Shown: positions 1 through 33,590 of the stretch, one piece after another
How positions within the stretch are numbered: position 1 is the first letter of the stretch
Layout: each line of letters starts with the position of its first letter
From: a virus
Virus record (IMG/VR): IMGVR_UViG_3300042938_000498
Span: 1 to 33,590 of that record
Length of the DNA: 33,590 nucleotides
Reading direction: 5' to 3' (one strand)
The notes under the pieces: model-generated
What the model saw: the letters and a program-made list of their open reading frames with translations, nothing else
Told to the model about the DNA's origin: nothing
Database searches by the model: none
Position numbers and translations under genes: made by a program

Positions 1-250
1 AGTTCAGTTGCAGGTGGTAAAGAATTAAAAGCAATATTTGCTGCAGTTAGTACAGTAGGAGAACAAGTAAAAGACGCAATGTTTGGATTAGGTAGAGCTT
101 TAATTGGAGTAACTACTGCTGCATATAAATTTATAACTTTAGATTTTAAAGGTGCTGCTGAAAGTATGAAAGAAGCTAATAGAGAAGCTACTAATTCATA
201 TAAACAATTAGGAAATGCAGTAGATGGAACAACTGCTAAAATAGTTTACA
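1..250. repeat. Genome-end overlap, left copy
   Basis: These bases recur at 33341-33590 with six mismatches (window positions 7, 105-108 and 123). Reading from the right end into position 1 keeps the tape measure frame open, so this is the point where the assembly closes on itself and not a second gene copy. The implied unit is 33,340 bp. Confidence 0.9.
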
Positions 251-1566
251 ATCTAACAAAGCAACAACAAGCGAATGACAAAGCTAAAAAGATGCAAGCA
301 GTAACACAATCTGAAACTAATAAATTACTTGTTCAATCACGTGAAATATTAACTGATGAAACTGCAAGTATAAACGCAAAGAAAAAGGCTTTAGCAGAAG
401 TTACAAAAGCAGAAATAGCATCAAGTAAAGAAAAAACAAGAATTGCTGCTGAAGATTTAAGAATATTAAAAGATAAAGCAAAAGCACTTGGTGGTGAAGC
501 TGAAAAGAAAATGAAAGGAGAAATCAGAGAAGCTACTATTGCATTAAATGAAGCAGAAACTGATAATGCAATGACAGGTATAAAACTTAACAAACAAAAG
601 AAAATGTTAGGTCGTCAGGAAGCAGCAGACGCAAAAGAAAAAAACGATGCAATAATAGCTTCTAATAAAGAAGTTGCTGACAAAAGAATAGCACAGTTAA
701 AAATAGAAGAAGATGAAAGAAAAAGAATAGCAAAAGAAAATTTAGATGCTATGATGGCATCTGCAAAAGAGGTATCTGATAAAGAAAAAGCATTAAGAGA
801 GGCACAAGAAACACCTGCACAAAAAGAAGAAAGAGAATATCAAGAATGGTTAGTTAAATATCAATCCAATAATCTTAGTACGGAATTATTAGATAAGGCA
901 CATCAAGACTTTTTAACCAAACAAAAAGAAGAAGCCGATGCATTAAAAAAAGATAAAGAAACAAAAGCAGAAGAAGATGCAAAAGCAAAAAGAGATAGAT
1001 TAGCACAAGATGAAATAGATGCTCAAAAAAGAAAATATGAAGCATTATCTTTAGTAACACAAGGAGGAATGAATTTACTTGCTGCTTTGCAAGATGCGGG
1101 AATAGCAAAAGGTAAAGCAGGACAAATGGCAATGAAAGCATTAACATTAGTTCAAATTGGAATAGATACTGCATCCGCATTTTCAAACGCAGTACCAATG
1201 GCAATTAAAGCTGGAGCAGAAGCTGCTAAATTAGCAGGGCCTGGAGCACCTATTGCTGGACCATTAGCGACTGCTGCATCTTATTTAAGTTCTGCTACAA
1301 TGATTGCATCCAATATAGCAAAAGCTAAAAAACTATTATCAAGTGGAGGAAGTGCTACACCTGCTTCAGGTGGCGGTGGTGGTGGTGGTGGTGCTGCTCC
1401 TGCTGCTCCATCATTTAACGTAGTAGGTGCAAGTCCTACAAATCAATTAGCACAAACAATAGGCAACCAACAGCAACAACCTATTAAGGCTTTTGTAGTA
1501 GCTAACGATGTTACAACACAACAAGGATTAGATAGAAACATAGTTTCAAGTGCAAGTATTGGGTAG
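1..1566 (+). CDS. Tail tape measure protein, C-terminal part
   Basis: The frame is open from base 1 and continues the gene that starts at 33020; joined across the ends the protein is 628 residues. Tape measure proteins fill the tail tube and set its length, and at about 1.5 angstrom per residue this predicts a tail near 90-95 nm. The part here has long Lys/Glu/Ala-rich helices likely to form coiled coil, then a hydrophobic Ala/Gly-rich stretch (window codons about 355-445), then eight consecutive glycines at 1369-1392. It ends in a Gln-rich tail with AFVVANDVTTQQ, an ending I associate with Bacteroidota phage tape measures. The internal ATG at 79 is not the start. The call rests on length, composition and context, not on a catalytic motif. 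Confidence 0.85.
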   Translation, partial: SSVAGGKELKAIFAAVSTVGEQVKDAMFGLGRALIGVTTAAYKFITLDFKGAAESMKEANREATNSYKQLGNAVDGTTAKIVYNLTKQQQANDKAKKMQAVTQSETNKLLVQSREILTDETASINAKKKALAEVTKAEIASSKEKTRIAAEDLRILKDKAKALGGEAEKKMKGEIREATIALNEAETDNAMTGIKLNKQKKMLGRQEAADAKEKNDAIIASNKEVADKRIAQLKIEEDERKRIAKENLDAMMASAKEVSDKEKALREAQETPAQKEEREYQEWLVKYQSNNLSTELLDKAHQDFLTKQKEEADALKKDKETKAEEDAKAKRDRLAQDEIDAQKRKYEALSLVTQGGMNLLAALQDAGIAKGKAGQMAMKALTLVQIGIDTASAFSNAVPMAIKAGAEAAKLAGPGAPIAGPLATAASYLSSATMIASNIAKAKKLLSSGGSATPASGGGGGGGGAAPAAPSFNVVGASPTNQLAQTIGNQQQQPIKAFVVANDVTTQQGLDRNIVSSASIG

Positions 1567-1570
1567 TTTA

Positions 1571-1620
1571 TATACCCCCCCCTAAAAAAGACAATTCATT
1601 TTAGGGGGTATACCCTTTTT
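1571..1620 (+). terminator. C-tract/G-tract hairpin terminator, module copy 1
   Basis: TATA, eight C and TAAAA pair with TTTTA, five G and TATA, followed by CCCTTTTT. The stem sits five bases after the tape measure stop codon. The unequal C and G runs leave three C unpaired. A rho-independent terminator for the tail unit is the simplest reading. Confidence 0.75.
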
Positions 1621-1669
1621 ATTAAATTTTTTAAAAAAAAAGTAAATATATATATATAAAGAGTATAAA
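1621..1669 (+). repeat. A/T-rich tail of module copy 1
   Basis: The order is TAAA, a T-run, an A-run, then alternating TA and GAGTATAAA. The same order follows the hairpins near 11654 and 24374, and copies 1 and 3 share AGAGTATAAA. It may be an upstream promoter element or an easily melted site; its function is unknown. Confidence 0.6.
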
Positions 1670-1672
1670 TGC

Positions 1673-1695
1673 TTATTTAGAATTAGTCTAAATAA
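1673..1695. repeat. Inverted repeat upstream of late promoter A
   Basis: TTATTTAGA and TCTAAATAA form a perfect 9-bp inverted repeat around a 5-base loop. It lies between module copy 1 and the late promoter, where an operator would fit. There is no T-tract after it, so it is not a good terminator. Confidence 0.45.
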
Positions 1696-1703
1696 AAATA
1701 GTG

Positions 1704-1737
1704 TGAAACAAAAACAGGGTTTTATTGTTATAGTATT
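1704..1737 (+). promoter_or_regulatory. Late promoter A (TGAAACAA-N12-ATTGTTAT)
   Basis: TGAAACAA (1704-1711), 12 bases, then ATTGTTATAGTATT ending right at the ATG of the head protease gene. The same arrangement occurs at 4528, 27828 and 24975. Measured as TGAAAC-N17-GTTAT it resembles an ECF sigma promoter. If the G of GTTAT is about -11, transcription starts at the ATG and the message is leaderless. The role is inferred from repetition and position. Confidence 0.65.
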
Positions 1738-2310
1738 ATGAGTAAAAAAGTTTTTGAATTAGTATTGGATGAAGAACAGGATGGAGTCTTTGCAATTAGT
1801 TTAGTAAACCAACCTGCTATACAAGAAAATTGGATCGCATTATCAAAAGAGCATAAGATTGAATTTAAAGAAATTGAATCTAAAAAGAATATATTATTAG
1901 GTGCAGTTCTTATTCCGGATATGAAAATAGACAGAATGGGAGAAGACGGAGAAGTATACCAGGTATTTTTTAGTGGTGATACAATCCAAAAAACTGCACA
2001 TAAATTTATGAAAAACGGTTATCAATCGGAATCGACCTTACAACACAAGTCTAAAGTTGAAGGCGTAACAGTTGTTGAAACGTGGCTTAAAGAGGATATG
2101 GTAAATGATAAAAGTGTAATGTATGGATTTGATTATCCTATTAATACTTGGATGGTTGCTATATCAATTGACAATCCGGATATAAAAGATAAAGTTAAAT
2201 CTGGAGAAATCAAAGGATTTTCAATCGAAGGATTTTTTAACGAAAAATTAGAAATGTCTGAAGATGAATTATTGTATAACAAAATAAAAGATTTAATCAA
2301 TGGAGTTTAA
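1738..2310 (+). CDS. Prohead serine protease, XkdF-like
   Basis: A 190-residue protein resembling the XkdF family of putative phage head-maturation serine proteases. The N-terminus has the family's SLVNQPAI stretch, the core has GAVLIPD (55-61), and the candidate catalytic residues are His103 in LQHK and Ser162 in GFSIEGFF. Such proteases cleave scaffold and capsid precursors inside the prohead. The next gene is a scaffold candidate overlapping by 11 nt, followed by the capsid gene, which fits a maturation cassette. The ATG abuts the late promoter and is the only sensible start. I cannot tell whether it is catalytically active. Confidence 0.8.
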   Translation: MSKKVFELVLDEEQDGVFAISLVNQPAIQENWIALSKEHKIEFKEIESKKNILLGAVLIPDMKIDRMGEDGEVYQVFFSGDTIQKTAHKFMKNGYQSESTLQHKSKVEGVTVVETWLKEDMVNDKSVMYGFDYPINTWMVAISIDNPDIKDKVKSGEIKGFSIEGFFNEKLEMSEDELLYNKIKDLINGV

Positions 2311-2833
2311 AAACACATTAAACAAAATTAAAACACTTTTATCAATTGAGGTAAAATTAGAACAAATGACTTTAGTAGATGGTATTACCGTTTTAGAAGC
2401 TGAATCATTTGAGCCTGATTATTCAGTTGGTATAGTTACATCTGAAGGAATTGTTCCTGCTCCTATTGGAGAACACGAAACAATTGATGGAATGATTGTA
2501 GTAGTAGAAGTTGAAGGAATTATCAAAGAGGTAAAACCTGTAGCTACTGCTGAAACTGAAGAAGTAGAAGTTGAAGTTGAAGCTGCTGCTGAAGTTCCTG
2601 CAGTTAAAAAAGTAGTTGATACAATTACTAAAGAAACATTTTTTGCAGAAGTAAAAGTTGAGATTGAAAAAATAGAAGCTGAAAACAAAGCATTAAAAGT
2701 AGAATTAGAAGCGTTAAAAGTGGAATTAGCAGAAGCAGGAGCGAAAGCAATTGTAACTAATCCAGAACCAGCAGTAAATAGAGAGATGACTGCACTCGAA
2801 AAATTCAGATTAATTAAACAAAATTTAAAATAA
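2300..2833 (+). CDS. Probable capsid scaffold protein
   Basis: A 177-residue, very acidic protein between the protease and capsid genes. Residues 25-80 form a beta-type domain with GIVPAPIGEHETIDG. A Glu/Val/Ala-rich linker follows (about 82-105), then a helical heptad-like segment (about 112-147). It ends in a basic tail, LEKFRLIKQNLK. Acidic, helical proteins in this position are usually scaffolds removed by the prohead protease, and a basic C-terminal helix is often the capsid-binding part. The start ATG overlaps the end of the protease gene; Met23 is a possible alternative. Identification rests on composition and position. Confidence 0.55.
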   Translation: MEFKNTLNKIKTLLSIEVKLEQMTLVDGITVLEAESFEPDYSVGIVTSEGIVPAPIGEHETIDGMIVVVEVEGIIKEVKPVATAETEEVEVEVEAAAEVPAVKKVVDTITKETFFAEVKVEIEKIEAENKALKVELEALKVELAEAGAKAIVTNPEPAVNREMTALEKFRLIKQNLK

Positions 2834-2839
2834 TAAAAT

Positions 2840-3856
2840 ATGGCAATTTCTTATACTTCGGTAGACATTAGAGGAAAAGCAGTAGAACCTATCCTTGAGG
2901 AAGTTTTATTTGCAAACAAAACAATCGCTGATGGTTATGTTACATTTAACACAGACATCAAAGCAGGTACAATTTTTACTGAAGCATCAGTAGCAGTAAC
3001 TGCACAACTTTATACAGGTGCTGCACTTTCTAATAGTGGTTCAATGACCATTACAGATAGAGTAATTACACCTACTAAATTAGAGTACAAACAAACATTT
3101 TTACAAGAGTCTTTGAGAGCAGGTCGTTTTGGTCGTTCAATGAGTCCTGGTGCTTTTAACATTGAATCAAGCGAATTTGCTTCAACTGTATTGGCTCAAT
3201 ATGCTCCAAATGTTTCAGAAGATGCTGAATCTCAATTTTGGGGTGGTATTACTTCAGCTACAAAAACTGCTATTGCTGCTTTAACTCCAGGTTCTACTCA
3301 AGGATCTATGACTGCTGCTACTCAAACTGCAGTAGCTGCTTTGACTGCTGGACCAGTTGATGGTGTATTTGCAAAAGTTCTTTATGATAACGCTGCAGTA
3401 GGTGGATATATCAAAGTAACAGGTACTACTGTAACTGCTGCTAATATCGCTTCACAAATGGCACTTATTTATGCTGCTATTCCTGCAGAAAATTTGGCTG
3501 ATACAATCTCTCCGGTTGTTATCTATTGTCCAAGAGCTTGGAAACAATTAGCAAGAATAGCTAACAATGCAGTAGGTGCTGCTCAACAAATAAACTTCTT
3601 ATTTGATGGTCCATCTAATGACGCAAAATGTTTCTATAACGGTGTTGAGTTGTTGTTTTGTCCAACTCCAAATAACTTAATGGCTTATGCTCAAAGACCA
3701 GCAGCAGTATCTTGGAATACTGACTTGTTGGATGACGTAAACCGTTTTGAAATCGGAAAAACTGTTAATGATGGAGATACTCAATTTGTAAGAGCTATCT
3801 ATACTTTAGCTGCCAATGTTGGTCAAGCTACAAAAGGAGTTCTTTACGGAGGATAA
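2840..3856 (+). CDS. Major capsid protein
   Basis: A 338-residue protein directly after the protease and scaffold genes and before a strong terminator, the usual place for the most abundant head protein. Features include FLQESLRAGRFGRSMSPGAF (about 95-114), a central Ala/Thr-rich insertion and a C-terminal half with VIYCPRAWKQLARIANNA, typical of capsid-like proteins in Bacteroidota phages. An HK97-type fold is likely but not provable by eye. Residues 140-159 and 160-179 look like a tandem duplication (ATKTAIAALTPG against ATQTAVAALTAG). No long cleaved N-terminal delta domain is obvious, consistent with a separate scaffold. Confidence 0.75.
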   Translation: MAISYTSVDIRGKAVEPILEEVLFANKTIADGYVTFNTDIKAGTIFTEASVAVTAQLYTGAALSNSGSMTITDRVITPTKLEYKQTFLQESLRAGRFGRSMSPGAFNIESSEFASTVLAQYAPNVSEDAESQFWGGITSATKTAIAALTPGSTQGSMTAATQTAVAALTAGPVDGVFAKVLYDNAAVGGYIKVTGTTVTAANIASQMALIYAAIPAENLADTISPVVIYCPRAWKQLARIANNAVGAAQQINFLFDGPSNDAKCFYNGVELLFCPTPNNLMAYAQRPAAVSWNTDLLDDVNRFEIGKTVNDGDTQFVRAIYTLAANVGQATKGVLYGG

Positions 3857-3869
3857 TTAATAATAAATT

Positions 3870-3893
3870 AGGGGATGTAAAAGTCCCCTTTTT
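3870..3893 (+). terminator. Rho-independent terminator after the capsid gene
   Basis: AGGGGA (3870-3875) pairs with TCCCCT (3884-3889) around an 8-base loop, followed by a T-run. It should end much of the capsid transcription and lower expression of the next gene, which has no late promoter motif of its own. Confidence 0.8.
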
Positions 3894-3907
3894 AAAACTA
3901 TAAAACT

Positions 3908-4456
3908 ATGCCAGCAGAAGCGTTTACATTAGGCAGACTTGAGCCAACAAAATCAAGCGTAGGAGGCTTAAGAGCCGTTTATTTTATTTCAAGTGGATAT
4001 ATTACTCCTTCTACTTTTGTATATGGTACAACTACTTTATCTGATGCAATTGCGTCTAATAGTGGTTCTGCTACAATTACAGCAGTTAAATATGATTTGA
4101 AAGGAACAAATTCATTTGATCAAACTATGACAAGTTCACGTGAAAACGGAACAACATTTTTTGAGCAAAAATTAGCATTGCAACTTAAAAAAATGAGTGC
4201 TGCAAGTCATCAACAAATTAAACTTTTAGCTTATTCAAGACCACAGGCAATTATAGAAACAAACAATGGAGATTTATTCTTTGCAGGTTTGGAACAAGGA
4301 TTGGATGCTACAGGTGGAACAGTTGTTACAGGAGCTACAATGGGTGATCTATCCGGATATACTATCGAATTTGTAGGGATGGAAAAAATTGCTGCTAATT
4401 TCTTAACAGGTGCTATTACAACAGTAGTAGGTGGAACTATTACATCAGGAACTTAA
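3908..4456 (+). CDS. Probable major tail tube protein
   Basis: A 182-residue protein rich in Thr, Gly, Ala and Ser with no catalytic motif. The middle has YDLKGTNSFDQTMTSSRENG and the C-terminal part has GATMGDLSGYTIEFVGMEK, a beta-rich pattern I associate with tail tube subunits. A siphovirus needs an abundant tube protein and none of the other tail genes fits better. It is flanked by two terminators (3870 and 4499) and must be reached by readthrough past the first. A head decoration protein is the main alternative. Confidence 0.5.
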   Translation: MPAEAFTLGRLEPTKSSVGGLRAVYFISSGYITPSTFVYGTTTLSDAIASNSGSATITAVKYDLKGTNSFDQTMTSSRENGTTFFEQKLALQLKKMSAASHQQIKLLAYSRPQAIIETNNGDLFFAGLEQGLDATGGTVVTGATMGDLSGYTIEFVGMEKIAANFLTGAITTVVGGTITSGT

Positions 4457-4498
4457 ATCGCTTCCCATAAGAATAGCTTTTAAGTCTTTTTTTAAATT

Positions 4499-4528
4499 AC
4501 CCCTATTTTATTATAGGGGTTTTTTTTT
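4499..4528 (+). terminator. Rho-independent terminator before late promoter B
   Basis: ACCCCTAT (4499-4506) pairs with ATAGGGGT (4513-4520) around six bases, followed by nine T. The T-run ends in the first base of late promoter B, so one unit is insulated from the next without any spare DNA. Confidence 0.9.
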
Positions 4529-4561
4529 GAAACAATATAGGGTAAAAATTGTTATTATATT
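4528..4561 (+). promoter_or_regulatory. Late promoter B (TGAAACAA-N12-ATTGTTAT)
   Basis: TGAAACAA (4528-4535), 12 bases, then ATTGTTATTATATT directly before the ATG at 4562. The downstream box is identical to that of copy C at 27848. It should drive the portal, connector, fibre and lysis genes as one long unit ending at the hairpin at 11654. Confidence 0.7.
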
Positions 4562-4891
4562 ATGATTAAACTATTACAATCTACATATGCTCAACAAGTA
4601 TCTTTTATTCCTCGTAATATGGAAGCATATTCCATTACGTTAAGAAATGAAAGCACACAAGTAGAAACTGTAATACTACCATCTTTTTTTAGTAATGAAT
4701 ATTATTTAACTGCAACTACTGTATTCACTTTAGTTGAAAATCATTTTTATAATTTTACGGTTAAAGATATATCCGGTAATATAATATATTTAGATAAAAT
4801 TTTCTGCACTAATCAAACTGCAGATGATTATACAATTAATAATGGAGCATATGTAAACGCTGCTGCATCTGATACAATTTTTTATGAGTAG
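4562..4891 (+). CDS. Small virion-associated protein, unknown
   Basis: A 109-residue, probably all-beta protein. It has SITLRNESTQ (24-33), then LVENHFYNFTVKD and IFCTNQTADDYTINNGAY near the C-terminus. I recognise this as a recurrent type next to portal genes in Bacteroidota phages but know no function. It is the first gene after late promoter B and overlaps the portal gene by 8 nt, which argues for a virion or assembly role. No signal peptide or membrane segment is seen. Confidence 0.6.
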   Translation: MIKLLQSTYAQQVSFIPRNMEAYSITLRNESTQVETVILPSFFSNEYYLTATTVFTLVENHFYNFTVKDISGNIIYLDKIFCTNQTADDYTINNGAYVNAAASDTIFYE

Positions 4892-6659
4892 TAACAACAC
4901 TTTTGGATTAAAGAAAGCAGACACAATTGCTAACTCTAACCATATTATAGAATTAAAAGCTTACAATCCTCCAAAAGCGGTTGAGAATAGGCAAGAAGAT
5001 TGGGTTAAGTTTGGCGATAAAAATGATTACTATCAATTTTTGATAGATCGTTACAATAACTCTACGACTAATAACCAGGTTATTAATAATATTGTTAAAT
5101 TGATATTTGGTAAGGGATTAGACGCAAGGGATGCAGGAAGGAAACCAAATGAATATGCACAAATGAAAATGCTTTTTAGTAAAGAAACTACTAAAAGATC
5201 AGTAACTGATATGTATTTATTAGGTCAATGTGCATTACAAGTTATTTATGCTAAAAATAAAAAAAGTATAGTTGATGTTCAGCATATGCCGGTACATTTA
5301 TTAAGACCTCAAAAATGCAATAAAGAAGGAATAATTGAGAATTATTACTATTCAGATAATTGGGCAAATTTAATAGATTTTCCTCCTACATTAATACCAT
5401 CTTTTGGTAACGGAGATAGAACACTTGAGATATTAATGATTGGTAATTATACAATCGGTCAAAAATATTTTAGTTCAGTATCTTATTTAGGTGGTATTTC
5501 TTATGCTAAATTAGAAGAAGATATATCTGAATACTTAATTTCATTAGTTGAAACAGGATTTACACCATTAAAAATAATTAACTTTAACAATGGTATTCCA
5601 ACAGAGGACCAACAAAGAACTATAAATGATTCAGTAGTTAGCCAAACTACCGGAGCAAGTGGTAAAAAATTAATTGTTTCATTTAATTCAGATGAAAGCA
5701 AAAAAACTACTATTGATTCAGTTGGATTGGATAATGCAGCAAGTCAATATGGGTATTTAAGTACTGAAGCAAGGGATAAAATATTGTTATCTCACGGAGT
5801 TACTTCTGGATTGTTATTTGGTATTCATACTGCAAGTGGATTTAGTTCTAATGCAGATGAATTAAAGACCGCATTTGTATTATTTGATAATAATGTGGTA
5901 ATACCTAACCAAGAGCAATTTTGTGACGGTATAGATAAGATTTTAGCTTATAATGGTATTAGTTTAGATTTAACATTTAAACCATTAAATCCTTTAATTG
6001 ATGCAATGCATCCAGAAGATTTAACACCATTAAAAATGAGTGAAGAAGTACACGATCATTTTGATATTGATAGTTTAGAAGGAGAGTCTATTTCTGATGA
6101 ATGGGAATTAGTAGATAAAAGAGAATATTCAGATAAAAATATATCTATTGAAGATTGGGCAAATAATTTAATAGTTGAAAAGAAAACAACATTACAAAAA
6201 TTAGCCGATATAATTAAATCTAATCCAAGTGCTAAAAGTTATTTAGATAAAGATATTTATAAAGTACGTTATGAGTATGCTGCTCGTTATAATAAGCCTA
6301 ATTCACGTAATTTTTGTGTTAAAATGATGACACGTACTAATAACGGAGTAGTATATAGAAAAGAAGATATTGATCAGGCATCATTTCAAGGAGTTAATAA
6401 AGACTTTGGACACGAAGGTCAATCTTATTCTCTATTCAAATATAAAGGCGGTGTTGCTTGTTCCCATTATTGGAATGAAAACTTATATAGATTGAAAACA
6501 AAAACAGATGGAACTCCTTATGTAGATAAATCATTATCTTCAAGTCAAGAAGTTGATAGTATTGCAGGATATAAACCAACTCCAGCAGGATTAGCAGAGT
6601 CAAAAATAGCACCAATAGATATGCCAAATATAGGGCATCACCCAAATTATAAAGGATAA
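4884..6659 (+). CDS. Portal protein with extra C-terminal domain
   Basis: A 591-residue protein. Residues 1 to about 390 look like a portal, with DWVKFGDKNDYYQFLIDRYN near the start, a central part ending in KILLSHGVTSGLLFGI (299-314), and an acidic end. The portal forms the ring at the capsid vertex through which DNA enters and to which the tail attaches. Residues 420-590 form an added domain with NSRNFCVKMMTRT (473-485), FGHEGQSYS and GGVACSHYW, giving Cys478, His510, Cys526 and His528 as possible metal ligands. Its location after the capsid gene and far from the terminase is unusual. The start overlaps the previous gene; its stop overlaps the next start (TAATG). Confidence 0.75.
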   Translation: MSSNNTFGLKKADTIANSNHIIELKAYNPPKAVENRQEDWVKFGDKNDYYQFLIDRYNNSTTNNQVINNIVKLIFGKGLDARDAGRKPNEYAQMKMLFSKETTKRSVTDMYLLGQCALQVIYAKNKKSIVDVQHMPVHLLRPQKCNKEGIIENYYYSDNWANLIDFPPTLIPSFGNGDRTLEILMIGNYTIGQKYFSSVSYLGGISYAKLEEDISEYLISLVETGFTPLKIINFNNGIPTEDQQRTINDSVVSQTTGASGKKLIVSFNSDESKKTTIDSVGLDNAASQYGYLSTEARDKILLSHGVTSGLLFGIHTASGFSSNADELKTAFVLFDNNVVIPNQEQFCDGIDKILAYNGISLDLTFKPLNPLIDAMHPEDLTPLKMSEEVHDHFDIDSLEGESISDEWELVDKREYSDKNISIEDWANNLIVEKKTTLQKLADIIKSNPSAKSYLDKDIYKVRYEYAARYNKPNSRNFCVKMMTRTNNGVVYRKEDIDQASFQGVNKDFGHEGQSYSLFKYKGGVACSHYWNENLYRLKTKTDGTPYVDKSLSSSQEVDSIAGYKPTPAGLAESKIAPIDMPNIGHHPNYKG

Positions 6660-7216
6660 TGGCAAAAGCACTTTTTATAACTGATAAGGAATTAAAACAA
6701 ATGACTGTTTTAAATGGAAATATTGATCCGGATAAGACAAAACAATTTGTAATAATAGCACAAGATACGCATATTTTTAGCTATTTAGGTTCAAGATTAT
6801 ACGAAAAGATTAATAATGATATTGTTACCGGTACATTAACAGGTAATTATTTAACTTTATTAAATGATTATATAAAACCTATGACAATACAATGGTCAAT
6901 GGTGGAGATATTACCCTTCATTTCTTATACTATTGCTAATAAAGGAGTATTTAAGCACAATTCAGAGAATAGTACAGGAGTAGAAAAGTCAGAAATTGAT
7001 TATTTAGTTGAAAAACAAAGACAAATTGCACAAAATTATACTCAAAAATTCATTGATTATATGATTGTAAACTACACTTTGTTCCCAGAATACTATTTAG
7101 CAGAAACAGGAGATCAAATTCCATTTATGTCTGCTAACTTTGGAGGTTGGTTTTTGCCACAAACAACAAGTTTTCCCGATAATGCAGCAGGAGATTTTAG
7201 ATATAAAAACGATTAA
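6659..7216 (+). CDS. Head-tail connector protein (DUF6712-like)
   Basis: A 185-residue helical protein translated from a TAATG junction with the portal gene. The first part (FITDKELKQMTVLNGNID) and the middle (MTIQWSMVEILPFISYTIANKG, about residues 76-97) fit the small helical connector proteins that dock under the portal. I match it from memory to DUF6712 in Bacteroidota phages. Position just after the portal supports a head-completion role. It ends in a Phe/Asn/Gly-rich tail of unknown use. Confidence 0.6.
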   Translation: MAKALFITDKELKQMTVLNGNIDPDKTKQFVIIAQDTHIFSYLGSRLYEKINNDIVTGTLTGNYLTLLNDYIKPMTIQWSMVEILPFISYTIANKGVFKHNSENSTGVEKSEIDYLVEKQRQIAQNYTQKFIDYMIVNYTLFPEYYLAETGDQIPFMSANFGGWFLPQTTSFPDNAAGDFRYKND

Positions 7217-7219
7217 GAT

Positions 7220-7555
7220 ATGGCTTTAGACTTTACACACATAAAAGGGGATTCATTTGAAGCAGTAAATTTTGCATTACTTGTTAATACGGTGGCTTTA
7301 AATTTAACCGGATGCACATTAAGAATGCAGTTAAGAAAAGAGTACGGAGGAATAGTTTATTTATCACTTACATCTGTTGCAAGTGCAGGAATAACTATTA
7401 CAAATGCTACTACTGGTTTATTTAGAATTAATAAACAAATAATTAATATTGATGCAAATAATTATATTTATGACATTGAATTAATAAAAGCAGATGGCAC
7501 TGTTAAGACTTATATAAGTGGTAATTTTTATGTAACTAATGACGTAACACGATAG
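7220..7555 (+). CDS. Small beta-rich tail or fibre-associated protein
   Basis: A 111-residue protein with FTHIKGDSFEAVNFAL at the start, LTGCTLRMQLRKEYGG in the middle and GNFYVTNDVTR at the end. The alternating polar and hydrophobic pattern suggests an immunoglobulin-like or BppU N-terminal-like beta sandwich, as found in baseplate proteins next to fibres. It sits between the connector and the fibre genes with gaps of 3 and 2 nt. The function is inferred from fold type and position. Confidence 0.45.
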   Translation: MALDFTHIKGDSFEAVNFALLVNTVALNLTGCTLRMQLRKEYGGIVYLSLTSVASAGITITNATTGLFRINKQIINIDANNYIYDIELIKADGTVKTYISGNFYVTNDVTR

Positions 7556-7557
7556 TA

Positions 7558-9306
7558 ATGGCAAACGATATTATAGATATTAATGTTTACGAAACAACTG
7601 AAACGGTTGCTATAACTGTAAATCCAAATTTAACTACTGTTAATATTAATCAAGTTACAGGTAGTGGTGGTGATACAAATTTAGGTTATACGCCAAGCCC
7701 TACAAATGGGATAGTAACAAGCGATACAGGAACGGATGCTACTATACCTTTGGCTGATGATACAAATGCAGGTTTATTAACTGCTGCTGAAAAGACTAAA
7801 ATAGCAAATTCAGTTCCATATACAGGAGCTGTATCTGATGTTAATTTAGGATTAAATGATATAACTGCTGAAAAATTAATTAAAAGTGGAGGTACTTCAT
7901 CTGAAATATTAGCTGCTGATGGTTCTGTAATAACTGCTGGTACTAATATAACTATTACAGGAGGTCAAATATCTTCTGTTGGTGGTGCAGGTGGCGGAGG
8001 TTCAAGTGTTAATTATTATCTAAACGGTGGTACAAATCAAGGTACTTTCGGTGGTACAACTTACTATGAATTTAGTAAGACTCCAGTAATAGGAACAGAA
8101 GCAGACTTTACTATAAGTTCAAATGGATATATAGCTTCATTTATAACTGATGTTGCAGACCCATCATTATTACTTATTCCTGCTGGAAATTGGAATTTAG
8201 AATTTTTCTTTTCTTCAAGTTCCGCTGGTGGTTCACCTTCATTTTATGCTGAATTGTATAAATACGATGGAACTACATTTACATTAATTGCAAGTGGTTC
8301 TGCTGCTCCTGAAGGAATAACAAACGGAACAGCTATTGATGCTTATTTTACTGCATTAGCAGTGCCTGAAACAGTATTAACAGTTAATGATAGGTTAGCT
8401 ATAAGAGTATATGTAACTGATTCAGGTAAAACAATTACACTACACACACAAAACGGACATCTTTGCGAAGTAATAACAACTTTTACTGCTGGATTAACTG
8501 CTTTAAATGGATTACAAGCACAGGTTCAGAATTTTGCAGTAGGAACAACAGGAACAGATTTTGCTATTAATTCAAGTGGAAGTACACATACATTTAATTT
8601 ACCAAGTGCAAGTGCAACTGTAAGAGGTGTAGTTACAACAACTACCCAAACATTCGCTGGAGATAAAACATTTACAGGAGAAATAGTAGCATCTAATTTA
8701 AGCGGAACTAATACAGGAGACAATGCTACAAACACTCAATATAGCGGATTAGCTGCATCAAAACAAGATACAATAACATTAACTACAACAGGAACAAGTG
8801 GAGCATCTACTTTAGTTGGTGCAACTTTAAATATTCCACAATATAGCGGGGCAACTAATTTAGGATATACTGCTTCACCTACAAATGGAACAGTAACAAG
8901 TAGCACAGGAAGTTCTGCTACTTTGCCTTTAGCTGATGCTACAAATGCTGGATTATTAAAACCTGCTAAATTTACAGTATTAGAAAACACAAGTGGAACA
9001 AATACAGGAGACCAAGATTTAAGTACTTATGCACTTTTAGCTTCTCCAACTTTTACAGGTACTCCATCATTGCCAACAGGAACAACGGGAACAACTCAAA
9101 CACCTTTAAATAACTCAACAAGATTAGCAACTACTGCATATGTTGAAGCTGCTTGTGCGGTTGTAGCAGGTGCATCAGGTGTTCAAGTAAGTTCACAAGA
9201 TACATTTGGAACTAATAAAATAGCAACTGTTACTGCTGCACAATATGCTGCTTTTGTAACTGCTGGGACTGTTAGTTCAACAACTTTATATTTTATAACT
9301 GCATAA
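7558..9306 (+). CDS. Tail fibre protein with repeats
   Basis: A 582-residue protein rich in Thr, Gly, Ser and Ala. It carries two copies of a unit of about 42 residues beginning NLGYTPSPTNG (about 41) and NLGYTASPTNG (about 434), two SGTNTGD turns, and the phage tail repeat TFTGTPSLPTG followed by TRLATTAYVEA near the C-terminus. Residues about 150-310 between repeats look like a globular beta domain. It probably forms a trimeric fibre that helps in host binding. The start follows the previous stop by two bases. Confidence 0.75.
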   Translation: MANDIIDINVYETTETVAITVNPNLTTVNINQVTGSGGDTNLGYTPSPTNGIVTSDTGTDATIPLADDTNAGLLTAAEKTKIANSVPYTGAVSDVNLGLNDITAEKLIKSGGTSSEILAADGSVITAGTNITITGGQISSVGGAGGGGSSVNYYLNGGTNQGTFGGTTYYEFSKTPVIGTEADFTISSNGYIASFITDVADPSLLLIPAGNWNLEFFFSSSSAGGSPSFYAELYKYDGTTFTLIASGSAAPEGITNGTAIDAYFTALAVPETVLTVNDRLAIRVYVTDSGKTITLHTQNGHLCEVITTFTAGLTALNGLQAQVQNFAVGTTGTDFAINSSGSTHTFNLPSASATVRGVVTTTTQTFAGDKTFTGEIVASNLSGTNTGDNATNTQYSGLAASKQDTITLTTTGTSGASTLVGATLNIPQYSGATNLGYTASPTNGTVTSSTGSSATLPLADATNAGLLKPAKFTVLENTSGTNTGDQDLSTYALLASPTFTGTPSLPTGTTGTTQTPLNNSTRLATTAYVEAACAVVAGASGVQVSSQDTFGTNKIATVTAAQYAAFVTAGTVSSTTLYFITA

Positions 9307-9308
9307 TT

Positions 9309-10304
9309 ATGGCAATAGAAATTGGAACAGTAAATGCAGACACAAGTGTAAAATTTGGAACTACTACAATTCAAAGTGGATATATTGGGTATGATTATTT
9401 TTATGGAAATGTATTTCCTGTTTTAGATATTTTTCCAACATCTGTTCATCACGCTTATTCTTTACGAAAATTAAGAACTGCATATACAGGAGCTTGTTTA
9501 AGAGTTAGAAGAACAACAACTACTCCAACTGTAACAACTACAATTGTAGATTTAGCTTTTGATTCTAATAATACAATTAGTTTAAATAGTGCTATTACCT
9601 ATGTATCAGGCACAGTAACATTAGCAACTAATTTAGGTCAATTTTGTGCTTCTGTTGTAAATGGATATAGTAATCCTGATTTAGTAAATACAAATCAAAA
9701 TATATTTGTTGTAACGTGGTTTGACCAAAGTGGTAATGGTAAAAATCCAACACAAGCTACTGCTGGACAACAACCAAGATTAGTCAGTTTAGGTAATTTA
9801 GAAACATCTGGTGGAAAGGCAACTGTTAGATTTGTAAGGGCGAATAGTAATTCTTTATTGGTAGTTGATGCAACTGCTAACATAAATAATATGTCAAGTT
9901 ATTGGGTTGGAGCATTTTTTAGTACTACAAGTGGTCAAATTGGATATACAATAGGAAGTACGACACAAAGATTTTATTTTCCATATTTATTATCAACAAA
10001 TATTAATGCTGGATATGCTACAAGTGCAACTGCTGTAACATTAGAAACAGGAGTTAATACAAATAGAAAACTATATGAGTTATTAGCACCATCTCCTTTA
10101 AATTCAGCAGTAGCACAAGGATGGGCAAATGGAGTTGCTAAAAATACAGCTACTTTAGTTAATGCTATAAATGGAAATATTGTATTAGGAACATTAACAA
10201 CAAATTATTTAGATGGTTATATACAAGAAGTGATAGGATGGCAAACAAACGCAAATAGATTAGAAAAGGAAAAAAATATTAACAGCTATTGGACAATATA
10301 TTAA
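9309..10304 (+). CDS. Tail fibre tip with lectin-like domain
   Basis: A 331-residue protein. After a short N-terminal adaptor (1-45) it has HHAYSLRKLRTAYTGACLRV (46-65) and later WFDQSGNGKNPTQATAGQQP (about 138-157), a pattern I link to the arabinofuranosidase B/concanavalin-like fold used by fibre tips in Bacteroidota phages. The C-terminus has DGYIQEVIGW, typical of LamG-like domains. It most likely binds a surface glycan; I see no proof of enzyme activity. It follows the repeat fibre gene by two bases and is probably assembled with it. Confidence 0.6.
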   Translation: MAIEIGTVNADTSVKFGTTTIQSGYIGYDYFYGNVFPVLDIFPTSVHHAYSLRKLRTAYTGACLRVRRTTTTPTVTTTIVDLAFDSNNTISLNSAITYVSGTVTLATNLGQFCASVVNGYSNPDLVNTNQNIFVVTWFDQSGNGKNPTQATAGQQPRLVSLGNLETSGGKATVRFVRANSNSLLVVDATANINNMSSYWVGAFFSTTSGQIGYTIGSTTQRFYFPYLLSTNINAGYATSATAVTLETGVNTNRKLYELLAPSPLNSAVAQGWANGVAKNTATLVNAINGNIVLGTLTTNYLDGYIQEVIGWQTNANRLEKEKNINSYWTIY

Positions 10305-10306
10305 TT

Positions 10307-10465
10307 ATGTATAAGTACAACACTTACGAAGAAGCACAAACATCATTGGAAATAGTAAATACATTTTTTGGATTGCCTTGTGGCGAAACATTAAACTGGA
10401 CAGATATACAGGAAGGGGATGGTTATTGGTTTTTGCAAGCTGACAGATTAGAAGAAGTATTATGA
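10307..10465 (+). CDS. 52-residue protein, unknown
   Basis: A short frame, MYKYNTYEEAQTSLEIVN at the start and YWFLQADRLEEVL at the end. There is no membrane segment. It begins two bases after the fibre gene stop and overlaps the next start (ATGA), so it is coupled to the lysis genes. Similar small proteins after fibre genes might be fibre chaperones, but nothing here proves it. Confidence 0.6.
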   Translation: MYKYNTYEEAQTSLEIVNTFFGLPCGETLNWTDIQEGDGYWFLQADRLEEVL

Positions 10466-10638
10466 ATAACATAGATAAAATATTAAATAAGATTATCTCA
10501 CGCAAACTAATGGTGTTTGTTATAGCTTGTTGTGGATTATTCGCTGGAGATTTAACATCTCAAGATTGGGTAGTAATAGCAACTGCTTATGTAAGCATAC
10601 AAGGATTTACGGATATAGTTGCAAAATTAAAAAGTTAA
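10462..10638 (+). CDS. Small membrane protein, holin-like
   Basis: A 58-residue protein: a basic amphipathic start (NIDKILNKIISRK), a hydrophobic segment at about 16-29, then a second moderately hydrophobic stretch DWVVIATAYVSIQG (35-48). It is the first of two small membrane proteins before the endolysin, where holin or antiholin genes usually are. Its start overlaps the previous stop. Which of the two is the holin cannot be decided from sequence. Confidence 0.6.
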   Translation: MNNIDKILNKIISRKLMVFVIACCGLFAGDLTSQDWVVIATAYVSIQGFTDIVAKLKS

Positions 10639-10640
10639 AA

Positions 10641-10808
10641 ATGGAGTCAATGAAATTATATATGCTTAATTCGTTAGCATTAGTTATTACGTTTACTAAC
10701 GTAGAGAATATATTAAAATTAACTCTTTTAGTATTATCAATTATATATACAGGTGTTAAAATTTATGAATCATTTAATAAAAAATTAAAAGATGAAACTG
10801 GACAATAA
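10641..10808 (+). CDS. Small two-segment membrane protein, holin candidate
   Basis: A 55-residue protein, start MESMKLYMLNSLALVITF, with two hydrophobic segments at about 8-20 and 26-40 and a charged C-terminus. This layout is common for holins, which open the inner membrane so that the endolysin can reach the cell wall. An upstream extension from 10527 is open but overlaps the previous gene and has no hydrophobic logic, so the ATG at 10641 was chosen. The 3' end overlaps the endolysin gene by 17 nt. Confidence 0.65.
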   Translation: MESMKLYMLNSLALVITFTNVENILKLTLLVLSIIYTGVKIYESFNKKLKDETGQ

Positions 10809-11241
10809 AGGTTATATGTTAATTTGTGAGTTTGAAGGATTTAGTGCTAAACCATATTTATGTCCTGCTAAATTAGCTACTATTGGATATGGTAATACAT
10901 TTTATAAAAATGGTAGTAAAGTTACTATGGTGGATAAAGAAATAACTAAATCGGAAGCATTTGATATGTTTAAAGACATTGCAGATAATTTTGCTAAAAA
11001 AGTTTCTAAATGTGTTACGCAACCTTTAACACAAAATCAATTTAATAGTTTAGTTTCATTTGCTTATAATGTTGGAGTAGCAAATTTTATGAGAAGTACA
11101 TTATTAAAGAAAGTAAATAATAATAGATTAGACCATTCAATTGCAGATGAATTTTTAAAATGGGATAAAGTAGGAACAAAAAAATTAGCAGGTTTAACTA
11201 AAAGACGACAAATTGAAGCAAACAATTATTTTACTATTTAG
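10792..11241 (+). CDS. Endolysin, GH24 (T4-type) lysozyme
   Basis: A 149-residue muramidase that cleaves peptidoglycan at the end of infection. It has the T4 lysozyme spacing Glu-8-Asp/Cys-5-Thr: Glu15, Cys24 and Thr30, in EFEGFSAKPY and TIGYGNT. Asp is replaced by Cys, as in a number of GH24 members. Later parts with FNSLVSFAYNVG and LAGLTKRRQIEANNY match the family's C-terminal lobe. No signal peptide or SAR segment is seen, so release should depend on the holin. It overlaps its neighbours on both sides (17 and 29 nt). Confidence 0.9.
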   Translation: MKLDNKGYMLICEFEGFSAKPYLCPAKLATIGYGNTFYKNGSKVTMVDKEITKSEAFDMFKDIADNFAKKVSKCVTQPLTQNQFNSLVSFAYNVGVANFMRSTLLKKVNNNRLDHSIADEFLKWDKVGTKKLAGLTKRRQIEANNYFTI

Positions 11242-11653
11242 TATATTACTAATATCTTGTGGAACTCGTAAAGTAGTAATCCAAGAAGTTAAGAAGGATT
11301 CTTTGTCCCAAATTTCCACTAAAATAGTGACGAAAGAAGATATAAAAATAGAGACTAAAAACGATATTATTACTGATGAATTTACTATTACTCCATTAGA
11401 TACTTGTAAAGATATTGTAGTAAATGGAATAACGTACAAAAACGTTGTTTTAAGATACAAAAATACAAAAGATAACACTATACAAGTGCAAGATATAAAA
11501 GTGTCTAAAATCGAAGATAAAAAGCAAATAGTAAAATCTACAATAATAGAAAAGAAAAAAGAAATAGATAGAAAATCTAATCCAATGCTCAATCTATTAT
11601 GGTTATTAATTCCACTTTCTGCTTATGCAATATATAAATTTAAATTAATTTAA
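11213..11653 (+). CDS. Candidate unimolecular spanin (lipoprotein plus C-terminal membrane segment)
   Basis: A 146-residue protein started by TTG at 11213; no in-frame ATG exists between the upstream stop (11195-11197) and the signal sequence. The N-terminus (Lys2, hydrophobic 5-14, lipobox LISC with Cys16) is a lipoprotein signal for the outer membrane. The C-terminus (about 125-141) is a transmembrane segment followed by YKFKLI. One protein with both anchors is the layout of u-spanins such as T1 gp11, which fuse inner and outer membranes at lysis. The ectodomain is charged and probably beta and coil. It overlaps the endolysin by 29 nt and ends at the hairpin at 11654. Confidence 0.7.
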   Translation: MKQTIILLFSILLISCGTRKVVIQEVKKDSLSQISTKIVTKEDIKIETKNDIITDEFTITPLDTCKDIVVNGITYKNVVLRYKNTKDNTIQVQDIKVSKIEDKKQIVKSTIIEKKKEIDRKSNPMLNLLWLLIPLSAYAIYKFKLI

Positions 11654-11702
11654 TATACCCCCCCTAAAAAACATACTTTAAAAATAGGGGTATACCCTTT
11701 TT
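11654..11702 (+). terminator. C-tract/G-tract hairpin terminator, module copy 2
   Basis: TATA, seven C and TA pair with TA, four G and TATA around an A-rich loop, followed by CCCTTTTT. It begins on the base after the spanin stop and ends the fibre-lysis unit. Like copy 1 it contains GGGTATACCC. Confidence 0.75.
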
Positions 11703-11751
11703 ACTAAATTTTTAAAAAAAAAGATTAAATATATATAGTATATAATAATAG
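11703..11751 (+). repeat. A/T-rich tail of module copy 2
   Basis: TAAATTTTT, nine A, GATTAAATATATATA and further TA-rich DNA, matching the tails at 1621 and 24441. No gene is present. Confidence 0.6.
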
Positions 11752-11765
11752 TAGGAATTTTCCTA
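11752..11765. repeat. Interrupted palindrome, operator candidate
   Basis: TAGGAA-TT-TTCCTA lies just upstream of the early nuclease gene and overlaps the start of the 40-bp repeat. Copy 3 has only a decayed version. A repressor site is possible. Confidence 0.3.
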
Positions 11766-11800
11766 TTGTTAATAAATATGTTATTTTGTATTTGGATTTA
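11761..11800 (+). repeat. 40-bp upstream repeat, copy 1
   Basis: This stretch is identical base for base to 24508-24547. In both places it precedes a TAnnTTT box and an ATG in the same order. It begins TCCTATTG and ends GGATTTA. An exact 40-bp match outside genes suggests a shared control sequence. Confidence 0.8.
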
Positions 11801-11811
11801 CTATACATTTG
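11786..11811 (+). promoter_or_regulatory. Host-type promoter for the early nuclease gene
   Basis: TACATTTG (11804-11811) fits the Bacteroidota -7 box TAnnTTTG, four bases (GCTT) before the ATG. A TTG at 11786 is 15 bases upstream, shorter than the usual 17-20. The message would be leaderless or nearly so. Confidence 0.5.
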
Positions 11812-11815
11812 GCTT

Positions 11816-12208
11816 ATGATAGAAGAACAATTATTCAAGATATTAAAGGACCAACTATTCCCTGATTTATTAAAAGCTAAAAATCAAATGTCCAGGTGGG
11901 ATTGTTATTCTCCATCTAAAAAATACCGTATTGAATTGAAGTGCCGGAAGGTACACTATCCAACTCTTTTACTTGAAAAGAAAAAATTTGATGCAATGAT
12001 CCTGGAATCTGCAAAGCACAATGATATTCCATTATATATTAATTCAACTCCAAAGGGAATATTTATATTTAATCTTCTTAAAATAAATCCTATTTGGGAG
12101 ATCAACTCAAAAAATCCTGCTACTACTAACTTTGGATCTTATGATAGAGTTGAGAAGGAGGTTTGTTATTTAGATATTGCAGAAGCTAAAATGTTAAAGT
12201 TTAGTTAA
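11816..12208 (+). CDS. PD-(D/E)XK nuclease-like protein
   Basis: A 130-residue protein with Asp29, ten residues, then Glu40-x-Lys42 (in YRIELKCRK), the core of PD-(D/E)XK nucleases; LLLEKKKFDAMI follows. It may act on phage or host DNA early in infection. It is the first gene after module copy 2. A TTG ten codons upstream extends the frame, but that region is the shared promoter repeat, so the ATG at 11816 was chosen. Note that the extension (MYLDL...) also exists before the sigma gene, so it could be translated in both; I think this less likely. Confidence 0.55.
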   Translation: MIEEQLFKILKDQLFPDLLKAKNQMSRWDCYSPSKKYRIELKCRKVHYPTLLLEKKKFDAMILESAKHNDIPLYINSTPKGIFIFNLLKINPIWEINSKNPATTNFGSYDRVEKEVCYLDIAEAKMLKFS

Positions 12209-12235
12209 TATTTTTTTTATCTCATTTATTACATT

Positions 12236-12243
12236 TAGATTTG
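12236..12243 (+). promoter_or_regulatory. Possible host-type -7 box
   Basis: TAGATTTG matches TAnnTTTG and lies 29 bases before the ATG at 12273. No clear TTG stands at the expected -33 position; a T-rich run is there instead. A weak or moderate early promoter. Confidence 0.4.
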
Positions 12244-12272
12244 TCCTATAAATAATTTAAAACCTTAAAAAA

Positions 12273-12482
12273 ATGGACAAACAAGAAATTTTAGCAAAAT
12301 TAGAAATTTGCATTTCTATTTTAGAAAACACCGACAATCTTTATGTGCGTAAACAATTAGAGTACATTGCTGAATCATTAGTAAAAGATTGGAATCAATC
12401 GGATGCATATGCTCAAGAAATTAGAGAAGTATTGAATTACGATCAAACTATGACTAATCTAAATAATATATGGACGAAATAA
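12273..12482 (+). CDS. 69-residue protein, unknown
   Basis: A helical, acidic protein (MDKQEILAKLEICISILE at the start, NLNNIWTK at the end) with no recognised motif. It is the first of a run of overlapping small genes leading to the YqaJ exonuclease, so it is probably expressed early. It overlaps the next start by 13 nt. Confidence 0.6.
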   Translation: MDKQEILAKLEICISILENTDNLYVRKQLEYIAESLVKDWNQSDAYAQEIREVLNYDQTMTNLNNIWTK

Positions 12483-12586
12483 CCTTACAACAAATAGAAT
12501 CATTGGAAAATATAATTGATTTTCAAGCTAAAAAAATTCATATTTTAGAAGATGATTTAAAAAGATTATCTAAAGAAGAAAAATAA
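12470..12586 (+). CDS. 38-residue protein, unknown
   Basis: A very short frame, MDEITLQQIESLENII followed by FQAKKIHILEDDLKRLSKEEK. Regular Leu/Ile spacing suggests one coiled-coil helix. It overlaps the genes on both sides (13 nt and a TAATG junction), which supports translation despite its size. Confidence 0.5.
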   Translation: MDEITLQQIESLENIIDFQAKKIHILEDDLKRLSKEEK

Positions 12587-12693
12587 TGAAAGAAATTAAA
12601 AAATTTGACAAATGGATGAGAAAAACAGTACAATCTATTTACTACTACGATAACGAAAAAATGTGTAACGCATACGAAAAAATTAAAAAATGA
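12586..12693 (+). CDS. 35-residue protein, unknown
   Basis: A short basic frame (MKEIKKFDKWMRKTVQSIYY, ending YEKIKK) linked to both neighbours by overlapping start and stop codons (TAATG, ATGA). No function can be named. Confidence 0.5.
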   Translation: MKEIKKFDKWMRKTVQSIYYYDNEKMCNAYEKIKK

Positions 12694-13322
12694 GCAATAG
12701 AACAAAAGTAATAGAATCACTACCATACGAACAAAGGTCAGATGAATGGTTTAAAGCAAGGCACGGTAAATTTACTGCATCTACAATACACAAACTTTTA
12801 GGTGCAAGAGGATTAGGTCAAACAGGAGAGACTTATGCAATAGAGAAGGCAATTGAGCAGTTATATGGTCAATTAGAAGAATCATATCGAGGACTAGATA
12901 TGCAGAGAGGTGTAGATTTAGAACCTTATGCATTTGCTAAATTCCAAGAGCAGCATCCGGATGCAACTGAAGCGTTTATGTTCCCATATGGGGAACACGC
13001 TGGAGCTTCTCCTGATGGTGTAGTTGGTAAAGATGCAATCCTTGAGATTAAATGTCCAAGACCAGTTAAGTTTTTTAAAATTGTAGCTGATGAAAAGATA
13101 GATCCTGAATACATTGCACAAATGCAGTTCCAAATGTTATGTAGCAATTCATCTAAAGCCTATTTCTTTAATTATTGCGTTATTGATGGCGAGGAGTTCC
13201 ATCATACAATTGAAGTGCCAAGAGATGAGGTTATGATTGATTTGATAAAAGAGCGATTGGACCAGGCTATTGTAATTAAAGAATCGTATATTAAGAAGAT
13301 AACCAAAAACTTGCAACGATGA
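12690..13322 (+). CDS. YqaJ-type (lambda exonuclease-like) recombination nuclease
   Basis: A 210-residue protein of the YqaJ/lambda exonuclease family, which resects double-stranded DNA ends for single-strand annealing recombination. Motifs in order: WFKARHGKFTAS (20-31), GVDLEPYAFAKF (74-85, Glu78), GASPDGVV (Asp109), ILEIKCPRP (Glu119, Lys121) and YIAQMQFQMLCS. Catalytic Asp109, Glu119 and Lys121 are all present. The SSB-like gene at 14417 is a likely partner; the two genes share their first 20 bases. Confidence 0.9.
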   Translation: MSNRTKVIESLPYEQRSDEWFKARHGKFTASTIHKLLGARGLGQTGETYAIEKAIEQLYGQLEESYRGLDMQRGVDLEPYAFAKFQEQHPDATEAFMFPYGEHAGASPDGVVGKDAILEIKCPRPVKFFKIVADEKIDPEYIAQMQFQMLCSNSSKAYFFNYCVIDGEEFHHTIEVPRDEVMIDLIKERLDQAIVIKESYIKKITKNLQR

Positions 13323-13546
13323 ATCCAAAAGAAAAAGCAAAAGAATTAGTAGAAATTTATGTTGATGTAAACGAATTTTACAATTTACAAAATAATAACA
13401 TAGTTGTTATAAATTATAATTTTGCAAAACAATGTGCTTTAATAGCAGTTGATTTTGCAAGAGATTTTATAACAGGAGATTTAAGCGAATCATTTGATAA
13501 AACAATGTATTTATTTGAAATTAAACAAGAGATAGAAAAGCTATGA
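13319..13546 (+). CDS. 75-residue protein, unknown
   Basis: A helical acidic protein beginning MNPKEKAKELVEIYVDVNEF. The overlap with the exonuclease stop (ATGA) indicates coupled translation. It starts much like the next gene (MNPKxK...), hinting at a small paralogous pair. A protein with AKELV near the start and AKQCALIAVD in the middle is common among Bacteroidota phages, without known function. Confidence 0.6.
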   Translation: MNPKEKAKELVEIYVDVNEFYNLQNNNIVVINYNFAKQCALIAVDFARDFITGDLSESFDKTMYLFEIKQEIEKL

Positions 13547-13794
13547 ACCCAAAAAGTAAGAACCAGGAGATGCACAAGTTATATTGCTTATGCAGTTTAT
13601 TGTTAGAGAGTTTGGATAGGTTAAAACCTACTACTGAAAGGATGATCAAATACAAATCTGATTTGATTGGATTTTGCGAGGAGCTAAATGATGTATTAGC
13701 AGATACTTCACCAATTCAAAGAAGCACGTATTTTCACAATATCACTAATAAAATTGATAGTATTTTAAGAAACGAATTTAATAAAGATATGTAA
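13543..13794 (+). CDS. 83-residue protein, unknown
   Basis: A helical protein starting MNPKSKNQEMHKLYCLC, with four cysteine or methionine-rich turns but no zinc motif. It overlaps both neighbours (ATGA, TAATG). No function recognised. Confidence 0.6.
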   Translation: MNPKSKNQEMHKLYCLCSLLLESLDRLKPTTERMIKYKSDLIGFCEELNDVLADTSPIQRSTYFHNITNKIDSILRNEFNKDM

Positions 13795-14015
13795 TGGCAG
13801 ATATAACAATGTGCAATGGTAGAAATTGCGAATTAAGAGAAACGTGCTACCGGTATAAAGCAAATCCAAGTGAGTATAGACAGTCATATTTTTGTGAAAC
13901 ACCAATTAAAAATAGTAAATGTGATCACTATTGGGAATATTGCAGTAATTGTAATCAATACAATGGCACACATAAAATGAGTTGTCCAACGCAAAAAATA
14001 CAAATAAACTTATGA
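13794..14015 (+). CDS. Cys-rich small protein, probable zinc binder
   Basis: A 73-residue protein with eight cysteines at 7, 12, 18, 34, 43, 50, 53 and 64, including CNGRNCELRETC and CSNC. The pairs suggest one or two zinc sites. The RETCYRYKA...YRQSYFC layout is one I know from phage early regions of Bacteroidota, with no assigned function. Start and stop overlap the neighbours. Confidence 0.6.
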   Translation: MADITMCNGRNCELRETCYRYKANPSEYRQSYFCETPIKNSKCDHYWEYCSNCNQYNGTHKMSCPTQKIQINL

Positions 14016-14140
14016 AAAAAAAATTTACAAATTGGCAGAGAATATTAAGGATTATGAATTTCAATCATAAAAGAGGGATTAATTCAGAACGAGTAAACAA
14101 AATATATAGAAAAATTAATTTAATACGATTAGAAAAATGA
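14012..14140 (+). CDS. 42-residue basic protein, unknown
   Basis: A Lys/Arg-rich frame: MKKKFTNWQRILRIMNFNH at the start, KINLIRLEK at the end. The strong positive charge would suit nucleic acid binding, but there is no motif. It overlaps both neighbours by four bases (ATGA). Confidence 0.45.
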   Translation: MKKKFTNWQRILRIMNFNHKRGINSERVNKIYRKINLIRLEK

Positions 14141-14349
14141 TACAAATAGCAGCAACGATTTTAGTAATGTTATGGATAGGAATGGAAGCGGTAAAATATT
14201 ATGGCGGAGAGGTTGTAATTGCACCGATAAAAGGCTTAATGTTTGGAGCTTTATATAACAATGATGAAGGAGATGATGATACAGAGCATACGGTTCAGTT
14301 ATTATTTTTTATATTTTCTGTTAATTTTATTTGGATAACTGAAGATTAA
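14137..14349 (+). CDS. Small membrane protein
   Basis: A 70-residue protein with a hydrophobic N-terminal helix (about 2-17), a middle segment with GLMFGALY, an acidic patch EGDDDTE (44-50) and a second hydrophobic segment (about 54-67). Two inner-membrane passes are likely. Membrane proteins in early regions can act in exclusion or defence against host systems, but nothing here shows that. Confidence 0.5.
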   Translation: MIQIAATILVMLWIGMEAVKYYGGEVVIAPIKGLMFGALYNNDEGDDDTEHTVQLLFFIFSVNFIWITED

Positions 14350-14361
14350 ATAATACATTTG
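14330..14361 (+). promoter_or_regulatory. Host-type promoter for the SSB-like gene
   Basis: TTTG (14330-14333) and TACATTTG (14354-14361) are separated by 20 bases, close to the Bacteroidota consensus. The start would be near 14367, giving a leader of about 50 bases. Confidence 0.65.
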
Positions 14362-14367
14362 TCAAAG

Positions 14368-14406
14368 ATGCAAGGCTTGGGCATCACAATTCCAAGTCAT
14401 AAATAA
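14368..14406 (+). promoter_or_regulatory. Leader with hairpin and 12-codon frame
   Basis: The leader of the SSB-like gene contains a 12-codon frame, MQGLGITIPSHK, and overlapping it a stem GGCTTGG (14374-14380) with CCAAGTC (14392-14398), one G-T pair included. Either could modulate translation. It might also be chance. Confidence 0.25.
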
Positions 14407-14416
14407 ATTAAATGCG

Positions 14417-15085
14417 ATGAGCAATAGAACAAAAGTGTTTACAGGAACAACTAAAAATCCTGCGAGTAAATTTCTTGATTGGAAGTCAAACGATAAACAA
14501 TTTTCGTACTACGACAAAGAACAATCAAAAACCATTGAGGTTAAATTACCTTTGAAGTTTGTATTTCTTGATGAATTACATACGGTAAAAGGTTGGAATG
14601 ATGCTTCATCTTCTGGAGTATATGCGAATGAAGTTAAATTCATTTCAAAAGAGCCAATGACTGTGAAAGCGTTTAAAGGTGGTGAGATTGCAAAAGGTCT
14701 TTATAATGAAATTAAAGACAAAGCAAAGAACGCTGGAGGACACTATGTAAAATCTATCTATATTATGTTAGAAGATGGATCACTTGGAAACATCCAACTA
14801 AAGGGAAGTGCAGTTCAAGGATGGGGAGAATTTGTAAATGCTAATAAGAAGCAGCTTACCGCATCTTGGATTATAGTTGATAAAGCAATTGAAGGTAAAA
14901 AGGGTGCAGTTAAGTACACTACTCCTTCATTCATTCTTGGAGATGTTTTAACAGTTCCTCAATCTAATGATGCTGATAGCAATTTTGACACATTAGAAGC
15001 GTATTTAAAGACCTATTTAACTAAAGTTGAAGAAGTAGATGCTTCAGATATTTTAGTTGAAGTAGAGGATGATTTAGAATTTTAA
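14417..15085 (+). CDS. Probable single-stranded DNA-binding protein
   Basis: A 222-residue protein. The body has FKGGEIAKGLYNEIKDKAK (85-103) and a beta-rich region with GSLGNIQLKGSAVQGWGEF. The last 11 residues, ILVEVEDDLEF, form an acidic tail ending in Phe, as in T7 gp2.5 and bacterial SSB, where it recruits partner proteins. It lies between recombination and replication genes and has its own promoter and terminator, as expected for a protein needed in quantity. The first seven residues (MSNRTKV) equal those of the YqaJ gene. The fold itself is not proven by eye. Confidence 0.55.
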   Translation: MSNRTKVFTGTTKNPASKFLDWKSNDKQFSYYDKEQSKTIEVKLPLKFVFLDELHTVKGWNDASSSGVYANEVKFISKEPMTVKAFKGGEIAKGLYNEIKDKAKNAGGHYVKSIYIMLEDGSLGNIQLKGSAVQGWGEFVNANKKQLTASWIIVDKAIEGKKGAVKYTTPSFILGDVLTVPQSNDADSNFDTLEAYLKTYLTKVEEVDASDILVEVEDDLEF

Positions 15086-15138
15086 TAACAATTTAATTAA
15101 TAACAGGGTTTTAGTCTACACCTAAAAAATACCTTAAT

Positions 15139-15166
15139 AGGCCATCTTAATAGATGGCCTTTTTTT
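15139..15166 (+). terminator. Rho-independent terminator after the SSB-like gene
   Basis: AGGCCATCT (15139-15147) and AGATGGCCT (15152-15160) form a perfect 9-bp stem with a 4-base loop, followed by a run of T. It is a textbook terminator. Confidence 0.95.
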
Positions 15167-15171
15167 AGCAC

Positions 15172-15185
15172 TGATATTAATATCA
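15172..15185. promoter_or_regulatory. Perfect 14-bp palindrome, operator candidate
   Basis: TGATATTAATATCA lies between the terminator and the start of the helicase operon. A dimeric regulator could bind there. No second copy was found by eye. Confidence 0.3.
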
Positions 15186-15236
15186 TAAATAAATGTTAAA
15201 AAATTAGTTAGATTAAAATAAGTTTATAATATTTGC

Positions 15237-15245
15237 AGAAGTATT
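15237..15245 (+). promoter_or_regulatory. Possible promoter of the replication operon
   Basis: TAATATTTG is one base longer than TAnnTTTG and is followed by CAG, as in many Bacteroidota -7 regions. There is no exact TTG at -33. A promoter is expected here because the strong terminator precedes it; the ATG is 16 bases downstream. Confidence 0.4.
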
Positions 15246-15261
15246 AACTAACACAAAAAAA

Positions 15262-16629
15262 ATGAATGACTATCAAAAATTTTTAGAACAAAAAAAACAT
15301 TCAATAGGTAACTTTGGATTTGATGCAAATTATATTCCAGATATTGCTTTTGATTTTCAAAAATTTATTATTGAAAAAGCTATTAAAAAAGGTCGTACTG
15401 CTATATTTGCAGATACTGGATTGGGTAAGACTTTAATACAATTATCAATAGCTAAAAACATTGTTAACCATACTAATAAAAATGTATTAATATTAACTCC
15501 TTTAGCAGTTGCTTTTCAATTTATATTAGAAGCTGAAAAATTAGGAATAGAAGATATTGAATACTCAAAAGATGGTAAGCACACAAAAAAAATAGTTATT
15601 TGTAATTATGAAAGATTACACTATTTTAATGAAAATGATTTTGTAGGAGTTATTTTAGATGAGAGTTCAATTCTAAAAAACTTTGACGGTAAAATTAAAA
15701 GTCAAGTAACTGCATTTATTAAAAAAATACCTTATAGATTTTTATCAACTGCAACTCCTTCTCCAAATGATTTTATAGAATTAGGTACAAGTTCAGAAGC
15801 ATTAGGATATATGGGATATATGGATATGTTAGGAAAGTTCTTTAAAAATAATCAAAATTCAGTAGATAGTAATAATAGAAATATTGGTGAAAAGTTTTAT
15901 CTTAAGCCTCACGCTGAAAAGGATTTCTTTGCTTGGGTTAATCAATGGTCAATTATGGCAAAGATGCCAAGTGATTTAGGATTTAGTAATGAGCGTTATA
16001 AACTACCAAATTTAATAGTTAATAAACATATAATAGAAAATCAAAGTTTATTTGATATAGATGGTCAAATGAGTATGTTTGTTCCTATTGCTAAATCAAT
16101 GACAGAAGTAAGACACGAACAAAAGCAAACAGAAGAGAAAAGATGCGAGAAAGCTATTGAATTAGCACAAGATAAAACTTCTGTATATTGGTGTAATACA
16201 AATAACGAAAGTAGTATATTAAAAAATTCAGATAAAAATGCAGTTGAAATTATTGGATCTCAATCTATCGAAAGAAAAGAAGAAATACTATTAGCATTTG
16301 CAAAAGGAGAAATACCAAGAATAATAACAAAAGCTAAAATGACTTCATTTGGTTTAAATTGGCAGCATTGCAATCATAGTGTATTTTTTCCTACCTGGAG
16401 TTATGAGCAGTATTATCAATCTATAAGACGTTTTTGGAGATTTGGTCAAACAAATGATGTTACTATTGATATGGTAGTATCTGATGGTCAAACAAGAGTT
16501 TTAGAAGCATTACAACAAAAGACACAAAAAGCAATAGAATTGCATAAAAATTTAACGGATAACGTTAATAGGAGTTTTACAAATATTACAAAAGAATTTA
16601 ACAAAGAAATTATTAAACCTAAATTTTAA
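15262..16629 (+). CDS. SNF2-type helicase
   Basis: A 455-residue SF2/SNF2 ATPase. Walker A is ADTGLGKT (50-57), the DEAx box is DESS (133-136), motif III is STATPSPND (162-170), and motif VI is in QSIRRFWRFGQ (about 386-396). SNF2 enzymes move along or remodel DNA. The next gene, six bases on, is a DNA methyltransferase; this pair recurs in phages, and the helicase may help replication or protect or process modified DNA. A second, different SF2 ATPase lies at 20513. Confidence 0.85.
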   Translation: MNDYQKFLEQKKHSIGNFGFDANYIPDIAFDFQKFIIEKAIKKGRTAIFADTGLGKTLIQLSIAKNIVNHTNKNVLILTPLAVAFQFILEAEKLGIEDIEYSKDGKHTKKIVICNYERLHYFNENDFVGVILDESSILKNFDGKIKSQVTAFIKKIPYRFLSTATPSPNDFIELGTSSEALGYMGYMDMLGKFFKNNQNSVDSNNRNIGEKFYLKPHAEKDFFAWVNQWSIMAKMPSDLGFSNERYKLPNLIVNKHIIENQSLFDIDGQMSMFVPIAKSMTEVRHEQKQTEEKRCEKAIELAQDKTSVYWCNTNNESSILKNSDKNAVEIIGSQSIERKEEILLAFAKGEIPRIITKAKMTSFGLNWQHCNHSVFFPTWSYEQYYQSIRRFWRFGQTNDVTIDMVVSDGQTRVLEALQQKTQKAIELHKNLTDNVNRSFTNITKEFNKEIIKPKF

Positions 16630-16634
16630 ACACA

Positions 16635-17639
16635 ATGGTAAAAGATCAAATTATTACAGAAAATTACGCAATCTATAACGGTGATTGTATGGCAGTACTT
16701 CCAACACTTGAAGAAAAAAGTATTGATTTAGTTGTTTATAGTCCTCCATTTGCTGGATTATATAATTATTCAAGTTCTGAAAATGATTTTTCTAATTGCG
16801 AAAGCAAAGAACAATTTTTAGAACAATATGAATTTATGGTAAAAGAAATGTCCAGGATTACTAAAAATGGTCGTATTAATGCAGTTCACTGTACTGATGT
16901 ATTTGATAATACTTGTAGACTTTGGGATTTTCCAAATGAAATAATAAGAATACATACTAAATATGGTTTTGAATATCGTAATAGAATTACAATTTGGAAA
17001 GAGCCTTTAAAAGTCCGTATGCGTACTATGGTTCAATCATTAATGCATAAATTTATAGTAGAAGATAGTACAAAGTGTTTTACTGCAATGCCTGATTATA
17101 TTTTAATATTTACAAAAAAAGGAGAAAACGAAGTTCCAGTAACCCATCCATTTGGAATGAATCATTATGCTGGAGAAGTTCCAATATTACCAAATATTTT
17201 AAGAGCTTGGAATAATGCAAATAATTCAAGTTTAAATGAGGAGGAATTATGGGAGCATTTAAATAATATTAATGAGGATGATAAAATAACCAAATTAAAT
17301 CACTATGTTTGGCAAAGATATGCCTCTAGTGTTTGGGATGATATTAGAATTGATAATGTTTTACCATTTAGAGATAGCAAAGAAGAAGATGATGAAAAGC
17401 ACGTACACCCATTACAATTAGATGTTATTGATAGATTAATAGAATTATATAGTAATTCAGGAGAAGTAGTATTAACTCCATTTATGGGAGTGGGTAGTGA
17501 AGTTTTTAGTCCTGTTTCAATGGGTAGAAAAGCAATAGGAATAGAATTAAAAGATAGCTATTTTAAACAAGCTAAATTAAATTTAATTGAAGCATCAAAA
17601 AGATTTAAAAAAGTAATTAAACAAGATAAACTATTTTAA
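16635..17639 (+). CDS. DNA methyltransferase (N6-adenine or N4-cytosine type)
   Basis: A 334-residue amino-methyltransferase. The catalytic motif IV is SPPF (36-39), preceded by NGDCMAVLPTLEEKSIDLVV; the S-adenosylmethionine-binding motif I is near the C-terminus (TPFMGVGSE, about 281-289), then GRKAIGIELKDSYF. Motif IV before motif I is the beta-class order. It probably modifies phage DNA against host restriction, though no cognate nuclease gene adjoins it. The start follows the helicase stop by five bases and the stop overlaps the primase start. Confidence 0.9.
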   Translation: MVKDQIITENYAIYNGDCMAVLPTLEEKSIDLVVYSPPFAGLYNYSSSENDFSNCESKEQFLEQYEFMVKEMSRITKNGRINAVHCTDVFDNTCRLWDFPNEIIRIHTKYGFEYRNRITIWKEPLKVRMRTMVQSLMHKFIVEDSTKCFTAMPDYILIFTKKGENEVPVTHPFGMNHYAGEVPILPNILRAWNNANNSSLNEEELWEHLNNINEDDKITKLNHYVWQRYASSVWDDIRIDNVLPFRDSKEEDDEKHVHPLQLDVIDRLIELYSNSGEVVLTPFMGVGSEVFSPVSMGRKAIGIELKDSYFKQAKLNLIEASKRFKKVIKQDKLF

Positions 17640-19957
17640 TGCAAATATCAGTATTTAAAGACTTATTAAAGTCAAAAGAAGTTCCATTTATAGTGCCTAT
17701 TGAAAAGGTTGTAAATAGAATAAAATTAGGTAAGTCAAAAGACTTAATAGAACGCATCCGAAATGGAGAAGATTTAAAAAAACAACTCCCTTGCATCTTA
17801 TTTGCAGGGGAATTTACAGAACGGAATTCAAATGGTTTAGTAAATCATTCGGGATTGATGGTAGTTGATTTTGATAAATATCCAAGTAATGAAACGATGT
17901 TAAATCACCTGGACCTATTAAGACAAAATAAACATTTTTGTTTACTTTTTATATCTCCTTCCGGTAACGGTATAAAAGGTGTAGTAAAAATACCTGAAGC
18001 AACTAAAGAAACACATCCGAAATACTTCAAAGCATTTCAAAAGGAGTTTGATTATGATTATTTTGACATTGCAAATTCAAATGTAGATAGGGTTTGTTTT
18101 GAGTCATACGATCCAAATATTTATATCAATTACGAAGCTGAAGTATTTGATGCAAAATTAGTTGATGAGGGATTTACAATTTCAGAACGTGTGCCTTTAA
18201 TTCCAATTACAGATGAAGATAAGATTATTGAAAAGATAATGAAATTTAATTGGCAAAAGGGATTTAATGAAGGGGAACGCAATGCTTTTATATTTGATTT
18301 AGCCGGTGCATTTTGTGAATATGGAATCCAGGAGTATAATGCTCAAGGATATATTTTTAATAATGTAGTGATTGGGGATTTTTCAGAGCAGGAAGTAAAG
18401 AACACAATTAAATCTGCATATCGAAAACGACAATTTGATTCTAAATTTTTTGAAGATTACCAAAAGATTGATAAGATAAAAGTTGATTTGTCAAAAGGTA
18501 AAGATGAGGTTATTCGGATGCACAATATAAAAGAGGATGTTTATAATGAATTAAAGGAAGTACACGATCACGAAGATTTTTGGTTCTTGGATAAAAAGGA
18601 TAATATTAAAATTGACTCGCATAAGTACAAATTATTTTTAGAAAATAAAGGATTTGCGAAGCACTATCCAAACGGAAGTGATAAACCGATGTTTGTTTAT
18701 GTAAAAGAGAACAAGGTAAAAGAATCATCAATATCTAGGATAAAAGATTTTGTTCTTACTTATTTACTTGAAAATGGTAAAATTGATGTTTTTAATTACT
18801 GCTCAACTTATCATAACTTGTTTACCGAGCAATATTTGATAATGTTAGAAACGATTGATTTATTAATGATGCAAGATTTTGCCTATAAATCATTTATTCC
18901 GTTTAAAAATGGTATATTAGAAGTAACTAAATCCGATGCAGTTTTAAAGGAATACTTTGAAATGGATGGGTACATTTGGGATAGTCAAATTTTAGATAGG
19001 GATTGGATACCTTCAACGGATAACAATAACGATTATAAGCAATTTATTAATAATATCTCACATAGTGATCCAACTGCTATTGAATGTGCAATAGGGTACT
19101 TATTACTAAACTATAAGAATAGAAGTCAAAACAAAGCAATTATATTAAATGATGAGCTTATATCTGAATCTCCAGAAGGTGGCACCGGAAAAGGTTTATT
19201 TGTGCAGGGAATTGGACAAATAAGAAGATGCGATATAATAGATGGTAAGCAATTTGATAGTAAAAAATCATTTGCCTATCAGACAATATCTTTAGAAACT
19301 AAAGTACTGGTCTTTGATGATGTTAAAAAAGGATTTGATTTTGAGAATAATTTTAGTTTGATAACTGAAGGTATTACATTGGAACGCAAAAACAAGGATG
19401 CTATCAAGCTAAATGTTCACGAAAGTCCTAAAGTAATTATATCTACTAACTATGCAATCAAAGGAGATGGGCATAGTCAAGATAGAAGAAGGCACGAGTT
19501 AGAAATTGCTCAATTTTATGGTAAGAACTTAACACCGGAACAAGATTTCGGAAGGCAGTTGTTTGATGATTGGTCATATGAAGATTTTAATAAGTTTGAT
19601 AATTATATGGTGGAGTGTTTACAAACATATTTTAGTATGGGATTGATTGCTCAAAATAGTAAGAATAGTAAGAAACGTAAATTTATATCAGCAACATCTC
19701 CGGAGTTTGATGAATGGACAAACGATAGCGAAAACTTGCCAAGTGGATTGAGATTAGATAAGCAAATTTATTTAGATAACTTCAAACGTGATTATCCGGA
19801 TTTCGCACAATTTAAATTGACTCACAAAAGATTTCAAATATGGATACAAAAATACTGCTCATACAAAGATTTAAAATATGATGATGGTAATAGCAACGGA
19901 ATGAAATGGTTTACAATAGGAGAAGTAGAAGAAGATAGTAATGATTTAGCATTTTAA
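17639..19957 (+). CDS. Primase-helicase (VirE/BT4734-type N-terminus, SF3-like ATPase)
   Basis: A 772-residue replication protein. The N-terminal domain (1 to about 190) has LPCILFAGEF, GLMVVDFDK (Asp77 and Asp79) and SPSGNGIKGVVKIP, the signature of the VirE/BT4734 N-terminal family, which resembles archaeo-eukaryotic primases. A linker of helices follows (about 200-470). The C-terminal ATPase has Walker A GGTGKG (514-519), Walker B VLVFDDV (556-562) and PKVIISTNYAIKG, as in phage SF3/DUF5906 helicases. Together it could prime and unwind DNA at the phage origin. No DNA polymerase is encoded, so host polymerase is presumably used. Confidence 0.85.
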   Translation: MQISVFKDLLKSKEVPFIVPIEKVVNRIKLGKSKDLIERIRNGEDLKKQLPCILFAGEFTERNSNGLVNHSGLMVVDFDKYPSNETMLNHLDLLRQNKHFCLLFISPSGNGIKGVVKIPEATKETHPKYFKAFQKEFDYDYFDIANSNVDRVCFESYDPNIYINYEAEVFDAKLVDEGFTISERVPLIPITDEDKIIEKIMKFNWQKGFNEGERNAFIFDLAGAFCEYGIQEYNAQGYIFNNVVIGDFSEQEVKNTIKSAYRKRQFDSKFFEDYQKIDKIKVDLSKGKDEVIRMHNIKEDVYNELKEVHDHEDFWFLDKKDNIKIDSHKYKLFLENKGFAKHYPNGSDKPMFVYVKENKVKESSISRIKDFVLTYLLENGKIDVFNYCSTYHNLFTEQYLIMLETIDLLMMQDFAYKSFIPFKNGILEVTKSDAVLKEYFEMDGYIWDSQILDRDWIPSTDNNNDYKQFINNISHSDPTAIECAIGYLLLNYKNRSQNKAIILNDELISESPEGGTGKGLFVQGIGQIRRCDIIDGKQFDSKKSFAYQTISLETKVLVFDDVKKGFDFENNFSLITEGITLERKNKDAIKLNVHESPKVIISTNYAIKGDGHSQDRRRHELEIAQFYGKNLTPEQDFGRQLFDDWSYEDFNKFDNYMVECLQTYFSMGLIAQNSKNSKKRKFISATSPEFDEWTNDSENLPSGLRLDKQIYLDNFKRDYPDFAQFKLTHKRFQIWIQKYCSYKDLKYDDGNSNGMKWFTIGEVEEDSNDLAF

Positions 19958-19962
19958 AAATT

Positions 19963-20055
19963 ATGAAGTATATATTAGTGTTAATCGCATACGAGTTTAT
20001 GAGGTCAAAGTTAATTTGGCTATGGTATTATTTAATTAAAAAAGGAACAGAATAA
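19963..20055 (+). CDS. 30-residue membrane-type peptide, unknown
   Basis: A tiny frame, MKYILVLIAYEFMRSKLIWL then WYYLIKKGTE, largely hydrophobic and basic at the end. It starts five bases after the primase stop and its stop overlaps the next ATG (TAATG), which supports translation. No function known. Confidence 0.4.
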   Translation: MKYILVLIAYEFMRSKLIWLWYYLIKKGTE

Positions 20056-20294
20056 TGAAAGCAACATTAGAATTTAATTTACCCGAAGAACAGATGGAGT
20101 TTAATAGAGTAAACCAGTCATTAGATATGGCTTGTGCTTTATTTGATATATTACAATTGCGTAAGAAGATGTTTAGAAAATATGAAAGTTATATCGATAC
20201 TCCTGAATGGTCAAGTGTTGTTGATTTTATGGGAGATGAAATAGCAGGTATACTTGAGGACAATAATATTAACATTGATAAACTAATAGAGTAA
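20055..20294 (+). CDS. 79-residue protein, unknown
   Basis: A helical acidic protein: FNLPEEQMEFNRVNQS at the start and LFDILQLRKKMFRKY in the middle. Proteins with an opening LPEE..EF and an LR..K turn recur in phage early regions; I know no function. It is in the replication operon, linked to both neighbours by short junctions. Confidence 0.6.
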   Translation: MKATLEFNLPEEQMEFNRVNQSLDMACALFDILQLRKKMFRKYESYIDTPEWSSVVDFMGDEIAGILEDNNINIDKLIE

Positions 20295-20295
20295 T

Positions 20296-20511
20296 ATGGA
20301 AAAATATAAAAGAAAAGCAGTGTTTTGCAATTTAAAAGAATATGATTTTAGTTGTAAAGAACATAGTTATATTGAAATAACTGAATGGCATAATGGCGAA
20401 GGAATGGATATAAATGCTTATAACTATACTGATAGAACAATTTCAATTAGTTGGGGAGAGTTTAAACTAATCAAAAAATTAGTAAAAGAATTAAATAAAT
20501 CCACATCATAA
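20296..20511 (+). CDS. 71-residue protein, unknown
   Basis: A compact alpha/beta-looking protein with CNLKEYDFSCKEHSYIEI and ISISWGEFKLIKKLVKEL. No motif recognised. One base separates it from its neighbours on each side, so it belongs to the operon. Confidence 0.6.
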   Translation: MEKYKRKAVFCNLKEYDFSCKEHSYIEITEWHNGEGMDINAYNYTDRTISISWGEFKLIKKLVKELNKSTS

Positions 20512-20512
20512 T

Positions 20513-21730
20513 ATGGAATTAAGACCGTACCAAGAAGAAATAGCAAATAAAGCTACCAAAATCCTAAAAGAATGTGGATTCGTTTACCTATCGATGGAAG
20601 TGAGAACAGGTAAGACAATTACCGCATTAGAAACTGCTTATAACTTTGGTGCTGAACGAGTACTATTCATAACTAAAATCAAAGCATTTTCATCAATCAA
20701 AAGCGATTACGATAACATTGGGTATTTATACAACTTAACTATTATTAACAAGGAATCTTTGCATACAATTGAGGATAATGATTTTGATGTGATTATAATT
20801 GATGAAGCACACGGATTGGCTGCATTTCCAAAAGCAAGTAAATATCAAAAGGACATCCGTAAAAGATTTAGTAAAGTGCCAATGATATTTTTATCAGGAA
20901 CACCAACTCCTGAATCATTCAGCCAATGGTATCATCAATTGCAGGTAACAGACAAAAGTCCATTCAAACATTACACTAACTTTTACAAATGGGCAAATGA
21001 CTATGTGAATGTAACAGAGCAAAATCTTGGATATGCAAGAGTTAAAGTCTATAAGGATGGAAAAGAATCCAAAATAATGGAAGCAGTCAAACCATATATT
21101 ATAACTTTTACACAAGCAGAAGCTGGGTTCATATCTGAAGTAAATGAGCATATTTTAGAGTGCGAGATGTTACCTATAACCTATGACATTATTAAGCGAT
21201 TGAAACGTGATAAAATAGTGCAAGGTAAAAGCGGATTGATATTAGGAGATACTGGAGTAAAATTGATGCAGAAAGTTCACCAATTATCGTCAGGAACTTG
21301 TAAGTTTGAAGATGGCACATCTATGGTTATTGATTATAGTAAGGCAGAATTTATTAAATGGAAGTTTGAAAACGAAAAGATTGCTATATTCTATAAATTT
21401 AAGGAAGAACTAAATGCCTTAAAAAGCATTTACGGAAGTGATTTAACAGAAGATTTGGATGAGTTTAATAATACTTTTAAATGTATAGCTTTACAAATTG
21501 TGTCAGGTCGTGAAGGTATAAGTTTAAAAAATGCAAAGTATTTAGTCTATTATAATATTGACTTTAGTGCTACATCATATTGGCAAAGTAGAGATAGATT
21601 AACTACAATGGAACGATCCTCAAATGATGTCTATTGGGTATTTTCTAAAGGTGGAATTGAGAACGCTATTTATAAATCAGTATTAAATAAAAAAAACTTC
21701 ACATTAAATTTGTTTAAGAAATTATTATAA
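20513..21730 (+). CDS. Second SF2/SNF2-like helicase
   Basis: A 405-residue SF2 ATPase. Walker A is EVRTGKT (29-35), the DEAH box is at 97-100, motif III is SGTPTP (128-133), and the C-terminal lobe has QIVSGREGISLKNAKYLVYY and QSRDRLTTMER as motifs V and VI. The N-terminal LRPYQ is the Q-like motif. It lies upstream of a PP-loop gene and a VRR-NUC gene; SNF2-VRR-NUC pairs are frequent in phages and may act together on branched DNA. Confidence 0.85.
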   Translation: MELRPYQEEIANKATKILKECGFVYLSMEVRTGKTITALETAYNFGAERVLFITKIKAFSSIKSDYDNIGYLYNLTIINKESLHTIEDNDFDVIIIDEAHGLAAFPKASKYQKDIRKRFSKVPMIFLSGTPTPESFSQWYHQLQVTDKSPFKHYTNFYKWANDYVNVTEQNLGYARVKVYKDGKESKIMEAVKPYIITFTQAEAGFISEVNEHILECEMLPITYDIIKRLKRDKIVQGKSGLILGDTGVKLMQKVHQLSSGTCKFEDGTSMVIDYSKAEFIKWKFENEKIAIFYKFKEELNALKSIYGSDLTEDLDEFNNTFKCIALQIVSGREGISLKNAKYLVYYNIDFSATSYWQSRDRLTTMERSSNDVYWVFSKGGIENAIYKSVLNKKNFTLNLFKKLL

Positions 21731-21740
21731 ATTACATTTG
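21710..21740 (+). promoter_or_regulatory. Host-type promoter for the PP-loop gene
   Basis: TTG (21710-21712), 20 bases, TACATTTG (21733-21740), then GCTT and the ATG. The box-GCTT-ATG end equals that at 11804-11818. The predicted start is at the ATG, so the message would be leaderless. It overlaps the end of the helicase gene. Confidence 0.7.
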
Positions 21741-21744
21741 GCTT

Positions 21745-22596
21745 ATGAAAACAGTAAATAGTATATCAGGAGGACAAACATCAGCTTATATAGCTGCAAA
21801 TTATCCAGCAGATTATAATATTTTTGCATTGGTAACAACGGATGATATTAAATGTCAATATCCTGATGCAAAGGTAAGGCAAATTGTAAGTGATAGAATT
21901 GGAAAAGAATTTATAGGAACTCTTGAAGATGATATAATTATACAAACAATTTTAGAATTAGAACAATTTATAGGTTCAAAAATTGATTGGGTTGTTGGAA
22001 AATCATTTGATGAAATTATATTAAGAAAAAATGGCACTACATTTTTACCATCATATATGCGAAGGTTTTGTACATCAGAAATGAAACTTGAACCAATATT
22101 TAGATTTTGGCAAGAAAATATAGGTGAGCCTTGTGAAACAAGAATTGGTTATCGTGCTAATGAAATGAATAGAGCAAAGTCAATGATAAAAAAACTAAAT
22201 AAAAATGGTTTAAGCGAATTTAAAGCAGTAATAGGTAAATCAGAAAATGGAAATAATAAATGGAAAACAATTGAATGGCAAAAACCAGTATTTCCATTAA
22301 TAGATAATAATATATATAAAGATACTATTGTAAATTATTGGAAAGATAAACCGGTAAATTTTGCTTGGATGAATAATTGTGTTGGATGTATGCATAAAGA
22401 ACCAGCACTGCTAAATAAAATGGCAAAATTACATCCTAATAAATTAGAATGGTTTGCAAAAGTTGAAAGAGAAAGTACAAATGGATGCACTTGGAGAGAA
22501 TTTCAAACATATGATAAAATCATAAATTATGAATTTAACAATGAATTATTGCTTGAAGATTTTAATGAGTGCGATAGTGGTTATTGTGGATTGTAA
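21745..22596 (+). CDS. PAPS reductase-like PP-loop enzyme
   Basis: A 283-residue protein of the phosphoadenosine phosphosulfate reductase/PP-loop group. It has ISGGQTSAY (7-15) as the ATP-binding PP-loop, RRFCTSEMKLEP (106-117) as the CysH-like substrate motif, and later cysteine clusters NCVGCMHK (Cys212, Cys215) and CDSGYCGL (Cys276, Cys281), possibly an iron-sulfur or zinc site. Such enzymes handle sulfur or nucleotide chemistry, and some relatives (DndC) take part in DNA sulfur modification. No other Dnd-type gene is seen, so the substrate is unknown. It has its own promoter. Confidence 0.75.
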   Translation: MKTVNSISGGQTSAYIAANYPADYNIFALVTTDDIKCQYPDAKVRQIVSDRIGKEFIGTLEDDIIIQTILELEQFIGSKIDWVVGKSFDEIILRKNGTTFLPSYMRRFCTSEMKLEPIFRFWQENIGEPCETRIGYRANEMNRAKSMIKKLNKNGLSEFKAVIGKSENGNNKWKTIEWQKPVFPLIDNNIYKDTIVNYWKDKPVNFAWMNNCVGCMHKEPALLNKMAKLHPNKLEWFAKVERESTNGCTWREFQTYDKIINYEFNNELLLEDFNECDSGYCGL

Positions 22597-22599
22597 TAT

Positions 22600-22851
22600 A
22601 TGTTAGAATCAGCAATACAAACACAAATTAAAAAGAAGCTCCAGGCAGATGGATGGATAGTTGTAAAACTAATTAAAACTTCTATGAATGGTATTCCTGA
22701 TCTAATGTGTTTAAAAGATGGAGAGGTTAAGTTTATAGAAGTAAAACAACCAAAAGGTATAATATCTCCGGTTCAGCAATATGTAATAGATATGCTACGA
22801 ACAAATGGATTTGATGTAGAAATATGGACTAAGTTTAACGAACAGTATTAA
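22600..22851 (+). CDS. VRR-NUC nuclease
   Basis: An 83-residue stand-alone VRR-NUC domain. The core residues are Asp34 in GIPDLM, Glu47-x-Lys49 in KFIEVKQPKG and Gln59 in SPVQQYV. VRR-NUC proteins cut branched or structured DNA and could resolve recombination intermediates before packaging. It follows the PP-loop gene by three bases. Confidence 0.85.
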   Translation: MLESAIQTQIKKKLQADGWIVVKLIKTSMNGIPDLMCLKDGEVKFIEVKQPKGIISPVQQYVIDMLRTNGFDVEIWTKFNEQY

Positions 22852-22855
22852 TTGC

Positions 22856-22868
22856 GGTGATAATCACC
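22856..22868. promoter_or_regulatory. Palindrome GGTGAT-A-ATCACC
   Basis: A perfect 6-bp inverted repeat with one central base in a 33-base gap between genes. It is GC-richer than its surroundings. It may be an operator; as a hairpin the loop is too short. Confidence 0.3.
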
Positions 22869-22884
22869 ACAGAAAACTAAATGT

Positions 22885-23067
22885 ATGAAAATATTAGAAA
22901 TTAAAATTGATAATTTAAATATTGATTTATCAGATAAAGTTTATTATTATGCTAAAGTATTAAAAAATAAACAAAAATATATATGTCAAATGGTAAGTGA
23001 TGGAATTAAAAATCCTCATTTAAATTTAGAAGAATGGACTAAACGAGTAAAACAAGAAATGCAATGA
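22885..23067 (+). CDS. 60-residue protein, unknown
   Basis: An alpha-helical, basic protein beginning MKILEIKIDNLNIDLSDKVY. No motif. It overlaps the next start by four bases (ATGA). Confidence 0.55.
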   Translation: MKILEIKIDNLNIDLSDKVYYYAKVLKNKQKYICQMVSDGIKNPHLNLEEWTKRVKQEMQ

Positions 23068-23336
23068 AAGATAAAATTTACGAACAAATGGAATTTTCCA
23101 ATGAAATGCAATGGGTTAGTAGTACTACCCAAACAAACAAAGTAACTGACTTTATTGTCGAATCGGTAATAGACCAATTTAAAGATAGGTCTAATGTAGG
23201 TATTAAAAAATATGGTGTTACACTTGATAGAGATGATTTGACTATGTTAGAATGGTTTATTCATCTTCAACAGGAGTTAATGGATGCTACTTTGTATATT
23301 GAAAAACTTAAATCTAAATTAAATTTTGAATTATGA
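23064..23336 (+). CDS. MazG-like nucleotide pyrophosphohydrolase candidate
   Basis: A 90-residue all-helical protein. KKYGVTLDRDDLTMLEW leads into HLQQELMDATLYIEKLK, the pattern of small phage proteins akin to MazG, where ExxE and ExxD residues bind metal; ELMD supplies the ExxD. MazG-like enzymes hydrolyse NTPs or alarmones and may keep the host metabolically active. The N-terminal half (NEMQWVSSTTQTNK) has no match I know. Confidence 0.5.
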   Translation: MKDKIYEQMEFSNEMQWVSSTTQTNKVTDFIVESVIDQFKDRSNVGIKKYGVTLDRDDLTMLEWFIHLQQELMDATLYIEKLKSKLNFEL

Positions 23337-23494
23337 GAACATATTTAAAAAAAGTAATTAATAGAGCTCACGGCTTAACTTATTGGAAATTAAAATTAAA
23401 AACTAATATTATAGAATGTTTAACTAATGAACAAATTTTTGAATTAGAAGATATAATAGAAAAATATTTAAAAGATTGTGATGAAAGTAAGTAA
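23333..23494 (+). CDS. 53-residue protein, unknown
   Basis: A basic start (MRTYLKKVINRAHGLTYWK) and an acidic helical end (IFELEDIIEKYLKDCDESK). It overlaps both neighbours (ATGA at the start, 14 nt at the end). No function recognised. Confidence 0.55.
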   Translation: MRTYLKKVINRAHGLTYWKLKLKTNIIECLTNEQIFELEDIIEKYLKDCDESK

Positions 23495-23627
23495 AAACAA
23501 AATTATAATTAGATTAATCCAGCAGGTATATAATTATGCAGATGAAATTATTTATTTAAAAGATAAAATAAAACAATTAGAAATTGATTTAGAAAAAGAA
23601 AAAGAATATGACCAATATAATTCATAA
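23481..23627 (+). CDS. 48-residue coiled-coil protein, unknown
   Basis: MKVSKNKIIIRLIQQVYNY, then a helix IYLKDKIKQLEIDLEKEKE with Leu/Ile spacing for a coiled coil. It overlaps the previous gene by 14 nt and the next starts three bases after its stop. Confidence 0.5.
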   Translation: MKVSKNKIIIRLIQQVYNYADEIIYLKDKIKQLEIDLEKEKEYDQYNS

Positions 23628-23630
23628 ATT

Positions 23631-23825
23631 ATGAGATGCGGTAATTATATGTTTAGAGGGCAAGAAACTCCAATAGGTTCAAAGATGTTTAAGAATAAGT
23701 TAGGTTATGATTGTCGGTTAGCTGGATCTACTTTGAAAGGTAATATATGGTTTGCATCTATTTACGTTTATGATACCAAAGAATTTATAGAGATTGAGTT
23801 TAATAAAATAGAAAAATACTTGTAA
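23631..23825 (+). CDS. 64-residue protein, unknown
   Basis: An alpha/beta protein with GNYMFRGQETPIGSK and FASIYVYDTKEFIEIEF. No motif recognised. The stop overlaps the next start (TAATG). Confidence 0.55.
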   Translation: MRCGNYMFRGQETPIGSKMFKNKLGYDCRLAGSTLKGNIWFASIYVYDTKEFIEIEFNKIEKYL

Positions 23826-24157
23826 TGATAACAATAAAAGAAATTAGCCAAAAAAGAAATATTCCTATTGAAATTCTATATCGTAGATTAAAAAGATTTA
23901 ATATAGAACCAAGAACGAAAAAAGGAATTACTAATTATTATAATAATAATGTTGATGTACTAATTGGGCAAAAGCCTCCAAGATTTTTTCCTACTCAATT
24001 AAAGAAAATAAAAATAATAGAATATTACTTAATGTTTCAAAGACAACCTAAAAAAGTTACTGCTGATGAATTAGGGATTAATTATGAATACTTTTTAAAA
24101 GTGTTAAATGAATGGAAAGAAAATGATAATTGTATAACCATTAAAAGTAGATTGTAA
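23825..24157 (+). CDS. Helix-turn-helix DNA-binding protein candidate
   Basis: A 110-residue basic protein. Residues 1-27 (TIKEISQKRNIPIEILYRRLKR) look like a MerR/Xis-type helix-turn-helix, and VTADELGINYEYFLKVLNEW near the C-terminus looks like a second one. It may regulate transcription; as the second-last early gene before module copy 3 and the sigma gene it is a candidate for the early-to-late switch. No target site is known. Confidence 0.55.
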   Translation: MITIKEISQKRNIPIEILYRRLKRFNIEPRTKKGITNYYNNNVDVLIGQKPPRFFPTQLKKIKIIEYYLMFQRQPKKVTADELGINYEYFLKVLNEWKENDNCITIKSRL

Positions 24158-24366
24158 TGGCTGGAAGAAAATGGGATTATGAAAATTATAGATTATTTGA
24201 AATTTCAGTAGATAAAAATCATATGGATACAATACCACACCCGAGACAAAGATGGCACTATACAGATATTATAGAAGCACTAAAAAAAGATAATAGGAAT
24301 AAGTTATGGGATAAACCAATGCCTAACTTTACCTTTAGAGATTATGAAATTTTAAAAAATTTATAA
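24157..24366 (+). CDS. 69-residue protein, unknown, last early gene
   Basis: A charged, aromatic-rich protein: MAGRKWDYENYRLFEISVDK at the start and NFTFRDYEILKNL at the end. It is joined to the candidate regulator by TAATG, so the two may act together. No motif recognised. The hairpin at 24374 follows. Confidence 0.55.
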   Translation: MAGRKWDYENYRLFEISVDKNHMDTIPHPRQRWHYTDIIEALKKDNRNKLWDKPMPNFTFRDYEILKNL

Positions 24367-24373
24367 CAATTCC

Positions 24374-24416
24374 TATACCCCCCCCCTAAAAAAAGATTTT
24401 GAAATAGGGGGGGGGT
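24374..24416 (+). terminator. C-tract/G-tract hairpin, module copy 3
   Basis: TATA, nine C and TA, then TA and nine G: the C and G runs are equal here and pair perfectly around an A/T-rich loop. Unlike copies 1 and 2 the stem is followed by CAAAAAA, not by a T-run, so its efficiency as a simple terminator is doubtful. Confidence 0.6.
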
Positions 24417-24440
24417 CAAAAAAGCATAATTTTATATATA

Positions 24441-24492
24441 TTTTAAATTTTTAAAAAAAAAAGATTATATATATATATAAAAGAGTATAAAG
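24441..24492 (+). repeat. A/T-rich tail of module copy 3
   Basis: TTAAATTTTT, ten A, GATTA and alternating TA followed by AAGAGTATAAA. It matches the tails at 1621 and 11703. The 196-base gap 24367-24562 holds only this module, the 40-bp repeat and the promoter box. Confidence 0.6.
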
Positions 24493-24507
24493 GAATAGTA
24501 AGAAAAA

Positions 24508-24547
24508 TCCTATTGTTAATAAATATGTTATTTTGTATTTGGATTTA
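24508..24547 (+). repeat. 40-bp upstream repeat, copy 2
   Basis: Identical to 11761-11800. Both copies end 15-16 bases before an ATG and follow an A/T-rich module tail. Confidence 0.8.
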
Positions 24548-24558
24548 TACTATATTTA
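24533..24558 (+). promoter_or_regulatory. Host-type promoter for the sigma gene
   Basis: TATATTTA (24551-24558) differs from TAnnTTTG only in the last base and is four bases from the ATG, as in the nuclease gene at 11816. A TTG at 24533 is 15 bases upstream, the same spacing as there. The nonconsensus last base could make it weaker or later. Confidence 0.45.
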
Positions 24559-24562
24559 CATT

Positions 24563-24994
24563 ATGGATGAGATATATAAAAAACATAAATACTGGATTGG
24601 GTTAGCCTATTCATTTGGTATTACAGATTTTCCGGAGGATGCGGTCCAGGATGCCTATCTAAAAATATATGGTAAAGAAAACATAAATGAATCCTATTTC
24701 TATTTTACCCTGCATTCAATCTGTATGAATATGCATAACAAAAGGAAATTAGAAACGATACCTTTTTATGACAACCTGGATGCTGAAGATATTATTCCTT
24801 CATCTCCTACAGATATAACAGATGTATTATTTACTCTAGATAATTGGACTTGGGATGAAAAGCTATTCTATTTGAAATATATCGAGGAGGAATTATCCCT
24901 TCGTAAATTTGCTTTAAAATATCACTACAATTATAATTGGGTTTATAGAACACTCAAAGAACTCAAAGAACGTTTGAAACAAATTAAGGATTAA
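24563..24994 (+). CDS. ECF-like RNA polymerase sigma factor
   Basis: A 143-residue protein with the two domains of a minimal sigma factor. Region 2 is about residues 5-62, with FPEDAVQDAYLKIYGK matching the region 2.1-2.2 helix that binds core polymerase. Region 4 is about 108-142, with LSLRKFALKYHYNYNWVYRT as a helix-turn-helix. An acidic linker joins them. It probably redirects host polymerase to the late promoters. Promoter D overlaps its last codons. The ATG was preferred over a TTG ten codons upstream in the shared promoter repeat. Divergence from bacterial ECF proteins leaves some doubt. Confidence 0.7.
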   Translation: MDEIYKKHKYWIGLAYSFGITDFPEDAVQDAYLKIYGKENINESYFYFTLHSICMNMHNKRKLETIPFYDNLDAEDIIPSSPTDITDVLFTLDNWTWDEKLFYLKYIEEELSLRKFALKYHYNYNWVYRTLKELKERLKQIKD

Positions 24995-25006
24995 ATTGTT
25001 ATAATA
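24975..25006 (+). promoter_or_regulatory. Late promoter D (TGAAACAA-N12-ATTGTTAT)
   Basis: TGAAACAA (24975-24982), 12 bases, ATTGTTATAATA. It begins inside the last codons of the sigma gene and drives the packaging genes. It differs from copies A-C in having 15 extra bases before the ATG at 25024, so a leader of about 15 bases is expected. Confidence 0.65.
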
Positions 25007-25023
25007 AAAAACATTTATATATT

Positions 25024-25230
25024 ATGAAAAAAGAAAATCAAGAAATAATCAACGATCATTTCAATAATAAAAAGGAATTGACTTTAGGGCAAAAAATAAT
25101 TTTAACTGAAGTGTACAAAGAAGAAGTAGGAGGATTAGTAGATGCAAATGATAACGACTCACAATGGAGAAGTTATACAGATACACTATCTACATTTGTA
25201 GAAACACCAAAAGCAAAAGCAAAGGAGTAA
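25024..25230 (+). CDS. 68-residue protein, unknown
   Basis: An acidic helical protein (MKKENQEIINDHFNNKKEL, later VDANDNDSQWRSYTDTLSTF) ending in a Lys/Ala tail. It is the first gene after late promoter D, before the terminase candidates. A role in packaging or assembly is possible but unproven. Confidence 0.55.
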   Translation: MKKENQEIINDHFNNKKELTLGQKIILTEVYKEEVGGLVDANDNDSQWRSYTDTLSTFVETPKAKAKE

Positions 25231-25255
25231 ATTAATCAATTAATTTATATTAATT

Positions 25256-25537
25256 TTGGATAAGCGAAAAGAAAACGGAGGACATAGCACAAAAGCAACA
25301 AAGCCAGATGATAAAAGATTGATGACTAAAAGCGAATTGCAAGATGCTTATGAGAATTTAAAACCATTTCTACCAGAAGCATTGCAACAATTAGAAGCTG
25401 CAATTAAACAGGGTGAAAAGTGGGCAATTGAATTGTGGTTTAAATATTTCTTTAGTATGCCAAAAACAACTATTGATCAAAACACAAACTTGCAAATAAA
25501 CGATTTTGATTTAAAGGATGTAATAAAATTCAAATGA
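25256..25537 (+). CDS. Candidate terminase small subunit
   Basis: A 93-residue protein started by TTG at 25256; no ATG precedes it in frame, and the N-terminus KRKENGGHSTKATKPDDKR is of the type I associate with small terminase proteins in Bacteroidota phages. A helical middle (LKPFLPEALQQLEAAIKQG) follows. The small subunit recognises phage DNA and hands it to the large subunit, whose gene is 163 bases downstream. No classical helix-turn-helix is plain. An alternative start at Met23 would lose the conserved part. Confidence 0.5.
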   Translation: MDKRKENGGHSTKATKPDDKRLMTKSELQDAYENLKPFLPEALQQLEAAIKQGEKWAIELWFKYFFSMPKTTIDQNTNLQINDFDLKDVIKFK

Positions 25538-25713
25538 TACAAATTTCAAGACCAGTATACGATAGGATAGTTTCAGATGCAAAAGGATTAGATTGTAAGC
25601 CAAATATAATTACGGTTCATCCAAGAATTTATAAAAAACTTTGTAAAGAAATGAAGCACAAAGTTAGAATAGTTTACGGAATGACATTGACTAATTTTTA
25701 TGTTAAATCTTAA
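25534..25713 (+). CDS. 59-residue protein, unknown
   Basis: A basic protein (MIQISRPVYDRIVSDAKG, then HPRIYKKLCKEMKHKVRIVY). It overlaps the small-terminase candidate by four bases and the large subunit by 14. Its place suggests a packaging-related role; no motif. Confidence 0.55.
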   Translation: MIQISRPVYDRIVSDAKGLDCKPNIITVHPRIYKKLCKEMKHKVRIVYGMTLTNFYVKS

Positions 25714-26911
25714 TTCTAAATACCTACCCCTTTATGAGAATGATACAAGATATTTTATAGTTACGGGCGGAAGGGGTAGTGGTAAATCATTCGAGGTCGG
25801 TGCTATGGCATCGGCTTTGTCATTTCAATCAGGTCATAAGATATTATTTACAAGGCAGACAATGACATCTGCACACCTATCAATTATTCCCGAGTTCCAG
25901 GAGAAGATAGATTTGATGGAAGCAAATGATTTATTCGAAGTCAATAAAGGTGAAATAAGGAATAAAAAATCAGGAACGGATATAATCTTCAAAGGAATTA
26001 AAACAAGCTCCGGAGATCAAACTGCAAATCTTAAATCATTGCAAGGAGTTACAACCTGGATATTAGATGAAGCGGAGGAGTTAGTTGATGAGGATATTTT
26101 TGATAAGATTAATTTATCCATCAGGCAGAAGGGAGTACATAATAGAATAGTACTTATATTAAATCCTGCCACTAAAGAGCATTGGATTTATAAAAGGTTT
26201 TTTGAAAGCGAAGGAATATCCGAAGGCTTTAACGGAACAAAAGGAAATGTAACTTATATACATACAACCTACCAGGACAATATAGAGAACCTGGATCAAT
26301 CATTTATAAATGAGATTGAGAAGATAAGAGAATTAAATCCTAAAAAATATAAGCACGTTATTTTAGGTGTATGGTTGGACAAAGCAGAAGGAGTAGTATT
26401 TACTAATTGGAGATTTGGAGAGTTTAATCCTGATAATTTACAGACATCATTTGGGCAGGATTATGGATTTAGCATTGATCCGACTACATTAGTTGAAGTG
26501 GCAATAGATAAGAGTAAAAAGATTATCTATGTAAAGGAGCATTTATACAAGCCAAAATTAACCACAAGTGAAATAGTATTCTATAATAAAAACATTGCAA
26601 GAGAAAGCTTAATAATAGCTGATAGTGCAGAGCCAAGACTTATAGCGGAGATGGCAGCAAATGGATGTAATATAATAGCGACTGCAAAAGGACCAGGCAG
26701 CATAACTGCAGGATTAGCATTGATGCAAGATTATACAATTATCGTTGATGAGGCAAGTAGCAATATAGCGAAGGAACTAAACAATTATGTTTACTCTGAT
26801 AAGAAGTCAGGATTGGTTATTGATAATTGGAATCACGCTATTGATGCAATCCGGTATAATATCTTTTTTAATTTAAGCAATCCCGAGAGGGGCAAATACC
26901 ACATCTACTAA
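25700..26911 (+). CDS. terL: Terminase large subunit
   Basis: A 403-residue packaging motor of the Terminase_3 type. Walker A is GGRGSGKS (23-30), Walker B is ILDEAEE (Asp123, Glu124), and LNPATKEHW (154-162) is the coupling region. The nuclease domain has three acidic residues in GQDYGFSID (Asp254), IIADSAEPR (Asp308) and NHAIDAIRY (Asp382). It cuts and pumps DNA into the prohead through the portal. The length is usual for the family. It overlaps the previous gene by 14 nt and the next starts on its stop (TAATG). Confidence 0.95.
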   Translation: MLNLNSKYLPLYENDTRYFIVTGGRGSGKSFEVGAMASALSFQSGHKILFTRQTMTSAHLSIIPEFQEKIDLMEANDLFEVNKGEIRNKKSGTDIIFKGIKTSSGDQTANLKSLQGVTTWILDEAEELVDEDIFDKINLSIRQKGVHNRIVLILNPATKEHWIYKRFFESEGISEGFNGTKGNVTYIHTTYQDNIENLDQSFINEIEKIRELNPKKYKHVILGVWLDKAEGVVFTNWRFGEFNPDNLQTSFGQDYGFSIDPTTLVEVAIDKSKKIIYVKEHLYKPKLTTSEIVFYNKNIARESLIIADSAEPRLIAEMAANGCNIIATAKGPGSITAGLALMQDYTIIVDEASSNIAKELNNYVYSDKKSGLVIDNWNHAIDAIRYNIFFNLSNPERGKYHIY

Positions 26912-27063
26912 TGAACTACTCTTATATGATAGCTTTTGTACAATGTTACATACATTTGATGACTGGCACAGAAGTACAGATTGCAATACCGAGAACATTC
27001 CAACAGGTCCAGAAATTAAGGCAGATGTTTGAGGTTGCAAATGCAAGGATAAAAATATTTTAA
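26911..27063 (+). CDS. 50-residue protein, unknown
   Basis: MNYSYMIAFVQCYIHLMTG, then a helical basic part with TFQQVQKLRQMFEVANARIK. It is joined to the terminase stop by TAATG, so it is coupled to it. No function recognised. Confidence 0.5.
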   Translation: MNYSYMIAFVQCYIHLMTGTEVQIAIPRTFQQVQKLRQMFEVANARIKIF

Positions 27064-27096
27064 ATGTTAAAGTTTTGTTAAAATTTAATATTATAG

Positions 27097-27126
27097 TTGC
27101 ATATTTAAAATGTTGTCTTATATTTG
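27097..27126 (+). promoter_or_regulatory. Host-type promoter TTG-N19-TATATTTG
   Basis: TTG (27097-27099), 19 bases, TATATTTG (27119-27126): an exact Bacteroidota consensus. The start would be near 27132, about 30 bases before the ATG at 27161. It is the best host-type promoter in the window yet lies among late genes. Confidence 0.8.
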
Positions 27127-27160
27127 TACTCAGATAACAACAACTAAAAAACTAAACACT

Positions 27161-27373
27161 ATGACAACTTTACAATCACAATCAACACACAAATTAGTAG
27201 CAAAAACTTTAAGATATTCTGGATACAAAGCAACTTGTGTAAAAAATGAAAACTTTGATTTTAATAATTATGAAGTTGTAGTAAAAGGAATTGATAATAA
27301 TCAAGCTAAAGAATTACAACAAATGTTTTCTTCAATGCTTAAAAATTCAATGATTAATATTATAAATAATTAA
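27161..27373 (+). CDS. 70-residue protein, unknown
   Basis: MTTLQSQSTHKLVAKTLRY, then FDFNNYEVVVKGIDNNQAKE. It looks like a small alpha/beta domain. The ATG at 27161 was chosen over an ATG at 27110 because the latter lies inside the promoter. With its own host-type promoter it is likely expressed early, unlike its late neighbours. Function unknown. Confidence 0.6.
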   Translation: MTTLQSQSTHKLVAKTLRYSGYKATCVKNENFDFNNYEVVVKGIDNNQAKELQQMFSSMLKNSMINIINN

Positions 27374-27375
27374 TT

Positions 27376-27516
27376 ATGATTAAATTTATAAAAAATTTAT
27401 TATTTATATATCAAGATAATAAAAAATTAAGATTGGAAAATTCAAAAATGTTAGATGAAATTATATTAAGAGATTGGGAAATACATTTTTTAAAAGAACA
27501 TATTAAAAATTCATAA
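27376..27516 (+). CDS. 46-residue protein, unknown
   Basis: MIKFIKNLLFIYQDNKKLR, then a charged helix ending FLKEHIKNS. It may be a short coiled coil with a hydrophobic start. It follows the previous stop by two bases. Confidence 0.45.
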   Translation: MIKFIKNLLFIYQDNKKLRLENSKMLDEIILRDWEIHFLKEHIKNS

Positions 27517-27526
27517 AACAAATATT

Positions 27527-27607
27527 ATGTTATCAAAACAAAAATACCAGGTTTATTTTATCGGAGTAGTAGCAGCTTATTTTGTAATGAGTTTAATAGT
27601 TAGATAG
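27527..27607 (+). CDS. 26-residue membrane peptide
   Basis: MLSKQKYQVYFIGVVAAYFV followed by MSLIVR: a short basic start and a single hydrophobic segment. Real translation is uncertain, but it fits the tight spacing (10 bases after the last stop, one before the next ATG). Confidence 0.35.
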   Translation: MLSKQKYQVYFIGVVAAYFVMSLIVR

Positions 27608-27608
27608 T

Positions 27609-27770
27609 ATGAAAAGATACGATGTAAAAGGATGGTTCAGATATGGCGATAATGAGAAGGATTATCAGCACGCTGAAATAGTAGCAGAGAATGAGCAAAT
27701 GGTGATCACACTATTTAGAGATATGTACAAAGAGAATTTTTTTGCAATAGATATAAAGTTAGTTAATTAG
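27609..27770 (+). CDS. 53-residue protein, unknown
   Basis: MKRYDVKGWFRYGDNEKDYQ, then AEIVAENEQMVITLFRDMYK. It resembles the small alpha/beta proteins found in many phage accessory blocks. It closes this group; a terminator follows. Confidence 0.55.
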   Translation: MKRYDVKGWFRYGDNEKDYQHAEIVAENEQMVITLFRDMYKENFFAIDIKLVN

Positions 27771-27792
27771 TAATTTGGTTTTTGTTAGACTT

Positions 27793-27824
27793 AAAAGGAT
27801 AATCGTAAATGGTTATCCTTTTTT
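27793..27824 (+). terminator. Rho-independent terminator before late promoter C
   Basis: AAAAGGATAA (27793-27802) pairs with TTATCCTTTT (27813-27822), then further T. Late promoter C begins four bases later, the same terminator-promoter joint as at 4499-4561. Confidence 0.85.
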
Positions 27825-27827
27825 GTG

Positions 27828-27861
27828 TGAAACAAATTTTTATTAAAATTGTTATTATATT
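27828..27861 (+). promoter_or_regulatory. Late promoter C (TGAAACAA-N12-ATTGTTAT)
   Basis: TGAAACAA (27828-27835), 12 bases, ATTGTTATTATATT, then the ATG of the tail chaperone gene. It should drive all tail genes through the tape measure to the hairpin at 1571. Confidence 0.7.
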
Positions 27862-28524
27862 ATGAAGTTAGAAATCACAATCCCGACTAAATTAAATGAG
27901 ATTAAATTATCTCAATACCAGGCATTTTTAAAGATTGCAAAAGACAATGAAGATTCCGAGTTCCTTCACCAAAAGATGGTACAGATATTTTGTGGAATAG
28001 ATTTAAAAGATATTGCAAATATTAAATACAAAGATGTAAACGATATAACTGCTTCACTTGGTGATATGTTTAATCAGGAGCATAAGTTGATTCAACGATT
28101 TAAATTAGGTGGTACTGAATTTGGATTCATTCCAAATCTTGAGGATATGACCTTTGGAGAGTATACCGATTTAGATACTTATATAACTGATTGGGATATG
28201 ATGCACCGGGCAATGGCAGTATTATATAGACCGATTAAAAAGAATGGCTTAAATGGCACGTATGATATTGAAGATTATAATGGAACAGTAACTTATGGCG
28301 ATGTAATGAAACACGCTCCTTTAGATGTTTGTTTAGGTGCTACGGTTTTTTTTTATCGTTTAGGGAACGCATTACTGAACGCTACGATTGTTTATTTGGA
28401 GAAGGATCCGGAGGTGCAGAATATTCTGCTACAGGGCAATTTGGGCAAAGATGGGGATGGTATAGTTCAATCTATGCTATTGCTCAAGGAGACCTTACGA
28501 GATTTGACGAAGTTACAAGATTAA
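27862..28524 (+). CDS. Tail assembly chaperone, short (gpG-like) form
   Basis: A 220-residue protein starting MKLEITIPTKLNEIKLSQYQ and ending in the 56-residue zero-frame extension with LGNALLNATIVYLEK and DGDGIVQSMLLLKETL. In siphoviruses two chaperones from one start, with and without a -1 frameshift, coat the tape measure during tail assembly. The position at the head of the tail unit fits. This is the unshifted product; the shifted one is listed separately. The zero-frame tail also looks like conserved protein, so the overlap codes in two frames. Confidence 0.75.
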   Translation: MKLEITIPTKLNEIKLSQYQAFLKIAKDNEDSEFLHQKMVQIFCGIDLKDIANIKYKDVNDITASLGDMFNQEHKLIQRFKLGGTEFGFIPNLEDMTFGEYTDLDTYITDWDMMHRAMAVLYRPIKKNGLNGTYDIEDYNGTVTYGDVMKHAPLDVCLGATVFFYRLGNALLNATIVYLEKDPEVQNILLQGNLGKDGDGIVQSMLLLKETLRDLTKLQD

Positions 28525-28601
28525 ATATACACGAATGCTTAACCTGGTTAAGTTTTGAGAAGCAAAAGAACGAATTAGAAGCTAAAATGATAAAGAAATG
28601 A
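27862..28601 (+). CDS. Tail assembly chaperone, -1 frameshift (gpGT-like) form
   Basis: Slippage by -1 at 28347-28353 joins the first 164 codons to an 82-residue extension read from 28353, giving about 246 residues. The extension has FGQRWGWYSSIYAIAQGD, then ECLTWLSFEKQKNELEAK, the usual style of a T-domain. The frame is open from 28329 but has no plausible start of its own (TTG only). The lambda G/GT system is the model. The shift frequency cannot be told from sequence. Confidence 0.75.
28347..28353 (+). other. Slippery heptamer T-TTT-TTT
   Basis: Read in the zero frame, the last T of GTT and two TTT codons form a canonical X-XXY-YYZ site within a run of nine T. Re-pairing one base back keeps Phe codons in both sites and leads straight into the long -1 frame. 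A downstream hairpin is not obvious by eye. Confidence 0.75.
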
Positions 28602-29023
28602 TAGGATATTACCAAGTTTTAAGCACAATTGAGGAGCAATTAAAGTTAGATCCGTTTTGTAAAACAGTTACAAGTGGTTCTATTTTTAATATTGCACTAA
28701 ATAAACAAGATATTTATCCAATATCTCACATAGTTGTGAACTCATTTAGGGAAGAAGGAGAAGCATTTGCTTACAATTTGTCAGTTATTTCAATGGATTT
28801 AGTGAATGATGATGATACAAATGAGCAGGATGTGATGCATACACAGTCAATGGTAGGTATTAAGTTAGTTGAAATGTTAAGAAGGGGAGATTTATTTACA
28901 GATTTATATCAATTAACCGGTGGTGTAAACTATGAATTTTTTAGAGATAGGTTTGAGGATAAGGTTGCAGGATGTACAGTTACATTTGAGATATTAGTTC
29001 CTAATGATATGCCTATAAGATAA
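28598..29023 (+). CDS. Tail completion or terminator protein candidate
   Basis: A 141-residue protein with FCKTVTSGSIFNIALNKQDI (20-39) and PISHIVVNSFREEGEAF (41-57), and a C-terminal beta-rich part ending NDMPIR. Proteins with this IFNIALNKQDIYPISH style sit next to tail chaperone and gp10-like genes in Bacteroidota phages. A role in tail capping or head-tail joining is probable by context only. It overlaps the previous frame by four bases and the next start is on its stop. Confidence 0.5.
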   Translation: MIGYYQVLSTIEEQLKLDPFCKTVTSGSIFNIALNKQDIYPISHIVVNSFREEGEAFAYNLSVISMDLVNDDDTNEQDVMHTQSMVGIKLVEMLRRGDLFTDLYQLTGGVNYEFFRDRFEDKVAGCTVTFEILVPNDMPIR

Positions 29024-29553
29024 TGACTGAAGTAGATAATGTCATAAAAAAATTTAGAGATTATGTGATTCAACAATCCCGTAGCAATTTAACTAAAGGC
29101 GGTAAGAATATAACTAAAAAATTATACGATAGTTTAAAAGGCGAAATAGTTACAGATAAAGGATTTAGTATAGTTGGATTTTCGATGGATGACTATGGGG
29201 CATTTCAAGATAAAGGGGTAAGGGGTAAATCAAGTTCAGCAAAAGCTCCAAACAGTCCGTTTAAGTTTGGATCAGGTACAGGTAGAAAAGGAGGATTAAC
29301 ACAAGGAATTAACAAATGGGTACGTACGAAAGGTTTTCAGTTCCGAGACAAAACGAGTGGCAAGTTTATGAGCTACCAGGCAACAGCTTCCTTAATTACA
29401 CGAAGTATTTTTCACAAAGGAATTAAACCTTCTTTATTTTTCACTAAACCATTTGAAGCAGGATATAAAAAATATATAGATGTAGATTTATTAAAAGCAT
29501 TTGGGCAGGATGTTGAAACAATGGTAGATGTTAATTTAAAAAATATAAAATGA
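29023..29553 (+). CDS. HK97 gp10-like neck/tail completion protein
   Basis: A 176-residue protein with YGAFQDKGVRGKSSSAKAP (about 63-81) and SPFKFGSGTGRKGGLTQGI, and later IKPSLFFTKPFEAGYKKY. The basic, Gly-rich loop and the FFTKPF end fit the gp10-like proteins that connect the tail to the neck. The start overlaps the previous stop (TAATG). A different tail function is possible. Confidence 0.5.
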   Translation: MTEVDNVIKKFRDYVIQQSRSNLTKGGKNITKKLYDSLKGEIVTDKGFSIVGFSMDDYGAFQDKGVRGKSSSAKAPNSPFKFGSGTGRKGGLTQGINKWVRTKGFQFRDKTSGKFMSYQATASLITRSIFHKGIKPSLFFTKPFEAGYKKYIDVDLLKAFGQDVETMVDVNLKNIK

Positions 29554-29711
29554 ATATAGTAAAAATTTATAAAGGAGAAGATACAATTCCTACATTTATA
29601 ATTGAAAGTATAGAAGTAATAGATTCAAGTCAATACGTAATTTTATGGGATTGCAAAGAGGAAATATATTTAGATGAAAATTTGATTGATACAATATACC
29701 ATACAATATGA
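29550..29711 (+). CDS. 53-residue protein, unknown
   Basis: MNIVKIYKGEDTIPTFIIES, then a beta-type part with QYVILWDCKEEIYLDENL. It overlaps both neighbours by four bases (ATGA), so it belongs to the tail unit. No function recognised. Confidence 0.55.
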   Translation: MNIVKIYKGEDTIPTFIIESIEVIDSSQYVILWDCKEEIYLDENLIDTIYHTI

Positions 29712-30829
29712 AAGTAGTAAAAGTGAGAAGTCCGTTTCTTGTCGAAGTAAATGAAAGCGGTTCAATAGGAAGTAAGATTGATATATTAATATGGCAATAT
29801 GGAGGTAGTTCATCTTCACCATTAAAAACATATACATTATCAAAATCAAATCCAAGTACAACACAATTAAGTACAGTTTACAATGTGTCTAATTATGTAA
29901 AGGAATATATAGATAATATAAAAGCTACTTATGTACCATTTTTTGGAGCAGTTGAGCAAAATAATGAATGGGTATTTTTTCAAATTAAAAGATATAAATT
30001 AGTTGGTAGCACTTATACACAAGTGGGTAGTGATACTGATTATGTAGGTGTAAATGGATTTTTAAATTACAGTGATGGTTATCAAAATCCAACTGAAACA
30101 AAAATTTTAGTTTTAGCAAATACAAATATTAATAATTATTATTTTTCACAATCAACATATCCAACATCAAATATTCAATATTTCAATTTACTAATTGATA
30201 AAACTACAACTACAACAACAACTATTGATGTGAAATATGAAAGAATAGATGGAACAGTTTATTCAATTACAAATAGTTTGGCAGTTGGTTTTTCTGGAAT
30301 ATTTAATATTGCAAATGCTATAAGTCCAATCAAAGGAGATAGTAATTTTATAAATGGATGCAAAGTTACAACTACATACACTCCTGCGAGTGGAAGTCCT
30401 ACGGTACAAACATTTTTTACCTATCCAATAGAAGAATGTAAATACACTCCAGTACTTTGTGATTTTATAAACCGTTATGGTGGATGGCAAACATTAACTT
30501 TTTTTAAAGCACAAACTAATACTATTTCAGCAAAAGGAACTGATTATAAATTAACACAAAGTGCAATTAATTATAATACTTCAATTGGTCAATTTAAAAC
30601 ATTTAATACAAATGGTAAACAAACAGTTAAATTAAACACAGGATTTGTAGATCAGAATTATTCAGAATTGATAAATGATTTATTATTATCTGAAACTGTT
30701 TTATTAGATGGTAAACCTGTAACAGTTAAGACACAAGGAAGCGACTTAAAGACAAGTTTAAAAGATAGATTGATAAACTATGAAATGGATTTTGAATATG
30801 CTTATAACCTTATAAATGATGTAGTATAA
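29708..30829 (+). CDS. Tail structural protein (distal tail or baseplate type)
   Basis: A 373-residue beta-rich protein. The N-terminal part has VRSPFLVEVNESGSIGSKID; a long Thr-rich middle follows; the C-terminal third has FINRYGGWQTLTFFKAQTN and LINYEMDFEYAYNLINDVV. This C-terminal pattern recurs in tail proteins of Bacteroidota phages. With the next gene it probably builds the tail tip. No enzyme motif is seen. Confidence 0.55.
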   Translation: MKVVKVRSPFLVEVNESGSIGSKIDILIWQYGGSSSSPLKTYTLSKSNPSTTQLSTVYNVSNYVKEYIDNIKATYVPFFGAVEQNNEWVFFQIKRYKLVGSTYTQVGSDTDYVGVNGFLNYSDGYQNPTETKILVLANTNINNYYFSQSTYPTSNIQYFNLLIDKTTTTTTTIDVKYERIDGTVYSITNSLAVGFSGIFNIANAISPIKGDSNFINGCKVTTTYTPASGSPTVQTFFTYPIEECKYTPVLCDFINRYGGWQTLTFFKAQTNTISAKGTDYKLTQSAINYNTSIGQFKTFNTNGKQTVKLNTGFVDQNYSELINDLLLSETVLLDGKPVTVKTQGSDLKTSLKDRLINYEMDFEYAYNLINDVV

Positions 30830-32886
30830 TGTTAGCAGTAGCCATATACATAAAAGATGTTGATACATTAGAATATAACCGAATTGATTTATTTGATGAT
30901 GAAAAAATTTCGGTGACAAGTTCCATACAAAATATCAATGATATTAGTAAAACTTTTACTGATTTTAGTCAAACATTTACTGTTCCAGCAACAAAGCAAA
31001 ACAATAAAATATTCAGACATTGGTACGACAACTCAAATGATAGTCCATTCAGTACATTAGTTAAGTCAGATGCTTATATTGAAATAGATACTATTACTTT
31101 TAGAAAAGGTAAAATTCAATTAGAAAGTGCAAATGTAGAAGATGGACAATCCAAAGATTATTCAATTACTTTTATTGGAACATTAGGAAATTTAAAAGAT
31201 AAATTTAACGGTTTATATTTAAAAGATTTAACTGATACTACTTATGATTTTGAATATACGGCTACAATTGTAAAAAATAAAGTAGTTACAACTACAACAA
31301 GTGACAATGTAATGTTTCCTCTAATTACTTCTGATGATGTATGGGCGTATGGAAGCGGATATAATATTGCAGCAACTGGAACACCAATAAGATATAATGA
31401 CTTATTTCCAGCTATAAAATTATCAGCAGTTTTAAATATGATTGCAAATGATAATAATATTTTAAATTTAAATTTTAATGGTTCATTTTTATCTGATGCA
31501 AGATTTACAAATGCTTATTTATGGTTAAAGAATGCGGATAGTTTTGTAACAAAACAACAATTAACAAAAGTTAATTTAACTTCTGAAAGTGGTGATAGTT
31601 CATCTGTTACTGGTTATACTGCTGATTTAACAAATGATACAATAACAAATACGGCATCACCATTAACATATAATGTAGGTAGTGATACTTATATTTTTAA
31701 TTTCAAAAAAATTACGTTTAATATTACCCCGTCTGTTTCTGGAATATCATATTCAATTAAAATAAATAAAAATGGTATATTAATTTTTGATAGCGGATTA
31801 TTAAATTCAACTTCTGGAGTTACATATAGCCAACAATTTGAAACTAGTGGTAGTTATTTGGGTACAAATGATTATTTTGAAATATATGTAGGAACATCCG
31901 AACCTTTTACATTTACTACTAATACAGTAGCAATAGCTACATATTCTAAAACTACTGGATTTCCAATAATTTTTCAAACTAAAACACGTAATTTTTTATC
32001 TGCATCTCAAACAACACCTTTATATACATTACAAATTAATCAGTATTTTCCAGAAATAAAAATAGAAGATTTCTTTTCTGGATTACTAAAAATGTTTAAT
32101 TTAACTTGTTTTTCAGAAGATGGAATAAATTATACAGTAGAGCAACTTGAAGGTTATTATTTAAATGGTTCGGATGTAGACATAACTAAATATGTTATTC
32201 AAGATAAAAAAAATTTAAACCGAGTAAAGACTTATAAAAAAATAAACTTTGATTATGAGAAAAGTGAGTCAATAATTAACGTAGGTTTTAATTCTACTAA
32301 TGGAATTGAATATGGTTCTTTACATTATTCAAATACACCTCCAGCAGAGGGAGAGGAATACTCAATTAAACTACCTTTTGAGAATTTAAACTTTTCAAAT
32401 TTATCTGGACTATTACAAGTTGGTTATTCTTTAAAAACAGACTTACAAAAATATATTCCAAAGCCAGTTATTTTATATGATTATGATGCAACTGCATTGA
32501 CAACTGTACCTCAATTTTATTTTAACACAAATATAAGTGGTGGAACATCAACTCCACACACAGTTTACAAAGCATTCGGACAAGAAACTTTAATTAGCGG
32601 TGAAACATACGGATTAAATTTTCCTTCACAACAAAGTACACTAACAAATGAAATAGTAAATAATGGATTATATCAAAATTACTATTCTAATTACTTTAAT
32701 AACATTTACAACTTTAAAGCAAGATTAATAAAAGTTAGTGCTATACTACCAACGAGTATAATAACATCGCTTAAATTGAATGATAATGTTATTATAAGAG
32801 ATACAAAGTATTTGATTAATACGTTTACAACAGACTTAACAACGGGATTAGTACAATTTGAACTATTAACAGACCAAAGAATATGA
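30829..32886 (+). CDS. Large tail tip/baseplate hub protein
   Basis: A 685-residue protein. It opens with DTLEYNRIDLFDDEKISVTS and FTDFSQTFTVPATKQNNKIF (about 42-61), a pattern I link to large tail proteins of Bacteroidota phages, followed by RKGKIQLESANVEDG. A Thr/Ser-rich middle and an IEDFFSGLLKMFNLTC region (about 409-424) follow. It ends with NDNVIIRDTKYLINTFTTDL. Placement between the other tip protein and the tape measure suggests a hub. No catalytic motif found. Confidence 0.6.
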   Translation: MLAVAIYIKDVDTLEYNRIDLFDDEKISVTSSIQNINDISKTFTDFSQTFTVPATKQNNKIFRHWYDNSNDSPFSTLVKSDAYIEIDTITFRKGKIQLESANVEDGQSKDYSITFIGTLGNLKDKFNGLYLKDLTDTTYDFEYTATIVKNKVVTTTTSDNVMFPLITSDDVWAYGSGYNIAATGTPIRYNDLFPAIKLSAVLNMIANDNNILNLNFNGSFLSDARFTNAYLWLKNADSFVTKQQLTKVNLTSESGDSSSVTGYTADLTNDTITNTASPLTYNVGSDTYIFNFKKITFNITPSVSGISYSIKINKNGILIFDSGLLNSTSGVTYSQQFETSGSYLGTNDYFEIYVGTSEPFTFTTNTVAIATYSKTTGFPIIFQTKTRNFLSASQTTPLYTLQINQYFPEIKIEDFFSGLLKMFNLTCFSEDGINYTVEQLEGYYLNGSDVDITKYVIQDKKNLNRVKTYKKINFDYEKSESIINVGFNSTNGIEYGSLHYSNTPPAEGEEYSIKLPFENLNFSNLSGLLQVGYSLKTDLQKYIPKPVILYDYDATALTTVPQFYFNTNISGGTSTPHTVYKAFGQETLISGETYGLNFPSQQSTLTNEIVNNGLYQNYYSNYFNNIYNFKARLIKVSAILPTSIITSLKLNDNVIIRDTKYLINTFTTDLTTGLVQFELLTDQRI

Positions 32887-33032
32887 TAAAGCACATTTTA
32901 GATTTATTAGCATTAGATGAATTTTACGGACAAAGTGAATTAATTGAAATAGCTAAAGGAAAGTACCAAAGACCAACAACTTGGAAACAAGGATTTAAAC
33001 AATTAAAAAGACAATTAAAATGGCTGAAGTAA
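32883..33032 (+). CDS. 49-residue basic protein, unknown
   Basis: MIKHILDLLALDEFYGQSEL, then a Lys/Gln-rich tail with PTTWKQGFKQLKRQLKWLK. It overlaps the hub gene by four bases and the tape measure start by 13. It may be a small tail assembly factor. Confidence 0.55.
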   Translation: MIKHILDLLALDEFYGQSELIEIAKGKYQRPTTWKQGFKQLKRQLKWLK

Positions 33033-33590
33033 AAGTTATTGAAGTAAAAATAAAATCAAATATTGATGGTGCTACTACAAGCGTTTCTAAATTCAAAGCA
33101 GGATTAAAAGACGCTACAACACAATCAAAAGAATTAGGGTCTACTTTAGAAGGTTCTAAACAATCTGAATTTATAAATACTTTAGCTAATGGAGTTGGTA
33201 AATTGAATCCAGCTTTTGGAACTGCTATACAAGGTGCTAACGGATTGCTTTTAAAAATGTGGCAGTTAGTTGCTAATCCTGTTGGTGCTATTCTTGCCGG
33301 TATTGTAGTAACTGTAAAATTTTTATATGAAGCATTCCAAAGTTCAATTGCAGGTGGTAAAGAATTAAAAGCAATATTTGCTGCAGTTAGTACAGTAGGA
33401 GAACAAGTAAAAGACGCAATGTTTGGATTAGGTAGAGCTTTAATAAATGTAACTACTGCTGCTTATAAATTTATAACTTTAGATTTTAAAGGTGCTGCTG
33501 AAAGTATGAAAGAAGCTAATAGAGAAGCTACTAATTCATATAAACAATTAGGAAATGCAGTAGATGGAACAACTGCTAAAATAGTTTACA
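33020..33590 (+). CDS. Tail tape measure protein, N-terminal part
   Basis: Starts MAEVKVIEVKIKSNIDGATT and runs off the window end; joined with 1-1566 it is 628 residues. A hydrophobic stretch LAGIVVTVKFLYEAF (about 92-106) is the usual membrane-like segment of tape measure proteins. From 33341 the sequence repeats the window start. The start is the only ATG giving the TxxxSKFKAGL pattern common at tape measure N-termini. Confidence 0.8.
   Translation, partial: MAEVKVIEVKIKSNIDGATTSVSKFKAGLKDATTQSKELGSTLEGSKQSEFINTLANGVGKLNPAFGTAIQGANGLLLKMWQLVANPVGAILAGIVVTVKFLYEAFQSSIAGGKELKAIFAAVSTVGEQVKDAMFGLGRALINVTTAAYKFITLDFKGAAESMKEANREATNSYKQLGNAVDGTTAKIVY
33341..33590. repeat. Genome-end overlap, right copy
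   Basis: Matches 1-250 except at six bases. The differences change Val to Ile, Gly to Asn (ATTGGA against ATAAAT) and one silent position. Both versions keep the frame. Confidence 0.9.

Follow-up and report, generated by a model that had tools for sequence, protein, structure and literature searches.

A phage-encoded ECF-like sigma factor as the probable late-gene switch in a family of Bacteroidota phages

The 33,590-base viral record analysed here in full (hereafter the window) very probably encodes a minimal ECF-type sigma factor that is made early from a host-read promoter and directs the host core polymerase to four late promoters, a reading reached without expression, binding or transcription data. 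A phage ECF sigma acting as the late switch had been proposed in a preliminary description of this DNA, and the proposal is supported, as far as sequence goes, by the predicted fold of the protein, by the ECF profile of its family and by covariation between the protein and the promoters. The features discussed below are collected in Table 1.

Table 1 Coordinates of the genes and putative promoters of the window
Feature	Position	Strand	Evidence or remarks
ECF-like sigma factor gene, 143 aa, ATG start	24563..24994	+	ORF, family profiles, predicted fold
Large terminase subunit	25700..26911	+	Homology; sigma-family gene upstream of its homologue in >100 loci
Virion-module gene, phrog_32199	27862..28524	+	Orthologues bear the promoter across most of the sigma family
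Small gene directly 3' of the sigma gene	25024..25230	+	First gene after late promoter 24975
Head protease-like gene	1738-2310		Abuts late promoter 1704
Gene preceding the portal gene	4562-4891		Abuts late promoter 4528; portal gene next
Putative late promoter	24975..25006	+	Overlaps 3' end of sigma gene; before 25024 and terminase
Putative late promoter	27828..27859	+	Abuts ATG of 27862-28524; orthologous site used in family covariation test
Putative late promoter	1704..1735	+	Abuts ATG of head protease-like gene 1738-2310
Putative late promoter	4528..4559	+	Abuts ATG of 4562-4891, then portal gene
Candidate host sigmaA-type promoter block	24509..24544	+	Before sigma gene; TTG-N18-TGTATTTG; identical to early-operon block
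Second exact copy of the 36-bp block	11762..11797	+	Before first gene of early operon

The phage and its genome

The last 250 bases of the window (33341-33590) repeat the first 250 (1-250) at 97.6% identity, so the window is probably a complete genome of ~33.3 kb, circular or circularly permuted; despite this repeat, the record is classed as lacking end repeats. Its terminase shares 63% identity with the one encoded by the Nonlabens phages P12024L and P12024S, which puts the phage among the flavobacterial siphophages. A related phage contig (PBGL02000003.1) lies inside a genome labelled Euryarchaeota, a bin that is probably mixed because the relatives with known hosts infect Bacteroidota. Another terminase, 51% identical, is found in a 549-kb contig of Sphingobacterium sp. 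(NZ_JAPPVJ010000003.1) and probably belongs to a prophage; no member of the sigma family was found in a 13-kb stretch of this contig.

Three hairpin-like sequences made of a C run and a G run (CCCCCCC..GGGG; 1567-1620, 11654-11700 and 24367-24420) each lie at a transcription-unit boundary and are likely terminators; a short run of T follows two of the three. The early block includes a phosphoadenosine phosphosulfate reductase-like gene (phrog_424, 21745-22596) near genes for a DNA methyltransferase and two helicases.

A minimal sigma factor predicted from fold and family

The AlphaFold2 model of the protein consists of two confident helical domains and a poorly defined linker (mean pLDDT 89, pTM 0.46); with a pTM of only 0.46, the relative arrangement of the domains is not predicted. 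In this model, sigma2 spans about residues 1-62, the linker about 63-85 (~24 residues) and sigma4 from about 83 or 86 to 143, with recognition helices at 43-61 in sigma2 and 124-142 in sigma4. The leading Foldseek matches of the model are ECF sigmas (probability 1.0); superposed separately on such structures, sigma2 (1-63) and sigma4 (83-143) both fit at about 2 A. Sigma factors also make up most of the leading named matches in a search of viral structures, the P12024S protein being among the matches. The preliminary description had read regions 2 and 4 of a minimal sigma in this protein and named a lack of structural similarity to sigma2/sigma4 as what would refute it; the predicted fold contains both halves. 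As far as can be judged from sequence, the other condition named there, late promoters active without the protein, is not fulfilled either.

When the window protein was used alone as the query, neither Pfam nor the PDB yielded a sigma match, and family alignments were needed. By itself, the protein scores 17.2 bits against TIGR02937 (cut-off 42.9), and its only direct PHROG match is to phrog_36, 'transcriptional regulator', through the C-terminal helix-turn-helix alone (E=0.0098). We gathered relatives of the sigma from viral contigs and aligned 55 representatives to obtain a family profile, the best PDB matches of which are ECF sigmas (SigW, 2.6e-7). TIGR02937 (sigma70-ECF) is matched by 54 of the 55 members, phrog_1740 ('RNA polymerase sigma factor') by 44 and Pfam Sigma70_r2 by 32. 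W11 and Y32 are invariant in the alignment, and D26, V28 and R114 nearly so. In more than 100 loci a gene of the family is located a short distance 5' of the gene for the large terminase subunit, and the syntenic gene of the isolate P12024L exceeds the Pfam Sigma70_r2 cut-off. A tblastn search of the phage collection with the window protein gave no match; when three other family members were used, only one (L145) gave matches, namely the P12024 phages.

ECF sigmas are characterised by the presence of sigma2 and sigma4 only, joined by a linker of fewer than 50 residues, by promoters with AAC in the -35 and CGT in the -10 element, and by a co-transcribed anti-sigma factor (PMC8103513). The domain criterion is met, with helices confined to residues 2-61 and 86-142, and membership in the superfamily by sequence is met at the level of the family, the window protein alone falling below the curated cut-off. 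The promoter criterion is met as well (-35 GAAAC and -10 TGTT in the window, CGTT being the commonest form in the family), the promoters being assigned to the window sigma by covariation and not by experiment. No match to an anti-sigma factor was obtained among the ORFs neighbouring the sigma gene. In many relatives (e.g., L032:1359 and L064:4546) the next gene after the sigma gene is small and conserved (GLGDTVEKITKATGIKK..CGCDERKEKLN); it is present in 155 loci or genomes but has no match in the window or its close relatives. In the window, the ORF 25024-25230 fills the same place. The conserved small gene is a possible partner of the sigma.

Putative late promoters of the window

The bipartite motif TGAAACAA-N12-ATTGTTATnATA, which can also be written TGAAAC-N14-ATTGTTATnATA, occurs in four copies on the + strand, each with at most one mismatch, and all four precede virion genes, namely the head protease-like gene, the gene before the portal gene, the terminase operon and gene 27862. 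In dinucleotide shuffles, 0.18 sites are expected at up to three mismatches, and none of 100 shuffles reaches four sites. When the regions 5' of genes were searched de novo and without bias for spaced word pairs, this motif ranked first, with weaker results in shifted-region controls. The hexamer TGAAAC by itself is uninformative because it occurs 23 times on the + strand; the information resides in the paired element with its exact spacing. All four motifs lie outside the early block, which is weak evidence when taken alone (p=0.14). The TGAAAC promoter that had been noted at the end of the sigma gene is one of the four bipartite copies, and the suggestion that the late promoters carry ECF boxes holds in that the elements are of the ECF type.

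The -10 element is so near the ATG, in three of the four promoters of the window as well as in most members of the family, that transcription would be expected to start at the start codon or within a few bases of it. In phiEco32-like phages, transcription starts 6-9 bases downstream of the promoter element (PMC8948821); the same offset would put the start at or beside the ATG in these three window promoters. The late mRNAs may accordingly be leaderless or nearly so, an inference from spacing alone; leaderless mRNAs are rare in such hosts, making up 5.5% in F. psychrophilum (PMC9723704).

A candidate host-type promoter before the sigma gene

The 36-bp block CCTATTGTTAATAAATATGTTATTTTGTATTTGGAT occurs exactly twice in the window; one copy precedes the sigma gene (24509), the other the first gene of the early operon (11762). 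In the related genomes G001 and G003 the early-gene copies read TATATTTG, as does the sigma-gene copy of G003, and this reading fits TAHHTTTG, the -7 element of flavobacterial sigmaA (PMC6847099). The host-type promoter that the preliminary description placed in front of the sigma gene is partly supported by a block shared with the early operon; its identity as a sigmaA promoter is not shown, and the block, which resembles such promoters, remains a candidate. A scan for TTTG-N-TAnnTTTG with one mismatch did not outperform its reverse-strand control, returning 13 matches on the + strand and 37 on the - strand; a consensus by itself is therefore not enough to call host promoters.

No late-type motif lies directly upstream of the sigma gene, the only nearby copy being that at its 3' end, which serves the downstream genes. 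If read-through around a circular genome is left aside, there is no sign that the sigma gene is autoregulated; positive autoregulation is a frequent ECF trait that is not needed for fold or function (PMC8103513).

Promoters across the phage family

De novo searches recovered ECF-type motifs in many related genomes, differing between genomes and own to each. P12024L, for instance, has six copies of AAAACAA..CGTTAAT, all on the + strand and none on the - strand, one of them shortly after the sigma gene. No convincing motif emerged from the de novo search in several genomes (e.g., G009, G013, G016, G018, G029 and G035), and an approach through orthologous promoters revealed ECF-type sites in most of the genomes in which that search had failed. 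The test site was the promoter before the orthologue of gene 27862, which most members of the family carry. In 29 of 43 non-redundant loci, NGTT[AT] stands exactly 12 bases ahead of the ATG, and it is nearly absent from other positions; ACA[AG] was counted 28 times at -30 and 6 times at -29. The spacing between late promoter and start codon is fixed. P12024L and its closest relatives have no promoter at this orthologous site; they were kept as noise in a first covariation scan and dropped from a second.

Covariation between the sigma and its promoters

The second mutual-information scan covered 138 sigma columns in a cleaned set of 37 non-redundant phages, and the first -10 base was left unscored when promoter sites were chosen. 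This base picks residue 59 in both scans, with z=10.5 in the first (next column 4.2) and z=10.0 in the second (next column 4.5). Arginine at this position goes with C, asparagine with T and lysine mostly with A; the exceptions are lysine with C in four and with G in one of 14 lineages, and arginine with A in two of 20. In an alignment made by eye, residue 59 falls on the conserved arginine of the ECF 'D-x-x-R' motif, and the pairing of arginine with a C:G pair and of asparagine with a T:A pair would fit known side-chain preferences. The -35 base before ACA picks residue 128 in the sigma4 helix (z=7.2 in the first scan, followed by residues 120, 124 and 123), which is again on top in the second scan (z=5.6), with the linker residue 71 close (5.1). 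In the first scan, -10 base 6 paired with residue 31, outside the recognition helix, at z=12; this signal may reflect shared ancestry, in which case the scan is not free of it. On the terminase tree, in a set of 12 phylogenetically independent pairs differing in R59, the promoter base changed in the same direction in 7.2 and in the opposite direction in 0.1, and stayed unchanged in 4.7 (median p=0.016). An earlier covariation code for cellular ECFs provides a precedent (Todor et al. 2020, as described in PMC8103513).

A near-isogenic pair offers a natural swap of the recognition helix. The sigmas of L009 and L010 are nearly identical to that of the window save for residues 43-63, the region 2.4 helix; between L003, which is of the window type (type A), and L009 (type B), identity is 99% outside this tract and 33% inside, and their DNA shows 0-4 differences per 21 bases outside the tract versus 11, 11 and 8 inside. 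In both readable promoters of L009/L010, TGAAAC is retained and the spacer is almost unchanged, with CGTTTA as the -10 in place of the window-type TGTTAT. L008 is an exception to the pattern, combining a window-type (type A) helix with type B CGTTTA promoters; with its sigma gene starting only 88 bases away from an end of the contig, it may be an assembly join or a recent recombinant. In the absence of any experiment, covariation links the sigma protein strongly to these promoters.

Proposed late switch and alternatives

The sigma would be made early, from the host-read promoter that it appears to have in common with the early operon, and would bind host core RNA polymerase, as inferred from its fold and family. 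It would then direct the polymerase to the four sites TGAAAC-N16-TGTTATnATA; the sites are observed and their use is inferred. The first -10 base would be read by region 2.4, chiefly through residue 59, and the -35 element by the helix of region 4.2; covariation supports both assignments. Behind these promoters lie the terminase, head, portal and other virion genes. The likely order is host sigmaA, phage sigma, virion genes.

The protein could instead be a late activator that works with a host sigma without being one, as in the ArpU/Xpf/RinA class of phage late regulators. These are encoded near the terminase, as is the window gene, and the sole PHROG match of the window protein, to the helix-turn-helix of a transcriptional regulator, would suit such a role. 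However, a complete sigma2 domain is conserved throughout the family, the -10 element covaries with region 2.4, and the -10 itself (TGTT/CGTT) differs from the host sigmaA element, which leaves this alternative improbable. We give still less credence to a host ECF sigma reading the late promoters while the phage protein has another role: flavobacteria do own more than one ECF sigma, and a CGT-type -10 motif occurs in them (PMC9723704), but the promoter bases track residues of the phage sigma both family-wide and in the near-isogenic pair, and every phage genome has its own motif. That the gene encodes the small terminase subunit, as its position upstream of the large subunit and a weak match of one of the 55 family members to a small-terminase PHROG might suggest, can practically be set aside given a fold and profile that are those of a sigma and the presence of other small ORFs between this gene and the terminase.

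With the phage sigma as the preferred reading, the family may further be a natural library of orthogonal sigma-promoter pairs, in which the region 2.4 helix is swapped by recombination, the -10 elements of the regulon are realigned and the late mRNAs are leaderless; we advance this wider view tentatively, our doubts slightly outweighing the support. Each small genome displays a dedicated sigma together with its compact regulon, which yields many independent sigma-promoter pairs, one of them near-isogenic and differing mainly in the -10-reading helix, which makes the ECF recognition code directly testable. In Bacteroidota phages the system would also represent a simple switch to late genes, and Bacteroidota genetics could draw on it for candidate orthogonal promoters.

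Comparison with known systems

Cellular ECF sigmas (SigW, RpoE, SigH and the Bacteroidota GFO_1088/PG0214 family) likewise consist of sigma2 and sigma4 only and recognise AAC/CGT-type boxes through regions 2.4 and 4.2. The window sigma differs from them in having no identified anti-sigma and no promoter of its own type before its gene, and in a regulon of virion genes.

Among phages, the phiEco32 sigma phi32_gp36 likewise transcribes middle and late genes with the host core polymerase (PMC8948821, PMC4331800). It has no detectable or usable sequence relation to the window sigma family, and the phiEco32 promoters, unlike the bipartite ones of the window, have a single element because gp36 lacks homology to region 4 (PMC8948821). 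Salmonella phage 7-11, with its sigma SaPh711_gp47 and late promoters, belongs to an unrelated phage group with hosts in another phylum, and the available text of PMC8948821 describes neither family-wide covariation nor a geometry in which promoters abut start codons. Gene 35 of the Nonlabens phage P12024L (AFM54755) and its P12024S counterpart (Inhavirus) belong to the same family as the window sigma and occupy the same place before the terminase. The depositors annotated gene 35 as containing Sigma-70 region 2; its product is 21% identical to the window protein, and its -35 and -10 elements are different. The literature searched, from which subscription journals were mostly absent, contains no description of the P12024L/P12024S regulon or of the regulon of the sigma family.

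The principle of a phage late sigma is already known, being established for phiEco32 and 7-11 (PMC8948821, PMC4331800), and the family is already labelled as a sigma factor in PHROGs. What appears to be new is the reading of the regulon across a whole lineage, the promoters that abut start codons, and a natural helix swap with matched changes in the -10 elements.
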